From: [Actinomadura] parvosata subsp. kistnae
GTDB taxonomy: Bacteria > Actinomycetota > Actinomycetes > Streptosporangiales > Streptosporangiaceae
Assembly (NCBI RefSeq): GCF_900323885.1
Contig: NZ_OOHJ01000018.1
Location: 1,351,001 to 1,415,000, forward strand
Reading direction: 5' to 3'
Length of the DNA: 64,000 bases
Shown here: piece by piece, positions 1-64,000 of the stretch
Numbering within the stretch: position 1 is the stretch's first letter
Layout: each line of letters begins with the position of its first letter
The notes under the pieces: generated by a model
Told to the model about the DNA's origin: nothing
The model's database searches: none
The model's input: only the letters and a program-made list of their open reading frames with translations
Position numbers and translations under genes: made by a program

Positions 1-1586
1 GGCGCCTCTCCACGGCCTGCCTCCGCCTGGAACGAGTCAACCGCCCCGGCCTGACCTGGGGAGCTTCCGGTGGCGACCGGCAAGGGCAACGGCGCTCCCG
101 CGCCGGGCACCTGCGCCTGCCCCCCGGCCCCTGCGGCACTCCCCCGCCCGCCACCTGCGGCCCCCGCCCGCCACCTGCGGCCCCCGCCGGCCACCTGCGG
201 CACACCAGGGGTGACCTGCGGCACCGCACCGGTTGCTTGCGGGGCGCCGCCGGTCGCTTGCGGCACGGCACCGGTCGCTTGCGGGACGGCGCTCGCGGAG
301 GGGCCGGGGACCGCGTTCAAGTTCCCGCCCGTAGTGGCCCCCTGCGCCGCGCTCGGCACCACGCTGGGGATCGCGCTCGGAATGACGAGCGCCCCACCCA
401 CCCCGGGCACCGGCACCGGCGCAGCCGCCGCGTGGGCGCGCCGCGGCACGGCTCGGGCGCGTTGTGACGCGGCCTGGGTGCGTCGCGGCGCAGCTTGAGC
501 ACCGGGCAGCGCAACATGCGCGCGCTGCGGTGCAGCTTGCGTGCGTTGCGGCAGAGCTTGCGGCAGCGTCCACAGCCCGCCCCTTACACCGGCTGGCCCC
601 ACGACGCCCGGCCTCACGCCGCTAGGGCCTACGGAACCAGGACCCGGCGAGCGGCGGTGCGGCCCCACCTGTGCCCGTGGAGTGGCCCTTCCGGCGCTCA
701 CCAGGGCACTCTGCGTGCGCGCGGGCGCAGCTTGCGGCTGGGCGGCTTCCGTGCGCCTGGGCGCGACGTGTGCGGGCGCGGCCGCCGTGCGTACAGGCGC
801 GGCCGGCGTGCGCGCTGGTGCCGCCTGCGCGCGGCCGGGCACGGCCCCGGCAGGCAGGGGCACCGCCTGCACCCGTCCAGGCGCCGCCTCCGTGCGCGCG
901 GGCCGGGCATGCGCGTGAGCGGGCACAGGCGCGGGCGCGGCTTGCGACAGGGCCGCAGCCGGGGCTGGGGCTGGGACTGGGGCCGGGATGGTCGTCGTTT
1001 CGCCCGCGACCACCTCCCCGTCCCGAACGGCGGCGGTGCGGCTCATGGTGGTCAGCCCGCCGCTCTCGACGTCACGCACCCGGGCGACCGCCGCGAGCAC
1101 CACTTCCCGCGCCCCCGCCGGCGTCCGGAGCGTGACGTCCACGGAGCGCTCGCCGGAGACCTTGCCCAGCGCGCACATCCGCGTCCCGGGCGGGGGCGCC
1201 GCTTTCGTGGCCGGCCGGCCGACGACGGCCAGCGCCCGCATGGTGAGCGTCCCCGCCATGCCGAGGTCGGGGGTCGTTCCGCGCGTCGGTGCCGCACCGG
1301 CGACGGGGGCCGTACCGACCGGGGAAGCCGCAGGGGCAGAGGCAGGGAGGCAGGACACCTCCTGCAGCGCCTCGACGGGGCTGGCCGCGACCGCGACCCG
1401 CGCCCCCCGCGCCATCCCGTTGAGCCGGACCCGGAACCGCTGCGTGTCTCCGGTCCTGACCCACCTGCCGATCCCCTCGGCCCCGTTCACCCGTTCCAGC
1501 ACCAGCGACACCCCGGCCGCCGCCACGGGCACGGAGGGCACCGCCGCCAGGATCAGCACCCCTGCGACGACCCAGCTCCTCCGCAT
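1..1586 (-). CDS. Secreted Pro/Ala-rich protein, C-terminus cut by window edge
   Basis: The reading frame from ATG 1586 stays open to base 1, so the gene runs off the left edge. It starts with a clear signal peptide (MRRSWVVAGVLILAAVPS, Ala-rich cleavage region near residue 24), then about 170 residues of possible folded domain with two cysteines (SCLPAS, RMCALG), then a very long Pro/Ala/Gln/Arg low-complexity tail of degenerate QAAPxR and VPQATGG repeats. The family is not recognised. It lies 66 bp after the NUDIX gene in the same direction and may be the end of the conjugation-like operon. The frame left of base 200 is unsafe because the 20-bp repeat at 141-200 probably lacks bases. A secreted or wall-spanning role is inference. 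Confidence 0.55.
   Translation of the reverse strand, partial: MRRSWVVAGVLILAAVPSVPVAAAGVSLVLERVNGAEGIGRWVRTGDTQRFRVRLNGMARGARVAVAASPVEALQEVSCLPASAPAASPVGTAPVAGAAPTRGTTPDLGMAGTLTMRALAVVGRPATKAAPPPGTRMCALGKVSGERSVDVTLRTPAGAREVVLAAVARVRDVESGGLTTMSRTAAVRDGEVVAGETTTIPAPVPAPAPAAALSQAAPAPVPAHAHARPARTEAAPGRVQAVPLPAGAVPGRAQAAPARTPAAPVRTAAAPAHVAPRRTEAAQPQAAPARTQSALVSAGRATPRAQVGPHRRSPGPGSVGPSGVRPGVVGPAGVRGGLWTLPQALPQRTQAAPQRAHVALPGAQAAPRRTQAASQRARAVPRRAHAAAAPVPVPGVGGALVIPSAIPSVVPSAAQGATTGGNLNAVPGPSASAVPQATGAVPQATGGAPQATGAVPQVTPGVPQVAGGGRRWRAGAAGGGRGSAAGAGGQAQVPGAGAPLPLPVATGSSPGQAGAVDSFQAEAGRGEA
141..200. repeat. 20-bp tandem repeat, three copies
   Basis: Three near-identical 20-bp units lie end to end inside the Pro/Ala-rich gene. 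On the coding strand each starts CCGCAGGTGG. With one more G per unit the repeat would be 21 bp and read Pro-Gln-Val-Ala-Gly-Gly-Gly in frame, continuing the VPQVAGG repeats before it. As given, each unit shifts the frame. Confidence 0.8.
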
Positions 1587-1651
1587 GGCTCCCCACTCCC
1601 CCGCCGCGACAAATTACGCACAGTAATCATTGTGTCACAGAGAGGGATGTC

Positions 1652-2044
1652 CTAATCGCGGTGGAGCAGATTCTCCACGGTCTTCATGATGGGCAGGTCG
1701 GCGCCCAGCCATTCGACGTCGTAGTACTCCCCGGGCCCGAGCCAGCGCAGCGCCAGATGCTCGCGCGCCTCGGGGCTGCCGGAGGCCAGGGTGCAGAGCC
1801 AGACGCGCATGACGTACCCCTCGGCGAGCGGCCAGTCACCGCCGACGCGCGCGCCGACGGAGACCTCGACGCCCAGCTCCTCCCGGCACTCCCGGACGAG
1901 CGCCGCCGCCTCGCTCTCCCCCGGGTCCACCTTCCCGCCGGGGAACTCCCAGCCGCCGGCCAGCGCGGCGGGCTGGGCACGCTGGGCGGCCAGCACCCGC
2001 CCGCCGTCGGCGACGATCACCGCGGCAACGACCACAATGCTCAT
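1652..2044 (-). CDS. NUDIX hydrolase, MutT-like
   Basis: This 130-residue protein has a complete Nudix box, GGKVDPGE near residues 36-43 followed by REC-REELGV near 51-59, matching Gx5Ex7REUxEExGU. The family hydrolyses nucleoside diphosphates linked to another group. Small MutT-like members clean up oxidised or modified dNTPs in the cytoplasm, and the exact substrate cannot be read here. ATG 2044 overlaps the stop of the peptidoglycan hydrolase gene (ATGA), so it is translationally coupled to the conjugation-like operon, an unusual place for a house-cleaning enzyme. A longer frame upstream exists but lies inside the previous gene. Confidence 0.9.
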   Translation of the reverse strand: MSIVVVAAVIVADGGRVLAAQRAQPAALAGGWEFPGGKVDPGESEAAALVRECREELGVEVSVGARVGGDWPLAEGYVMRVWLCTLASGSPEAREHLALRWLGPGEYYDVEWLGADLPIMKTVENLLHRD

Positions 2045-3135
2045 AGGGTGGGATTCTGCAGCTTCTTGATCTGTTCGAGGACGTCGGGGTTCTGCAGGGG
2101 ACGGGTGAAGCCCACGCGGTTGCCCCGGGCCTGGTAGCTGGTGACCTTGATGGGCCCGCACAGCCGGCACCTGGCCTCCAGCATCTTGCCCTTCGAGACG
2201 ACGAGCCCCACGTGGCCGGGGCTGTCGGGCGAGGTGCCCGGCCCGGCGTTGAAGAACACCAGGTCCCCCGGCTGTTCCTCACCCTCTAACACCTTCACCC
2301 CGAACGGCCACTGCGTGAACGTGGTGCGCGGGATCTTCAGCCCCGCCGCCTTGTAGGCCGCGTAGATGACGCCCGAGCAGTCGAACGCGTCCGGCCCCGT
2401 GCCGCCCCACAGGTACGGCTTGCCGCGCTGCGCCAGCGCGAACTGCAGGATCTTGGCCACGAGGTCGCTCGGCGCGGCCTCGACCAGCGGCTCGTCGCAC
2501 TCCTCCGACGCCTGCGGCGGCACCTTGACGTCGCCGGACTTGGCGTACCTTCTGGCGATCTCCTCGACCTGGTCGACGTACCACCAGGCCCGGTTGTAGA
2601 CGAACAGCGCCTGCCGGACGTTCTCGGGGGCGCCGTTGCGCTTGAGCATCTTGGCGGCGCCGAGGATGGCGTCGGCCGGGTTGTAGATGTCGGCCACGCC
2701 GTCGCCGTCGCCGTCGGAGGCGTACCCGTTGACCGTGGACGACGTGGCGATCCTGGCCTTGCCGCCCCACGTGGAGATGAGGAACTGCATCGGCCCGGCC
2801 GCGCCGGCCGCGTTGGTGCCGCTCTGGACGCCGGGCAGGGTGGAGCGGCCGTGGTCGGTCTCGCGCTTGCCGACGGCGGCCAGGATGTTCCACTGGACGC
2901 CGATCTTCTTGCCGTACTCCTTGTACAGCTCCAGGTACTCGGCGGGAATGTCGGAGGCGGCCGAGTCGGAGACCTCCTCCACCTGCGCCTGGTCATTGCA
3001 GTCGACGCTCGTGCCCCCGCTGGACAGGAACGACGGCATCGACATCAGCAGCAGCGGCGACACGACGACCGCCACCAGGAGCAGCAGGCCCGCCGCGCCG
3101 ATGATCAGCGCGAGCCGGGCTTTGGAGAGCTTCAC
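2041..3135 (-). CDS. Lytic transglycosylase plus NlpC/P60 peptidase (TcpG/VirB1-like)
   Basis: A 364-residue membrane-anchored wall hydrolase. Residues 10-30 form one TM segment. An SLT-like domain follows (GKRETDHGR with the likely catalytic Glu, then AAGPMQFLISTWGG and YNRAWWYVDQV), and the C-terminal third is NlpC/P60 with DAFDCSGVIY (Cys nucleophile) and PGHVGLV (His). This two-domain form is the usual peptidoglycan hydrolase of Gram-positive conjugation systems (Tn916 Orf14, TcpG), which opens a path for the channel. The GTG start overlaps the previous stop (GTGA). Its place at the end of the tcp-like operon supports that role. Confidence 0.88.
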   Translation of the reverse strand: MKLSKARLALIIGAAGLLLLVAVVVSPLLLMSMPSFLSSGGTSVDCNDQAQVEEVSDSAASDIPAEYLELYKEYGKKIGVQWNILAAVGKRETDHGRSTLPGVQSGTNAAGAAGPMQFLISTWGGKARIATSSTVNGYASDGDGDGVADIYNPADAILGAAKMLKRNGAPENVRQALFVYNRAWWYVDQVEEIARRYAKSGDVKVPPQASEECDEPLVEAAPSDLVAKILQFALAQRGKPYLWGGTGPDAFDCSGVIYAAYKAAGLKIPRTTFTQWPFGVKVLEGEEQPGDLVFFNAGPGTSPDSPGHVGLVVSKGKMLEARCRLCGPIKVTSYQARGNRVGFTRPLQNPDVLEQIKKLQNPTL

Positions 3136-3752
3136 TGGTCACCCTCCTGGCCCTCGTCGGACGGCAGGATGTCGTAGATGCGCCAGTCGGCGCCGAGCTG
3201 GCTCACGGTGACCGCGTACTCCTCCGTGGCCACCTTGTTGCCGCTCTTGGCGGTGACCTGCCGGTTCGCGGCCACCACGAACACGATGGAGGACTTCTCG
3301 ACCTGCCTGATCTCCTTCAGGTGAGCCGTGGCCGTCGAGACCGTCTGGTCGCTCCGGTTCTGCTCGACGAAGCCCACCGAGGTGACCGTCCTGGTGAGGG
3401 TGCCGGCCAGCTCGGGCGTGGTGAAGACCTTCAGCCGCTGCGCGTACGCCGCGGGGTCCTCGTCGTAGCGGAAGGTGCCGTACGCGGCGGTGAACCGCTC
3501 GGCGAGATCCGCCGCCGCGGCCAGCTGCTCCTTCTTCATCGGCAGGTACGAGTAGATGTCGAACGGCGCGGCGCTCGCGGTCGCCAGCGGCGTGCTCGAC
3601 GCCACGGCGGAGCTGGTGGCGACGCTCGCCGCCGGCTCCGGCGCGGCCTGCTCGGCCGAGTCGGGCCACATCGTCAGGTAGATGCCGACCGCTGCGATGA
3701 CCACGACGAGGGCGGCGAAGGCCACCCCCCGCCTGTCACCCGGCTGCGCCAT
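3132..3752 (-). CDS. Small bitopic membrane protein of the conjugation-like cluster
   Basis: 206 residues with one N-terminal TM segment (AFAALVVVIAAVGIYLTMW), an Ala/Ser/Thr-rich linker, then an extracytoplasmic domain of mixed helix and strand (MKKEQLAAAADLAERFTAAYG, later TAHLKEIRQVEKSSIVFVVAANR and EEYAVTVSQLGADWRIYDILPS). The topology and NTF2-like look of the tail resemble VirB8/TcpC-type proteins, but no family can be fixed by eye. It starts 2 bp after the VirB6-like gene and overlaps the hydrolase gene, so it is part of the same transcript and probably an envelope-spanning part of the machine. Confidence 0.7.
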   Translation of the reverse strand: MAQPGDRRGVAFAALVVVIAAVGIYLTMWPDSAEQAAPEPAASVATSSAVASSTPLATASAAPFDIYSYLPMKKEQLAAAADLAERFTAAYGTFRYDEDPAAYAQRLKVFTTPELAGTLTRTVTSVGFVEQNRSDQTVSTATAHLKEIRQVEKSSIVFVVAANRQVTAKSGNKVATEEYAVTVSQLGADWRIYDILPSDEGQEGDQ

Positions 3753-3754
3753 GT

Positions 3755-6154
3755 TCAGTCCTTGTCCGCGTTGTTCGGCTTGAGCCAGAAGGGCACGTCG
3801 GGGCTGTCACCTCCGGAGCCGCCGCCGTCGCGGCTGCTGCGCAGCCAGAGCGGGGGCGCCTCGGAGGTGCGGGACGACGGCTCGTCTGAGCCGAAGATCC
3901 GGGGGCCGGACGACGCGCCGCCAGACCTGGAGCTCCCGTTGCCGCCGCCGAAGAGGCCGCCACCGGAGCCGCCGTTCGAGCCGCCTGACCTGCGCGATCC
4001 GTTCCCGCCGCCGAAGAGGCCGCCACCGGAGCCGCCGGAGCCCGAGCCGCCGAACAGCCCGCCGCCCGAGCCGCCGCGCGAGCGCGTCCCGCCCGTACGT
4101 GAGCCGCCCGACCCGCCGGAACGTGAGCCGCCCGAGCTCGTGGAGCCGCCGAAGCGCGAGGTGCGCGCTCCCGTGCTCCGCGAGCCGCCCGCCGAGCCGC
4201 CGGAGCCGCCGCGGCGCGCCCAGCCGCCGCCGGACGCCCCGCCGAACCAGCCGCCCGCCGAGGCGGAACCGCCACCCGAGCCGCCACCCGAGCCGCCGGA
4301 AGCCGAACCGCCGCCCGAACCGGAGCCGCCCGAGCCCGAGGCCAGGCCGCCGGTGCCGGAGGAGGCGGCTCTGGGGCCGCCCGCCACCCCGCCGCGCGTG
4401 CGGGCCGGGGTGCCGCCCAGGTTGAGCGGCGGCGCGGTGCCCCTGCGGGGTTCGAGCGTGGCGCGTCCGGCCGCCTTGCCGCCCTGCTGGTCGGTGTCGA
4501 GCGGCGCGGCCGTGGCCGGGATGCGGGTGCCCGCCGAGACGCCCTCGCCTTCCTCGCCGCGCGCCCGCAGCTGCCCGGCCGCCGCCGTGGTCGCCGCGCC
4601 CACCGGGTTGCCCGCCGCGGCCGCCCTGATGAGCGGCTCCGCCTTGCGCAGCCCCCACCGGCCGATCCTGGCCGAGGCGACCGGCGGCAGCGCGCCCGCC
4701 GAGCGTTCGAGCACGGACGAGCTCGCGGCCTCGCCCAGCATGCGGGTGGTGACCGTGTGGCCGCTCATCGAGGCGAACAGGTGCTGGAACGGCCGGCGGT
4801 AGAAGAACACCGCGATCGTCAGCAACGCCATGAACAGCACCTGCATGCCCCACGGCATGGCCGTCGAGATGATCAGCGCGTACCCGTACACGAGGACGCT
4901 GAGCACGATCGTCAGCACCGCCTGCCGCAGCAGCGTGCCGACCAGCATCTCCACCCAGCGCATGGCGATGATCCGGCCGCTGCCCGGATGCACGCCGATG
5001 AGCAGGAAGATCGGCCCCAGGATGAGCAGCAGCAGGAAGCCCACCTTCAGCACCAGCAGCGAGACCGCCACGAGGAAGATGAGCAGGCCCGCCACGATGG
5101 CCGCGATGAACGCCCCGACGGCGACGCCGAGCCGGTTCGACCAGTCACGGCCGGAGAAGGTGGCGTAGCGGGGGTCGTTCCTGAGCTTGTCGGCGAGCGA
5201 GGCGTACTCCGACTGCCTCGCCCCCACGTCGGGGGCCGGCTGGCCGGCCACGGGCTGCGGGATCGACTGCATCTCCAGCACCTTGCGGCCCCAGTCGCGC
5301 ACGACGGGCTGCTGCGGGTCGGCGGTGCCGAACAGGCCCACCAGCCACGGCTTGCAGACCAGCGTCGACCACAGCGCGTCGGCGTTCTGGTCCACGCCGG
5401 GCGTGCCGCTCTGCGCGTACCCGCCGGCCTTGACCTGCGGGTTGGCGTTGCCGGGCGGCGGCAGGCAGGACGCGCCGCCCGCGCCCGGCAGGCCGGAGAA
5501 GGCGGAGTTGACCACCTCGCCGGTCTTGTCGGTGACGACCTTGCCCAGGCCGGTGAAGTCGCCGGGCCGGCTGAAGAACCACACCGCCACCGTGACCGCC
5601 AGCACCATCCAGATCACGCCTTCGGCGGTGGTGGTGGCGCGCTTGCGGATCAGGCCGTACCAGGCCAGCCAGATGGCGCCGAGGATGACGATCGGACGGA
5701 GGTAGGGCCAGTACATGGCGTTGGACAGGTTCGTGACGATGTCGTCGACCACGTCCTTGATGGACTGCAGCGGCCCTTCCGTCGCCGCCGCCTGGTACGT
5801 GGTGATCGTCAGCCGGTCGACCGCCTTGGCCGCGGTGAAGATGCCGTTGGCCCACATGTTGCCGAGCACGGCCACGTAGTCGGAGCAGCTCAGCTCGTGC
5901 GTGTGCCAGAACTGGCCGCTCATGCCGAACTGGTCGTAGTTCGTGGTCGCCGGCTGCGGGCCGCTCTCGACGACCGGCGGCTGGATCAGGCCGTCGACGC
6001 CGCTGCCGACCGGCTCAGGGTAGAGCGGGCCCGACAGGTCGCAGGGAGCCGCCGCGGCGGGGGTGGAGGTGGCGCCCAGCACCATCGGCACCACCAGGAC
6101 AACGCCGATCAGCGCGAGAACCAGTGCCAGCCGTCGGGATAGCCGGACCTTCAT
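3755..6154 (-). CDS. VirB6/TcpH-like polytopic channel protein with Gly/Ser-rich tail
   Basis: 799 residues. A signal-like segment at 9-35 is followed by an extracytoplasmic region with several Cys, TM segments near 155-172, 180-197 and 345-375, and a strongly hydrophobic block at about 380-460. The last 250 residues are almost only Gly, Ser, Arg and Ala, with repeated GGGLFGGGNGS-type units, ending in a charged tip (DVPFWLKPNNADKD). This layout, a polytopic core with a long soluble C-terminus next to a VirB4 gene, is that of TrbL/VirB6/TcpH channel proteins. Its ATG overlaps the VirB4 stop by ATGA. The low-complexity tail is longer than in textbook members and probably disordered. Confidence 0.8.
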   Translation of the reverse strand: MKVRLSRRLALVLALIGVVLVVPMVLGATSTPAAAAPCDLSGPLYPEPVGSGVDGLIQPPVVESGPQPATTNYDQFGMSGQFWHTHELSCSDYVAVLGNMWANGIFTAAKAVDRLTITTYQAAATEGPLQSIKDVVDDIVTNLSNAMYWPYLRPIVILGAIWLAWYGLIRKRATTTAEGVIWMVLAVTVAVWFFSRPGDFTGLGKVVTDKTGEVVNSAFSGLPGAGGASCLPPPGNANPQVKAGGYAQSGTPGVDQNADALWSTLVCKPWLVGLFGTADPQQPVVRDWGRKVLEMQSIPQPVAGQPAPDVGARQSEYASLADKLRNDPRYATFSGRDWSNRLGVAVGAFIAAIVAGLLIFLVAVSLLVLKVGFLLLLILGPIFLLIGVHPGSGRIIAMRWVEMLVGTLLRQAVLTIVLSVLVYGYALIISTAMPWGMQVLFMALLTIAVFFYRRPFQHLFASMSGHTVTTRMLGEAASSSVLERSAGALPPVASARIGRWGLRKAEPLIRAAAAGNPVGAATTAAAGQLRARGEEGEGVSAGTRIPATAAPLDTDQQGGKAAGRATLEPRRGTAPPLNLGGTPARTRGGVAGGPRAASSGTGGLASGSGGSGSGGGSASGGSGGGSGGGSASAGGWFGGASGGGWARRGGSGGSAGGSRSTGARTSRFGGSTSSGGSRSGGSGGSRTGGTRSRGGSGGGLFGGSGSGGSGGGLFGGGNGSRRSGGSNGGSGGGLFGGGNGSSRSGGASSGPRIFGSDEPSSRTSEAPPLWLRSSRDGGGSGGDSPDVPFWLKPNNADKD

Positions 6155-8625
6155 GACCGTACCTCCTGCGCCCTGCCCACGCCCCCTTGAAGATCATGCC
6201 CGGTGCCATCGGGTTTGTCGTGCGTTGGATTCGTGTCGAGCCAGCGGAGCAGCTCCTCGGAGATCAGGTCTACTCCGATCCGGCCCGCCCTGCCATCCAG
6301 ATCGCGGAATACGCATTCGCCGTTTCCCAGCGAGCGCAGCACGGCCTTGTGCTCTTCCGACGGCTCCACCCCGAGCAGGGACATGACGTGGTCCACTTCC
6401 ACCCGTTCCGTGGACCTGAACGCGAAGACGGACGACAGGCAGTTGGTCACCTGTTCGTTGAGCAGGTCTCCCGCGTTCTGCGAGACCAGCACGAGAGCGG
6501 TGTTGCGGGAGCGGCCCATCCGGCTCACCTCGGGCACCAGCTTGGCGCCCTCGGGCGTGGAGGTGATCGCCCACGCCTCGTCCAGGAAGATCGCCTTGGG
6601 GGCGCGCCGGTCGAGGCCGTTCATCAGCCTGCGCGCGAACTGGGAGACCAGGTAGAGCAGGGCCACCGACAGCCGCTGCTCGTAGGAGTAGTCCTCCCTG
6701 CTCGTGGCCACGTCCGGCAGCGTCAGGCCGCCCAGCGTGAACACGGTCGTCCAGCCCTCGGTGTCGATCTGGTCACCGCCCGACGGGTCGAAGCACAGCC
6801 GGGCCAGGTGCATCTCCGACATCGAGCGCAGCACCGCGCCCAGGTTCTTCGACGCCGGGTCGTCGGCCTGCTCCAGGAAGTCCACGACCTTGCCCAGCGA
6901 CGGGTCCGCGCCGTTCGAGACCGCCGCCACCGCCTGGATCATCGCCGACTCGCGCTCCTCCGACATGCGGGGCAGCAGCAGCCGCAGCGTCTCCGTCGCC
7001 ATCGTCTTCTTCGCCGCGATGTCGTCGCCGAACGAGAACGGGTCGAGCAGCCCCGGCGCCGCCGACCCCAGCGGGATCACCCGCGCCTTGCGGCCCCGCT
7101 TCTCCAGCAGCCGCACCAGCGACTCCGCGTCGCCCTTCGGGTCGATCACCGCCACCGTCACGCCGCGCAACGCCATCTGGTAGATCATCAGCAGCGCGAG
7201 CGTGGTCTTGCCGCCGCCCGGCTCACCCGTGATCGCGATGGCCGTCGGCCGGTTGCGGGTCGCCGCCACCAGCGGGTCGAAGTGCACGATGCTGCGCGCC
7301 CTGCCGACCGTCTCCCCGATGTACGGGCCCAGCCAGCCCTCGCTGCCCTCACCCAGCCGATCGCCCAGATCGACCGTGGCCGTCGCCATGCCGCCCGCGA
7401 TCGTGCGCAACGGCTGCCGCTGGGCGTAGGCGTTCAGGCGCACCTTCTCGCCCGGCAGCGACTCGCAGAACAGCGAGAACTGGTCGCCGGTCGAGTTCAC
7501 CACGTCGATGCCCATGTCGCGGTAGTGCTCCACCACCGCCTCCACCCGCTGCACGCAGATGTCCTCGGTCGGGGCCGAGACGATCAGGCGGTGCCAGCCG
7601 TACACGAAAGGCAGCCGCTCCTTCGTGATGCCGTGCTCCAGCATGCGGGCCGCGTCGATCTGCTCCGCCAGCGCCAGCGGCGCCTCCGCGCCCGCCTCCC
7701 GGATGTGGTGATCCATGTCGCGGGCGTGCGCCAGCTTGCGCGCCACGTCCTTGGACGCCTTCACCGGCGGGATCAGCCGCATCCGCGAGGAGATCTCCAC
7801 CGGGAATGGCAACTGGTCCGCGAAGTGCATCCACGGCTCACCGTCGGGGAACGGCATCAGGTCGGGGAACCTCGCGAACGACAGGTACGCCACGTACGAG
7901 TCGCCCTGCGGCTGCACGATCCGCAACAACGACCTGCCGTTGTGGATCTCCCCCTCCACCAGCGACTCGATCTCGCCCCTGCCCCACCGCCGGCGCGGGC
8001 TCGCCGACGGCGGCGGATCGCCCACCGCCCCGGCCGCCGCGTGCTGGAACAGCCACGCCACCTCGACGGAGGTGGCGTGACGGGCGTACAAGGCGCTCGA
8101 CGCGAGCGCCCGGCCCAGCCGCTCGGCCTGCTCCGTCCACCGCCCGATCTCGCTGTCGGGCACGTGGTCGTCCTCCATGCCGAGCACCCGCTCCGTCTTC
8201 TGGTAGAAGCCGAACAGTTGCGACAACACGCCGCTGCCGAGCTGCTTGCCGCGCGGGCCGAGCCGCACGCCCAGGTAGACCTCCTTCGTCCAGAAGTCCT
8301 TCGCCCAGACGTGCCGGTACATCTCCTCCAGGTAGTCGCGCCAGCCCGGCCCCTCGTCGGACGTGGCGTTCAGCGCCATCGCCCACTCCGCGGCCGGATA
8401 CGTGCGGTGCGCCACCCTCAGGTGGACCTCCGCGTCGGGCATCCTGATCGCCGCCAGCGCGATCGTGATGTTGGTGGCCAGCGCCTCGCGCTCCTCCGGC
8501 GTGACGAACTCGTAGCTGACCGTCGGGAGCCGGAAATACGCCCATGCGCAGGTGTCCGTGAGCAGGATGCGGTCGTCGAAGTAGCGGACCGCGAGGCGCT
8601 GGTGCGCTCGGGACGCCCTGCTCAT
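6151..8625 (-). CDS. VirB4-like conjugation ATPase (TcpF-type)
   Basis: 824 residues from ATG 8625. That start is chosen because GAGGGGG lies 4-5 bases upstream, whereas the ATG six codons earlier has no site. Walker A is ITGEPGGGKTTLALL near residue 468 and Walker B is AIFLDEAWAI near 680, with VLVSQNAGDLLNEQV after it. The N-terminal half is the soluble VirB4/TraC-type domain (QRLAVRYFDDRILLTDTCAWAYFRLP). VirB4 ATPases power assembly and substrate transfer in all type IV secretion systems. It lies between the MinD-like and VirB6-like genes, both in the same direction. Confidence 0.9.
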   Translation of the reverse strand: MSRASRAHQRLAVRYFDDRILLTDTCAWAYFRLPTVSYEFVTPEEREALATNITIALAAIRMPDAEVHLRVAHRTYPAAEWAMALNATSDEGPGWRDYLEEMYRHVWAKDFWTKEVYLGVRLGPRGKQLGSGVLSQLFGFYQKTERVLGMEDDHVPDSEIGRWTEQAERLGRALASSALYARHATSVEVAWLFQHAAAGAVGDPPPSASPRRRWGRGEIESLVEGEIHNGRSLLRIVQPQGDSYVAYLSFARFPDLMPFPDGEPWMHFADQLPFPVEISSRMRLIPPVKASKDVARKLAHARDMDHHIREAGAEAPLALAEQIDAARMLEHGITKERLPFVYGWHRLIVSAPTEDICVQRVEAVVEHYRDMGIDVVNSTGDQFSLFCESLPGEKVRLNAYAQRQPLRTIAGGMATATVDLGDRLGEGSEGWLGPYIGETVGRARSIVHFDPLVAATRNRPTAIAITGEPGGGKTTLALLMIYQMALRGVTVAVIDPKGDAESLVRLLEKRGRKARVIPLGSAAPGLLDPFSFGDDIAAKKTMATETLRLLLPRMSEERESAMIQAVAAVSNGADPSLGKVVDFLEQADDPASKNLGAVLRSMSEMHLARLCFDPSGGDQIDTEGWTTVFTLGGLTLPDVATSREDYSYEQRLSVALLYLVSQFARRLMNGLDRRAPKAIFLDEAWAITSTPEGAKLVPEVSRMGRSRNTALVLVSQNAGDLLNEQVTNCLSSVFAFRSTERVEVDHVMSLLGVEPSEEHKAVLRSLGNGECVFRDLDGRAGRIGVDLISEELLRWLDTNPTHDKPDGTGHDLQGGVGRAQEVRS

Positions 8626-8672
8626 GCCGCCCCCTCGGCGCATGAACGGGCCAGACCTGCTCGCTTGTTCAC

Positions 8673-9584
8673 TTAACGTTCACCGATTCTCGTGCCCGGG
8701 GGGTCACTCGCCAACTCCTCTTCGCTCGTCCGTACGGTCTGCGCCGCGAAGCCCGCGACCACGACCCCGGCGAGGGCCAGATAGGCCCGCCGCCCGGCCG
8801 CGCGCAACTGCCCGGGATCGACCACCTCGGCGCCACCGGGCGCCAGATCGTCCTCCCAGGGGACCCTGACGATGGCCCGGCACCGGCCTCTGGCCACCGA
8901 CTCCGCCTGCTCGACGTCGGTCATCGAACGCCTGCTCACGCCGTTGACCACCATCACCGCCCGCCTGCGCAGCTCCGCGCAGCCGTGCCCGTCGAGCCAC
9001 TCGTACGTCATCGCCACCGCCTCCGGCGCCTCCTCGCTCGCCGGAACCACCAGGACGAGCTGGTCCGCGTACGGCAACAACCGGGCCGCCAGAGCGGCGG
9101 CCGGGTCGATGACGGCCAGCTTGTAGTGGCGGTCGAGCAGGCGCATGGATTCGCCGAGCCGGTGGTCGGAGAAGAAGGACCGATCCGCGAGCCGCTGCTC
9201 GGCGCCCGCGTCGGTGTCCGCGCTGACCACCTCCAGGCCGGAGGCGGTCCGCGTGGTGTAACCCCGCATCGTGAGATAGCCGCTGACCCGGTCGAGCCCC
9301 GACAGCAACGACGTCAGGGTCTCGGGGGTCTCCGGCTGGATCTTGCTGGTCAGCGAGCCGCCGCCGGTGTTGGCGTCGACGGCCACGATCCTGTCGTCAC
9401 GCACCTGGGCGAGAGTGTGCCCCAGCATCAGCGCCGTCGTCGTCTGCCCGGCCCCGCCCGTACACCCCAGCACGACGACCCGCCGGCCGCCGCTGAACAC
9501 GCCCCTGGCGCGCGCCTCGTCGATCTCCGACCCGTCGGTCCGCACCCCGCCGCCCCCACGACGACCTGCGCGATCCTCCGCCAC
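8673..9584 (-). CDS. MinD/ParA-like protein with degenerate P-loop
   Basis: As drawn, 303 residues from GTG 9584. The fold is MinD/ParA-like: VVVLGCTGGAGQTTTALMLGHTLA at about 32-55, VAVDANTGGGSL, YKLAVIDPAAAL and LVLVVPASEEAPEA. The deviant Walker A normally reads KGGxGKT. Here both lysines are missing (TGGAGQTT), so nucleotide hydrolysis is doubtful. Its start lies inside the end of the TcpE-like frame. Adding one base near 9545-9557 would fuse the two into a single protein of about 1140 residues, with the text before the break reading WRRIAQVVVG and after it GGGVRTDGSEID. It may therefore be the C-terminal domain of that protein and not a separate gene. Confidence 0.7.
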   Translation of the reverse strand: MAEDRAGRRGGGGVRTDGSEIDEARARGVFSGGRRVVVLGCTGGAGQTTTALMLGHTLAQVRDDRIVAVDANTGGGSLTSKIQPETPETLTSLLSGLDRVSGYLTMRGYTTRTASGLEVVSADTDAGAEQRLADRSFFSDHRLGESMRLLDRHYKLAVIDPAAALAARLLPYADQLVLVVPASEEAPEAVAMTYEWLDGHGCAELRRRAVMVVNGVSRRSMTDVEQAESVARGRCRAIVRVPWEDDLAPGGAEVVDPGQLRAAGRRAYLALAGVVVAGFAAQTVRTSEEELASDPPGTRIGER

Positions 9585-12100
9585 CCACCGGAGTCCCGCC
9601 CCACGACGGACTCGACCCTGCGCACCTTCCCCTCACCGGGCCTGGGCCCCGGCACGGGCGCAACCACATCCCCAGCCTGCCCACCCCGCCCCGCGCCGGT
9701 CACCTCGTGCGCCACGCTGGTCGCCTCGTGCGCTACGTCGGCCCGCTCGGGCGGCGCATCAGCCCGCTCGGCCGCCACGCCACTCGGTCCGGGCACCGCC
9801 TCGGCCCACCCGGGCGCTACTCCAGTCGGCTCAGACGCCACATCGGTCGGTCCGGGTTCCGCATCGCTCGGTCCGGGCTCCGCGCCGGCACGCATCGGTA
9901 CCGCACCGGCCCGCTCCGTCACCGGCCCGCGCGCTGCACGGGTTGCCCGAGCACCGGGCCTACCGGCGTCGCGAACGCTCGCCGCCTCACGCCGCTCCTG
10001 GGACACGTCATCGGCAGGCGCCTCCGCGCTGGGGGCGCTCGCCACCTCACGCTCACCAGCCGGGCGTGCATCCTCGCCCCCCGCAGGCGGCCCAGCCTCG
10101 GGAACGGCGGACAGCCTGTGCTCCGGCGCCGCCGAGCGGTCGCCCGCCGTCTCACGCCGCTCCTGGGCCTCGCCATCACCGGGCGCGGCCAGGCGGTCAG
10201 CGGGCGCCGCCTTGCGCTCACCAGCCGGGCGCGCGCCCTTGTGAGCCGCAGGTGGCCCAGCCTTGGGCGCGGCGGGCAGCCTGTGCTCGGCCGCCGCCGC
10301 CGGGCGCTCCTCAGGTGCCGCCTCGTGGCCGCCCTCCGCCTCGCGCCGCTCCTGGACCTCGCCATCACCGGGCGCGGCCAGGCGGTCCGCTGGCGACGGG
10401 TCGCGGTCGCTCGCTGCCTCGCGCTCCTCAGCCGGGCGCGTGCCCTCGTGAGCCGCCTCACGCTCGACCACCGCCGACGGCCCGGCCTCGGGCGCGGGGG
10501 GCAGCCTGTGCTCGGCCGCCGCCGGGCGGACCTCAGGCGCCGCCTCACGGCCGCTCGCCGCCTCGTCGCCGGGTTCGTCGGTCGTCGACGCTACGTCGTC
10601 TCCTGCCGCCGTGGCGTCGAGCTCTCCTGCCGCCGTGGCGTCGAGGTCGTCGGCCGCCGCCACGTCGCCGTCCGCCGCCGGTGCGGGGCTGCTGTCCTCC
10701 GTGGCCGGTTCCGGTTCCTGGGCCTCGTCGATCGCCTCGGGGGCCGTCAGGGCTTCGGCGGGCGCCTCCGGTGCGGCGGCCTGCGGCTGGTCGTGCGCCG
10801 CCTCACCCGAGCCCGACGCCCCACCCGAGCCCGTCGCCTTGCCCGAGATCGTCGCCTCGCCCGGGCTCGCCACGTCGTCCGGAGCCGGGTGCGACGGTGC
10901 CGGGGCGGTGGGCTCGCGATCTCCTGCAGCCCCCCGCGTGGCAGGCCGGGGCAGGGGCTTGGCGTTCGGGTTGAGTGGGGGCCAGACGCGTGGCGACGCA
11001 CCCGGAAGCACCAGGCCCGTCTGGGGCAGCCGGGGTGGCTGGCCCTTTCTGTGCTGGTCTCTGGCGACCTCGTCCTCGCCCCGTCCCGGCCTCCTGCGCA
11101 CCTCGGGCTCGGCGGCGGTTTCGGGTGGGGCGTCGGCGCTGGCCGCGAGGCGGCGCAGCCGGCGCAGTGCCTCGGTGTCGATGGGCTTGCCGGCCGCGGG
11201 CTTGCGGCTCTCCGCGGTCTTGATGGGCACGCCAGCCTCGCGCGCGGCCACCGTCTCCGCGCTCAGCTCCTCATGAGCGCCCAAGGGATCTGCGTCGGGC
11301 TTCTGCTCGGTGACCGCGCCCCCTGCGCCCGTGTCCTCGGCAGCCGTTTCGCTTGTGTCAACGGCACCCTCATCGGGGGTCTCCCGCTCGACGAGGTCCG
11401 CGTCGACGTACTGCGTGCCGGGCGATCCGTGGGCGGTGCCGACCGCTTCGTCCAGAAGGGACACCGGCCGCCCGGCACTCCCTTCCTCAAGCCACGTGGA
11501 CGGTGCGGGGGCGCCTTGGCGTACCCGGCCCTTGAGGGCGGGGGCGGTGCCGCGGCGGGTGCCCCAGCCGGTGCGGGACGGCGGCTCGGCGACGGGGGCC
11601 TGGGCGGCGGCGGCTGCGGCGGCGGCGGCGGCGACCGCGGGGCGGACCTGGCGGGGCCCGGTGAGCCGCTGGCTGTCGCGCTTGCGCTGTGGCTGGCGGG
11701 CCTTGCGGGGCGCCTTCGCCTTGGCGCGGGCGGGCGCGGTGCGCCACACGCGGCCGGAGAACGTGACGACCTCGGGCTCGGAGCTGGGCGCCAGGCGGTA
11801 CCACGCCTTGGGCTGGCCCAGGTAGCGAAGCTGGGACTCCAGCAGCTCGGTGAGTCGTTTGCCCTCGATGACGGGACGGGTGGACAACCACGTCACGATG
11901 CCCGGCGGCACCAGGAACAGCACGTGCCAGGGCATCTGCACCGGCACGCCCACCAGGACCAGCAGGAGCGACCACGGGACGAACACCCCGACGAACACGC
12001 CGATCCAGACGATGGGCAGCGGCATCGGGAGCCGTAGGTCGTACAGCTTGTACAGCCGCTTCTCTATCCGCCAGATGTTCGTATATGTGGGCAGGTCCAC
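9428..12100 (-). CDS. TcpE-like membrane protein with very long Ala/Pro/Glu tail
   Basis: The first 130 residues are typical of the TcpE family (PTYTNIWRIEKRLYKLYDLRLP, two TM segments near 25-75, VIEGKRLTELLESQLRYL), a membrane part of Tn916/pCW3-type conjugation machines. GTG 12100 is preferred over the upstream ATG because GGAGAGGAGG lies just before it. Residues from about 135 to 880 are low-complexity Ala/Pro/Glu/Arg, far beyond the roughly 150 residues of a simple TcpE. The last 50 residues of the frame (GCGPTGRRSTRRAPG onward) are MinD DNA read out of frame, so the true end is either a frameshift near 9550 into the MinD-like gene or uncertain. Confidence 0.75.
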   Translation of the reverse strand: MDLPTYTNIWRIEKRLYKLYDLRLPMPLPIVWIGVFVGVFVPWSLLLVLVGVPVQMPWHVLFLVPPGIVTWLSTRPVIEGKRLTELLESQLRYLGQPKAWYRLAPSSEPEVVTFSGRVWRTAPARAKAKAPRKARQPQRKRDSQRLTGPRQVRPAVAAAAAAAAAAQAPVAEPPSRTGWGTRRGTAPALKGRVRQGAPAPSTWLEEGSAGRPVSLLDEAVGTAHGSPGTQYVDADLVERETPDEGAVDTSETAAEDTGAGGAVTEQKPDADPLGAHEELSAETVAAREAGVPIKTAESRKPAAGKPIDTEALRRLRRLAASADAPPETAAEPEVRRRPGRGEDEVARDQHRKGQPPRLPQTGLVLPGASPRVWPPLNPNAKPLPRPATRGAAGDREPTAPAPSHPAPDDVASPGEATISGKATGSGGASGSGEAAHDQPQAAAPEAPAEALTAPEAIDEAQEPEPATEDSSPAPAADGDVAAADDLDATAAGELDATAAGDDVASTTDEPGDEAASGREAAPEVRPAAAEHRLPPAPEAGPSAVVEREAAHEGTRPAEEREAASDRDPSPADRLAAPGDGEVQERREAEGGHEAAPEERPAAAAEHRLPAAPKAGPPAAHKGARPAGERKAAPADRLAAPGDGEAQERRETAGDRSAAPEHRLSAVPEAGPPAGGEDARPAGEREVASAPSAEAPADDVSQERREAASVRDAGRPGARATRAARGPVTERAGAVPMRAGAEPGPSDAEPGPTDVASEPTGVAPGWAEAVPGPSGVAAERADAPPERADVAHEATSVAHEVTGAGRGGQAGDVVAPVPGPRPGEGKVRRVESVVGRDSGGWRRIAQVVVGAAGCGPTGRRSTRRAPGACSAAAGGSSCWGVRAGPGRRRRR
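9990..10580. repeat. Imperfect ~60-codon repeats inside the tcpE-like gene
   Basis: Within the low-complexity tail a block of about 60 residues recurs roughly three times. Landmarks are PADRLAAPGDGE followed by QERRE, AEHRLPxAPxAGP and ARPAGERxxA. On the plus strand the tract ctcgccatcaccgggcgcgg occurs near 10168 and 10358, and cagcctgtgctc occurs near 10109, 10279 and 10501. This is recent internal duplication of a disordered charged linker, and prone to assembly error. Confidence 0.75.
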
Positions 12101-12154
12101 ACGGTCCTCCTCTCCACCCGCTCGTTCATGACCACCGCGAAGCGGTCTCAACCC

Positions 12155-12442
12155 TTATTTGATGCCCAGTGCGCCCGCGATGGCCCGCGCTGTCACCTCG
12201 ATGATGTTGGGCACGTAGAAGATCACTCCGATGGCCACGGCCAGTATCAGGAACTGCACGAAACGCGTGATCTCGCGGGTGAAGAGGAAGAAGAGCGCGA
12301 CCACGGAGACGACAACGAGGAACAAGGGGGCGAAGAAGGCGCGCAGGAAGTTGGCGAGCCCTCCGGTGTCGATGCCGGTCGACACCGGGGTCGGTGTCGG
12401 CGACATCTCGATCAAGGTGAGCACTACGGTCTTCAAGGTCAC
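12155..12442 (-). CDS. Small two-TM protein (TcpD-like position)
   Basis: 95 residues, start GTG 12442 with GGGAGG eight bases upstream. A short polar, Pro/Thr-containing N-terminus is followed by two TM segments (NFLRAFFAPLFLVVVSVVAL and FVQFLILAVAIGVIFYVP) and a short amphipathic tail. Size, topology and position between the TcpC-like and TcpE-like genes match the small membrane subunits (TcpD or pilin-like) of Gram-positive conjugation systems. No signature motif is visible, so the assignment rests on context. Confidence 0.7.
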   Translation of the reverse strand: MTLKTVVLTLIEMSPTPTPVSTGIDTGGLANFLRAFFAPLFLVVVSVVALFFLFTREITRFVQFLILAVAIGVIFYVPNIIEVTARAIAGALGIK

Positions 12443-12487
12443 TTCTTGTCCTCCCGGGGGGTACCTGGCGGCGGCGCGGCCGTGCCT

Positions 12488-13504
12488 CTATCCGGCGACG
12501 CGGCCGCCACCGCGGATGTCGGCGACGAACCACTTGTCGCCCTGCTTTTCCACGGTCAGGCGGTAGACCTGCTCCAGCGTGCCGCCGACCGCCGCCGGGT
12601 CGGTGGCGTTGGGAGTGGGCGGTGCGTCGCCGTTGTTCACGGCCCACACCACGACCGCCTGGATCTCTCTGGTGGCACCCCCCACAGGCACCACGATTTC
12701 CTTGAGCTGCGAGAAGGTGAAGGCGCCGCCGAAGCTGGGCAGGCTCTTGCCGGCGGCGACGTAGCGTTGCAGCGCGTTGGCGTCTCCGGACGCGTACTCC
12801 TTGAAGAATCCTTCGAGCTGGGGCTTGAGTTCGGCGGCGGCCGCGTCGTCGGTCTCGGGCGGGGCCACCTGGGGGAGGTCGGCCGGGGCCGGGGCGGGCA
12901 GGATCGCCGGGCGGCCCGCCACGACGAAGCGGCGGCCGGCGTCGTCGCCGGAGTAGTAGATCGGCACCGACAGCAGCATCCGGCGCGGGCCGGACTGGAA
13001 GGCCACGCTGACCACGGCGTTGTGGGCGTCGCTCGGCTCGATGTCGTACGGCTGGATCGCGACGGCGGCCAGCTTGCCGTAGCCGTCCCAGCCCATCTGC
13101 GGGTCCATGCCCTCGGCGAGGAACGCCGCGAGCTTGTTGGACCTGCTGGCCGCGTCTTCAGGACTGAAATTCAGATAGACCCCCGCGAACTGGGCGGCGA
13201 AAGCCATGCCTCGGTCCGTGGGGAATCCCTTGTCGGCCTGCGCGGCGACATTGGACGAAGCAGGCTCTTGCTGCGTAAACCGCTCAAATGGGGCACGAAT
13301 CCCATTCACCACGATAACCACAATAAGCGCCCAGAGAATGACGCGGCCGGTCCACACCAGCCACCGGCCGCCGCCACCCGACCAGCCGCCGCGCCGCGGC
13401 CGGCGGGGCGGCGGCGCCTCGAAGTCAGCCGTGTCAAGGGTTGCGGAAAGCCCGGGCCCGTCAGCGATCCGAGGATCGTGCTGGACGGTAGACCTACGAG
13501 CCAT
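12488..13504 (-). CDS. TcpC-like conjugal transfer protein (VirB8-type)
   Basis: 338 residues from ATG 13504 (GGAGG four bases upstream; a GTG one codon earlier is too close to it). About 45 polar, Pro/Arg/Gly-rich cytoplasmic residues precede one TM segment (LVWTGRVILWALIVVIVVNGI) and a large extracytoplasmic region with two NTF2-like halves, the second around ELKPQLEGFFKEYASGDANALQRYVA. That is the layout of TcpC and Tn916 Orf13, the VirB8-like scaffold. It is the first gene of the leftward operon, so the promoter should lie in 13505-13840. Confidence 0.82.
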   Translation of the reverse strand: MARRSTVQHDPRIADGPGLSATLDTADFEAPPPRRPRRGGWSGGGGRWLVWTGRVILWALIVVIVVNGIRAPFERFTQQEPASSNVAAQADKGFPTDRGMAFAAQFAGVYLNFSPEDAASRSNKLAAFLAEGMDPQMGWDGYGKLAAVAIQPYDIEPSDAHNAVVSVAFQSGPRRMLLSVPIYYSGDDAGRRFVVAGRPAILPAPAPADLPQVAPPETDDAAAAELKPQLEGFFKEYASGDANALQRYVAAGKSLPSFGGAFTFSQLKEIVVPVGGATREIQAVVVWAVNNGDAPPTPNATDPAAVGGTLEQVYRLTVEKQGDKWFVADIRGGGRVAG

Positions 13505-13844
13505 CACGCCTCCGCTCGCGCCGATCCCCCCGGCTGGCGCGGTGTCGTCCGTTGCCGATCCTCATCATCCGCGGTGAAGTAGTCACCCTATCCGGTCTCC
13601 GCCATTGTTCCGAGAAAGCCACGCCCATGCTGCGGCATGACCCTCCCCACCGGCAAACCGGGCCCGCATGACAGGCCACAGTGCCGATTCCTATCAGTCC
13701 CCGTTGGAATCGGCTTTTGACCAGGCCAGACGCCTAAAATCGCATAGCTCGGCGGCCACGGATTCCTGTCCAAAACAGGCATGGACCTGTCTCGACCTGC
13801 GGAATCGGCATGGGATCGGCACAGGTCGAATCATCGGAGGTTCG
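13505..13844. other. Intergenic region upstream of the conjugation-like operon
   Basis: 340 bp with no credible gene. It contains a small hairpin (CCTGT-CCAAA-ACAGG near 13769-13783) and an inverted pair GACCTGT/ACAGGTC around 13790-13830. It should hold the operon promoter. I could not pick out a convincing -35/-10 pair. Confidence 0.5.
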
Positions 13845-14144
13845 TCAGGCCGGCTCGGGATCCTGGGTCGGGCGCGCCGGGCGCCTGCTGTGGAGGTCGA
13901 CGACGGTCGGCCGCACCGATCGCTCCAGCGAGCCGCGGAGGTCGGCCAGCATCTCGGCGGGCTCGCGCTCACGCATGCGCGTCGCCATCTCGATGCGCTC
14001 GTCCACCTTCCTGCGGAGGTACGCCTCGCGGTTGACCCGCAGGCCGTACATGAGCTCGACCCTGATCAGGGCCAGCTCCTCCTCGAGGCTGATGCCCGCG
14101 AGCGTGGGCGACGAGCGCCGCTTCCTGATGATGCGACGGAACAT
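13845..14144 (-). CDS. Hypothetical 99-residue charged protein
   Basis: Start ATG 14144 is chosen because GGGAGG lies six bases upstream; a longer frame from 14243 lacks a ribosome site. The protein is basic at the N-terminus (MFRRIIRKRRSS) and largely alpha-helical (SLEEELALIRVELMYGLRVNREAYLRRKVDERIEMATRMRER), without TM segments or cysteines. The family is not recognised. It stands alone between the conjugation-like operon and ychF, in the same direction as both. Confidence 0.55.
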   Translation of the reverse strand: MFRRIIRKRRSSPTLAGISLEEELALIRVELMYGLRVNREAYLRRKVDERIEMATRMREREPAEMLADLRGSLERSVRPTVVDLHSRRPARPTQDPEPA

Positions 14145-14363
14145 GAGGGCCTCCCGAGTCAGCGTGAACGCCGTGACGATTCGACGCGCGGGGGCCCAAA
14201 GTGGTTGACGCGTCAGCTGTCCCGGCAGCAAACGTTCAGTCACTTCCGGGGAGTCAGACGTCTCAGGGGGCTTCGCCGCCGTCCGCCGTCGGTAACCTAC
14301 CGTAGCGAAGGCTCGCGCTACGTGATTGGACGAACGGCGGGCTCCGCGTCGCCCCGCCCCCCG

Positions 14364-15440
<1,077 letters not shown>

Positions 15441-15451
15441 GGACAGCGAGT

Positions 15452-16168
15452 TTACTTGCTGAGCACGTCCAGACAGGTCACGGGACGGTAGCCCTCGTCG
15501 GCGCGCAGGTAGCGGCGCGAGCTCGGCGGGCAGCGGGCGGGCGCGACCTCGAACGACAGGACCCTCGCCCAGGCGTGCGGGGAGTCGCAGGGCACGCGCG
15601 TGACGGCGGAGCGGGCGATCACGTCGGTGGCGGGCTCGGCCACGCACGAGCCGCGGTCGAGCACCTGGCCGCCGCGCCCGAGGCAGACGACCTGGGACTC
15701 GCCGTCGAGGGTGTCGAGGGTGCCGTCGGGGCAGCCGGCCGGCTCGACGGCGAGGGCGAGCGCCCTGCCGTACCAGCCGGGGCGCGAGCAGGCCCGCTCG
15801 CGGCCGTCGAGCGTGACGCAGTCGCCCGGCCGCAGCACGCCACCGCCGCGGCCGGGATCGCCCGGATGCGGCTCCAGGAAGTTGCGCACGCACGCCGTGC
15901 GGCCCGCGCCGACCCGCAGGACGGCGTCGGTGTCGGCCGGGCACTCGCCGGGCCCCGGCGGGTCGGAGGCCAGGGCCAGCACCTCGGAGTCGCCGCCGTT
16001 GCAGGCGGTCAGGGCCAGCTCGCCGGTGACGCACGCGCCGGGCGTCCAGCGCAGCACCGGGCGGGGCTGCGTCGCCTTCCCCGAGGCCGCGATGACCGCG
16101 CCGGCCAGCGCGACCAGGGCCGCCGTCACGGCCAGACCCGCGGCGGCGAGCTTCGGTACCGTATCCAT
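15452..16168 (-). CDS. Cysteine-containing secreted or membrane-anchored protein
   Basis: About 238 residues. One N-terminal hydrophobic segment (LAAAGLAVTAALVALAGAVIA) acts as signal or anchor. The exported part has about ten cysteines spread over repeated motifs of the type GxCVTxxxxA...C and VPCDSPHAWARVLSFE, reminiscent of the septum-formation-type Cys repeats of actinobacterial envelope proteins, but I cannot name the family. Start is unsure: ATG 16168 and ATG 16195 are both possible and neither has a good ribosome site. It is divergent from rmuC. Confidence 0.62.
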   Translation of the reverse strand: MDTVPKLAAAGLAVTAALVALAGAVIAASGKATQPRPVLRWTPGACVTGELALTACNGGDSEVLALASDPPGPGECPADTDAVLRVGAGRTACVRNFLEPHPGDPGRGGGVLRPGDCVTLDGRERACSRPGWYGRALALAVEPAGCPDGTLDTLDGESQVVCLGRGGQVLDRGSCVAEPATDVIARSAVTRVPCDSPHAWARVLSFEVAPARCPPSSRRYLRADEGYRPVTCLDVLSK

Positions 16169-16272
16169 CCCCGTACTGTGCGTGACTGGTGACATGGCGC
16201 ACAAGCGGAACGCCCAAGCGTGTCGGGAAGAATCGCGCCCGGCATCCTGCGATCATCGTTGGAGTGGACGTC

Positions 16273-17520
16273 GTGTCGCTTCTCATCGGTCTCGCCGTCG
16301 GCCTGCTCGTGGGGTTCCTGGTGGCCAGGACGCGGGCGGCGGTGCGCGTGGCCGAGGCCGACGCGCGGGCCAGGTCCGCCGCCGAGAAGCTGGTCTACGT
16401 CGAGGAGCAGCTGGCCGAGCGGTTCCAGGCGCTGTCCACGCGGGCGCTCGACGTCAACAACATCCGCTTCCTGGAGCTGGCCGAGACCAGGCTCGCGGCC
16501 ACCCGCGCGGAGGCCGCCGGCGACCTGGAGCAGCGCAAGCAGGCCGTCGAGCACCTGGTCGAGCCGCTGAAGGACGCGCTGGCCCGGGTCGAGTCGCAGC
16601 TGCGCGACACCGAGTCGGGGCAGCGGGCGGCGCGGGCGGAGCTGGCCCAGCAGATGGAGTTCGTCCGCCAGAGCCACGAGCAGCTGCGCGCCCAGACCAC
16701 CGCCCTCGTGCGGGCCCTGCAGCGGCCCGAGGCGCGCGGCCGGTGGGGGGAGCTGCAGCTGCGCAGGGTCGCCGAGATCGCCGGCATGCAGCGCTACTGC
16801 GACTTCGACGAGCAGGTCACCGAGGGCTCCATGCGGCCCGACATGGTCGTGCGGCTCGCCGGCGGCAAGAACATCGTGGTCGACTCCAAGGTCTCGCTGG
16901 CGGCCTACCTGGAGGCCGCGGAGGCGTCCGACGAGTCGCTGGCGAGCGTCCGCCTCGACGCGCACGCCCGGCACGTACGCGAGCACATCGACCGGCTGGC
17001 GGCCAAGTCGTACTGGCAGGGGTTCAACCCGTCGCCCGAGTTCGTGGTGCTGTTCATCCCCGGGGAGGCGTTCCTCGCGCCCGCGCTCGAACGCGACCCC
17101 GGGCTGCTGGAGTACGCCATGACCCGGCGCGTGCACATCGCCACCCCCACCACGCTCATCACGATGCTGCGCACCGCGCACTACGCCTGGCAGCAGGCCG
17201 CGCTCAGCGAGAACGCGCGGGCCGTGTTCGAGCTGGGCAAGGAGCTGTACGAGCGGCTGTCGTCCCTCGGCAGGAACGTCGAATCGCTGGGCAAGGCGCT
17301 GACCCGGGCCGTGGAGGCGTACAACAAGTCGGTCGGATCGCTCGAAAGCCGCGTCCTGGTCACGGCGCGCAAGCTGCACGATCTCGGCGTCGTCGACGGC
17401 GACCTCGACGCGCCCGACATGCTCGAAGGGCTGCCCAGGCCGCTGGCCTCCCCCGAACTGCTCGAAACCTCATCTCTGATAACCCACGCGAACGGTAAGT
17501 TGGCAGGCGGGTCGCAGTAA
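16273..17520 (+). CDS. rmuC: RmuC-family DNA recombination protein
   Basis: 415 residues from GTG 16273 (TTGGAG eight bases upstream). An N-terminal TM anchor (LLIGLAVGLLVGFLVA) is followed by a long coiled coil (about residues 30-165) and the conserved RmuC core (GRWGELQLRRVAEIAGM, DMVVRLAGGKNIVVDSKV, EFVVLFIPGEAFLAPAL, TPTTLITMLRTAHYAW). RmuC restrains inversions at short inverted repeats in E. coli and has a nuclease-like core. The length and motif order are typical. It is probably co-transcribed with the next gene, 14 bp downstream. Confidence 0.94.
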   Translation: MSLLIGLAVGLLVGFLVARTRAAVRVAEADARARSAAEKLVYVEEQLAERFQALSTRALDVNNIRFLELAETRLAATRAEAAGDLEQRKQAVEHLVEPLKDALARVESQLRDTESGQRAARAELAQQMEFVRQSHEQLRAQTTALVRALQRPEARGRWGELQLRRVAEIAGMQRYCDFDEQVTEGSMRPDMVVRLAGGKNIVVDSKVSLAAYLEAAEASDESLASVRLDAHARHVREHIDRLAAKSYWQGFNPSPEFVVLFIPGEAFLAPALERDPGLLEYAMTRRVHIATPTTLITMLRTAHYAWQQAALSENARAVFELGKELYERLSSLGRNVESLGKALTRAVEAYNKSVGSLESRVLVTARKLHDLGVVDGDLDAPDMLEGLPRPLASPELLETSSLITHANGKLAGGSQ

Positions 17521-17534
17521 ATGGGGGTGGGGCA

Positions 17535-18047
17535 GTGGTGGGTGAGAAGGGCAGGCGCTCGGCGGTCAGGCTGACGGCACGCGGCGCCATCGCGCTCGCC
17601 CTGGTCGCCACCCTGGCCGGCTACGTGCTGGCGGCCGTGTTCGGGGTGGAGCAGATCGTCGGGGCCGCGTTCGTGCTGGCCAGCGTGCTCGGGGTGGTGC
17701 TGGTCAACCGGCGCGAGCTGCTGTCGCTGGTCGTGACGCCGCCGCTGGTGTTCTTCTGCGCGACGCTGTTCGTGGAGCTCGGGCGGGCGTTCGGCTCGGT
17801 GTCGATCGTGCAGTCGCTCGCGCTCGGCCTCTACACGTCGATGACGCGCGGGGCGCCGTGGCTGTTCGCGGGCTCGGCGCTGGTGCTGGGCGTCGCGTGG
17901 CGGCGCGGGCTGCGCGACAACGTACGGGAGCTGCGCGAGGAGCTGAAGGCGGGCGCGGAGGTGTCGCGCCCGCGCCAGCCGTTCGTGCCGGAGCCCGAAG
18001 GGTACTTCGAGCCCAAGGTGTACGGGACCCCGCGCGGCGAGGACTGA
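17535..18047 (+). CDS. DUF6542-type four-TM membrane protein
   Basis: 170 residues, GTG start. Four TM segments (ALALVATLAGYVLAAVFG, FVLASVLGVVLV, LLSLVVTPPLVFFCATLFVEL, ALGLYTSMTRGAPWLFAGSALVLGV) are followed by a charged cytoplasmic tail rich in Arg/Glu/Pro. LTARGAIAL at the start of TM1 is characteristic of the actinobacterial DUF6542 family, often found beside ispH and ychF. Function unknown. It is convergent with ispH, with only 22 bp between the stops. Confidence 0.82.
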   Translation: MVGEKGRRSAVRLTARGAIALALVATLAGYVLAAVFGVEQIVGAAFVLASVLGVVLVNRRELLSLVVTPPLVFFCATLFVELGRAFGSVSIVQSLALGLYTSMTRGAPWLFAGSALVLGVAWRRGLRDNVRELREELKAGAEVSRPRQPFVPEPEGYFEPKVYGTPRGED

Positions 18048-18069
18048 TTTTCAGGAGGCGCGCGCAGGA

Positions 18070-19035
18070 TCAGGACGCGCGCAGGTCCTTGCGCAGCTCG
18101 TGGGGCAGGGCGAAGCGCATGCTCTCCTGCACCGGCTCGACCTCCGTCACGTCGCCGAACCCGTGCGTGGCCAGCTTCGCAAGCACCTCCTCCACCAGCT
18201 CCTCCGGCACCGAGGCGCCGCTGGTGACGCCGACCGTGGTGACGCCATCGAACCACTCGTCGCGGATGAAGTCGGCGTTGTCCACAAGGTACGACGCCTG
18301 CGCGCCGTAGTCCTTCGCCACCTCGACCAGGCGCTTGGAGTTGGACGAGTTCTCGGACCCGACGACGATGACGAGCTGCGACTCGGCCGCGATCTCCTTG
18401 ACCGCCGTCTGCCGGTTTTGCGTGGCGTAGCAGATGTCGTCGCTCGGCGGGTCGATCAGCGTCGGGAAGCGCTCCTTGAGCCGGGCCACGGTCTCGGTCG
18501 TCTCGTCGACCGACAGCGTGGTCTGCGACAGCCACACCAGCTTGCTCGGGTCCTTCACCTGCACCTTGTCGACCGAGTCGAGGCCGTCGACGAGCTGGAT
18601 GTGGTCGGGCGCCTCACCGGAGGTGCCCTCCACCTCCTCGTGGCCCTCGTGCCCGATCAGCAGGATGTCGTAGTCGTTCGCCGCGAATCTCTTGGCCTCG
18701 TTGTGTACCTTCGTCACCAGCGGGCAGGTGGCGTCGATGGTACGCAGGCCGCGCTGCCTGGCCTCCTCGTGCACCGCCGGCGAGACACCGTGGGCGGAGA
18801 AGACCACGATCTCCCCCTCCGGCACCTCCTCGGTCTCGTCGACGAAAATGGCGCCCCTGGCCTCGAGCGTCTTCACGACGTGCGTGTTGTGGACGATCTG
18901 CTTACGGACGTAGATAGGGGCGCCGTACTGCTCCAGGGCCTTCTCGACCGCAACCACGGCTCGATCGACTCCGGCACAGTAGCCCCGCGGCTTGGCTACG
19001 AGGACTCGGCGGGAAGAGGGGGTCTGGGGCTCCAT
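18070..19035 (-). CDS. ispH: 4-hydroxy-3-methylbut-2-enyl diphosphate reductase (IspH/LytB)
   Basis: 321 residues from ATG 19035 ([12 protein letters not shown]). It catalyses the last step of the MEP isoprenoid pathway, reductive dehydroxylation of HMBPP to IPP and DMAPP. The three cysteines that hold the 4Fe-4S cluster are present (PRGYCAGV at 20, [19 protein letters not shown]), as are the HNxHVV and SSNSKRL motifs. Longer starts exist upstream but give an unconserved N-terminus. The stop region is followed by an imperfect second copy of its own 3' end (CTGCGCGCG...CTGA). Confidence 0.95.
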
Positions 19036-19136
19036 ACTTCTTATGCTACGTGGAGCGGCCATCTGGCCCGCGCGTGCGTGGTTGCCCACGGTTTGCCAGA
19101 CTAGCCGTCCCATACTGACCTCCCAGGGAGACGTTC

Positions 19137-20105
19137 ATGTCCCTCAGCGACGTGATACGCAACATCGCAAGAACCGTCACCAACAAGGACGAGCTCAAGG
19201 AGAAGGCGAAGGACCTGCCGCTGCTCGTCGTCCAGACCACGCTCAGCGCCGCCGGGCAGGCCCTGCTCGTCGTCGACCGGGTGAAGAACTCCATCAAGGG
19301 GCTCGGCAGCAAGGAGGAGCGCGAAGAGGAGTACGACTCCCGGCCCACCGCCGCCGAGCAGGTCGCCGCCGCTCCCGCCGCTCCCGCCGCTCCCTCCGAG
19401 ACCGCCGAGGACAAGGCGGAGGAGAAGCCGGCGCGCAAGGAGCCGGTCATCTTCGCGCCGCGGTCGAAGCCCGCCGAGCCGAACGGCGTCGCCAAGACCA
19501 AGCCCGACCCCGTCATCTTCACGCCCGCCAAGCCCGAGCCCGCCCCGGAGCCCGCCCCGGAGCCGGCGCCGGAGCCGGCCGCCAAGGCTGCCGAGCCTGA
19601 GGCCGCCCCCAAGGCCGCCGAGAGCAAGGCCGCCACCGACACCATCGCCGAGCCCGAGGCCGCCCCCGCCGAGCCGCAGGCCGCCGAGGCCAAGGCCGCT
19701 GAGGCCAAGGCCGCTGAGGCCAAGGCCGCTGAGGAGGCGCAGGTCGCCCCGGCCGCCCCCAAGGCGGTGGAAGAGCCCGCCGTGGAGGAGCCCGCCGCCA
19801 AGCCGAAGGCCGCCAGGAAGCCCAAGGCCGCGAAGCCCGCCGAGCCCGCCGCGGCCCTCGATCCCGCGGTCGCGCCCGAGCCGGCCGCCGCGTCCGAGCC
19901 GGCCGTGGCCCCCGCCGGCGTGAACCTGGCCGAGCCGCTGCCCGGCTGGCCCAGCCTGACCGTCGCCTCCCTGCGCGCCAGGATGCGCGGCAAGACGGCC
20001 GAGCAGATCGGCGACTTCCTCGCGTACGAGCAGGCGACGACCGCGCGTCCCGACGTCATCAAGATGTTCGAGAACCGTCTCGCCAAGCTGCAGGCCGGCG
20101 AATAG
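19137..20105 (+). CDS. Ala/Pro/Lys-rich protein with amphipathic N-terminus (lipid-droplet-protein-like)
   Basis: 322 residues, GGGAG before ATG 19137. The N-terminus (LPLLVVQTTLSAAGQALLVVDRVKNSIKGLG) is amphipathic and resembles actinobacterial proteins annotated as lipid-droplet-associated. The middle 180 residues are Ala/Pro/Glu/Lys low complexity with PEPAPEPA and AAEAKAAEAK repeats. The C-terminus (GWPSLTVASLRARMRGKTAEQIGDFLAYEQATTARPDVIKMFENRL, split here only by description) is a compact conserved helical module with a LRAR-T-Q-Y pattern. The function is not known. Divergent from ispH and 27 bp upstream of xseA, so likely in its operon. Confidence 0.65.
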   Translation: MSLSDVIRNIARTVTNKDELKEKAKDLPLLVVQTTLSAAGQALLVVDRVKNSIKGLGSKEEREEEYDSRPTAAEQVAAAPAAPAAPSETAEDKAEEKPARKEPVIFAPRSKPAEPNGVAKTKPDPVIFTPAKPEPAPEPAPEPAPEPAAKAAEPEAAPKAAESKAATDTIAEPEAAPAEPQAAEAKAAEAKAAEAKAAEEAQVAPAAPKAVEEPAVEEPAAKPKAARKPKAAKPAEPAAALDPAVAPEPAAASEPAVAPAGVNLAEPLPGWPSLTVASLRARMRGKTAEQIGDFLAYEQATTARPDVIKMFENRLAKLQAGE

Positions 20106-20132
20106 GTCACCCCCACCGCGTAGTCTTCCGCC

Positions 20133-21344
20133 ATGACCTCGAAGACCACGCCTGAGTCTCCCCTGCCGATCCGCACGGTCCTGCAGATGGTGGGCGGCTG
20201 GATCGGCAGACTCGGCACGGTCTGGGTCGAAGGAGAGATCACCGACCTGAGCGCGCGTGGCGGCACGGTGTTCCTGACCCTGCGCGACCCGGTCGCCAAC
20301 GTGTCGGCCAGGGTCACCGCCCCGCGCGGCGTCTACGAGGCGACGGTGCCCCGCCCGTCGAACGGCGCCAGGGTGGTCCTGCACGTCAAGCCCGACTTCT
20401 GGGTCAACCGAGGCTCGTTCGCGTTCACCGCGCTGGAGATGCGCCCGGTGGGCGTGGGCGAGATGCTGGTCAGGCTGGAGCGGCTCAGGCAGTTGCTGGC
20501 CGCCGAAGGGCTGTTCAACGCCGACAGGAAGCGGCGGCTGCCGTTCCTGCCGGGCACGATCGGGCTCATCTGCGGCCGCGACTCGGCGGCCGAGCGCGAC
20601 GTGCTGGAGAACTCCCGGCGCCGCTGGCCGGCCGTCCGGTTCAAGGTCGAGGAAGTGGCCGTCCAGGGCCCGTACGCGGTGACCGAGGTGACGGAGGCGC
20701 TGCGCAAGCTCGACGCCGACTCCTCGGTCGACGTCATCGTCGTCGCCCGCGGCGGCGGCTCGCTTGAGGACCTGCTGCCCTTCTCCGACGAGACGCTCGT
20801 ACGGGCGGTGGCCGCGTGCCGTACACCGGTGGTGAGCGCGATCGGCCACGAGCAGGACAGCCCGCTGCTCGACCTGGTCGCCGACGTCCGCGCCTCCACG
20901 CCGACCGACGCCGCCAAGAAGGTCGTGCCCGACGTCGGCGAGCAGCTCACGCTCGTGCGCCAGCTCCGCGACCGGGGCCGCAGGGTGATGAGCGGCTGGC
21001 TCGACCGCGAGATGTCCTGGCTGACGTCCGTACGGTCGCGGCCCGCGCTGGCCGATCCCGTACGCGAGCTGGAGCGCCGGGCCGAGCAGGCGGAGGCGCT
21101 GCGCGACCGGGCCAGGCGCTCGCTGTCGTCCTCCCTCGACCGCGCCGCCGACGACCTCGCCCACCTGCGCGCCCGCCTCGTCGCCCTGTCGCCCGCGGCC
21201 ACGCTGGAACGCGGCTACGCCATCGTGCAGCACCCGTCGGGCGAGGTCGTCCGCCTGGCCAAGGACGTCACGCCCGGCACCCTCCTGACCATCCGCCTCA
21301 CCGACGACCGCGTCACGGTACGCGCGGAGGACCCCGAAGCCTGA
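20133..21344 (+). CDS. xseA: Exodeoxyribonuclease VII large subunit
   Basis: 403 residues with an N-terminal OB-fold ([23 protein letters not shown]) and the catalytic Exonuc_VII_L core ([73 protein letters not shown]). It forms the nuclease that degrades single-stranded DNA to oligonucleotides, together with several copies of XseB. Normally xseB follows directly. Here a divergent TetR/Ddn-like pair and an empty tract of about 1.5 kb lie between them, and xseB is on the opposite strand. Confidence 0.95.
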
Positions 21345-21351
21345 CCGTGTC

Positions 21352-21957
21352 TCACGGCGTGGGGCGGGTGACGGCCATGACCAGCGCCTCCAGCCCGGCC
21401 TTGACGCGCTCGACCGTCATGCCGCGCTCCTCCCGCTGGCAGGCGATCAGGTGCGCGTTCACGGGCGCGAGCAACGCGTCGGCCAGGTACACGGTGTCGG
21501 CCCCCGGGCACACCTGCGCGAGCAACGTGGCCAGGTGGACGTGGTGCACGCGGTACGGCCCGGAAAAGCGCCTCGCCGCCCCCTTCTCCAGCAGCAGGAA
21601 CAACGCCTCGTCCGCCAGGATCCGATCGGCGAGCGCGTGCAGGAACGCCACGATCCGCTCGCGGGCCGGCGCCCCGGGGCCGAGCGGCGGCGGCCCCGAC
21701 AGGAACGCCGCCTGGAACCGCCGCTCCCGCTCGTCGAGCAGCGCCAGCAGCAGCCCCGTACGATCGCCGAACCGCCGGTAGACGGTGCCCACGCCGACGC
21801 ACGCCTCGCGGGCCACCTCGTCCAGCGAGAGGTCGCCGGCGCCGCTCTCGGCGACCATGCGGGACGCCGCTTCGATGATCTTCTGCCGGTTCCGCGCGGC
21901 ATCGGCCCGCTCCGGTGGGGGTTGCCCGAGAACGGGCAGAGATCGACGTTCGCGCAC
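21352..21957 (-). CDS. TetR-family regulator
   Basis: 201 residues. The N-terminal helix-turn-helix is at 22-70 (RQKIIEAASRMVAESGAGDLSLDEVAREACVGVGTVYRRFGDR, with VGTVYRRF as the recognition helix), followed by a ligand-binding helical domain. It starts with GTG. It is divergent from the Ddn-like gene, and the 90-bp gap holds two identical-core inverted repeats, so it most likely represses both itself and that enzyme. The ligand is unknown. Confidence 0.88.
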   Translation of the reverse strand: MRERRSLPVLGQPPPERADAARNRQKIIEAASRMVAESGAGDLSLDEVAREACVGVGTVYRRFGDRTGLLLALLDERERRFQAAFLSGPPPLGPGAPARERIVAFLHALADRILADEALFLLLEKGAARRFSGPYRVHHVHLATLLAQVCPGADTVYLADALLAPVNAHLIACQREERGMTVERVKAGLEALVMAVTRPTP

Positions 21958-21976
21958 GCGCGCAGCATACCGGTTG

Positions 21977-21998
21977 TAACCGGAGAACTCTCCGGTTA
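21977..21998. promoter_or_regulatory. TetR-type operator 1
   Basis: A perfect inverted repeat with 10-bp arms, TAACCGGAGA and TCTCCGGTTA, around a 2-bp centre (AC). It lies just upstream of the TetR start. It shares its GGAGA-AC-TCTCC core with operator 2, whose centre is exactly 30 bp away, about three helix turns. Confidence 0.75.
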
Positions 21999-22010
21999 AT
22001 CTTGCTCAAG

Positions 22011-22024
22011 CGGAGAACTCTCCG
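22011..22024. promoter_or_regulatory. TetR-type operator 2
   Basis: A second copy of the operator core with 6-bp arms, CGGAGA-AC-TCTCCG, placed 25 bp before the start of the Ddn-like enzyme gene. The two copies on one face of the helix suggest cooperative binding by TetR dimers. Confidence 0.72.
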
Positions 22025-22048
22025 ATTTTCGACCATGAGGAGCCCAGG

Positions 22049-22462
22049 ATGCCCAGCGACTTCAACCAGCAGATCATCGACGAGTTCCGGGCCAACGAGG
22101 GCCGGGTCGGGGGCATGTTCGAAGGCGCCCCGCTGGTGCTGCTCACCACCACGGGCGCGAAGAGCGGCAAGCCCGTCACCACCCCCGTCATGTACCTCGC
22201 GGACGGGGACCGCTACATCGTCATCGCCTCCAACGCCGGCGCCGACAACCACCCGGCCTGGTACCACAACCTGCGCGCCAACCCGGAGGCGACGGCCGAG
22301 ATCGGCACGGAGACGTTCCAGGTGAAGGCCGAGTTCGTGGAGGGCGAGGAGCGCGACCAGCTCTACGCCCGCATGGTCGCCCAGGCGCCCGGCTTCGCCG
22401 AGTACGAGGCCAAGACCACCCGCCGCATCCCCGTCGTCGCCCTGTACCGCACCGCCGCCTGA
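22049..22462 (+). CDS. F420-dependent Ddn-like nitroreductase-family oxidoreductase
   Basis: 137 residues with the split-barrel fold of the deazaflavin-dependent nitroreductase (Ddn) family: PLVLLTTTGAKSGKPVTTPVMYLADGDRYIVIASNAGADNHPAWYHNLRAN (TGAKSG and NHPAWYHNL are the phosphate and F420 contacts of the family, quoted in parts). Such enzymes use reduced F420 to reduce quinones, enones or nitro groups. It is under apparent TetR control, which suggests a detoxification role. The GCxxC-type Cys sites are absent. Confidence in the family is high, in the substrate nil. Confidence 0.9.
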   Translation: MPSDFNQQIIDEFRANEGRVGGMFEGAPLVLLTTTGAKSGKPVTTPVMYLADGDRYIVIASNAGADNHPAWYHNLRANPEATAEIGTETFQVKAEFVEGEERDQLYARMVAQAPGFAEYEAKTTRRIPVVALYRTAA

Positions 22463-22821
22463 CGTCCCCACCGCCCCCGCCGCCCCCGGCGGCGCCCGCA
22501 CGTCCTCGCCCGTACGTTGCGCGCCACCCGCCCAGGACACCGAACGCGGCCCCGCACCTTACGCGGAGGGGTGCGGGGGCGGGCGAGGGGGTGAGGTGCG
22601 AGGGCGTGAGACGCGACCTGGCGAGGCGAGGTGGCCGCGCCAGGCACCTCACACGGTCCCGCATGGCATGGCGGCCACAGCCCGCGACCGGCACGACCTG
22701 CCGCAGCTGCGGCGCGCCGGGCCCGAGCGGGGCGCGCCGGGCCTGAGTGGGGTGCTGCGCGGGCGCAAGCGGGGTGCTGCGCGGGCGTGAGGTGACTGGG
22801 CGGGCGCGGGCCGGGGCCGGG
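22463..22821. other. Gene-free G/C-rich tract with short repeats
   Basis: 359 bp between convergent genes, with no credible coding frame. It is strongly strand-skewed (C-rich then G-rich). A 22-bp tandem unit GGGGTGCTGCGCGGGCG(n) occurs at 22749 and 22771, preceded by degenerate GCGCCGGGCC units at about 22710-22745. It is downstream of xseB and may be a further, more decayed case of the post-gene repeats described elsewhere in this window. Confidence 0.6.
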
Positions 22822-23067
22822 CTAGAAGGGTGCGTCGTTGGGGTGGCTGGAGGACGGGTCGGAGCGGCGGGCCATGGCGGCGGCGAGCTTGACGCGGGCC
22901 CCCTGGAGCCATTCCTCGCAGACGGCCGCCAGCTTCTCCCCCCGCTCCCAAAGCTCGATCGACTGCTCCAGCGTCAGCCCGCCGGTCTCCAGTCGCCGCA
23001 CCACCTCGGTGAGCTCCTCGCGGGCCTGCTCGTAAGACGGAGTCTTCTCGCCTGATTCGTCTGCCAC
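22822..23067 (-). CDS. xseB: Exodeoxyribonuclease VII small subunit
   Basis: 81 residues from GTG 23067 (GGGTGG upstream). It matches the XseB pattern: SYEQAREELTEVVRRLETGGLTLEQSIELWERGEKLAAVCEEWL, where LE-G-L-LE-S---WE-GE-L---C--L is diagnostic. It is the helical partner of XseA. It sits downstream of DUF4245 on the minus strand and not beside xseA. Confidence 0.93.
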   Translation of the reverse strand: MADESGEKTPSYEQAREELTEVVRRLETGGLTLEQSIELWERGEKLAAVCEEWLQGARVKLAAAMARRSDPSSSHPNDAPF

Positions 23068-23089
23068 GGCCACCACCCTAGACCGCCCC

Positions 23090-23223
23090 GGGAGCGCCGC
23101 CGGACAAGCGGCCGTCAGCCCCGCGGGCGCGGCCGGACACAGCGGCCCTCACCCCCCGCGAGCGCTGCCGGACACCCCGGCGGTCAGCCCGGGAGCGTGG
23201 CCAGGCGTCCCGGCGGTCAGCCC
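23090..23223. repeat. Four ~34-bp tandem copies starting at a stop codon
   Basis: Read on the minus strand, units of 33, 35, 34 and 32 bp follow one another from the last codons of the DUF4245 gene. Each begins GGGcTGA, so each keeps a TGA; the first TGA is the real stop (23217-23219), and the others are at 23184, 23149 and 23115. Similarity falls with distance. It fills nearly all of the gap before xseB. Confidence 0.85.
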
Positions 23224-23747
23224 TTGGGGCGTTGCTGGAGCTGGGTGGCCAGCTGCTCGAGTTCGGGCCAGTCGGCCGTGCCGGTGATGACGAGCGTCAC
23301 GTCGGGCAGGACCCGGACCAGCGAGCGCTGCTTCTTGTCCTCGCGGTAGCGCTGCTCCCACGTCGCCCCGCCGATCTGCCGGGTGCCCTGGGTCTTGTCG
23401 GTGTTGGTCATGCGGTTGGCGAAGCCGGCCGCGGGCTGCTCGTTGCTCTGGGCGAACATGGCGTGCTCGCGCTTGGCGGTGGCGTAGCCGAGGTAGAGGA
23501 CCTGCGCGCCGCCCTCGCCCTTGGCGATGCGGTTGCTGTTGGGCACCCAGCCGGGAGGGTCCTGGCGGGGGGCCCACACGCCGAAGGGCACCGTGTGGCC
23601 GAAGTTGGCGACGGTGATGGAGTAGTCGAGCCGCGGGATGTGCTCCTCGCGGCTCTGCGGGGCGACCAGCAGGAACAGCCCGGCTCCCGCGAGGCACACG
23701 AAAAGGGCTACCGCGTAGCCGTACAGACCTTGGGTGAACCGTCGCAC
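23217..23747 (-). CDS. DUF4245 membrane-anchored protein
   Basis: 176 residues from GTG 23747. One N-terminal TM segment (GYAVALFVCLAGAGLFLLV) precedes an extracytoplasmic domain with the DUF4245 pattern (VPFGVWAPRQDPPGWVPNSNRI, VLYLGYATAKREHAMFAQSNE, RTLVRVLPDVTLVITGTADWPELEQLATQL in near form). Function unknown; in many actinobacteria it lies between xseB and glpX, as here. It starts 11 bp after the TetR stop and is probably in that operon. Confidence 0.85.
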   Translation of the reverse strand: MRRFTQGLYGYAVALFVCLAGAGLFLLVAPQSREEHIPRLDYSITVANFGHTVPFGVWAPRQDPPGWVPNSNRIAKGEGGAQVLYLGYATAKREHAMFAQSNEQPAAGFANRMTNTDKTQGTRQIGGATWEQRYREDKKQRSLVRVLPDVTLVITGTADWPELEQLATQLQQRPKG

Positions 23748-23758
23748 AGTTGGCGAGG

Positions 23759-24370
23759 TTACCCGTTGGAGGGTGTGGTCGCCGAAGTGGCCGGGCGGAT
23801 CTGGCCGATGATGGCCAGCACCTCCTCGGCCAGCCCGCGGTCGCCGGAGCGCACCACCTCGGACACGGCGGCGGCGAGCGCCCCGGTGACCACGACGACG
23901 AGGGCGGGCTCGTTCTCGAACAGCGCCGCGTTGCGCTGGGCCCACTTGCGCAGCCGGTCACGCATGACGACCTCGAACCCGGGCGGCCCGTCGCCGCGCA
24001 GGAACAGCGCGGCGGTCTCGCGTTCCTCCAGGCAGCCGTCCAGGTACGCGCGGGCGGCGCCGACGAACACCCGCATGGGGTCGCTCTCGCCCTCGGCGCG
24101 GGCCGCGCGGACCGCCTGCTTGGTCCGCTGGGTCTGCCTGGCCTGGAACTCCTCCCACAGCGTGAGGTAGAGGTCGGCCTTGCCGGAGAAGTGGTGGTAG
24201 AGGCTGCCCACGCTGGCGTCGGCCCTGGACACCACGTCCGTCACGCCCGCTTCCGCGAACCCCTTCGAGACGAAGACCTCTCTGGCGGCGGCGAGCAGCG
24301 AGCTGCGCGTGGCGGCGCCACGCTCGGACGTACGCGGCTGGGCGACCGCGTTCTCCACATCAGGGCTCAT
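23759..24370 (-). CDS. TetR-family regulator
   Basis: 203 residues from ATG 24370, with GGAGGAG eight bases upstream; the much longer frame to 25045 runs antisense through glpX. The helix-turn-helix is at about 18-65 (RSSLLAAAREVFVSKGFAEAGVTDVVSRADASVGSLYHHFSGKADLY, read in pieces), with VGSLYHHF as recognition helix. Divergent from glpX with 289 bp between them. The target could be glpX, DUF4245 or itself; no clear operator was found. Confidence 0.88.
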   Translation of the reverse strand: MSPDVENAVAQPRTSERGAATRSSLLAAAREVFVSKGFAEAGVTDVVSRADASVGSLYHHFSGKADLYLTLWEEFQARQTQRTKQAVRAARAEGESDPMRVFVGAARAYLDGCLEERETAALFLRGDGPPGFEVVMRDRLRKWAQRNAALFENEPALVVVVTGALAAAVSEVVRSGDRGLAEEVLAIIGQIRPATSATTPSNG

Positions 24371-24659
24371 TCGGGATCTCCTCCACGGCGGGGGCGCCAC
24401 GCTCCATGTTGGAGGCAAGATCCTTGGCGCGCACAGGGTATGACGCAAATCCGCGTTCTCCCTCAGCAGATTATCCGTTCGCTGAATCTCCGGCGATTCT
24501 CGGTAAGTCACCCGTTGCCGGGTGAAGGCTCGCTTCTCGCCCGACGTCCGCGTACTCCGGCTTCCACCTGCGCCTGGGCGGCGCCGTTCAACGCCACTCC
24601 GGCCGGGCAGAGACCGGCAACTACCATCGAGGGAGATCCCGCGAGGAGGGCCGTTCATC

Positions 24660-25694
24660 ATGTCCGACCAGACGTCCGTGCCACCGGCGCTCGCCACGAG
24701 CGAGCACGCCCCCGATCGAAACCTGGCGCTGGAGCTCGTCCGCGTCACAGAGGCGGCCGCGATGGCGGCGGCCCGCTGGGTCGGCAGGGGTGACAAGAAC
24801 GGCGCCGACGGCGCCGCCGTGAACGCCATGCGCCAGCTCATCAACACCGTGTCGATGAACGGCGTCGTCGTCATCGGCGAGGGCGAGAAGGACCACGCCC
24901 CCATGTTGTTCAACGGCGAGCAGGTCGGCGACGGCAGCGGCCCCGACTGCGACGTGGCCGTCGACCCCATCGACGGCACCCGGCTGACGGCGCTGGGCAT
25001 GCCCGACGCGGTGTCGGTGATCGCGGTCAGCGAGCGCGGCTCCATGTACGACCCGTCGGCCGTGTTCTACATGGAGAAGCTGGTCACCGGCCCCGAGGCG
25101 GCCGACGTGGTGAACATCGAGGCCCCCGTGGCCGACAACATCAACGCGGTGGCCAGGGCGAAGCACTGCTCGCCGTCCGACGTGACCGTGGTCGTGCTCG
25201 ACCGGCCCCGGCACGAGCGGCTGGTCAAGGAGATCAGGGAGACGGGCGCGCGGATCAAGTTCATCACCGACGGCGACGTGGCGGGCGCGATCATGGCGGC
25301 GCGCGCGGGCACCGGCATCGACCTGATGCTCGGCATCGGCGGCACGCCGGAGGGCATCGTGGCGGCGTGCGCGCTCAAGTGCCTGGGCGGGGTGATCCAG
25401 GGCCGGCTGTGGCCGCGTGACGACGCCGAGCGGGCCAAGGCCGTCGACGCCGGGCACGACCTCAGCCAGGTGCTCACCACCAACGACCTGGTCCGCTCCG
25501 ACGACGTGTTCTTCGCCGCGACCGGGATCACGCACGGTGAGCTCATGCAGGGTGTACGGTTCCGCGCCGGCTCCGCGGTGACGCAGTCGCTGGTGATGCG
25601 CGGCCGGTCGGGCACCATCCGCAAGATCGACAGCGAGCACCAGCTCTGGAAGCTGCGCGCCTACAGCGCGATCAACTTCGACACCGCGGGCTGA
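24660..25694 (+). CDS. glpX: Class II fructose-1,6-bisphosphatase
   Basis: 344 residues. It hydrolyses fructose-1,6-bisphosphate to fructose-6-phosphate in gluconeogenesis. GlpX-type motifs are all present: [26 protein letters not shown] (metal-binding Asp/Glu), [15 protein letters not shown] and [20 protein letters not shown]. Start ATG 24660 has GGAGGG about ten bases upstream. It fits functionally with pckG later in the window; actinobacteria usually have this as their main FBPase. Confidence 0.96.
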
Positions 25695-25711
25695 CCCAAG
25701 GCGGAGGGTCG

Positions 25712-26362
25712 TCAGCGGCGGCGTTTGCGGCGGGGTGGTTCCTTGACCTTGACCTCGCCCGCGAAGTTCGTCGTCCGCACCTCCACGACCGGCGCCCCCG
25801 GCTCGGTGGGCTGCTTGGTGAGCCGGACCGTCTTGTCCTTGGCCACCCTGATCACTTCGAGCCCTTCGGGCACGTGGATCTCGAGGCCGCCGAAGACGAG
25901 GGTGGCGTTGATGATGATCCGCCGGTTCTGCAGGATGGCGTCGCGGAAGTCGAGCTGGGTGGTGCCGAACATGGCCGTCACGCCCAGCTCGGCCGGCACG
26001 ACCCACCGTCCGCCGCGCTGCTCCTTCTTGAAGATGGCGGCGACGGGGCGGCCGTCGAGGTTGAGTGGCTGCTCCTCGGCGGGGAGCAGGTCGGTGGTGA
26101 GGGCGGCCAGCTCGCCGAGCGTGCGCGCGGAGTAGAGCACGCCGAGGCGTTCTTCGAGCTCGTCGAGGGTGATCCGGCCGTCGGCGTGGGCGTCCTGGAG
26201 CACCTGGGCGATGCGTTCGCGGTCGGCGTCGGACGCGCGCAGCTGGTGGGGCTGCGGCACGTCGCCGGCCGCTTGGGGACGGCGAGCGGACACCCATTCC
26301 TCGGCCAGCCGCTCGCCGACTTCCTGCAGCTTGGGCAACCACGATCCCGCGCGTTCGTTCAC
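25712..26362 (-). CDS. DUF1707 plus cell-wall-active-antibiotic-response-like protein
   Basis: 216 residues. Residues 42-92 are a DUF1707 domain (LRASDADRERIAQVLQDAHADGRITLDELEERL, read as LRASD-DRE-----L--A-A-GRI-L-E--ER). The C-terminal half is a beta-helix-like DUF2154 region (AIFKKEQRGGRWVVPAEL, NATLVFGGLEIHVPEGLEV). It has no TM segment and a very basic tail (RRKRRR). Proteins of this type in Streptomyces and mycobacteria are of unknown function and often near regulators. Convergent with glpX. Confidence 0.85.
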   Translation of the reverse strand: MNERAGSWLPKLQEVGERLAEEWVSARRPQAAGDVPQPHQLRASDADRERIAQVLQDAHADGRITLDELEERLGVLYSARTLGELAALTTDLLPAEEQPLNLDGRPVAAIFKKEQRGGRWVVPAELGVTAMFGTTQLDFRDAILQNRRIIINATLVFGGLEIHVPEGLEVIRVAKDKTVRLTKQPTEPGAPVVEVRTTNFAGEVKVKEPPRRKRRR

Positions 26363-26416
26363 ACTTCTGACGATATCCGGCTCTGGCCCAGTTCGCTCGT
26401 GCCGATTGACCCGGTG

Positions 26417-26968
26417 TCAGCGGATTCTGGCCAGCAGCGCGGCCATCTCCTCCGCGAGGTCCTCGTTCACGTCGGCGTGGCGGTTGAGCAACCGGTACCA
26501 CATCACCCCGAACACGAGATCGACGGCGAGCTCCAGGTCGACGTCGGCGGGCAGGGCGCCGCGGGCGAGGACGGCGCGCAGGGCGGCGCGGCGCGGCCCG
26601 ATGATCCGGGCGCGCAGGTCGGCGGACAGCTCGGGGTCGGACTGGGCGTCGGCCATGAGCCCGACGACGATCTGCCCGGCGACCCCGCGGGCCAGCGTGA
26701 ACGTCTGCTCCAGGAACGCCACGAGGTCGGCCCGCGGGTCGCCGCTGTCGGGTGTCGGGGCGACCTGCTCGGCCAGGACGTCGGTGAGCGCTTCGAGGAG
26801 GACCTGCGCCTTGGTCTGCCACCAGCGGTAGACGGTCTGCCTGCCGCTGCCGGCCGCCTCGGCGATGCCCTTCATCGTCACGCCCTGGTAGCCGTCGCGG
26901 GCGCACAGGTCGAGCGCGGCCCGGAGGATCGCCTTCCTGGCCTCTTCGCTGCGTGGTCTGCCAACCAT
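26417..26968 (-). CDS. TetR-family regulator
   Basis: 183 residues from ATG 26968. The helix-turn-helix spans about 10-55, with GSGRQTVYRWWQTKA as recognition helix, and the C-terminal domain resembles the TetR_C_11-like group. Divergent from the SDR gene with a 74-bp gap that is almost filled by a long inverted repeat, so it very probably represses both genes. Confidence 0.88.
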   Translation of the reverse strand: MVGRPRSEEARKAILRAALDLCARDGYQGVTMKGIAEAAGSGRQTVYRWWQTKAQVLLEALTDVLAEQVAPTPDSGDPRADLVAFLEQTFTLARGVAGQIVVGLMADAQSDPELSADLRARIIGPRRAALRAVLARGALPADVDLELAVDLVFGVMWYRLLNRHADVNEDLAEEMAALLARIR

Positions 26969-26983
26969 GGGCGCCACTTTACA

Positions 26984-27021
26984 AGACACCGTGCCTCGTT
27001 TATATTCGAGGCAGGATGTCT
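26984..27021. promoter_or_regulatory. 38-bp inverted-repeat operator between TetR and SDR genes
   Basis: Inner arms TGCCTCG and CGAGGCA flank an AT-only centre (TTTATATT, 26999-27006), and outer arms AGACA and TGTCT continue the symmetry after a 3-bp gap on each side. Twelve of fifteen positions pair. The AT core could hold a -10 box (TATATT). This is the obvious binding site for the adjacent TetR protein. Confidence 0.75.
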
Positions 27022-27042
27022 CGTATTTGGAGGAACGCAGTC

Positions 27043-27756
27043 ATGCGAGTTGTGATCGTGGGTGGCACCACCGGCATCGGCCTGGCGACGGCCGAGCGGC
27101 TGGTCGAGAGCGGCGCCGAGGTCTTCATCACCGGCCGCTCCGAGGAGCGGCTGGAGTCGGCGTTGAAGCGGCTGGGCGGGCACGCGGAGGGGCAGGCCGC
27201 CGACGCCCGTGACGGGGCGGCCCTGCGGGCGTTGTTCGAGCGCGTCGGCGCGTTCGACCACCTGGTCGTCACCGTGACGGGCCGCGGCGGCGCCGCGCCG
27301 CTGGCCGAGCTGACCGCCGGCGGCATCACCGAGGCCGTGCAGGGCAAGCTGATCCCGCACCTGATGACCGCGCAGGCCGCGCTGGCGGCGGGGCTGAGCC
27401 GGCAGGGCTCGATCACGTTCGTGTCGGCCGCGTCGGCAGGCGCCGCCTACCCCGGCGTCTCCCTGCTGGCGGCCGTGAACGGCGCCATCGAGGCCACGGT
27501 GCCCGGCCTGGCGGTGGAGCTGGCGCCCGTCCGGGTGAACGCGGTCTCCCCCGGCGTGATCGACACCGACTGGTGGGAGGGCCTCGGGGACGAGGCGCGG
27601 GCGGCGTTCCTGGCGGGCACCGCCGCGACGCTGCCGGTCGGCCGCGTCGGCACGCCCGCCGACGTGGCCCTCACCATCGAGTACGCGGTACGCAACTCGT
27701 TCCTGACCGGCACCGTCCTGACGATCGACGGCGGAGGGCGGCTGAAGACCGCGTGA
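27043..27756 (+). CDS. SDR-family protein with degenerate catalytic motif
   Basis: 237 residues; TTGGAGGA lies before ATG 27043. The Rossmann motif is VVIVGGTTGIGLATAERL and the C-terminus has NAVSPGVIDTDWW and GTVLTIDGGGRL. The usual YxxxK catalytic pair is not there: the matching stretch reads SLLAAVNGAIEA, so Tyr and Lys are replaced by Leu and Asn. A subfamily of SDR-like proteins with this AAVNGA pattern exists in actinobacteria; whether it reduces anything is unclear. It is controlled by the divergent TetR. Confidence 0.85.
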   Translation: MRVVIVGGTTGIGLATAERLVESGAEVFITGRSEERLESALKRLGGHAEGQAADARDGAALRALFERVGAFDHLVVTVTGRGGAAPLAELTAGGITEAVQGKLIPHLMTAQAALAAGLSRQGSITFVSAASAGAAYPGVSLLAAVNGAIEATVPGLAVELAPVRVNAVSPGVIDTDWWEGLGDEARAAFLAGTAATLPVGRVGTPADVALTIEYAVRNSFLTGTVLTIDGGGRLKTA

Positions 27757-27830
27757 CGGCCGGTTTCTCACGATTTTCTTAGGAATCTCCGTCCCCGCAC
27801 GGCCGTTGTCCCGGACACAGGGAGGTGGGC

Positions 27831-28595
27831 GTGCATCAACCGGCGCGATGGGGTCTGGGCGCGGCAGGCGTGGGCAGTGCGGTCGTTCTGGGCCTCGACC
27901 TGACCAGCTTCGACGAGACGAACCCGTTCAGAAGGACCATCAGCGAGCACGGCCTCGGGCCCGACGGCTGGATCTTCGGGCTCGGGGTGGGGCTGCTGGC
28001 GGCGGGCTCGCTGGCCATCGGCGTGTCGCTGGCGCGCAAGAGGCTGGCCGGGGTCGTCGGCACGCTCGCGCTGGCGGGCTGGAGCGTCGGGCTGTTCCTC
28101 ACGGCCTGGTTCGAGAAGCACGACTGGTCGGTCGGGCCGAGCCTGAGCGGCAGCATCCACCGGGCGGGCAGCTTCATCGCCTTCCTCAGCCTGCCGCTGG
28201 CCGCAGTGATCATCGCCCGGCCGTGGCGGCACCGGGAGCGGTCGAGGGCCACGCTGGTGGCGTTCGGGCTCGGGATCTGCTCGGTGCTGTGGGTGGTGGG
28301 CATCGGCGCGGCGGTGCTCGTCGGGGCCGAGAGCGGGCTGCCCTGGTACCGGGTCATGCCGCTCGGGCTGGTCGAGCGGGGGCTGGCCGTGACGGAGGTG
28401 GCGGCGCTGCTGGCGCTCGGCGTGTGGGCCGCCGCCGAACGCCTGGACCCGCCGCAACCCGCCGCCGGCCGGCCGGAAGCCGCCGCCCAGCCGGGCGTCG
28501 GCGACCAGTCGGATGTCGGCGGCCAGTCGGATGTCGGCGGCCGGCCGGACGCCGGTGGTCAGGGGCGGAGCGTGGCGATGAGGTCGTCCACGTAG
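27831..28595 (+). CDS. DUF998 membrane protein
   Basis: 254 residues from GTG 27831 (GGGAGG upstream). Six or so TM segments fit DUF998 (GLGAAGVGSAVVLGLDL, FGLGVGLLAAGSLAIGVSL, FIAFLSLPLAAVIIARPW, GLGICSVLWVVGIGAAVLV), with TISEHGLGPDGW as a family landmark. The last 40 residues are a repetitive tail (GDQSDVGGQSDVGGRPDAGG) encoded by the tandem repeat that starts at the convergent TetR gene's stop codon, so this tail is probably an accident of that repeat. It overlaps that gene by 37 bp. Confidence 0.8.
   Translation: MHQPARWGLGAAGVGSAVVLGLDLTSFDETNPFRRTISEHGLGPDGWIFGLGVGLLAAGSLAIGVSLARKRLAGVVGTLALAGWSVGLFLTAWFEKHDWSVGPSLSGSIHRAGSFIAFLSLPLAAVIIARPWRHRERSRATLVAFGLGICSVLWVVGIGAAVLVGAESGLPWYRVMPLGLVERGLAVTEVAALLALGVWAAAERLDPPQPAAGRPEAAAQPGVGDQSDVGGQSDVGGRPDAGGQGRSVAMRSST
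28473..28562. repeat. Five 18-bp tandem copies starting at a stop codon
   Basis: On the minus strand five consecutive 18-bp units (consensus CTGGCCGCCGACATCCGA) begin with the copy containing the TGA stop of the TetR gene (CTGACCACCGGCGTCCGG). Later copies have CTGG in place of CTGA. On the other strand they encode the QSDVGG tail of the DUF998 protein. Confidence 0.85.
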
Positions 28596-29148
28596 CCCTG
28601 GAAGACCGTCACCATGTCCACCCGCTCCGGGTCGATCAGCCACTGCGTCTGCAGGCCGTCCATCATGGCGATCAGCCGGTCGGCGTGCGCCTCGGCGTCG
28701 AGCCCGGCCCTGAACTCGCCGCGCTCGACGCCCCTGCGCAGCGCGGCGGCCACCGTCTCGCGCAGCCGCCGGTAGCGGCGCCGCGCCCAGTCGTGCCCGG
28801 GGTGGCCGGGCGTGACGGCCTCGCCGCTGATCACGGAGAACAGCTGCACCAGGCCCGGCACCCGGGAGTTGTGCTCGACCACGCGGGCCAGGGCGCGCAG
28901 CGCGTCGACACCGCCGGCCCCTCGATGTCGAACGTGCGCGCGTCGAGCTCGTCCCGGTAGTCGAGCACCGCGATGAGCAGCAGCTCCTTGTTCCTGAAGT
29001 GGTGCAGCAGCCCGGCCTGCGACAGCCCGGCCCGCTCGGCGATGCGGGCCAGCGACGCGCCGCGATAGCCGTGCTCGGCGAACTCCAGCAGCGCGGTGGC
29101 CAGGATGCGCTCCCTGCGCGCCGCACCGGTCGCGTAGCCCCGTCTCAC
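28559..29148 (-). pseudogene. TetR-family regulator, frameshifted
   Basis: The N-terminal half (29148 down to about 28920) is a normal TetR DNA-binding domain (RRERILATALLEFAEHGYRG, LSQAGLLHHFRNKE). The C-terminal half continues in another frame (VVEHNSRVPGLVQLF to the stop). Adding one base in the GGGG run at about 28918-28921 restores FDIEGP-GGVDALRALARVVEHNS and one 196-residue protein. Both halves are well preserved, so the break is either very recent or a sequence error. Convergent with the DUF998 gene. Confidence 0.85.
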
Positions 29149-29242
29149 CCGGCGCAGCCTATCTCGTGCTGGCGCGGGGGCTTCGGCAGCCGTTAACCTG
29201 ACCGCGCCTCACGTTTGATGACCCCCCGATCAGGAGGCCACT

Positions 29243-30403
29243 GTGCCGTCCGCACGTGATCGCCAGGCCCGCGTCGCCACGTACGTCGTCTACGCCGTGC
29301 AGGGCCTGTCCTTCGCCTCGTTGCTCATCCAGGTGGCCAACCTCCAGGCCAGGCATCGGCTCGACGAGGGCTCGCTGACGATGTTGCTGCTGGTCGTGCC
29401 GGTGTTCGCCGGGGTCGGCAGCGTGGCGGCGGGCACGTTCGCCGCCCGGTTCGGCAGCAAGCTGCTGCTGCGGATCGCCCAGCCGGCCGTGGCCGCCGCG
29501 GTCGTGCTGGCCGGGCTCGCGCCGAACGTGCCGCTCCTGCTGCCGGTGCTGCTGCTGTTCGGGGTGGCGGTCGGCGCGGTGGACGCGGGCATGAACATGC
29601 AGGGCGTGGCCGTCGAGCGCCGGTACGGCGTGGAGGTGCTGAACGGGTTCCACTGCGTGTGGAGCGTGTTCAGCCTGGCCGCGGCGCTGTGGGCGTCGGC
29701 AGCCGCCGGGCTGCCGCTTCAGGTCGTCATGGCGGTGCCCATGGTGCTCGCCGTGGCCGGCTCGCTCTACGCCGGGCCGGGCCTGTGCACGCGCGAGGAG
29801 GAGAAGGTCGAGGCCGCGAGCACGTCCGCGGCCGGCCGCTTCCCGTGGCGGCCGATCATCCCGCTCTGCCTCGCCATGGGCTTCCTGTACGTGGGCGACG
29901 CCGCCGTGTCCAACTTCAACACCGTCTTCATGAAGGACGTGCTCGGCGCCGGCCCCGCCGTGGTCCCGCTGGCCTACGCCGCCTACCAGGCGACCACGCT
30001 GGCCGTCCGGCTCGGCGGCGACTTCGCGGTGCGGCGCTACGGCCCGGCCGCCATCGTCAGGATCGGCGGGGTGATCGCGACGGTCGGGTTCCTCGGCGTC
30101 GTGCTGGCCCCGACGCAGCCGCTGGGCATCGTCGCGTTCGGGCTCACGGGCGTCGGGCTGTCGGTGGTGGCGCCGCAGTCGTTCTCGGCGGCGGGCCGGC
30201 TGGACCCGGCGGGCACCGGCGTGGCCATCGCCCGCGTGAACCTCTTCAACTACGTCGGCTTCATCGTGGGAGCCGCCCTGGTCGGCGGCATCGCGGACGC
30301 GGCCGACATGCGGGTGGCGTTCGCGGCGCCGCTGGTGCTGGCCGCCGCGATCATCGCCCTGGCGCCCGGCTTCGAGCCCAAGCGCGCCCCCGCCACGACC
30401 TGA
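29243..30403 (+). CDS. MFS transporter
   Basis: 386 residues, GTG start with AGGAGG five bases upstream. About twelve TM segments, with the MFS loop pattern near GTFAARFGSKLLLR and DFAVRRYGPAAIVR. It resembles the FucP/YbjJ-like sugar or drug efflux group (GVAVGAVDAGMNMQGVAVER is typical). The substrate cannot be read. It is divergent from the broken TetR gene, which may regulate it. A 31-bp duplication starts at its stop codon. Confidence 0.88.
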   Translation: MPSARDRQARVATYVVYAVQGLSFASLLIQVANLQARHRLDEGSLTMLLLVVPVFAGVGSVAAGTFAARFGSKLLLRIAQPAVAAAVVLAGLAPNVPLLLPVLLLFGVAVGAVDAGMNMQGVAVERRYGVEVLNGFHCVWSVFSLAAALWASAAAGLPLQVVMAVPMVLAVAGSLYAGPGLCTREEEKVEAASTSAAGRFPWRPIIPLCLAMGFLYVGDAAVSNFNTVFMKDVLGAGPAVVPLAYAAYQATTLAVRLGGDFAVRRYGPAAIVRIGGVIATVGFLGVVLAPTQPLGIVAFGLTGVGLSVVAPQSFSAAGRLDPAGTGVAIARVNLFNYVGFIVGAALVGGIADAADMRVAFAAPLVLAAAIIALAPGFEPKRAPATT

Positions 30404-30461
30404 CGCGCCCCACGACCGGACGCCCGCCGCCCGACGCGCCCCACGACCGGACGCCCGCCGC
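30400..30461. repeat. Two 31-bp tandem copies starting at a stop codon
   Basis: Copy 1 (30400-30430) starts CTGACGCGCCCC and contains the TGA stop of the MFS gene. Copy 2 (30431-30461) is identical over 30 of 31 bases but has CGA for TGA. The coding sequence just before the stop looks like an older partial copy. Confidence 0.85.
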
Positions 30462-30486
30462 GCCCGGCACCTGGCGGCGGGCGCGG

Positions 30487-31425
30487 TTACCGGCGGACCT
30501 CGGCGACCCCGACCGGGCGGCCCTCGCGCAGCGACAGATCGGCGGCCTCGGCCACGTAGAGCGCTTCCAGCGCGTCCTCGATCGAGCACGGGCTGCGGTC
30601 GCCGGTCAGGAACGCGTCGAGCTCCGCCCGGTAGGCGGCCTCGAAGCGGGTGACGAAGTCCGGCCACGGAGCCTCCGGGGCGGGCAGGCCCTCGGTGGTG
30701 TGGAGCGGGGCGCGCGGGCCGAGGCCGACGGCCCAGGTGCGTTCGGTGCCCGCCAGCTCCATGCGCACGTCGTACCCGCCGCCGTTGTAACGCGAGCCCT
30801 GGACGGTGGCCAGCGTGCCGTCGTCGAGGTTCAGCAGCGCGGCGCTGTTGTCCACGTCGCCGGCCTCGGCGAAGAACGCGGCGCCGCGGTTGGCGCCGCG
30901 CGCGTAGACGGACGTCACCTCGCGGCCGGTCACCCAGCGCAGGATGTCGAAGTCGTGGATGTGGCAGTCGCGGAAGATGCCGCCGGACGCCGGCAGGTAC
31001 GCGGCGGGTGGCGGCGCGGGATCGGCGGTGACGAGGTGCACGCGGTGCAGCTCCCCCAGCTCGCCGGCCCGCAAGGCGCGCGCCGCCGCCACGTAGCCCG
31101 GGTCGAACCTGCGCTGGAACCCGATCTGCACCCGGTTGCCCGCCGCGGCCGCCAGCACCTCGACGGTCTCGGCGACCGTGCCCGCCACCGGCTTCTCGCA
31201 GAAGACCGGCAGGCCCAGCCGGCACGCCTTCGTGATCAGCTCCGCGTGGGTGCTGGTCGGGGTGGCGATGACGACGGCGTCCGCCTCGAACGCGTCGCCC
31301 GGCCGGCCGTACGGGGAGCTGCGGACGGGATCGCTCACGATCAGCTCGTCCACCAGTGGATGCGCGGCCAGAGTGGCGGCGTGGAAGGCGCCGATCCGGC
31401 CCAGGCCCAGCAGTCCGACACGCAT
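30487..31425 (-). CDS. Gfo/Idh/MocA-family dehydrogenase (inositol 2-dehydrogenase-like)
   Basis: 312 residues. The NAD-binding Rossmann motif is MRVGLLGLGRIGAFHA, and the catalytic EKP motif is VFCEKPVAG near residue 78. The substrate-domain signature is GIFRDCHIHDFDILRWVTGRE, with His-Asp as in inositol and scyllo-inositol dehydrogenases. It oxidises or reduces a cyclic sugar or polyol with NAD(P). Substrate unproven. It lies 52 bp downstream of the MocR gene in the same direction. Confidence 0.88.
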   Translation of the reverse strand: MRVGLLGLGRIGAFHAATLAAHPLVDELIVSDPVRSSPYGRPGDAFEADAVVIATPTSTHAELITKACRLGLPVFCEKPVAGTVAETVEVLAAAAGNRVQIGFQRRFDPGYVAAARALRAGELGELHRVHLVTADPAPPPAAYLPASGGIFRDCHIHDFDILRWVTGREVTSVYARGANRGAAFFAEAGDVDNSAALLNLDDGTLATVQGSRYNGGGYDVRMELAGTERTWAVGLGPRAPLHTTEGLPAPEAPWPDFVTRFEAAYRAELDAFLTGDRSPCSIEDALEALYVAEAADLSLREGRPVGVAEVRR

Positions 31426-31477
31426 GCGCGCCTCCCGTCAGGACGTCCGGCCTTCTTTCTAAGGGAGCGGATCTCTT

Positions 31478-32887
31478 TCAGTCAACTGCTTGTCCTGACA
31501 TGCTGACCTTCCACGCGCGGACGACCTCCGCCGCGCGGTGCGCCGGCAACCGGGCGAACCCCACCACGACGGCCTCGCGTCCGGGCCGGTGCCGCATCGG
31601 CCCGACCGGCTCGGCCGACATGCCGAGCTGGCGCGCCGCCTCGGCGGTGCGTTCCTCGTCCCAGCCCGGCGGCAGCTCCAGGTACACGTGCAGCCCCGCC
31701 TCGATGCCCCTGACCGTGATCCGCGGCAGCTCCTGCGCCAGCGCCGCGACCAGGGCGTCACGGCGGCGGCGGTACTCCCTGCGCATGCGCCGCAGGTGCT
31801 TGTCGTAGCCGCCGGTACGCAGGAAGTGCGCGAGCGCGTACTGCTCGATCACCGGGGAGCCCAGGTCGAGCTCGCCGCGCGCCCGCCGGATGGCCTCGGC
31901 CAGGTCGGGGGGCGCGGCCACCCAGCCGAGCCGCAGGCCGGGGGCCAGGGCCTTGCTCACGCTGCCCGACAGGATCACCCGGTCGGGCGCCAGGCCCTGG
32001 AGGCAGCCGACGGGGTCGCGGTCGAAGCGGAACTCGGCGTCGTAGTCGTCCTCCAGGACGACCCGGTGGCCCGCGTACGCCCACTCCATGAGCGCGGCCC
32101 GGCGCGGCGGCGAGAGCACCACCCCCGTGGGGAACTGGTGGGCGGGCGTCACCAGCACGGCGTCGCCGCTCAGCGCGCGCACGTCGAGGCCCTGCTCGTC
32201 CACCGGCACCGGCACCAGGTGCGCGCCGGCCCGCCGCAGCAGCGGCACCTGGCGGTGGCTGGTCGGGTCCTCGACGGCCAGCCGCAGCGCGCCCTGCTGG
32301 GTCAGCACGTGCAGGGCCAGGCTCAGCCCCTGCGCCACGCCGCCGACGATGATCAGGTTCTCCGGGCGCACGTCGGCCGCCCTGACCCGCCGGAGGTAGG
32401 CGGCCAGCTCTTCGCGCAGCTCGGGCACGCCGCCAGGGTCCCCGTAATCGAAGGCGTCCGAAGGTACGGTGGTCAGGACATGCCTGACGGCCGCGAGCCA
32501 GCGTTCACGGGGGAAGTGGCCGAGGTCGGGGGAGGTAGGGCGATGGCCGTAGTACGAGTAGCAGATCTGACCCATCGGCGCCCGCCGGGGCGCGGGCGGA
32601 GCCTGGAGCCGCGCGGGCTCGGGCGGTGGTTTGGGGACGGGGCTCTTGGGCGCGACCTGGGTGCCGACGCCCACCCTGGAGACCAGGAAACCCTCGGCGA
32701 CCAGCTGCTCGTACGCCTCCACGACCACTCCCCTGGAGACCTGGAGGTCGGCGGCGAGGTCGCGGGTGGCGGGCAGGCGGGTGCCCGGCGTGAGCCGGCC
32801 GCCCCGGATGGAGGCGCGCAGCTCGGAGGCGATCTGCCCGGCGATGCCACCCTTGCCGCGGTCTATCTGGATGTGGAGGTCGGCCAT
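31478..32887 (-). CDS. MocR-type regulator (GntR helix-turn-helix plus aminotransferase fold)
   Basis: 469 residues. A winged helix of GntR type occupies 1-75 (LRASIRGGRLTPGTRLPATRDLAADLQVSRGVVVEAYEQL in pieces), then a class I aminotransferase-like domain. The PLP lysine lies in SGSVSKALAPGLRLGWV, and DYDAEFRFDRDPVGCLQG is conserved in PdxR/GabR-like members. Such proteins sense PLP or amino compounds. Divergent from an EamA exporter, which it probably controls through the direct repeats in between. Confidence 0.92.
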   Translation of the reverse strand: MADLHIQIDRGKGGIAGQIASELRASIRGGRLTPGTRLPATRDLAADLQVSRGVVVEAYEQLVAEGFLVSRVGVGTQVAPKSPVPKPPPEPARLQAPPAPRRAPMGQICYSYYGHRPTSPDLGHFPRERWLAAVRHVLTTVPSDAFDYGDPGGVPELREELAAYLRRVRAADVRPENLIIVGGVAQGLSLALHVLTQQGALRLAVEDPTSHRQVPLLRRAGAHLVPVPVDEQGLDVRALSGDAVLVTPAHQFPTGVVLSPPRRAALMEWAYAGHRVVLEDDYDAEFRFDRDPVGCLQGLAPDRVILSGSVSKALAPGLRLGWVAAPPDLAEAIRRARGELDLGSPVIEQYALAHFLRTGGYDKHLRRMRREYRRRRDALVAALAQELPRITVRGIEAGLHVYLELPPGWDEERTAEAARQLGMSAEPVGPMRHRPGREAVVVGFARLPAHRAAEVVRAWKVSMSGQAVD

Positions 32888-32940
32888 ATTGGTCCTGTCT
32901 CCCGGCCGGACATTGGACTGTTTACGCGAACCATTGTCTC
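32888..32940. promoter_or_regulatory. Direct repeats between mocR and EamA genes
   Basis: ATTGGTC at 32888, ATTGGAC at 32912 and ATTGTCT at 32933 are directly repeated at 24 and 21 bp spacing in the short divergent gap. MocR regulators commonly bind direct repeats near their own start. By-eye call without a consensus for this subfamily. Confidence 0.4.
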
Positions 32941-32955
32941 CCTAGCCTTCATCGC

Positions 32956-33843
32956 ATGAGAAACGGCATGAAAAACGGCATCATGGGCGCCGCCGCCGCC
33001 ATGTTCCTGGTCGGGACGCTGGCGGGGGTCTCCGGGCTCGTCGGTGCCTACCCCATATACGGCGGCCAGGCGGTCCGGTATCTCGTGGCCGCCGTCATCC
33101 TGCTGATCATCACGAGGGTGATGGGGCTGCGGTTCGTCCGCATGACCGGGCGCGAGGTGCTCTGCCTGCTCGGGCTGACGCTGCTGGGCCTGGTGTTCTT
33201 CAACGTGGCCGTGGTGGAGTCCACGCGCGCCTCCGGGCCCGCGCTGGTGGGCACCGTGCTCGGCACCGTGCCGCTGGCCCTCGCGCTGGCCGGGGGCCGT
33301 CCGGCGCCCCGGCTGCTGCTCGGGGCCGGCGTGGTGGTGGCCGGAGCGACGCTGGCCACGGGGCTCGGCAGCGGCACCCCCGAGGGCCTGCTGTGGGCGC
33401 TGGGCGCGCTCGTGGGCGAGGTGAGCTTCTCCCTGCTGGCCATCCCGCTGCTGCCGAAGCTGGGGCCGATCCGGGTGTCGGCGTACTCGACGACGCTGGC
33501 CGTGCCCATGCTGGCCGTGGTCGGGCTGATCGACGCGGGCACCGGCATGCTCAGGGTGCCGACGGTCGCGGAGGCGCTCGGGTTCGCCTACCTGGCGGTC
33601 GTGGTGACCGTGGTCGCGTTCTTCCTCTGGTACAACTCGCTGCCCAAGCTGGGGCCGGGGCGGGCCGGGCTGTTCGCGGGGCTCATCCCGGTGGCGGCCA
33701 TCGTCACGGGGGCCGTGCTCGGGGTGGCGATGCCCAGCGCGTACGACCTGCTGGGCGCCGGGCTCGTGGTCGCCGGCATCCTGATCGGCCTCAGCGCGGA
33801 ACGGGCGGGCGCGAAAGCGGCGGTACGGCCGTCCGAAGCCTGA
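32956..33843 (+). CDS. EamA/DMT-family transporter
   Basis: 295 residues, about ten TM segments in two EamA repeats (AMFLVGTLAGVSGLVG; second repeat from GLLWALGALVGEVSFSLLAIPLL). Family members export amino acids, metabolites or drugs. Paired divergently with the MocR gene, a common arrangement for exporters responding to an amino acid-like signal. Three in-frame ATGs near the start (32956, 32968, 32980) leave the N-terminus uncertain. Tandem copies of its 3' end follow the stop. Confidence 0.85.
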   Translation: MRNGMKNGIMGAAAAMFLVGTLAGVSGLVGAYPIYGGQAVRYLVAAVILLIITRVMGLRFVRMTGREVLCLLGLTLLGLVFFNVAVVESTRASGPALVGTVLGTVPLALALAGGRPAPRLLLGAGVVVAGATLATGLGSGTPEGLLWALGALVGEVSFSLLAIPLLPKLGPIRVSAYSTTLAVPMLAVVGLIDAGTGMLRVPTVAEALGFAYLAVVVTVVAFFLWYNSLPKLGPGRAGLFAGLIPVAAIVTGAVLGVAMPSAYDLLGAGLVVAGILIGLSAERAGAKAAVRPSEA

Positions 33844-33888
33844 CGGCCGATCCTCGAACGCCTGCCGGCCGACCCTCCGAACACCTGG
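33826..33888. repeat. Three ~22-bp tandem copies spanning a stop codon
   Basis: Units CGGCCGTCCGAAGCCTGA (18 bp, containing the stop), CGGCCGATCCTCGAACGCCTGC (22) and CGGCCGACCCTCCGAACACCTGG (23, split for length) follow each other from the last codons of the EamA gene. A fourth starts at 33889 and breaks off. Confidence 0.75.
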
Positions 33889-33943
33889 CGGCCTTGCCCT
33901 CCATCCGGTGCGCGTAATCTCTTGAGCGACCGAAAGGATGGAC

Positions 33944-35596
<1,653 letters not shown>

Positions 35597-35690
35597 GGGG
35601 CGCGGCAGGACAGGTGGGGGGCAGGGGCTGGCTCGACCCCGCCGGCCGGGGTCTCCCGGCTGCGCTCAGGCCCGGTGGCCCGAGAGACGA

Positions 35691-35879
35691 TCACGCGGCC
35701 ACCGGGGCCCGGTGCGGCGCCACGACGGTGCCGTCGGGCAGCAGCAGCCCGGTGTCGTCGAACAGCACGACGCCGTTGCAGAGAAGGCTCCAGCCCTGGT
35801 CGGGGTGGGCCGAGATCACGTGCGACCGCTCACGGTCGAGGGAGTCGGCACTGGGGCAAGCGGGGTAGTGGCTGCACAT
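35691..35879 (-). CDS. DUF5999 small protein
   Basis: 62 residues with GAGAGG upstream of ATG 35879. MCSHYPACPSADSLDRE at the N-terminus and GWSLLCNGVVLFDDTGLLLPDG match the DUF5999 family of actinobacteria. Three cysteines and an early His (CSHYPAC) suggest metal binding, which is inference. Function unknown; usually monocistronic, as here. Confidence 0.85.
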   Translation of the reverse strand: MCSHYPACPSADSLDRERSHVISAHPDQGWSLLCNGVVLFDDTGLLLPDGTVVAPHRAPVAA

Positions 35880-36580
35880 GGCGCACCTCTCAGATTGCGC
35901 TCCGGGTTGCGGGTCTTCAAAAGGGCAGCGTGCGCCCTGACGGTGTGCGGAGGTCCAGGGCGGCTCTGGTCGGCTTCTTCGGCCGGCGGCGAACCTGGGT
36001 CTGGCGCATCCTCATCACGTCCTCAGTGGTCGGTCTTCAGTGGTCGGGACCTCAGGCGTGCTGCTCTCAGTCTGACCTTCGCCACCGACACTTTCGTGGA
36101 TGACGGCCGGCGCGGAAGCTCGCCTTCTTTCCTGTTCCTAACCATGCCCCCGTCCCCTTACGGCACCCTTACAAGTCGCTGACGGCGCCCCGTGGTTCCT
36201 GTCAGTCAGCCTGCCGTACACCTGAATGTCCCCTACCAGGCATCATGCACAAATATTCGGCAGGCAGTTGTGCTGAGCGGCACAAACGGCCGATGAGCTG
36301 CGGAAACGCGCTGAGAGTGGTCGGCGGGAACACGGCTGCCGAACGGGTGCGGACTTCCGGATGACCGCATCCGCTCGACGCGGCGCGGCCCGCGTACTAC
36401 CTTCGGTGTCGCAACGTCCGCCCCAAGAGTCCGTCGCGAAAGCGCATGGCCTCACCAACAGGGAGGATGCGGCCAGGTGGTTTGCTGACGTGACGAGTCA
36501 GACGGGTTGACTTAAGTTCGCAACAAATTATCGGCCCCGCCTCTACTGGTCGGTTTACACAAATAGGTAAGCTGCCTGCC
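35880..36580. other. 701-bp intergenic region without a recognisable gene
   Basis: No frame with actinobacterial codon pattern was found on either strand. The G+C content falls towards the 3' end (about 36510-36575), as expected for the promoter of the kinase gene; TTGACT at 36507 is a possible -35 with no good -10. A hairpin TTGTGC-TGAGCG-GCACAA lies near 36267-36285. It may hold the promoters of both divergent genes and possibly an untranslated RNA. Confidence 0.5.
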
Positions 36581-37687
36581 ATGCGTGCGCCCTCCGGATA
36601 CCTCCTCGCCGCGCGCTATCGGCTGATGGAGCCGGTCGGTCGCGGCGGCATGGGCACCGTCTGGCGGGCACATGACGAGCTGCTCGACCGCGACGTTGCG
36701 GTCAAGGAAGTGCGGCTGCCGACCGTGCTCGACGAGGAGCTGCGCGCCGAGCTGTGCGCGCGCACCGAGCGCGAGGGCCGCGCGACCGCGATGGTCGCGC
36801 ACCCGTCCGTGATCACCGTCTTCGACGTCGTCACCGAGGACGACCGGCCGTGGATCGTGATGGAGCTGCTGCGCGCCAAGTCCCTTGAGCAGCTCATCCA
36901 GGAGGAAGGACCGCTCCACCCGCGCCGGGCCGCCGAGATCGGCCGGCAGATCCTCGGCGCGCTGCGCGCCGTGCACGCCAAGGGCATCCTGCACCGCGAC
37001 GTGAAGCCCAGCAACGTGCTGGTGACGGAGGACCGCGCGGTGCTCACCGACTTCGGCCTGGCCGCGCTCGAAGGTGACGTTTCCATCACCCAGGCGGGCA
37101 TCGTTCTCGGATCCGCCGGATACATCGCTCCAGAGCGGGTGCTCGGCGCGAAGGCCAGCCCCGCCGCCGACCTGTGGTCGCTCGGCGCGACCCTCTACAC
37201 CGCCGTCGAGGGCAGGGGCCTGCACGGCAGGCGTACGGCCGCCGCCGCGCTCGCGGCACTGACCAGCGGCGAGCCGATCCCGATGACCAAGGCGGGCCCG
37301 CTGGCGCCCGTGCTCGACGCGCTGCTCCGCATCGACCCCGCCACCAGGCTCGACTCCGTGCGTGCCTCGCTCATGCTGACCAGGGTCGCCGCCGGCGGCT
37401 CCGCCGAGGAGCCGCTGACCCCGCGCAGGCCCGCGTCGCCGATCCCCATCCCGCAAGGCCCTTTCGTGCGCAGGCCCGCGCACCGCGGGCTGCACCGGGC
37501 CGACCCGCCCGCGGGCGCCGTGAACGTGCCCCCGCCCCGGCAGGAACGCAAGGCCGGTGAAGGCGTCCACAGGAAGCGCGTCGAGCCCCGGCCCGCACCG
37601 TCGGCTTATGCCCGTTTCAAAGCGACGGTGATAAAGTTGTGCCTTCCTCGGCGGTTCTGGCCAAGAGAACTTCGCAAGCGAGGGTAA
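36581..37687 (+). CDS. Soluble Hanks-type Ser/Thr protein kinase
   Basis: 368 residues. The kinase domain covers about 9-270: Gly loop GRGGMGTVW, VAVKEV lysine, catalytic loop HRDVKPSNVL, DFG (LTDFGLA), activation region GSAGYIAPE, and [10 protein letters not shown]. The rest is a basic Pro-rich tail without TM or sensor domain. The activation loop has Thr/Ser residues (VSITQAG) that could be phosphorylated. It lies 35 bp upstream of a second, related kinase gene, probably by tandem duplication. Confidence 0.92.
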   Translation: MRAPSGYLLAARYRLMEPVGRGGMGTVWRAHDELLDRDVAVKEVRLPTVLDEELRAELCARTEREGRATAMVAHPSVITVFDVVTEDDRPWIVMELLRAKSLEQLIQEEGPLHPRRAAEIGRQILGALRAVHAKGILHRDVKPSNVLVTEDRAVLTDFGLAALEGDVSITQAGIVLGSAGYIAPERVLGAKASPAADLWSLGATLYTAVEGRGLHGRRTAAAALAALTSGEPIPMTKAGPLAPVLDALLRIDPATRLDSVRASLMLTRVAAGGSAEEPLTPRRPASPIPIPQGPFVRRPAHRGLHRADPPAGAVNVPPPRQERKAGEGVHRKRVEPRPAPSAYARFKATVIKLCLPRRFWPRELRKRG

Positions 37688-37722
37688 AGCACTTCCCAAG
37701 CGAGAATCGATATCTTCTTCTC

Positions 37723-39770
37723 ATGCCGGAACAGCAGACACGCCTGCTCGCGGAGCGCTACGAGCTCATCACCCCGCTCGGGCGGGGCACGATGGGCACG
37801 GTGTGGCGCGCCCGCGACCGCGCGCTCGGGCGCGAGGTGGCGGTCAAGGAAATCCGCCAAGACTCGAGTCTCACCGAGGAACAGCGGGCCGAGCTGCGCG
37901 AACGTATGGTGCGCGAGGGCCGCCTCGCCTCCCGCATCAGCCACCCGTCGGTGGCCTCCATCCACGACGTGCTGATCCAGGACAACAGCCCCTGGATCAT
38001 CATGGAGCTCATCGAGGCCCGCTCGCTGGAGCAGGTCATCGAGGAGGAGGGGCCGCTGCCGCCCCGGCTCGTGGCCGAGATCGGCGTCGACCTGCTCGGG
38101 GCGCTGCGCGCCGCGCACGCCCAAGGCATCACCCACCGCGACGTCAAGCCCGGCAACGTGCTCATCACCGAGAGCGGGCGCGTGGTGCTGACCGACTTCG
38201 GCATCGCCAAGGCCGAGGGCGACTCCCGGCTGACGAAGACCGGCATGGTGATCGGCTCACCCGGCTACACCGCCCCGGAACGTGCCAGGGGCGAGTACAC
38301 CGGCCCCGAGTCCGACCTCTGGTCGCTCGGCGCCACCCTCTACTTCGCCGTCGAGGGGCGGCCGGCGTACGAGCGCTCCACCATCGCGGAGACGCTGGCG
38401 GCGCTGCTCACCGAGAGCGCCGACCCGCCCACGCGGGCGGGCCAGCTCAGGCCCGCTCTGAACGGGCTGCTGAACAAGGACTACCGGCAGCGGCTCAGCG
38501 CTGCCAAGGCGGAGACCCTGCTGCGCATGGTCGCCGACACCCCGACGAGCGAGATGCCGGTGCTGACGGCCGAGGCTCTTATGGCGCAGGAGGCCGCTTT
38601 GCCCGATCCGTTCGCCGCCCAGCAGAACCCCGGAGGCCCTCAGGGCCCCGCAGGCCCCGGCGCGCCCGGTCAGGGCCCCGGAGGCCGCGCCCCGGCCGGG
38701 CAGGCCCCTACGGGCCGCCTGGACAGCGGGCAGGGGCTCCTGGTCAGGGCCCGGGCGGCCCCGGACAAGGACCCGGCGGTCCTGGGCAGGGGCCGGGCGG
38801 TCCGGTGCCCGCGGGCGCCGGCGGGCCGGGCGGCCCTGCTGTGGGGCACGCGATGCAGGGCATGAGCGGGCCGCAGCCCACCGGGCCGAACGCCTTCAGC
38901 GGCCCCAACGCGTTCAACGGGCCGGGCGCCTTCGGCCCTGGACAGCGGCCGCCAGGAGCCCAGGGCCCCGCCGGCTCAGGCCCGAACGCCCCCACGGGAC
39001 CGCAGGCCGCACCGCGCCCGGGTGCCCCGACGGGGCCGCAGGCAGCAGGACCGGGCGGCGCGTCCGGACCGCAGGCCGCAGGACCCGGCGCCGCATCCGG
39101 ACCGCAGGGGGCGGCAGGGCCCGGCGGCCCATCGGGGCCGCACGCCGCGACAGGGCCCGGTGCACGGCCAGGCCCGCAAGGACCGACCGGGCCTCAGGGA
39201 CCGACCGGGCCTCAGGGGCCGACCGGGCCGCACGGAGCGCCGGGACCGGCCGGACCGCAGGGGCCGGGGCGTGGGGCGAACGCGCCGACCGTGCCGCAGG
39301 CCGCCTCCGGCGGTTACCCGCAGGGGCCGCACGCCGGCGCGCCCGCCGAGCCGGAGGGCGACTACGACCCCGAGCGGACGGTCAGCATCTCCCGCCCCAA
39401 GGGCCCGTTGCCCGGGGCGCAGCAGCAGGGCGGCCGGCCGGCGCAGCACCTCACCGACGACAGCTCGAACGCGACGACCCGCATCCCGAAGGGCTCGCCG
39501 GGCCAGCAGGTCTACCCGGTGCCCGCTCCCCCGCCCGGCCAGCCGCCGCAGCCGCACCCTCAGCCCCCGTCGGGCCCCCAGCCGCAGCAGCAGGGCGGTC
39601 CTGGGCCGCAGTTCGGCGGGCACGGCCTCGGTACGGACCTGTTCGCGATCGCGGGCCCCGAGGAGAAGCGCCCGGCGGGCAACCGCAACGGCATGCTGGT
39701 GCTCATGGCGGTGGCCGCCGCGGCCGCCGTGGTGATCGCCGTGCTGATCGTGGCCCTGTTCTCGAGCTGA
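37723..39770 (+). CDS. Ser/Thr protein kinase with collagen-like linker and C-terminal TM, frameshifted
   Basis: The kinase domain at 10-265 is intact ([42 protein letters not shown]). A Gly/Pro/Gln-rich linker starts at about 300. One base is missing in the G run at 38733-38736: the frame ending LDSGQG continues in another frame as [15 protein letters not shown], then [13 protein letters not shown] collagen-like triplets, a polar section ([14 protein letters not shown]), and a TM segment ([21 protein letters not shown]) ending two residues before the stop. Restored length is 682. As given, translation would stop at 38865 and lose the membrane anchor. Start ATG 37723 has no clear ribosome site. 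Confidence 0.82.
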
Positions 39771-39825
39771 AGGGAGCCGGGGGGCCTTCCGGCCGTCCGG
39801 GGGCTCGTGGGTCAGACTGGAAGTC

Positions 39826-41210
39826 ATGAGCGAGTTCCGGATCGAACATGACTCGATGGGCGAGGTACGCGTGCCGTCCGGCGCCAAGTGGCGGGCGCAG
39901 ACCCAGCGGGCAGTGGAGAATTTCCCGATCTCAGGCCGGCCGCTGGAGCCGTCGCACATCGCCGCGCTCGGCCTGATCAAGGCGGTCGCGGCGGAGGTCA
40001 ACGGCGAGCTGGGCGTGATCGACAAGGACATGGCCGAGGCGATCGCGCAGGCCGCCGCGGACGTGGCGGAGAACGAGCACGACGCCGACTTCCCGATCGA
40101 CGTCTTCCAGACGGGTTCGGGCACCTCGTCGAACATGAACGCCAACGAGGTGATCGCGACGCTGGCCGAGGAGCGGCTGGGCCGCCCGGTGCACGCCAAC
40201 GACCACGTGAACGCCTCGCAGTCGTCCAACGACGTGTTCCCGACGTCGATCCACGTGGCGGCGGCGACGGAGGTGACCTTCCACCTGCTGCCCTCACTCA
40301 GGCATCTGGCGGCGGCGCTGCGGGAGAAGGCGATCGAGTTCGACGGCGTGGTGAAGTCGGGGCGCACGCATCTGATGGACGCGACGCCGGTGACGCTGGG
40401 CCAGGAGTTCGGCGGGTACGCCACGCAGGTGGAGCACGGCGTCGTCCGGGTGTCGGCGGCTCTGGAGCACGTGCTGGAGCTGCCGCTGGGCGGCACGGCG
40501 GTGGGCACGGGCATCAACACGCCGCAGGGTTTCGCGCAGGAGGCCATCGCCAAGCTGCGTGAGGCGACGGGCATCCCGTTCCAGGAGGCGGCCGACCATT
40601 TCGAGGCTCAGGGCGCGCAGGATTCCATCGTGGAGCTGTCGGGCAGCTCAAGGTGGTGGCGGTGTCGCTGACCAAGATCGCCAACGATCTGCGGTGGATG
40701 GGCTCGGGGCCGCGCGCCGGGCTCGGGGAGATCAACCTGCCCGACCTCCAGCCGGGCTCGTCGATCATGCCGGGCAAGGTGAACCCGGTGATCCCCGAGG
40801 CCACGGCCATGGTCGCGGCCCAGGTGATCGGCAACGACGCGGCGATCACGTTCGCGGGCGCGTCGGGCAACTTCGAGCTGAACGTGCAGCTCCCGCTCAT
40901 CGCGCGCAACATCCTGGAGTCGATCAGGCTGCTGGCGAACGTCTCGCGGCTGCTCGCCGACCGCTGCGTGGCCGGCATCACGGCGAACGTGGAGCGGCTG
41001 CGCGAGTACGCCGAGTCGTCCCCGTCGATCGTCACCCCGCTGAACAAGTACGTCGGCTACGAGGAGGCGGCGAAGATCGCCAAGCAGGCGCTGGCGGAGC
41101 GTAAGACGATCAGGGAGGTCGTCATCGAGCGCGGCCACGTGGCCGCGGGCAAGCTCACGGAGGAGCAGCTCGACGCCGCGCTCGACGTCCTCTCTATGAC
41201 CCGGCCTTGA
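39826..41210 (+). pseudogene. fumC: Class II fumarate hydratase, frameshifted
   Basis: Two adjacent frames together form a complete FumC. The first (39826 to about 40640) has [27 protein letters not shown] and [12 protein letters not shown]; the second (from about 40645) has the signature [16 protein letters not shown] and [12 protein letters not shown]. One base is missing around 40639-40644: ELSG should be followed by [17 protein letters not shown]. With it restored the protein is 461 residues, normal for the family. All catalytic residues are kept. FumC is the oxygen-stable counterpart of the class I enzyme upstream. Confidence 0.9.
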
Positions 41211-41214
41211 GAAG

Positions 41215-42279
41215 CTAGGCCCTGACCGAGCGCACGGCGGCGGCCTCCTGCCGGGTGGCGTGGGCCCAGCGGGTGAGCAGGGAGAGCGCGGCGCCGGAGT
41301 CGACGGCGTCGGCGGCCCGCTTGTAGCCGGCGGCCAGGGCGGGGGTGAGCTCGGCCGCCGGCGGGGTGCCGTCGGCGGCCACCAGGGCGGCGGCGGCGTT
41401 CAGCAGGACGATGTCGCGCACGGGGCCGCGCTCGCCGGACAGCACGGCGCGGGCCACGCCGGCGTTGTGGCGGGCGTCGCCGCCGCGCAGGTCGTCGATG
41501 CGGGCGCGGGGGATGGCCAGGTCGAGCGGGTCGAAGGCGGCGGGCGTGACGCGGCCCCGGCGGACGACCCAGATGGACGAGGGGCCGCAGGTGGTGAGCT
41601 CGTCGAGCCCGTCGTCGCCGCGGAAGACGAGCGCGGAGCAGCCGCGCTCGGCGAGCACGCCCGCGATGGTCGGCGCCATGGACGCGTGGAAGACCCCGAC
41701 GGCCTGCGCGGAGGGCAGCGCGGGGTTGGTGAGCGGCCCGAGGAAGTTGAAGACGGTGGGGACGCCCAGCTCGCGGCGCGGCCGGGAGGTGCGTCTCAGC
41801 GCCGGGTTGAAGGCGGCGGCGAAGCAGAACGTGATGCCGACCTCGTCGGCCACCCGCACCACGGCGGCGGGCGGCAGGTCGATGACCACGCCGAGCTCTT
41901 CGAGGACGTCGGCCGCGCCCGCCATGGAGGAGGCGGCCCGGCCGCCGTGCTTGACCACCTTGGCGCCGGCGGCGGCGGTGACGATGGCGGCCATGGTGGA
42001 GACGTTCACGGTGTTGGCGCGGTCGCCGCCGGTGCCGACGAGGTCGACGGGGTCGCCGGGCACCCGGATCGCGAGGGCCTTGGCCAGCATGCCGTCGGCG
42101 AGGCCGGACACCTCGGCCACGGTCTCGCCCTTGGCGCGCAGCGCGACCGCGAACGCGGCGATCTGGGCGTCGGTGGCCAGGCCGGACATGATCTGGTCCA
42201 TGGCCCAGGCGGCCTGGGCGGAGGTGAGGGACGCGCCGTCGAGCAGCGTGGTGAGGATCCGTGGCCAGGTGGTGGTCAT
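41215..42279 (-). CDS. trpD: Anthranilate phosphoribosyltransferase
   Basis: 354 residues, AAGGGGG five bases before ATG 42279. It transfers phosphoribose from PRPP to anthranilate in tryptophan synthesis. Motifs: [17 protein letters not shown] (PRPP binding), [21 protein letters not shown] and [12 protein letters not shown]. It stands alone, not in a trp operon, and is preceded by a 140-bp leader with a Trp-Trp leader peptide and alternative hairpins. It is convergent with fumC, with only 4 bp between the stops. Confidence 0.95.
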
Positions 42280-42281
42280 GA

Positions 42282-42316
42282 GTGCCCCCTTCGTGTCTGG
42301 TCTCGACGGGGGGCAC
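42282..42316 (-). promoter_or_regulatory. Hairpin masking the trpD ribosome site
   Basis: In the transcript GUGCCCCC (from 42316) can pair over 8 bp with GGGGGCAC (ending at 42282) across a 19-base loop. The second arm is the trpD Shine-Dalgarno sequence, so this stem would hide the ribosome site and add translational control below the attenuator. Confidence 0.55.
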
Positions 42317-42330
42317 CCACAGCAACGGTG

Positions 42331-42390
42331 ACGGCCGCCTCGTCGAGGCGGCCGTGTGCGTATCGCGCCGGAGGTCCGCCTAGGAGGCGG
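42331..42390 (-). terminator. Four-segment trp attenuator
   Basis: On the minus strand four short segments can pair in exclusive ways: 1 CCGCCT (42390-42385, inside the leader codons), 2 AGGCGG (42381-42376), 3 CCGCCTCG (42351-42344) and 4 CGAGGCGG (42342-42335). Pairs 1:2 and 3:4 give pause and terminator-like stems (3:4 extends to 12 bp, ACGGCCGCCTCG with its complement), and 2:3 gives the antiterminator. There is no U-tract after 3:4, as often in high-GC actinobacteria. Confidence 0.7.
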
Positions 42391-42418
42391 GCCACCACAG
42401 GAACGAGTACGCGATCAT
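42380..42418 (-). CDS. trpL: trp leader peptide [12 protein letters not shown]
   Basis: A 12-codon frame starts at ATG 42418 (GGTGA upstream) and ends with TAG at 42380. It has two adjacent Trp codons at positions 8-9, just before hairpin segment 1, the placing expected for ribosome stalling when Trp-tRNA is low. It is 100 bp upstream of trpD. Too short for standard gene finding. Confidence 0.72.
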
Positions 42419-42520
42419 GCCGTCACCATAGCAGAAGCGCTTGATCCACATAGCGAGCCAGCCATCTATGTCGCCGGCACCCATGCGTCGCGGTGAGGTG
42501 AGCGCTTAGGGTGGCGAGGT

Positions 42521-43272
42521 ATGGCGAAGGAGCTGACGGGGCGCACCGCGCTGGTGACGGGGGCCGGGCCGGCATCGGGGCGGCGTGCGCCCGGCGGCTG
42601 GCCGCGGCCGGGGCCAGGGTGCTGGTCGTCGACCTGCGGGCCGAGCCCGCCGAGAAGGTGGCCGCCGAGGTGGGCGGCACCGCGGTGGTGGCCGATCTGA
42701 GCGATCCAGGGTTCGTGGCGGCGCTGCCCGACGAGCCGGTGGACATCGTGGTCAACAACGCGGGGTTCCAGCACGTGGCGCCGATCGAGGAGTTCCCGCC
42801 CGAGGTGTTCGCCACGATGCTGAGGGTGATGGTCGAGGCGCCGTTCCTGATCGCGCGCAGGGTGCTGCCCGGCATGTACGCCAGGGGCTGGGGCCGGTTC
42901 GTGAACATCTCGTCGGTGCACGGGCTGCGGGCCTCGCCGTTCAAGTCGGCGTACACGACGGCCAAGCACGCGCTGGAGGGCTTCTCCAAGGTCGTGGCGC
43001 TCGAAGGGGCCCCGCACGGGGTGACCTCCACCTGCGTCTGCCCGGCCTACGTGCGCACGGGGCTGGTGGAGGCGCAGATCGCCGACCAGGCCAGGGTGCA
43101 CGGCATCGAGCAGGACGAGGTGGTGCGCGACATCATGCTGGCCCCGGCGGCGATCAAGCGCCTGATCGAGCCCGAGGAGGTGGCCGAGCTGGTCGCCTAC
43201 CTGTGCGGCCCGGCCGGGGCGTTCATCACCGGGGTGTCGCTGCCGGTGGACGGTGGCTGGACGGCCCGCTAG
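42521..43272 (+). CDS. 3-hydroxybutyrate dehydrogenase-like SDR, frameshift near N-terminus
   Basis: The SDR core is intact: VDIVVNNAGFQHVAPIEEFP, NISSVHGLRASPFKSAYTTAKHALEG (Ser, Tyr, Lys present), CPAYVRTGLVEAQI and GVSLPVDGGWTAR. These features match D-3-hydroxybutyrate dehydrogenases (acetoacetate/NADH). The true start is ATG 42521 (MAKELTGRTALVTGAG), but one base is missing at about 42559-42572, just before GIGAACARRL. As given, translation could only begin in the other frame from GTG 42511 with a meaningless N-terminus lacking TGxxxGIG. Restored length 250. First gene of a probable five-gene operon. Confidence 0.85.
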
Positions 43273-45140
43273 TGAGCATCCGGTTCCTGGAGTTGCTGGC
43301 CAGGGAGGCGTCGGCGGTCGAGTTCGAGGGGCCGATCATCCAGGCCAGGGCGTCCGGCGCGGACCCGGCCACGATCGAGGAGCTGGAGCGGGCCAAGGTC
43401 GAGGCGCTCAAGGTCCGCGACCTGCTGAAGCGGCGGGCCAGGCGGGAGGCGGAGCTGTCGGCCCTGTACGACACGGCGGGCGACCTGGCGGCGCTGCGCG
43501 ACCTCGACGCCGTGCTGGAGGCCATCGTGCACCGGGCCAGGCAGCTCCTGGCCACCGACGTCGCGTACATGACGCTGCACGACCCCGAGCGGGGCGACAC
43601 CTACATGCGGGTCACGGACGGGTCGATCTCGGCCAAGTTCCGGGCGTTGCGGCTGGCGATGGGGCACGGGCTGGGCGGGCTGGTGGCGCAGACGGCGGTG
43701 CCGTACGCGACGGCCGACTACTTCGCCGACGCCCGCTTCCGGCACCGGGAGCACATCGACGACGCGGTCAAGGAGGAGGGCCTGGTCGCGATCCTCGGGG
43801 TGCCGCTGCGGCTGGGGCAGCGGGTGATCGGCGTGCTGATGGCGGCCAACCGCAGCGCGCGGCCGTTCCACCAGGAGGAGGTGTCGCTGCTGGCCAGCCT
43901 GGCCGCGCACGCCGCGGTCGCGATCGACAACGCCCGGCTGCTGCAGGAGACCAGGAACGCGCTGGAGGAGCTGTCCCAGGCGCACCGGACCGCCAGGGAG
44001 CACGGCGAGGCCGTGGAGCGGGCGGCGATGGCGCACGACCGGATGACGTCGCTGGTGTTGCGCGGCGGCGGCATCGAGGACGTCGCGGCCGTGGTGACCG
44101 ACGTGCTGGGCGGCTCGCTGGCGGTGCTGGACGACCTGGGGCGGGCTATCAGCGGTGACGTGGGCGAGCTCGACTCGGGGGTGTTCGAGGCGGCGCAGGC
44201 GTCCAGGGCGCTGGGGCGTACCGTGCGCAGGGGTGATCTGCTGATCGCGTCGGTGGACGTGGGCGGTGAGCCGCTGTGCACGCTGCTGCTGCGCAGCGAC
44301 GACGCCGACGAGCGGATCCTCGAGCGGGCGGCGCTGGTGTGCGCGTTGCTGCTGCTGTTCCGCAGGAGCGTGGCCGAGGCCGAGGGGCGGGTCAGGGGCG
44401 AGCTGCTCGACGACCTGATTTCGCGGCCCGGCTCGCCGGGGCTGGCCGACCGGGCGCGGCGGCTGGGCATGGACCTGGGCGCGCCGCACGTGCTGGTGGT
44501 CGCCAAGCATTCCGGGCAGCGCGAGCGGGCGGCGTTCTGGGCCTCCTCGCAGGCGACGCTGCGGCACGGGCTGGCCGCCGGGCGGGCCGACGAGGTGGTG
44601 CTGCTGCTGCCGGGCGACGACGCGGGCGGGCTGGCGCAGCGGGTGGCACGCGAGCTGACGGCGTCGCTGCACAGCCCCGCCACGGCGGGCGCGTCCCGCG
44701 CGGGCGACCCGGCGAACGTGGCCGCCGCCTACCAGGAGGCGCGCAGGTGCGCGGAGGCGCTGATCGCGCTCGGGCGGGCCGGTGACGGGGCGAGCGCGAG
44801 CGAGCTGGGCTTCGTGGGGCTGCTCGTCGGCGACGGCCGCGACGTGCCCGGCTTCGTCGCGCGCACGCTGGGCCCGGTGATCGACTACGACGCCCGCAGG
44901 GGCACCGCCCTGGTCGACACGCTGGCCGCGTACTTCGGCACCGGCGGCTCGCCGTCCCGCACGGCCGAGGCCATGCACATCCACGTCAACACCGTCACGC
45001 AGCGCCTCGACCGGATCGGCAAGCTGCTCGGCGAGGGCTGGCCGGCGCCGGAGCGGGCGCTGGAGATCCAGCTCGCCCTCCGCCTGCACCGGCTCGGCCA
45101 CACAGACACGCCCGACACTATGGGCCCCAGCACCATATGA
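43272..45140 (+). CDS. GAF-domain PucR-type transcriptional regulator
   Basis: 622 residues from GTG 43272, which overlaps the SDR stop (TAGTG). A short coiled N-terminus (RRARREAELSALYDTAGDL) is followed by a GAF domain (about 75-230, IVHRARQLLATDVAYMTLHD ... VAILGVPLRLGQRVIGVLMAANR), a linker, a second domain of CdaR/PucR type, and the C-terminal HTH_30 (VDTLAAYFGTGGSPSRTAEAMHIHVNTVTQRLDRIGKLL, in pieces). It probably senses a small acid or ester and activates the operon it belongs to. Confidence 0.88.
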   Translation: MSIRFLELLAREASAVEFEGPIIQARASGADPATIEELERAKVEALKVRDLLKRRARREAELSALYDTAGDLAALRDLDAVLEAIVHRARQLLATDVAYMTLHDPERGDTYMRVTDGSISAKFRALRLAMGHGLGGLVAQTAVPYATADYFADARFRHREHIDDAVKEEGLVAILGVPLRLGQRVIGVLMAANRSARPFHQEEVSLLASLAAHAAVAIDNARLLQETRNALEELSQAHRTAREHGEAVERAAMAHDRMTSLVLRGGGIEDVAAVVTDVLGGSLAVLDDLGRAISGDVGELDSGVFEAAQASRALGRTVRRGDLLIASVDVGGEPLCTLLLRSDDADERILERAALVCALLLLFRRSVAEAEGRVRGELLDDLISRPGSPGLADRARRLGMDLGAPHVLVVAKHSGQRERAAFWASSQATLRHGLAAGRADEVVLLLPGDDAGGLAQRVARELTASLHSPATAGASRAGDPANVAAAYQEARRCAEALIALGRAGDGASASELGFVGLLVGDGRDVPGFVARTLGPVIDYDARRGTALVDTLAAYFGTGGSPSRTAEAMHIHVNTVTQRLDRIGKLLGEGWPAPERALEIQLALRLHRLGHTDTPDTMGPSTI

Positions 45141-45171
45141 GTGACCCCGGTCACAACCTACGGTGACCGGC

Positions 45172-46445
45172 ATGGCCACTTCCATCAAGAAGATCGTCGC
45201 CGCGAGCCTGATCGGCACCACCATCGAGTGGTACGACTTCTTCCTGTACGGCTCGGCAGCCGCCCTCGTGTTCAACAAGCTCTTCTTCCCCGAGTCCGAC
45301 CCGCTGACCGGCACGCTGCTGTCGTTCCTCACCTACGCCGTCGGATTCGTCGCCCGCCCGCTCGGCGGCCTGGTCTTCGGCCACTTCGGCGACCGGGTCG
45401 GCCGCAAGACGCTGCTGGTCGTCAGCCTGCTGATGATGGGCACGGCGACGTTCCTGATCGGCTGCCTGCCGACGTACGAGACGCTGGGCCCGGCGGCGGC
45501 GCTGGTGCTGACGGCGCTGCGGCTCGTGCAGGGCTTCGCGCTCGGCGGTGAGTGGGGCGGCGCGGTGCTGATCGTCTCCGAGCACGGCGACACGGCGCGG
45601 CGCGGCTTCTGGGCCTCCTGGCCGCAGGCGGGCGCCCCCGGCGGCAACCTGCTGGCCACCGGCGTGCTGGCGGCGCTGGCCGCCTGGCAGTCGGACGAGG
45701 CGTTCCTGGCGTGGGGGTGGCGGGTGCCGTTCCTGCTGTCGGGCGTGCTGGTGCTGATCGGCCTGTGGATCAGGCTGACGATCACCGAGTCGCGGGTCTT
45801 CCAGGAGGCCCCGCCGGAGCCGCGGGCCCCGATCGTCGGGGTGCTGCGCCACCACAGCAAGGACGTGCTGGTCGCGATCGGCGCCCGGCTGGCGGAGAAC
45901 ATCTCGTTCTACCTGCTGACCGTCTTCGTCATCACCTACGCCAAGCAGACCGGCATCGACAACTCCACGGTGCTGAACGCGGTGCTGGTCTCCTCGGGCA
46001 TCCACTTCGTGACGATCCCGCTGTGGGGGCGCTGTCCGACCGGCTCGGCCGCCGCCCGATCTACCTGTCGGGCGCCGCCGGCATCGGGGTGTGGATCTTC
46101 GCGTTCTTCCCGCTCGTGGACACCGGCAACTTCCTGGCGATCACCCTGGCCGTCACGGTCGGCCTGCTCTTCCACGGCATGATGTACGGCCCGCAGGCGG
46201 CCTTCTTCTCCGAGCTGTTCGGCACCAGGACGCGCTACACCGGCGTCTCCATCGGCGCGCAGCTCTCGGCCATCGTGGCCGGCGCGCTGGCCCCGATCAT
46301 CGCGGTCGCCCTGCTCCAGAAGTACGCCAGCAGCGTGCCCATCTCGGCCTACCTCGGGATCGCGGCGCTGCTCACCCTGGTCTCGGTGTACGCGGCCCGC
46401 GAGACTCGGGGCAGCGACCTGGCCGAGAGGACTTACGTGAAATGA
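45172..46445 (+). pseudogene. MHS-family (metabolite:H+ symporter) MFS transporter, frameshifted
   Basis: The first part (45172 to about 46025) has the MHS signatures TIEWYDFFLYG, GDRVGRKTLLV, RLVQGFALGGEWGGAVL. The end continues in another frame (ALSDRLGRRPIYLSGAAGIG ... SELFGTRTRYTGVSIGAQL). One base is missing in the GGGGG run at 46025-46029; with it the text reads PLWGALSDRLGRR and gives 424 residues. Family members import organic acids or betaines with protons. Next to a 3-hydroxybutyrate dehydrogenase-like gene, uptake of 3-hydroxybutyrate or a similar acid is plausible. Confidence 0.88.
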
Positions 46446-47443
46446 AGGTCACCACGCCGAGGCTCACCCAGCACGTCCTGACCGTCGAGGGCAGGACCGC
46501 CGGCGAGCCCGTGCTGTTCGTGCACGGCAACGTCTCCTCCGCCGCCTTCTGGCGCGACGCCATGGCCGCGCTGCCGGACGGGTACCGGCTGCTGGCGGTG
46601 GATTTGCGCGGGTTCGGCGAGACGGACCCGGCCCCGGTGGACGCCACGAGGGGCCTGCGCGACTACTCCGACGACGTCATCGAGCTCGTCGAGGCGCTCG
46701 GTCTCGACCGGGTGCACCTGGTGGGCTGGAGCCTGGGCGGCGGCATCGTGCTGCAGGTGCTGCGCGACCACCCTGAGGCCGTCCGGAGCGTCACGCTGGT
46801 CAACCCGATCTCCCCGTACGGCTTCGGCGGCACGGAGGGCCCGGACGGGCGGCTCACCCACCCCGACGGCACGGGATCGGGCGCCGGCGCCGCGAACCCC
46901 GACTTCGTGACCCGGCTCCAGGCGGGCGACCTGTCGGACGAGTCGCCCACCTCGCCGCGCAGCGTCTTCCGCTCCGCCTACGTCGACCACCGCCCCATCC
47001 CCGACGAGGACTTCTACGTCCGGGCGATGCTCACCACGCGGGTCGGCGACGCCCACTACCCCGGCGACGCCGCGACCTCCGCCGCCTGGCCGGGCGTGGC
47101 CCCGGGCAAGACCGGCGTGCTCAACGCCTGCGCGCCCACCCACTTCCGCCTCGGCGACCTGCACGAGATCGGCCCCAGGCCGCCGATCCTGTGGATCAGG
47201 GGCGCCGACGACGTGATCGTCTCCGACACCTCGCTGTTCGACCTCGCCCACCTGGGCGCGCTCGGCCTCGTGCCCGGCTCCCCCGGCACCCCGGCCCAGC
47301 CCATGGTGAGCCAGACCAGGGCCGTGCTGGCGCGGTACGGCGCGTACCGGGAGGTGGTGCTGGACGAGTGCGGCCACAGCCCGCACCTGGAGCACCCGGA
47401 ACAGTTCCAGCGGCTGCTGGCCGAGCACCTGAGGGAGGCGTAG
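46442..47443 (+). CDS. Alpha/beta hydrolase
   Basis: 333 residues; ATG 46442 overlaps the symporter stop (ATGA). Alpha/beta-hydrolase landmarks: oxyanion region VLFVHGNVSSAAFW, nucleophile elbow GWSLGGG near residue 99, acid IRGADDVIV, and His in DECGHSPHLEHPEQF. No signal peptide, so cytoplasmic. In this operon it may cleave esters or oligomers of hydroxy acids after uptake. Substrate not provable from sequence. Confidence 0.88.
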   Translation: MKVTTPRLTQHVLTVEGRTAGEPVLFVHGNVSSAAFWRDAMAALPDGYRLLAVDLRGFGETDPAPVDATRGLRDYSDDVIELVEALGLDRVHLVGWSLGGGIVLQVLRDHPEAVRSVTLVNPISPYGFGGTEGPDGRLTHPDGTGSGAGAANPDFVTRLQAGDLSDESPTSPRSVFRSAYVDHRPIPDEDFYVRAMLTTRVGDAHYPGDAATSAAWPGVAPGKTGVLNACAPTHFRLGDLHEIGPRPPILWIRGADDVIVSDTSLFDLAHLGALGLVPGSPGTPAQPMVSQTRAVLARYGAYREVVLDECGHSPHLEHPEQFQRLLAEHLREA

Positions 47444-48589
47444 ATGCTGGTCGCGCTCACGCTCGTAGCGAGCTTACTGACCCCCGTACCGCGGCTCGCG
47501 GTGCCGGGCGCCGAGCACGTGGAGATCGCCGCGCTCGGCGACCTGACCACGGCCGGCACGACGCGGACCGGGCACACCGACCCGGCGGACTGGGCCGGGC
47601 TGCACTCGGCGGCCACGGTCAACCCCACCGGCGTGCCCGGCGTCCAGATCGACGGCTACTTCCCCGACACCTCCACCGGCAACGCCACCCACGGCTGGAA
47701 CCACGACTCCCAATTCGTGATCAGGCTGCCGGACGAGTGGAACGGCGGCCTCATCGTCGCCGGCACGCCCGGCAACCGGGAGCAGTACGCCAACGACTAC
47801 ACGATCTCCGACTGGGTGCTGTCCAAGGGGTACGCGTTCGCCTCCACCGACAAGGGCAACGTGGGCGTGAACTTCCACGAGGACGGCCGCCGCCCCGGCG
47901 ACGCCATCGCCGAGTGGAACGAGCGCGTCACCCAGCTCACGGTGGCCGCCAAGGCGGTGGTCAGGCAGCGGTACGGCAGGAAGCCCGCGCGCACGTTCGC
48001 CGCGGGCATCTCCAACGGCGGCTACCTGGTGCGCTGGCAGCTGGAGAACCGGGGCTGGCTCTACGACGGCGGCGTGGACTGGGAGGGCACGCTCTGGCGG
48101 GTCAAGGGCGACAACCTGCTGAACTTCCTGCCGCCCGCGCTGAAGGCGTACCCGGACGAGGCCGGGGTGCGGGCGGCCGGGTTCGCCGCGGGCTCGGAGT
48201 TCCTGTGGCCGTTCCACCGGCAGTACTACTGGGAGCTGACCCAGCAGCTCTACCAGAAGGAGCTGGACCCGTCCTACCAGGGCGCCGCCGCCGACTACGA
48301 CTACGACGAGCGCCGGCCGTACGCGGCGGTCGCGAAGATCGCGCTGACCGGCCGGATCACCAAGCCGCTGATCACCCTGCACGGCACGCTGGACACGCTG
48401 CTGCCGATCTCTCGCGACTCCGACGTGTACGCGAAGATGGTCGGCCCGCACCGCCCGTTCCGCTACCACCGGGTGGAGGGCGGCAACCATCTCGACAGCC
48501 TCGTGGACGTCTACCCCGACCGGCTCAAGCCGATGCTCCCGGCCTTCAGGAGCGCCTTCGAGGAGCTGGAGGGCTGGGTCAGTCCATGA
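47444..48589 (+). CDS. Secreted esterase, tannase/hydroxybutyrate-oligomer-hydrolase-like
   Basis: 381 residues, starting directly after the previous stop. A short signal peptide (MLVALTLVASLLTPVPRLA) is followed by a hydrolase with GISNGG (Ser nucleophile near 187), LHGTLDTLLP (Asp) and EGGNHLDSL (His). NREQYANDYTISDWVLSKGYAFASTDKGN, read in parts, resembles tannase/feruloyl esterase-like folds. With a 3-hydroxybutyrate dehydrogenase, a symporter and a cytoplasmic hydrolase upstream, extracellular cleavage of a polyester or oligoester such as a hydroxybutyrate polymer is a reasonable inference. It ends in an 11-bp overlap with the opposite gene. Confidence 0.78.
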   Translation: MLVALTLVASLLTPVPRLAVPGAEHVEIAALGDLTTAGTTRTGHTDPADWAGLHSAATVNPTGVPGVQIDGYFPDTSTGNATHGWNHDSQFVIRLPDEWNGGLIVAGTPGNREQYANDYTISDWVLSKGYAFASTDKGNVGVNFHEDGRRPGDAIAEWNERVTQLTVAAKAVVRQRYGRKPARTFAAGISNGGYLVRWQLENRGWLYDGGVDWEGTLWRVKGDNLLNFLPPALKAYPDEAGVRAAGFAAGSEFLWPFHRQYYWELTQQLYQKELDPSYQGAAADYDYDERRPYAAVAKIALTGRITKPLITLHGTLDTLLPISRDSDVYAKMVGPHRPFRYHRVEGGNHLDSLVDVYPDRLKPMLPAFRSAFEELEGWVSP

Positions 48590-50576
48590 GGTAGCGGTGC
48601 CTGCCCGCGCGCGCCAGGCGGACGATGTGCCGCGCGCCGGGCAGCCTGCGGCCGAGCCGGTGCCAGACGGTGTCGCGGCCCAGGGGCGAGCGGCGCCCGG
48701 GGTCGACGGCCGCGGCCGGCCTGACCTCGATCCTGCCCCGGTGCATCTCCAGCGCGAACCGCAGCCCCACCTCCTCGTCGGAGGAGCGCAGCGTGCACTG
48801 CCAGCGGCCCGGCCCCAGCTCCTCGGCGCCGGGCATCAGGCGCTTGATCGGCACCTTGGCGACGAGCTGCCCGGCCAGCCGGCCCGGCACCCCGGCCTCG
48901 ACCAGGGCGGGCGCGCTCACCTCGCGGCCGCGCCTGCCGGTGTTGCGCAGGACCAGCTCCAGCGCGGGGCCGCCGCTCGGCGGCACGTACGGGACCGGCA
49001 GCACGACGTACAGGTGCCGCCCGAGGTGCTTGACCGTCACCCCCGGTGACACCAGCTTGATCGACTCGGAGAACGAGCGCGGCTCGATGGCCAGCCCCAG
49101 CTCGCCCGCGTCGCTCCAGCACGGCACCACGAGGCGCATCCTGGGCCGCTGGGCCAGCACGCCCAGGCAGTTGAGCGGCCCGTCGGGGTGGCTGACGCGG
49201 CTCCTGGCCTGGCTGGCCCCGCTGAACATGCGCACGTGCACCTCCCACTGGCCGGGCCGCAGCGGCCCGCCCAGGGCGGCCGTGGTGACGTCCAGCCGGG
49301 TCTCGCCCTTGATGCGCACGCGGACCCGGCGGCGGCCCGCGGGGACGCGCTCGACGCGCTGGGTGAGCGGCAGGAAGTGCACGACGCCCGTCTCGGTGTG
49401 GCGCACGTACAGCTCGATGCGGGCCCGCTCGACGTCCTTGGTGATGTCGGTGGCGTCCGGGGGCAGCTTCCTGGTCTCCAGGGAGCGCGGCGGGATCCAG
49501 TGCAGGCGGTCGCCGTCCACCTGGTACCGGTCGGGGCTGCCGTCGCCGGCCAGCACCTCGGCGGTCAGCCCGAGCACCAGGACGTGGGCGTCCCAGCGCA
49601 CCTCGGTGAGGTCGGCGCGCAGGCCCGCGCGCCTGGTCGAGTTCGACATGAGCACGATCTGGTCGAGGCGGCCCATGCGCACGTACGCGGCCACGACGCG
49701 CAGCTGCACCGGCAGGTACCGGTCCAGGCGCTCCGGGAAGCGCCGCCCCACCAGCTCCTGCACGACGCGGAAGTGCATGCCCCGGTCCACGGACGAGTCG
49801 GCGAACCTGGCGGTCAGCAGCGGGCGCAGGACGGCGTAGCGCAGCCAGTACGCGTACATGCGGTCGCGCTGGCGCCCCTCGCCCACGTAGGTGTCGATGT
49901 CGTCGAGCAGCTTCAGCAGCTCCTTGACGATCGCCCGCGGCTCCTCCTCGACGCGCGGGCGCTCGCCCAGGTGGCAGCAGACGTGCTCGGCCAGCACCGC
50001 GACCACCTTGGCATGCAGGTAGGCGCGCAGCACGAACGCCTGCTCCCCCATCCGGCTGCCCGGCACGGAGAAGCCCAGCTCGTGCTCCTCCAGGAAGGCG
50101 CGCCGGTAGAGCTGCTGCGGGTAGAGCAGGGTGAGCAGCCGGTCGCGCAGGATGTCGGCGCGGCCGGTGCTGCGCGCGAAGGCGGTCATCGGCGGCCCGA
50201 AGTCGCGGACCAGGCGGCCGACCAGCACGTCCGCGTCGGACTCCACGGCCCGGTCGTGCATGCGTTCCAGCGCGTCCCGCTCCAGGCGGTCGCCGGGCTC
50301 CAGGAAGTACACGTAGTCGCCGGCGGCCGCGGCCAGGCCGACGTTGCGGGCCCGCGAGGGCGAGCCCGTGTACGGCAGGTGCAGCGCGCGCACGTTCTTC
50401 CTGACGGAGGCCAGGGTGTCGAGGCGCTCGGCCGTCCCGTCGGTGGAACCGTCGTCCACGACGATGACCTCGTACTCGTCCCGGGGCATGGTCTGCTCCA
50501 GCGCGGAGCGGACGCACGCGTCGGCGGTGTCACCCGGATTGTGGACATTGATGATCACACTGACCTTCACACCCAT
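48579..50576 (-). CDS. Family 2 glycosyltransferase with long C-terminal domains
   Basis: 665 residues. The GT-A domain is at 1-220 (KVSVIINVHNPGDTADACVRSAL, EVIVVDDGSTDGTAERLD, GSPSRARNVGLAAAAGDYVYFLEPGD). A helical linker follows (about 220-330) and then two beta-rich regions to the end. This resembles TarS/TarP-like wall-polymer glycosyltransferases with a trimerising tail, which attach sugars to teichoic-type polymers. No TM segments, so probably cytoplasmic and membrane-associated. Stands alone between two convergent-type borders. Confidence 0.85.
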   Translation of the reverse strand: MGVKVSVIINVHNPGDTADACVRSALEQTMPRDEYEVIVVDDGSTDGTAERLDTLASVRKNVRALHLPYTGSPSRARNVGLAAAAGDYVYFLEPGDRLERDALERMHDRAVESDADVLVGRLVRDFGPPMTAFARSTGRADILRDRLLTLLYPQQLYRRAFLEEHELGFSVPGSRMGEQAFVLRAYLHAKVVAVLAEHVCCHLGERPRVEEEPRAIVKELLKLLDDIDTYVGEGRQRDRMYAYWLRYAVLRPLLTARFADSSVDRGMHFRVVQELVGRRFPERLDRYLPVQLRVVAAYVRMGRLDQIVLMSNSTRRAGLRADLTEVRWDAHVLVLGLTAEVLAGDGSPDRYQVDGDRLHWIPPRSLETRKLPPDATDITKDVERARIELYVRHTETGVVHFLPLTQRVERVPAGRRRVRVRIKGETRLDVTTAALGGPLRPGQWEVHVRMFSGASQARSRVSHPDGPLNCLGVLAQRPRMRLVVPCWSDAGELGLAIEPRSFSESIKLVSPGVTVKHLGRHLYVVLPVPYVPPSGGPALELVLRNTGRRGREVSAPALVEAGVPGRLAGQLVAKVPIKRLMPGAEELGPGRWQCTLRSSDEEVGLRFALEMHRGRIEVRPAAAVDPGRRSPLGRDTVWHRLGRRLPGARHIVRLARAGRHRYLMD

Positions 50577-50651
50577 GCGGCCAGCGTGCGCCCGTATACA
50601 GGATCGGGCGCGACGGCTTGCCGATTGGGGAAGGAAAGTTGACCCGCTCCG

Positions 50652-50746
50652 GACCTAATACCAACCGACGGACCCGTACCCACCGGCGGGCCCAGTACCC
50701 ACCGGCGGGCCCAGTACCGATCGGCGGGCTCAGTACCAGCCGACGG
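50652..50746. repeat. Five 19-bp tandem copies starting at a stop codon
   Basis: On the minus strand five exact 19-bp units follow each other. The first, CCGTCGGCTGGTACTGAGC, encodes the last residues SVGWY and the TGA stop of the transglycosylase-like gene. In copies 2-4 TGA has become TGG or CGG; copy 5 has TTAG. A partial sixth follows. Because 19 is not a multiple of 3, read-through would meet the units in changing frames. Confidence 0.9.
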
Positions 50747-51443
50747 ACTGCGAGTGGCCCCAGGCGGCGCAGGGCGAGCCGTAGCGGCCCTTGATGTAGC
50801 CCAGGCCCCACTTGATCTGGGTGGCCGCGTTGGTCTGCCAGTCGGCGCCGGCGCTGGCCATCTTGCTGCCGGGCAGCGACTGCGGGATGCCGTACGCGCC
50901 GGAGTAGCGGTTCATGGCCCGCTCGTTCCAGCCGCTCTCCTTCTGCCAGAGGCTCTCCAGGCAGCCCCACTGGTCGGCGCCGAACCCGAACGAGGCCAGC
51001 ATCGCCTTGGCGGTGGCCTTGTTGCTGCCCGGGGAGGGGTTGCTGCCGGGCGGGAAGTTCTGGGCCGGGAAGCCGTCGCCGCCGGGCGCCTTCTTGGGCA
51101 CCACCCAGTCGAGGCCCTTGCCGGCCGCTCCCGAGCGCTCCTTCTTGAGCTGGTCGGCGCGGTAGGCCTGCTCGGCCTCGGCCTTGAGCAGGTCGGCCTC
51201 GGGGTCGGGCGCGTACAGGTCGCCGCTGGCGAGCTTGCCGAGGTCGGTGAGCGACATCGGCGTCTGCTTCGGCTCGTTGGCGTTCTGGACGGCGCGGTAG
51301 GCGACGAAGCCGCCGCCACCGATGACGATCACCAGCGAGAGGGTGGTGATGATGACGCGCTTGGGAGTGAAGCGCGAAGGCCGGCGCGCCGAGGGGAGGT
51401 CTTCCTTCGGGGGGCGCTCGCTCAACTGCGGACCGGGGCTCAC
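50730..51443 (-). CDS. Membrane-anchored transglycosylase-like (SLT fold) protein
   Basis: 237 residues. A basic N-terminus and a TM segment (RVIITTLSLVIVIGGGGFVAY) are followed by a Lys/Glu-rich helix, a Gly/Pro linker and a C-terminal lysozyme-like domain (SFGFGADQWGCLESLWQKESGWNERAMNRYSGAYGIPQSLPGSKMASAG in pieces; WQKESGW carries the likely catalytic Glu). It ends CAAWGHSQSVGWY, a common end of actinobacterial SLT proteins. Acts on peptidoglycan. Divergent from the afsQ1-like gene; two inverted repeats lie between them. Confidence 0.88.
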   Translation of the reverse strand: MSPGPQLSERPPKEDLPSARRPSRFTPKRVIITTLSLVIVIGGGGFVAYRAVQNANEPKQTPMSLTDLGKLASGDLYAPDPEADLLKAEAEQAYRADQLKKERSGAAGKGLDWVVPKKAPGGDGFPAQNFPPGSNPSPGSNKATAKAMLASFGFGADQWGCLESLWQKESGWNERAMNRYSGAYGIPQSLPGSKMASAGADWQTNAATQIKWGLGYIKGRYGSPCAAWGHSQSVGWY

Positions 51444-51550
51444 GAATCATGAGCTTGCCCTGTCATGGGGGGTGGTCCGCAACCTAAACGCGGGAATCGC
51501 TTGGCGTAAATTTCACCAACCAGCAGGTAACCTCCGCGTTTCCGGAAATA

Positions 51551-51566
51551 TGTGACTTTGGTCACA
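51551..51566. promoter_or_regulatory. CRP-like palindrome
   Basis: TGTGAC-TTTG-GTCACA is a perfect inverted repeat and fits the Crp consensus TGTGA-N6-TCACA. It is about 108 bp upstream of the transglycosylase-like gene start and 139 bp upstream of afsQ1. It could also be a variant AfsQ1 site with a 4-bp spacer (GTGAC-N4-GTCAC). Confidence 0.5.
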
Positions 51567-51655
51567 GCACGGAGGGGCTCCCCTTCGCACCCCCGTCGCC
51601 GAAGGGAAGCCGTTTTCAGGGTCCCCGCCCATCTTCTGGATCTCATCCACGCCGT

Positions 51656-51671
51656 GTCACAGTTTGGTGAC
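51656..51671. promoter_or_regulatory. AfsQ1-type box upstream of afsQ1
   Basis: GTCAC-AGTTTG-GTGAC fits the published AfsQ1 pattern GTnAC-n6-GTnAC exactly and is part of a 20-bp palindrome (GTGTCAC-AGTTTG-GTGACAC, 51654-51673). It lies 34 bp before the afsQ1-like start, so autoregulation is likely. Confidence 0.65.
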
Positions 51672-51704
51672 ACATACCGGGTATTCGGGACAAGGAATAA
51701 TAAT

Positions 51705-52385
51705 GTGCGCGTGGCTGGCATCCTCCTCGTAGAAGACGACCCCTCGGTCCGCACGGCTCTTGAGCTGGCGCTGACCAGGCAGGGGCACTCCGTCACGTCG
51801 TACGCGACGGGTGAGGAGGCGCTCGACCACATCAGGGCCCGGCGCCCGGAGATCGCGATCCTCGACGTCATGCTGCCCGGCATCGACGGCGTCGAGGTGT
51901 GCCGCCGCATCCGCAAGCTCGACCAGCTCCCCGTCATCCTGCTCACGGCCAGGGGCGACGACCTCGACGTGGTGGTGGGCCTGGAGGCGGGCGCCGACGA
52001 CTACGTGGTCAAGCCGGTCGAGCCGCGCGTCCTGGACGCCCGCATCCGCGCCGTGCTGCGCCGCGCCGAGTCCGCCGCCTCCGACCGCATCACGTTCGGC
52101 GACCTCGTGATCGACCGGGGCGCGCTCAAGGTCACGCTGGCCGGCAAGGAGATCCACCTGACGCCGACGGAGCTGCGGCTGCTGCTGGAGCTCGTCCGGC
52201 ACCCCGGCCAGGTGCTCAACCGCCGCTACCTGCTGCGCGCCGTCTGGGACCACACGCACATCGCCGACTCCCGCCTGGTGGACGCCTGCGTGCAGCGCAT
52301 CCGCGCCAAGATCGAGCCCAAGCCGGCCGAGCCCGTCTTCATCCACACCGTGCGCGGCTTCGGCTACCGGTTCAGCCCCCCGTGA
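51705..52385 (+). CDS. afsQ1: OmpR-family response regulator, AfsQ1-like
   Basis: 226 residues from GTG 51705 (AAGGA eight bases upstream). The receiver domain has VEDD at 9-12, phospho-acceptor D54 (ILDVMLPGIDGVEVCRRIR), T/S and K (LLTARGDD, DDYVVKP). The winged helix has HLTPTELRLLLELVRHPGQVLNRRYLLRAVWDH and VRGFGYRF at the end. TALELALTRQGHSVTSYATGEEAL and DQLPVILLTARGDDLDVVVGLEAGADDYVVKPVE are much closer to Streptomyces AfsQ1 than to CseB. AfsQ1 links nitrogen and carbon status to antibiotic production there. Confidence 0.86.
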   Translation: MRVAGILLVEDDPSVRTALELALTRQGHSVTSYATGEEALDHIRARRPEIAILDVMLPGIDGVEVCRRIRKLDQLPVILLTARGDDLDVVVGLEAGADDYVVKPVEPRVLDARIRAVLRRAESAASDRITFGDLVIDRGALKVTLAGKEIHLTPTELRLLLELVRHPGQVLNRRYLLRAVWDHTHIADSRLVDACVQRIRAKIEPKPAEPVFIHTVRGFGYRFSPP

Positions 52386-53818
52386 TGGCGCGCCTGATCC
52401 CCCGCGCGATCCCCCGCCCCACGGGCCTGCGCGCCCGCCTGGTCATCACCTTCACCCTCGTCGCCGTCACCGCCTCCCTCCTGGTCGCCACCATCGGGTA
52501 CGAGCTGGCCAAGACCGCGCTCATCACCAGGACCGAGACGACCTCGCTGGAGCTGGTGACCAGGGAGCTCAGCAGCATCGACTTCCCCATCGGCAAGCTG
52601 CGGCCCGGCGAGGCCGCCCCCACCTCCAGGGAGCTGACCCGGGTCGCCCACGCGCTCAGCGGCCCCGGCCGCAGCGCGCTGATCGAGTACGGCACCATGG
52701 TCGCCTCCGAGGGCCCCATGTCGATGAGCGACGTCCCCAACGAGCTGCACGGCCGGGCCAAGCAGAGCGTCGTCACCCAGCGCAAGATCATCGACAACGA
52801 GCTCTACCTGATCGTCGGCGCCGAGGTCTACCGCGACGGCTCCGCGGGGCCGGAGGCGACCGGCCTGCGGGCGTTCGTCTTCTTCCCCATGCACGACGAC
52901 GAGCGCCAGCTGGAGGCGCTCAGGACCACGCTCGCCTGGACCGGCCTGGTCATCGTGCTCATCGCCCTGGTCGTGGCGCTGCTGTCGGCCCGGCAGGTGC
53001 TGCTGCCGGTGCGCCGGCTGAGCGCGGCCGCCCAGGCGCTCGGCCAGGGCCGCCTGGACACCCGCCTGCCCGTGCACGGCCAGGACGAGCTGGCCGGGCT
53101 CACCGCCCGCTTCAACGACGCCGCCGCCGCGCTGGAGCTGAGCGTGTCGGAGCTGCGCTCGCTGGAGGCCATGTCCCGCAGGTTCGTGGCCGACGTCTCC
53201 CACGAGCTGCGCACGCCGCTGACCGCCATGACCGCCGTGGCCGACATGCTCTCCGACGAGGCCGAGCACCTGCCGGAGGCGCCCGCGCAGGCCGTCCGGC
53301 TGGTGCTCAGGGAGATCGAACGCCTGCGCGAGCTGGTCGAGCACCTCATCGAGATCAGCCGCTTCGACGCCGGCACGGCCACGCTCAACCTGGAGCCGGT
53401 CAACGTGGCCGACTCCATCCAGGACTGCCTGGAGGTGCGCGCCTGGACCGACAAGGTGACGGTCAACGCCTCCCAGGGCCTGACCGCCAACCTCGACCCC
53501 AGCCGCTTCGACGTCATCGTGGCCAACCTGGTCGGCAACGCGCTCAAGCACGGCCTGCCCCCGGTCGTGGTGAGCGCCAGGGCCACCGAGAACGGCCTGG
53601 AGGTGAAGGTGCGCGACCACGGCAAGGGCATCCCGCGCGAGGCGCTGCCGCACGTCTTCGACCGCTTCTTCAAGGCCGGCGCGGGCCGGGCCCGCAGCCA
53701 GGGCAGCGGCCTCGGCCTGGCGATCGCCCGCGCCAACGTCCAGCTGCACGGGGGCACCATCTCCGTACGCCCGAAGAGCCCGGGCACCCTCTTCACGGTC
53801 TGGCTGCCGCACATATGA
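52385..53818 (+). CDS. afsQ2: Sensor histidine kinase, AfsQ2-like
   Basis: 477 residues; the ATG overlaps the regulator stop (TGATG). TM1 at about 18-42 and TM2 at about 178-200 frame a 130-residue extracytoplasmic sensor. A HAMP domain (RQVLLPVRRLSAAAQALGQGRLDTRLPV) leads to the H box VADVSHELRTPLTAM, N box ANLVGNALKHG, G1 RDHGKGIP and G2 GSGLGLAIARA. The signal is unknown. It should phosphorylate the upstream response regulator. Confidence 0.92.
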   Translation: MARLIPRAIPRPTGLRARLVITFTLVAVTASLLVATIGYELAKTALITRTETTSLELVTRELSSIDFPIGKLRPGEAAPTSRELTRVAHALSGPGRSALIEYGTMVASEGPMSMSDVPNELHGRAKQSVVTQRKIIDNELYLIVGAEVYRDGSAGPEATGLRAFVFFPMHDDERQLEALRTTLAWTGLVIVLIALVVALLSARQVLLPVRRLSAAAQALGQGRLDTRLPVHGQDELAGLTARFNDAAAALELSVSELRSLEAMSRRFVADVSHELRTPLTAMTAVADMLSDEAEHLPEAPAQAVRLVLREIERLRELVEHLIEISRFDAGTATLNLEPVNVADSIQDCLEVRAWTDKVTVNASQGLTANLDPSRFDVIVANLVGNALKHGLPPVVVSARATENGLEVKVRDHGKGIPREALPHVFDRFFKAGAGRARSQGSGLGLAIARANVQLHGGTISVRPKSPGTLFTVWLPHI

Positions 53819-54312
53819 GAGCTCTCGTCGCCGTCGTCCTGCTGCTGGCCATGACCGGCTGCGGCATCCTGCCCACCGACGTCCAGGACCGGGGCAGCGC
53901 CCCCACCGTCCGAATCCCGCCGCCCACCAAGACGATCTTCCTGCTCAGGAACGGCAAGCTCATGCGGGAGCCCGCCGACGTCGAGGACGACACCGTGGAC
54001 AGCGTGCTGACCGCGCTCTTCGACGCCTCCGCCCACCCGCTCGGCGACCGGGACACCGCGTTGCGCGGCTTCACGTACCTGCGGACCAGGAACTCCATCA
54101 ACCCGCCGCAGCGCGACGAGATCCAGCTCCCCCGCACCTCGACGCTGACCGTCTACATCAGCGGCGACGGCACGCTGACCAAGCTCGGCATGGCGCAGAT
54201 CGTCTGCACGGCCCAGCAGGACGCGGCGTTCGAGGTCGTCAAGATCGTGCGGGAGAACGAGGGCCGCCCCCCGAAGGACGAGGGGCGGCACACGTGCCCT
54301 GAGCTCAACTGA
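53815..54312 (+). CDS. Lipoprotein of the afsQ operon
   Basis: 165 residues; ATG 53815 overlaps the kinase stop (ATGA). The signal peptide ends in a lipobox (LLAMTGC, Cys 16), so it should be lipid-anchored outside the membrane. The rest has a GerMN-like look (FLLRNGKLMREPADVEDDTVDSVLTALFD). In Streptomyces the afsQ1-afsQ2 pair is, as I recall, also followed by a small lipoprotein gene. It may modulate the sensor. Tandem copies of its 3' end follow. Confidence 0.85.
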   Translation: MRALVAVVLLLAMTGCGILPTDVQDRGSAPTVRIPPPTKTIFLLRNGKLMREPADVEDDTVDSVLTALFDASAHPLGDRDTALRGFTYLRTRNSINPPQRDEIQLPRTSTLTVYISGDGTLTKLGMAQIVCTAQQDAAFEVVKIVRENEGRPPKDEGRHTCPELN

Positions 54313-54370
54313 GCATCACTGCTCGGTGCTCAACTGAGCATCACTGCTCAAAGGCTCGACTGAGCACTAC
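54303..54370. repeat. 25-bp tandem copies spanning a stop codon, with hairpins
   Basis: Units GCTCAACTGAGCATCACTGC(TCGGT) at 54303 and 54328 and a shorter third at 54354 begin in the last codons of the lipoprotein gene and each contain CTGA. Each full unit also folds as GAGCA-TCAC-TGCTC, so the block could serve as terminator for both convergent genes. Confidence 0.8.
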
Positions 54371-55686
54371 ATCGTGATGTCTTCCAGCATCTCCGTCACC
54401 AGCGCGGCGATCGGGGAGCGCTCGGACCTGGTCAGCGTGACGTGGGCGAACAGCGGATGACCCTTCAGCTTCTCCACCACCGCGACCACGCCGTCGTGCC
54501 GCCCCACGCGCAGGTTGTCGCGCTGGGCCACGTCGTGGGTGAGCACCACCCGCGAGTTGGCGCCGATCCGGCTCAGCACCGTCAGCAGCACCCCGCGCTC
54601 CAGCGACTGCGCCTCGTCCACGATCACGAACGCGTCGTGCAGCGACCGGCCGCGGATGTGCGTCAGCGGCAGCACCTCCAGCATGCCGCGGTCGAGCACC
54701 TCCTCGATCACCTCGGGCGAGGTGATCGCGCCGAGCGTGTCGTAGACGGCCTGCCCCCACGGGCCCATCTTCTCGCCCTCGGTGCCGGGCAGGTAGCCGA
54801 GCTCCTGGCCGCCGACGGCGTAGATGGGGCGGAAGACGATGACCTTGCGGTGCTGGCGGCGCTCCAGGACGGCCTCCAGGCCCGCGCAGAGCGCCAGCGC
54901 CGACTTGCCGGTGCCGGCCCGGCCGCCCAGCGAGACGATGCCGATCTCCGGGTCCATCAGCAGGTCGAGCGCGATGCGCTGCTCCGCGGAGCGGCCGTGC
55001 AGGCCGAAGACCTCCCGGTCGCCGCGGACGAGGCGCACCGACTTGTCCGGCTGCACCCGGCCGAGCGCCGAGCCCTTGGCCGACAGCAGCCGCAGGCCCG
55101 TGTGCGTGGGCAGGTCTCTGGCCTCCTCCATGTCCGCGGTGCCCGTCTCGAACAGCGTCTCGACGTCTTCCGCGGTCACCTGGACCTCGGCCATGCCCGT
55201 CCAGCCTGACTCGTGCACCAGCTCGGCGCGGTACTCCTCCGCCGCCAGGCCGATCGAGGCGGCCTTGACCCGCATCGGCAGGTCCTTGGAGACGAGGACG
55301 ACGTCGCAGCCCTCGCTGGCCAGCGAGCGGGCCACCGTCAGGATGCGCGTGTCGTTGTCGCCGAGGCGGAAGCCCGCGGGCAGGATGGACGGATCGCTGT
55401 GGTTGAGCTCTACCCTGATCGTGCCGTCCCCCGTCGGCATCGCCTCGTCCAGCCTGCCGTACTGAACGCGCAGGTCGTCCAGGTAGCGCAGGGCCTTGCG
55501 GGCGAAGTAGCCGAGCTCCGGATGGTGCCGCTTACCTTCCAGCTCCGTGATGACCACGATGGGAAGGACCACGTCGTGCTCGGCGAACCGGGTCATCGCC
55601 GCCGGGTCGGCTAGCAGGACCGAGGTGTCCAGCACGTACGTGCGCTTGGCCGACTGGTGAGTAGGGTTGCTCGAGGACACTGCCAC
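54367..55686 (-). CDS. phoH2: PhoH-family protein with PIN domain
   Basis: 439 residues. Residues 14-150 are a PIN RNase domain ([36 protein letters not shown]). The C-terminal PhoH ATPase has Walker [18 protein letters not shown] and Walker [14 protein letters not shown]. PhoH2-type proteins are RNA helicase/ribonucleases conserved in actinobacteria. The full length and all motifs are present. It lies just downstream of the isoprenyl transferase gene in the same direction, with about 200 bp between. Confidence 0.92.
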
Positions 55687-55893
55687 ACGTTCTCCCCCGG
55701 GCGCCCATAGGTGCGGGCACCCTGCAGACGAGGTGGGAATCGGACCGGACCCGCGTCCCCGACCGCGAGCTGCCGTCGGTGCCGGAGTCCGGCCCCCCTC
55801 GGCAAGTGTTGGTGCAAAGGCGGGCCCTCTCCGAAATGTCCGACCTGTGACCGGACACTTCCAACGTTACGTCCTGGATACCCGATTGTCGTG

Positions 55894-56655
55894 TCAGGAA
55901 CCGTAACGCCGGTGTCTCGCAGCGTAATCGCGCAGCGCCCGCAGGAAGTCGACCCTGCGGAAGTCCGGCCAGTAGGCCTCGTGGAAGTAGAACTCGGAGT
56001 GAGCACTCTGCCAGAGCATGAAACCGGACAGGCGCTGCTCGCCCGAGGTCCGGATGAGGAGGTCCGGGTCGGGCTGGCCGCGAGTGTAAAGATGCTCCGC
56101 GATGTGCTCGACATCGAGTACCTCCACGAGGTCCTCGATGCTCGCTCCCCTGCTCGCGTGCTCCTGGAGCAGTGAGCGCACCGCATCGGCAATCTCACGT
56201 CTTCCTCCATACCCAACTGCAACGTTCACAATCAGGCCCGGACGGTGTGATGACGCTTCTTTTGCATTTTTTAGGACATTGGCGGTTCTGTCCGGCAGCA
56301 GATCGAGCGCGCCGACGGGGCTGATCCGCCAGCCCTCCGCCACCAGCTCCCGCGTCACGTCCTCGATGATGCGCAGCAGCGGCTCCAGCTCTTCCCTCGG
56401 CCGGTTGAGGTTGTCGTTGGACAACATCCACACCGTGACCACCTCGACGCCGAGCTCGCGGCACCAGCCCAGCAGCTCGGAGATCTTGTCCGCGCCCTTG
56501 CGGTGACCTGTGGACACGTCACGCAGGCCCATGGCGCGCGCCCAGCGGCGGTTGCCGTCGATGATGACCCCGACATGCCGGGGGATGCTGTCCTTCGACA
56601 GCTTGGCCTCCAGCCGGCGCTCGTACAGCCGGTAGACCAGATCGCGCAGGCCCAC
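55894..56655 (-). CDS. uppS: Isoprenyl (undecaprenyl or Z-farnesyl-type) diphosphate synthase
   Basis: 253 residues from GTG 56655 (GGGGAGG six bases upstream). Cis-prenyltransferase motifs: HVGVIIDGNRRWARAMGL (catalytic Asp), STGHRKGADKISELLGWC, TVWMLSNDNLNRP, NVAVGYGGRREIADAV and DLLIRTSGEQRLSGFMLWQSAHSEFYF. It condenses IPP (supplied by IspH) into the polyprenyl carrier used for wall synthesis or a shorter precursor; actinobacteria often have two paralogues and I cannot tell which this is. Confidence 0.93.
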   Translation of the reverse strand: MGLRDLVYRLYERRLEAKLSKDSIPRHVGVIIDGNRRWARAMGLRDVSTGHRKGADKISELLGWCRELGVEVVTVWMLSNDNLNRPREELEPLLRIIEDVTRELVAEGWRISPVGALDLLPDRTANVLKNAKEASSHRPGLIVNVAVGYGGRREIADAVRSLLQEHASRGASIEDLVEVLDVEHIAEHLYTRGQPDPDLLIRTSGEQRLSGFMLWQSAHSEFYFHEAYWPDFRRVDFLRALRDYAARHRRYGS

Positions 56656-56747
56656 GGAGTGCCTCCCCAGCGGTGACTTGTGCCCCTTGGCGCAATGCCC
56701 CAACAGGCAATTATCACCGCGAAACGCCCGTGCCTGCTCCGTCTACA

Positions 56748-57260
56748 CTATTCCTCCGCAGAGTCTCTACCTTTCAGACACCCTTCCGCCTCATCCACGA
56801 GCTCGCGCACGAACACCGACAGCTCCGCCGAGGTGAGGACCGCCCGCATGCCCACCCCCGTGGCGCCCCACGCCTCCACGAACGCCCTCCTGGTCACCCG
56901 CCACTCCCCCGGCCCCGGCTGCCAGACCGGGATGGTGCGCAGCTGGCAGCGCAGCTCGCCGCCGCCCAGCCCGGCCCTGGTCAGGTAGCGGAAGGAGAAC
57001 AGCTCGCCGTCGGGCCCTTCCCCGGGAAAACGGTCGTCGGGGTCGGCCCAGCGCCTGGCCGCGCCCCGCCCCTGGCGGGCCTCATCAACGCCGCGCGCCA
57101 GGCGCGCCAGCAGGTGGCCGCAACGCTCACCCACGCTGCCGTACGGGGTGCCGTCGCGGTGCAGCTCCAAAGTGATCTCGTACGGCGCGCCGACGCTGTC
57201 CGTGCACGCGACGGGCGTAACGGACAGATAGGACCCATCGACGCAGCGTAGACCTCCCAT
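56748..57260 (-). CDS. Hypothetical 170-residue protein
   Basis: A soluble protein without signal or TM segment. Recognisable features are a beta-rich N-terminus (YLSVTPVACTDSVGAPYEITLELHRDG, in pieces), RWADPDDRFPGEGPDGELFSFRYLTRAG, and LRCQLRTIPVWQPGPGEWRVTRRAFVEAWGATGVGMRAVLTSAEL. The codon pattern is that of a real gene. Family not recognised. It ends about 90 bp upstream of uppS and runs in the same direction. Confidence 0.6.
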   Translation of the reverse strand: MGGLRCVDGSYLSVTPVACTDSVGAPYEITLELHRDGTPYGSVGERCGHLLARLARGVDEARQGRGAARRWADPDDRFPGEGPDGELFSFRYLTRAGLGGGELRCQLRTIPVWQPGPGEWRVTRRAFVEAWGATGVGMRAVLTSAELSVFVRELVDEAEGCLKGRDSAEE

Positions 57261-57288
57261 GCCCTCCCCCGTATCCCCGCCCCTCCGC

Positions 57289-57372
57289 GCTAAACCCGTG
57301 AATCCCAGGCGTGCTCGCCGAACCCGCGGCTACCAGGCGTGCTCGCTGAACCCGCGGCTACCACACGTGCTC
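57289..57372. repeat. Three exact-length 28-bp copies starting at a gene end
   Basis: On the minus strand GAGCACGTGTGGTAGCCGCG(GGTTCAGC) contains the last codons EHVW and the TAG stop of the next gene. Copy 2 keeps TGGTAG; in copy 3 it has decayed to TGGGAT. All three are 28 bp. Confidence 0.88.
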
Positions 57373-58227
57373 GCGCCAGCCCGGTGGCTGGTGCCACTCC
57401 GTCCAGCCGTGGCCCGTGCGCCCGTCCTCGGTCTCGTACGCGCACAGCGCCCTGGCGAACCGGGCCGCCACGCCCTCCGGCGAGGTCAGCGTCACCGGGG
57501 CGAAGGCGACCGGCCGCACGGTCGTGACGCAGCCGGGGAAGCGCAGCACCGACTCCACCGGCCGGTCACCGTCGAACACCGTGGCCGCCCCGAAGCCCTC
57601 GACATGCGCCAGGTCCCCCTTGGCCGCCAGGAACGCCGGCCAGGGCAGCTCCATGCCCACGTTCGCGCGCATGCCGTGCAGGTACGTGCCGTCGTCCAGG
57701 CGGGCGCTGCTCCACAACCACGAGATCGACCACCAGTCGCGCACGCCCCAGCTGTGGTCGCGCTCGCCGTGTCCCCGGAAGGGCAGGCCGCCTATGGTGC
57801 CGGTGACCTCGCAGGGAACCTCGTAGCGCGGGGTGAGCGCGTAGCCGTACGCGCCTCCCGCCGTGCGGAACTCCAGGTCCAGGCTGAGCTCGGCGGAGCT
57901 CAGCCGGATGTGCGCGCGCTCGAAGGGGTCCGTCGTGGCGTGCGCGGCCGTGTAGCCCGGGCCCGCCACCGCCAGGTCGCCCCGGGGCAGTGCCGCCTCG
58001 TGGTCGATCACCTCGACCCGGTCGCCGTCGGCCGTGACCAGGCAGGCCCAGTACCAGGCGCGGCCCCACGCCGGGTAGAGGCCGAGGCGGACGTAGCCGC
58101 CCGCCCTGCCGTCCTCCGAGACGAAGTCGTAGTACCAGGACTCGTTCCACAGCGGCTCGCCGCCGGGGGCGTGCCGCCGCTCGTCCTCCGGGCCCAGGGG
58201 CCACTCGCCCATGTTGACGATCCGCAT
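57358..58227 (-). CDS. CrtC/hydroxyneurosporene-synthase-like beta-barrel protein (DUF7064-type)
   Basis: 289 residues from ATG 58227 (GGGAGG four bases upstream). Trp- and Tyr-rich, with WNESWYYDFVSEDGRAGGYVRLGLYP, GHGERDHSWGVRDWWSISWLW and a repeated beta pattern. GERDHSWGxRDW is characteristic of lipocalin-like CrtC/DUF7064 proteins, which include hydratases and proteins of unknown role. No signal peptide. It lies 38 bp downstream of the MNIO cassette in the same direction and might belong to its transcript. Confidence 0.78.
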   Translation of the reverse strand: MRIVNMGEWPLGPEDERRHAPGGEPLWNESWYYDFVSEDGRAGGYVRLGLYPAWGRAWYWACLVTADGDRVEVIDHEAALPRGDLAVAGPGYTAAHATTDPFERAHIRLSSAELSLDLEFRTAGGAYGYALTPRYEVPCEVTGTIGGLPFRGHGERDHSWGVRDWWSISWLWSSARLDDGTYLHGMRANVGMELPWPAFLAAKGDLAHVEGFGAATVFDGDRPVESVLRFPGCVTTVRPVAFAPVTLTSPEGVAARFARALCAYETEDGRTGHGWTEWHQPPGWREHVW

Positions 58228-58265
58228 GCCGCCTCCCAAGCGCTTGCTGCCGAACCCGGCCGGGA

Positions 58266-58787
58266 TCAGCGTATGCCAGGCAGGCGCGACCACCAGCGGC
58301 GCTTCGGGGGCGGCTCGCCGGGCATCCGGCCGCGCTCGCGCAGCCAGGCGGCGAAGTCGTCGGCGTCGGCGCGGTAGCCGGGCGGGGGCGTGGCGCGGGC
58401 CCGCGCGTACGCGGCGAACTCGGCGGCCAGGTCAGGGCCCGCCGCCGCGGCCGCGTCCGGGCGGAGCCTCGCCACGATCGCGCGCCGCTTGGAGACCAGG
58501 CTGACGGCCTGGGCGCGCATGCGCTCCAGGTCGAAACCCTCGGGCACCTCCGCCCCTGCCACCAGGGCGGCCACGACCCGCCCCTGCGCCTCCGCCAGCC
58601 GCCTGCGCCGCTCCTCGTCCCGCTCCCGCGCCTCCTCCGGTGAGACGCGCTCTGGTGCGGCCTGCTCTTGGGCGGCCTGCTCTTGTGCGGCCTGCTCCGA
58701 TACTTCCAGTGGTGGGGCGGTGAGTTGCGGCGGCTGCGTCGGCGGCCCCTGTGCGCCGGCGAGCCGCCGCGCCTCCATCGGGGTCAT
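58266..58787 (-). CDS. Helical partner protein of the MNIO cassette
   Basis: 173 residues; ATG 58787 overlaps the MNIO stop (ATGA). The N-terminus is Gln/Pro/Ala-rich with [14 protein letters not shown] repeats, followed by a charged helix ([20 protein letters not shown]) and a C-terminal domain [22 protein letters not shown] ... [34 protein letters not shown]. The same kind of helical domain accompanies DUF692 genes in Streptomyces. By analogy with MNIO systems it may deliver the substrate to the enzyme. This is inference. Confidence 0.75.
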
Positions 58788-59599
58788 CGCGCCTGCCCCG
58801 GCACCGCCATCGCGGCCCTGATCCTGGACAGCTCGTCCGCCAGCACCGCGTCGCTCGGGTACTCGTCGTCCCACTCCAGCAGCACCCCGGGCGGCGTGAC
58901 CCGGGAGCACAGCTCGGTCAGCAGGTCCAGGACGGCCTGGGGGGCCGTCGTGGTGTGCGTGTCGTGCCAGATGCCGTGGTGCTCGTAGCCGCCGGCGACG
59001 TGGACGTACGCCAGGTGCTCCAGCGGCAGCGTGTCCAGCGCCGCCACGGCCGGCAGGCCCAGGTTGACCTGGTTGGTGTAGAGGTTGGCCACGTCGATCA
59101 GCAGCCCCACGCCGGTGGCGGCGACCAGCTCGGCCAGGAACTGCGCCTCGGTCAGCTCGTCATCGGGCCAGCCGAAGACGGCCGCGACGTTCTCCAGGGC
59201 CAGCGGGACGGGCAGCGCGTCCTGGGCTCTGCGCACGTTCTCGATGACGACCTTCAGCGACTCGCGCGTGCGCGGCACCGGCAGCAGGTGCCCCGCCTCG
59301 ATGCCGCCGCCGCGGACGAACGCCAGGTGCTCGCTGACCAGCGGCGCGTCCAGTGCCTGCGCGCACGCGGCCAGGTGGGCCAGCCGGGCCGGGGAGGGCG
59401 GCTCCGCGCCGCCGACCCCTAGCGAGACCCCGTGGGGGATGACCGGCAGGCCCCTGGCCCGCAGGACGCGCAGCGACTCCGGCAGGCGGCCCGGCCGGAT
59501 GTTCTCGGCGACCACTTCGAGGAAGTCGACGCCGCCCATCCGCTCGATGGTCAGGTCCAGCTCGGGCCGCCAGCCGATGCCCACTCCGAGGCTCGCCAT
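58784..59599 (-). CDS. MNIO (DUF692) iron enzyme
   Basis: 271 residues with the TIM-barrel landmarks of DUF692: [89 protein letters not shown], and [23 protein letters not shown] (quoted in parts). His, Glu, Asp and Asn in these motifs hold two or three irons in MbnB, TglH and bufferin-type enzymes, which oxidise cysteine or other residues of peptide substrates. It starts 2 bp after the TIGR04222-like gene, whose tail is its likely substrate. Confidence 0.9.
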
Positions 59600-59601
59600 G
59601 G

Positions 59602-60555
59602 TCAGCTTCCCCCGCCGCAGCCACCGCCGCCGCAGCCGCCGCCCCCGCCGCAGCCCGACGATCCGCTTCCGCAGCTCGACGAGCCGCCGCCGCAGCCGTA
59701 GGAGCCGCCGCCGTGCGAGCCGCTGCCGCCGTACCAGGCGCCGCCGCGGCGGGACGAGCCGCTGCCCGCGTACGAGCTCCTGGGCCGCCGCTCCCGCTGG
59801 GGCGCCCGCCGGCTGAGCTCGGCCCGCAGCTTGGCGTCGCGCAGCTCGCCGAGGCCGTAGAGCGCGAGCGGCACCGGCCCGTCGGCGCCGGGGGCGTGGG
59901 CCCGCCTGGCCGAGTCCAGCGCGTCCCGGCCGGACTCGGTCAGCGTGTGCCGCACGATGCGGCGGTGGTTGCCGAGCACGGCCTCCGCGCCGATCATCGT
60001 GCCCAGGAAGACGAGCGTGGCGAGCAGGGCGTGCAGGTTCGGGGCCAGGGCCATGGTCAGGCCCTCGATCGCGAACCCGGCGTACGCGGGCACCGACAGC
60101 ACCCGCAGCCGTACGCTCAGCCTGCGGGCCTGGACGAACGCCCCGTCGGGCAGCAGCAGCCCCTGCGCCGTGAGGCGCTGCTTGATCTCCTCCATGGCGA
60201 GGCTCCTGACGGCCTCGATCCTAAGCGACATCACGGGCAGGCCCGAGCGGGTGGCGACCACGCCCAGCACCGCCTCCTCGATGGGCTCCCGTGCGGTCGT
60301 GCTGGTGATGACGCGGTGCACCCGTCCACCGCGCGAGACGCGGAGCTCGTGCCGCTCCGCGAGGATGGCGATGGCCGTGTCGGCCACCCTGGTGGGGCCA
60401 CCGACCAGGTACGCCAGGTCGTAGTGGCCGAGCTCCCCCAGCCCGGATCCCGTGGCGGCCGACCTGATCGCGGCGTGCGCCCGGGTGATGGCGGAAGTGG
60501 TGACAGCGGCGTAAGCCGCGATGGCCACCGATACGATGAGCAGGAACAGGTCCAT
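59602..60555 (-). CDS. TIGR04222-type membrane protein with Gly/Cys-rich tail
   Basis: 317 residues, GGGGAGG six bases before ATG 60555. TM1 is at 3-22 and two more TM segments lie near 155-200. Between them is the conserved soluble domain ([46 protein letters not shown]). After about residue 265 the protein becomes Gly/Ser/Tyr/Cys-rich, with five cysteines in GC spacing ([20 protein letters not shown] then [10 protein letters not shown] at the very end). This is a typical RiPP-like tail, here fused to a membrane protein. Directly followed by its probable modifying enzyme. Confidence 0.88.
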
Positions 60556-60699
60556 GTGCGGCCTCCCCTCGTGCGGCCGATCAGCCTGCGTGCCGGAAAG
60601 ACACTTATCCGCAAGGTAGAGGCCGGGGTGCCGGGGGCCGGGGTTTTGCTCGTTTAGCTCCCGCGGGTTACATCACCGTGCCGTGGCGGCGACACGCGA

Positions 60700-60733
60700 A
60701 CGGCGCCGGCCGTCACGCGGACGCCGGCGCCGT
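60700..60733 (-). terminator. Terminator of pckG
   Basis: ACGGCGCCGGC and its perfect complement GCCGGCGCCGT form an 11-bp GC stem with a 12-base loop, 10 bp after the pckG stop. No U-tract, as usual here. Confidence 0.75.
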
Positions 60734-60742
60734 GAGTTCCCG

Positions 60743-62536
60743 TCAGCCCAGGCGGTCGAGCAGGGCGTTGTACTCGTCCCACAGCTCCTTGGGCAGGTGG
60801 CTGCCGAACGTGTCGAAGTGGGCGGGGATCAGCGCCGCCTCCTCGCGCCACACGTCCCGGTCGACGGTCAGCAGCAGGCGCAGGTCCTCCTCCGACAGGT
60901 CGAGGCCCTGCGTGTCGAGGTCGGCGGGCAGCAGGCCGATCGGCGTGGGCACGGCCTTGGCCTCGCCGTTGAGCCGCTCCACGATCCACTTCAGCACGCG
61001 GCTGTTCTCGCCGAAGCCGGGCCAGACGAACTTGCCCTCGTCGTTCTTCCTGAACCAGTTGACGTAGTAGATGCGCGGCAGCTCGGCGCCCTCGCGGCGG
61101 CCGATCTCCAGCCAGTGGCCGAAGTAGTCGCCCATGTTGTAGCCGCAGAACGGCAGCATGGCGAACGGGTCGTGGCGCAGCTCGCCGACCTTGCCCTCGG
61201 CGGCGGCGGTCTTCTCGGAGGCGACGTTGGCTCCGAGGAAGACGCCGTGCTGCCAGCTCAGCGACTCCGTGACCAGAGGCACGGCGGTGGCGCGGCGGCC
61301 GCCGAACAGGATCGCCGAGATGGGCACGCCCTTGGGGTCCTGCCATTCGGGCGCGATGGTCGGGCACTGCGAGGCCGGCGTGGTGAAGCGGGCGTTGGGG
61401 TGGGCGGCCGGCTCGTCGCTGTCGGGCGTCCAGGAGCGGCCCTTCCAGTCGGTGAGGTGGGCCGGCGGCTCCTCGGTCAGGCCCTCCCACCACACGTCGC
61501 CGTCGTCGGTGAGCGCGACGTTGGTGAAGATGCTGTTGCCCCACAGCGTCTCGATGGCGTTGGCGTTGGTGACCTGGCCGGTGCCGGGCGCCACGCCGAA
61601 GAAGCCGGCCTCCGGGTTGATCGCGTACAGGCGGCCGTCCTCGCCGAACCGCATCCAGGCGATGTCGTCGCCGATCGTCTCGACCTTCCAGCCCGGGATC
61701 GTGGGCTTGAGCATGGCGAGGTTGGTCTTGCCGCAGGCGCTGGGGAAGGCCGCGGCGATGTAGCGGGTCTCGCCGGAGGGCGGCGTGAGTTTGAGTATGA
61801 GCATGTGCTCGGCCAGCCAGCCCTCGTCGCGGGCCATCACGCTGGCGATGCGCAGCGCGTAGCACTTCTTGCCGAGCAGCGCGTTGCCGCCGTAGCCGGA
61901 TCCGTAGGACCAGATCTCGCGGGTCTCGGGGAAGTGGCTGATGTACTTGGTGGAGCTGCACGGCCACGGCACGTCCGCCTGGCCGGGCTCCAGCGGGGCC
62001 CCGACGGAGTGGACCGCCTTGACGAAGTCGCCGCGTTCCTCGATGAGCCGCAGCGCCCGATCCCCCATCCGGGTCATGATCCGCATGGAGACGGCGACGT
62101 ACGGGGAGTCGGTGATCTCCACCCCGAGCTGGGAGATTTCGCCGCCCAGCGGGCCCATGCAGAACGGCACCACGTACATGGTGCGGCCGCGCATGCAGCC
62201 CTTGAACAGCTCGCCGAACGTCTGGCGCATCTCGGCGGGCGCGATCCAGTTGTTGGTGGGCCCGGCGTCCTCGCGGCGCTCGGAGCAGATGAAGGTACGG
62301 TCCTCGACCCGCGCGACGTCGGTGGGGTCGGACTTGGCGTAGAAGCTGTTGGGCCGGGCGGCCAGACGCGTGAGCGTGCCCTGCTCCACGAGGAGGTTGG
62401 TGAGCCGAGTCCACTCCTCCTCCGACCCGTCGCACCACTCGACGCGGTCCGGCTGGGTGAGGGCTGCGATCTCGTTCACCCACGCGGCCAATTGGCTATT
62501 GCTGGTGGGCGCTTCTACTTCCACGGAAACGGACAC
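60743..62536 (-). CDS. pckG: GTP-dependent phosphoenolpyruvate carboxykinase
   Basis: 597 residues. It converts oxaloacetate and GTP to PEP, CO2 and GDP in gluconeogenesis. Motifs: [13 protein letters not shown] (P-loop with the reactive Cys), [44 protein letters not shown], and FGGRR near the PEP site. Full length. The upstream region has three GntR/DasR-like boxes. Together with glpX it makes the gluconeogenic side of the window. Confidence 0.97.
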
Positions 62537-62714
62537 GACTTGACTCCTCCACTCTCTCAGGGCCCAGTCATCATTAACGACGAAGCACCCGGAAAGCCAA
62601 TTGGCGTAGACCTGTCGGCCGGGCGTGTCGCCGCAGGCAGCGGCCCTGATGATTGGGGGAGCCTACCCAGCCGCGAAGGATTTAAAAGAGCAATTTCCGG
62701 CGCCTTCGGAGGCC

Positions 62715-62771
62715 AGTGGTCCAGTCCAATTAAGCTGGTCTAAACCAATTAGCGCAGTGGTTTAGTCCTTT
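62715..62771. promoter_or_regulatory. Three GntR/DasR-like boxes upstream of pckG
   Basis: AGTGGTCCAGTCCAAT (62715), GCTGGTCTAAACCAAT (62734) and AGTGGTTTAGTCC (62756) each match much of the DasR element ACTGGTCTAGACCACT; the second agrees at 13 of 16 positions. Centres are 19 and about 22 bp apart. They lie about 180-230 bp upstream of the pckG start, in a 260-bp gap. Confidence 0.5.
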
Positions 62772-62796
62772 CCGTGAGCCGTTTCCGCTGGACGGT

Positions 62797-63318
62797 CTAT
62801 GAATGGACGTCGGGCCCCGCGGAGCGGACGCGGTCGACGTGCTGCAGGGCGTCGCGCAGCTCGGCGAGCCATTCGTCGGTGTTCTTCCCGACGAGGCGGA
62901 CGCACCAGGCGAGCGCGTCGCTGCGGCTCCTGGCCACGCCGGCGGCCACGAGCGTGTCGAGCACCTGGCGCTCGGCCTGGCGCAGCCGCGTCATCACGGG
63001 CACGGAGAGTGTGGTGAACATCACAGTCTCGCCGCCGCAGACCACGCCCCACGACACCTTCTGGCGGAACCGGCGCTCGGCCTCCCTGGCGATCTCGATG
63101 CGCCGCTCCCGCGTCTCCTCCCTGAACCGCCTGGCCAGCCCCTCGATCAGGGCCGGCCGCTCGGCCTCGGGCGTGTCGGCGGGCGGGTCGGGCAGGGTGC
63201 CGAGCACCGCGATCTCCTCGCGGTCCCTGACGATCTCGGGCGCCGCGGTGAACCAGCCTTCGGGCAGGCGGCCGGTGAACCAGGCCCGCACCTGCGCGGT
63301 CGTGTCGTCTGTTGCCAT
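62797..63318 (-). CDS. Ribbon-helix-helix-like protein
   Basis: 173 residues from ATG 63318. The C-terminal part (VMTRLRQAERQVLDTLVAAGVARSRSDALAWCVRLVGKN, in pieces) looks like a ribbon-helix-helix: a beta strand, a helix, then SRSDALAWCV as the second helix. The N-terminal 90 residues are acidic and helical (RFREETRERRIEIAREAERRF). It might be a DNA-binding regulator; its start codon lies in a palindrome. No toxin or partner gene is adjacent. Confidence 0.65.
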   Translation of the reverse strand: MATDDTTAQVRAWFTGRLPEGWFTAAPEIVRDREEIAVLGTLPDPPADTPEAERPALIEGLARRFREETRERRIEIAREAERRFRQKVSWGVVCGGETVMFTTLSVPVMTRLRQAERQVLDTLVAAGVARSRSDALAWCVRLVGKNTDEWLAELRDALQHVDRVRSAGPDVHS

Positions 63319-63333
63319 GTAATCATCATTACA
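63318..63333. promoter_or_regulatory. Palindrome over the start of the ribbon-helix-helix-like gene
   Basis: TGTAAT-CATC-ATTACA, arms 6 bp, directly overlaps the first base of the start codon. An AT-rich palindrome in such GC-rich DNA is rare and fits an autoregulatory operator. Confidence 0.6.
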
Positions 63334-63389
63334 CTCTTGCGAGCCGCAACGCACGCAAGGCTAGAAGGACCTGCCGTGGAGGAAAGGCG

Positions 63390-64000
63390 TCAGCGGACCT
63401 TGGCCGCCGCGACGGGGCTGACCCGGACGACGCCCGCCAGGTTCCTGGTGTTCACCGGGGCGATCTTCACGACGTCACCGGTACGGGGTGCGTGGAGCAT
63501 CTTCCCGTTACCCCAATAAATCGCCACATGGGAGATGTAGTCGGGGTTCGTCGGGTCGTTCCGCCAGAAGAGCAGGTCACCGGGCTGCGCCTGCGACAGC
63601 GGCACCTGCGGCCCCGTCACCCACTGCTGGTGCGTCACCCGCGGCATCCGCACCCCCGCCTGCCCGTACGCCCACTGGACCAGGCCGGAGCAGTCGAAGG
63701 TGTCGGGGCCCTCGGCGCCCCACACGTACGGGCGGCCCAGCTTGGAGACCGCCGCCCGGAGCGCCACCGTGAGCTGCTCACCGGTCATGAACGAGCCCGC
63801 CGGCCAGCTCCGCTCGGTCACCTTCTGCCGCGGCTGCGGCAGCACCGGGTTGACCGTGGCCACCTGCGTGCCCTTGCCCAGCACCTTCTTGATCTTCCTG
63901 GCCAGTGTGTCGGAGTTCGCCTTCGGCGCGCTGACGATGAGCGCGTTGTCGCGGGGCAGCCCCAGCGCGCGGCCGACCTCCTTGGACACGACCGCGTCCA
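63390..64000 (-). CDS. NlpC/P60 wall peptidase, N-terminus cut by window edge
   Basis: The frame is open past base 64000 (reads DAVVSKEVGRALGLP before the internal Val that could be mistaken for a start). The C-terminal 130 residues are an NlpC/P60 domain: PYVWGAEGPDTFDCSGLVQW (Cys nucleophile), ISHVAIYWGNGKMLHAPRTG (His). A region of unknown fold with KKVLGKGTQVATVNPVLP precedes it. Such enzymes cut D-gamma-glutamyl-mesoDAP bonds in peptidoglycan. The signal peptide should be outside the window. Confidence 0.88.
   Translation of the reverse strand, partial: DAVVSKEVGRALGLPRDNALIVSAPKANSDTLARKIKKVLGKGTQVATVNPVLPQPRQKVTERSWPAGSFMTGEQLTVALRAAVSKLGRPYVWGAEGPDTFDCSGLVQWAYGQAGVRMPRVTHQQWVTGPQVPLSQAQPGDLLFWRNDPTNPDYISHVAIYWGNGKMLHAPRTGDVVKIAPVNTRNLAGVVRVSPVAAAKVR

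Follow-up and report, generated by a model that had tools for sequence, protein, structure and literature searches.

A minus-strand MNIO cassette in [Actinomadura] parvosata subsp. kistnae with the cysteine tail of a TIGR04222 membrane protein as its likely substrate

Introduction

MNIO enzymes that work with DUF2063-type partners make copper-binding 5-thiooxazoles (PMC12668002, PMC13419390, as far as the accessible parts of these sources go). The locus described here, in a stretch of 64,000 nucleotides from [Actinomadura] parvosata subsp. kistnae (the window), raises the question of whether such an enzyme acts on the end of an integral membrane protein and, if so, on which side of the membrane the modified residues would lie. 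The idea of an MNIO acting on TIGR04222 tails is already published. According to the accessible text of Antoine et al. 2025 (PMC12452194), TIGR04222 proteins, found mostly in Actinomycetota, often adjoin MNIO genes and have Ser/Gly/Cys C-terminal regions, subsets of them are proposed as MNIO substrates, and the short partners of the enzymes are named PME-type 2. The gene pair, the Gly/Ser/Cys tails as substrates and the PME-type-2 partners are the same here, and the PTH2-MNIO-TIGR04222 order of that study was also found. The cross-tabulation of cysteine tails against MNIO-bearing genomes and the MNIO-partner fusions are reported here and were not found in its accessible text.

Organisation of the cassette

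The cassette occupies positions 58266-60555 on the minus strand and runs from the TIGR04222 membrane protein through the MNIO to a helical partner (Table 1). A sequence-only reading of the locus had described three coupled leftward genes, and this was confirmed: 2 bp separate the TIGR04222 and MNIO genes, and the MNIO and partner genes overlap by an ATGA, with the partner start inside the MNIO stop. Its identification of a TIGR04222 protein bearing a five-cysteine Gly/Ser/Cys tail beside a DUF692/MNIO gene also held, at the scores in Table 1. A GTP-type PEP carboxykinase gene lies upstream of the cassette and a DUF7065/DUF7064 gene, which probably starts at the ATG at 58227, lies downstream; the latter occupies the same position, directly behind the partner gene, in several Nonomuraea and relatives. 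The closest named relatives of the window MNIO also belong to Nonomuraea and are at most 93% identical, which makes Nonomuraea the most likely genus of the window. No metal gene was found among the six window genes scanned, a PHROGs search gave no match, and a promoter and terminator scan found none.

Table 1. Features of the cassette and its downstream neighbour, in window positions
Feature	Position	Strand	Evidence
TIGR04222 membrane protein, 317 aa	59602..60555	-	NCBIfam TIGR04222, 95.9 bits (cut-off 43)
C-terminal Gly/Ser/Cys tail, about residues 260-317, five Cys; presumed substrate	59605..59778	-	sequence
MNIO (DUF692) iron enzyme, 271 aa	58784..59599	-	PF05114, 264.8 bits (cut-off 25)
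Helical partner, 173 aa, PME-type-2-like	58266..58787	-	present at 122/125 loci
DUF7065/DUF7064 protein, 3' of partner	57358..58293	-	Pfam PF23212, 70 bits; PF23213, 44 bits

Related loci were gathered for comparison and comprise most of the over-cut-off matches among the matches listed. A relative of the partner adjoins, or is fused to, 122 of the 125 distinct MNIOs of the window type, and a TIGR04222 gene lies within 2.9 kb of 121 of them, although both shares are biased upward because the loci were partly gathered via a TIGR04222 search. Since a partner relative accompanies so many of the enzymes, the grouping is not a matter of chance. The three MNIOs that lack a partner comprise two with fewer than 200 bases downstream and one (L164) whose partner lies in an ORF merged with another frame.

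The number and arrangement of TIGR04222 genes varies between loci. Eleven Nonomuraea loci (L164-L166, L169, L171, L172, L175, L178, L180, L182 and L184) have two in tandem before the MNIO, where the window has one, and in several of the upstream copies the tail opens with a common DCxG(S/A)CG motif. At L158, L159, L160, L161, L162 and L073 the partner is followed by an additional TIGR04222 gene whose product has no TM2-TM3 hairpin; this product has a cysteine tail in L159 and L160 and none in L158, L161, L162 and L073. In another genome (G505, L065 5398-6174) two cysteine-tailed TIGR04222 genes precede an MNIO that is split across two reading frames, through either a sequencing error or decay.

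The enzyme and its partner

Nine residues of the window MNIO (H56, H91, E136, D169, N172, H200, D213, H215 and E242) match all nine iron ligands given for TglH in the accessible text of PMC10880893. They are invariant in all 128 aligned MNIO rows of the window type, which held a few trimmed duplicates and represent 125 distinct enzymes, and the same nine ligands occur in 13/13 MNIOs of other types. The enzyme scores below the NCBIfam equivalog cut-offs for BufB (190.2 bits against 310), HvfB (149.4 against 360), MbnB (40 against 325) and ApyH (129.6 against 400). As far as the available accounts of MbnBC and TglHI go (PMC10880893; 7dz9, 8hi7), these systems share with the cassette the enzyme family, the iron ligands and a two-subunit logic, but the window partner is apparently not long enough to hold a complete RRE domain, and the substrate would be a membrane protein.

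The window partner has no family match at E <= 0.001 in Pfam or NCBIfam. The DUF2063 Pfam profile gave it no match at E <= 1 and reached E 0.0027 in one of 31 partner relatives. Encoded right after the MNIO and carrying no DUF2063 Pfam signature, the partner classes with PME-type 2; neither it nor the window tail protein has a Pfam match, and they class neither with PME-type 1 nor with the bufferin and captophorin precursors. The sequence-only reading had called the partner helical and Gln/Ala-rich. The first term agrees with an AlphaFold2 model that is helical throughout (pLDDT 84.7), whereas the second fits the N-terminal part; the conserved part is at about residues 64-145, as defined by an alignment of 30 of the 31 relatives (the L164 partner, from the merged ORF, being left out). 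The best VIA match of the model, among 201 Foldseek candidates, was MbnC (7dz9_C, residues 1-87), with Z 6.2 and rmsd 3.3 over 84 aligned residues against Z 4.8 for the next row, helical models being prone to give middling Z scores by chance. Foldseek itself returned nothing at E <= 0.001 and placed 7dz9_C at E 8.1, so the likeness of the modelled partner to MbnC, the partner of the methanobactin MNIO, is suggestive only. A search of PDB sequences with the partner profile gave no match up to E 10.

The association of the partner with this type of enzyme is specific in that it accompanies none of the 13 MNIOs of other types. There are also 16 cases, 15 in genus g3 and one in the window's family, in which MNIO and partner form a single ORF. 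An artificial fusion of the enzyme HvfB to its partner HvfC is described as functional in the accessible text of PMC13419390, and the natural fusions therefore support a partner role for the third gene. In bufferins, oxazolin and captophorins, as described in the accessible parts of PMC12668002 and PMC13419390, an MNIO and a partner likewise oxidise repeated cysteines, but the precursors are exported peptides with EGKCG or DUF2282 motifs and the partners are full DUF2063-RRE proteins, whereas the window combines a short partner with an integral membrane protein.

The cysteine tail and its relationship to the enzyme

All five cysteines of the window membrane protein lie within its last 40 residues, in a low-complexity C-terminal region behind the TIGR04222 domain of the kind that TIGR04222 membership requires. 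The tail contains no EGKCG motif. Among 136 cysteine tails Gly directly follows 84% of the 697 cysteines, where 48% is expected from composition, and gaps of 3-6 residues between successive cysteines predominate. The sequence-only reading took the tail for the likely substrate and the third gene for the partner, and both proposals gain support from co-occurrence, from the fusions and from the nine conserved ligands; on such sequence evidence the tail is probably what the MNIO modifies.

Co-occurrence was assessed in 172 genomes, made up of a family set and an added draw from the class and treated by one rule throughout; these genomes are draws, whereas the loci are chosen ones. A cysteine tail and an MNIO occurred together in 111 genomes and neither occurred in 39, while 20 had the MNIO only and two the tail only. 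The 102 genomes of the family set gave 80 with both, 19 with neither, three with the MNIO only and none with the tail only, and the corresponding figures outside the family were 31, 14, 17 and two. In one of the two tail-only genomes (G637) the contig ends within an MNIO gene whose start follows the tailed gene; in the other (G686) a run of N in the ORF precedes the cysteines, and the case is probably an assembly-gap artefact. One further genome (G049; L028, L246) had no match to the TIGR04222 profile and is absent from the genome tallies. Gly/Ser-rich C-terminal ends carried at least three cysteines in 135 of 144 cases in MNIO genomes, against 2 of 15 (G637 and G686) in MNIO-less ones, from which it follows that cysteine, and not Gly/Ser, tracks the enzyme. 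The window genome has two TIGR04222 genes; the MNIO-adjacent one is cysteine-tailed, and the other, whose last residues are ...GPGQGGS, lacks both a tail and an MNIO within 4 kb.

At the level of individual proteins the relationship is looser. A set of 206 distinct TIGR04222 proteins was compiled from family, phylum and named-relative loci, leaving out fragmentary matches and those running off the locus and with trimmed duplicates removed. An MNIO lay on the same strand within 4.5 kb of 154 of them, of which 136 had at least three tail cysteines. Of 46 with no MNIO nearby (flanks of at least 2.9 kb), 16 had at least three tail cysteines and 35 at least one cysteine after the domain; six were put aside for short flanks. 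Thirteen non-adjacent cysteine-tailed rows of the family set come from MNIO-bearing genomes and some of these are near an MNIO that the rule missed, G505, with its MNIO in two frames, and G404, where the MNIO is truncated at the edge of the retrieved sequence, being counted as non-adjacent though the MNIO is there. The suggestion that such tails always lie beside DUF692 thus fails as regards strict adjacency, but it survives in that nearly all the examined genomes with a tail have an MNIO.

Fisher tests gave p values down to 2e-21 with ancestry ignored. In a FastTree phylogeny of 229 proteins (L333 and short rows dropped, G637 counted as MNIO-bearing) seven supported independent pairs differ in MNIO, and two to three of these also differ in tail, each as expected and none in the opposite sense, which is not significant. 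The link between tail and MNIO is one-way and inflated by ancestry. A natural loss was found in two genomes of genus g250 that are about 92% identical around the cassette: compared with L068, L083 (G586) lacks everything from the tail through the MNIO and partner into the DUF7064 gene, most of which is gone, and the TIGR04222 ORF is open and ends at the position of the first tail cysteine of L068. This is the one case of joint loss of tail and enzymes with the core kept.

Known MNIO products are mostly peptides, according to the accessible text of PMC12452194, and by that precedent the modified tail might be cleaved from the protein and set free as a RiPP metallophore, leaving the membrane core as a mere carrier. 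This is very unlikely, given that TIGR04222 cores persist without cysteine tails in the 39 MNIO-less genomes and that no protease or exporter was found among the few neighbour genes scanned. The accessible text of the same source states that MNIO genes are absent from a third of the genomes that have TIGR04222 genes. The persistence of cores in the 39 genomes argues that the core is functional in its own right.

Fold and membrane orientation of the TIGR04222 protein

Hydropathy and charge profiles indicate three likely transmembrane helices in the window protein, at about residues 2-20, 150-170 and 174-192, with a winged-helix-like soluble part between TM1 and TM2. The AlphaFold2 model (pLDDT 80.7) has a confident TM1-TM2 part, a long hairpin and more helices, and the tail within it is of low confidence (block pLDDT 42-51). 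By the positive-inside rule, flanks rich in Lys and Arg face the cytoplasm. In 134 cysteine-tailed proteins with the hairpin the mean number of Lys and Arg was 0.03 before TM1, 4.04 after TM1, 3.10 before TM2, 0.35 in the TM2-TM3 loop and 3.78 after TM3. Whether cysteine-tailed or not, all 190 hairpin proteins have more Lys and Arg in the flanks than in the TM2-TM3 loop, and 184 of the 190 have more after TM1 than before it. Among 16 members without the hairpin the charge is higher after TM1 in ten, including both of the cysteine-tailed ones (2/2). The N-terminus of the window protein has no Lys or Arg before TM1 and has them after it, unlike a typical signal peptide. By the rule these counts put the N-terminus outside and the tail inside, and the tails of TIGR04222 proteins are probably cytoplasmic. 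The sequence-only reading had envisaged display on the surface, an interpretation that the charge counts do not support.

The cytoplasmic placement contradicts Antoine et al., the accessible text of which (PMC12452194) predicts a periplasmic tail from topology and shows two modelled proteins. If that prediction were right, the tail would be exported to the periplasm or exterior after being modified before or during insertion, in the manner of bufferins, the precursors of which are exported, as are those of oxazolin (PMC12452194, PMC13419390, in the parts available). Such an exported tail is nevertheless improbable, being opposed both by the charge pattern in 190/190 hairpin proteins and by the weak matches of the soluble part to winged-helix, DUF2207_C and GPP34 families. 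Among 43 members these matches were to DUF2207_C (17), HTH_Crp_2 (10), MarR_2 (7) and GPP34 (4). We take winged-helix, DUF2207_C and GPP34 folds to be cytoplasmic. The likeness to DUF2207_C and GPP34/GOLPH3 proteins is weak, in that the scores shown for ten members are below the curated cut-offs and the window protein had no match at E <= 1. A profile-profile comparison of TIGR04222 with DUF2207 (29 relatives) gave E 0.27, which is not significant. The VIA match of the TIGR04222 model to Vps74, of the GPP34 family (residues 40-249, Z 7.8, 140 aligned, rmsd 4.8), is a lead only; other VIA matches were mostly helical matches to the transmembrane part, and Foldseek gave nothing at E <= 0.001. The fold lists contained no RRE family, an absence that carries no weight. 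A search of PDB sequences with the TIGR04222 profile returned mostly low-complexity Gly matches together with weak winged-helix regulators and was set aside. The term SCO6045 was not found in the literature searched.

The exception of genus g3

The sequence-only reading had named as a refuting case a locus that kept the enzyme beside a neighbour with no cysteine tail, and in part such a case exists, in genus g3. Fourteen g3 genomes have an MNIO and, among the proteins fetched, no TIGR04222 protein with a three-cysteine Gly/Ser tail; in four of these genomes a TIGR04222-like gene located elsewhere encodes an end with a single cysteine. At ten g3 loci (L228-L232, L236 and L239-L242) an MNIO-partner fusion with intact iron ligands lies upstream of a TIGR04222 gene without tail cysteines. 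A search near these ten loci for another suitable Gly/Ser/Cys ORF found none; a candidate at L240 was rejected as lying in another frame, and other conserved small cysteine-containing ORFs look like shadow frames. The Pfam-identified neighbours at L239 are a PTH2 protein, a chlorite-dismutase family protein, which we take to be HemQ-like, and a flavin amine oxidase, presumably HemY-like.

At all ten loci the inner end of TM1 in the tailless g3 protein bears a C-x-x-L-C pair. At least two cysteines occur in the first 40 residues of 12 of 17 MNIO-adjacent proteins without tail cysteines, against 1 of 136 cysteine-tailed proteins and 8 of 52 non-adjacent ones. In g3 either the target cysteines now occupy a different cytoplasmic position or the enzyme has some other target. 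Since g3 keeps MNIO-partner fusions beside tailless TIGR04222 proteins, the tail is not the sole possible substrate.

The g3 genomes, which keep the MNIO without a cysteine tail, and the shared ancestry that explains much of the statistics lend some weight to the view that the tail cysteines act unmodified, as a thiol metal clamp or redox tail, and that the MNIO has another substrate and is merely co-inherited with the tail gene. We consider this unlikely in the face of the tight coupling of the genes and the persistence of Gly/Ser ends without cysteines in MNIO-less genomes. It is also opposed by the only other MNIO match in the window genome (L004 1309-2649), which belongs to a different type, carries a long extension at its C-terminus and has neither such a partner nor a TIGR04222 gene within 1.5 kb on either side. 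An opposite-strand gene at L004 reads, we presume, like the cytochrome b subunit of a bc complex.

Proposed mechanism and implications

The best explanation overall, to which we give rather better than even credence, is that the cassette makes a membrane-anchored, MNIO-modified protein with its tail in the cytoplasm. The TIGR04222 protein would have three membrane crossings, an external N-terminus and an internal C-terminus, such that the winged-helix-like part and the Gly/Ser/Cys tail would both be on the cytoplasmic side. A cytoplasmic MNIO, bound to its short DUF2063-like partner, would oxidise the tail cysteines there without an export step. By analogy with bufferins and oxazolin we infer that thiooxazole-like chemistry is involved, the cysteines most likely becoming groups of the thiooxazole type or other derivatives of Cys. 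The result would be a module tethered at the inner membrane face that binds metal, probably copper, or is redox-active, though a metal or redox role of the tail is put forward tentatively, at rather less than even confidence. A fuller version, which is possible rather than probable, is that such an inner-face module is made on a membrane-resident protein whose own winged-helix part replaces the RRE missing from the partner, which would set the product apart from both released peptides and exported bufferins.

If this explanation is correct, the substrates of MNIO chemistry would include integral membrane proteins, modified on their cytoplasmic side, as well as small exported peptides. With the natural MNIO-partner fusions a one-chain enzyme is already available for in vitro study, and the role to be sought for these proteins would be inner-face copper or redox handling and not surface display.
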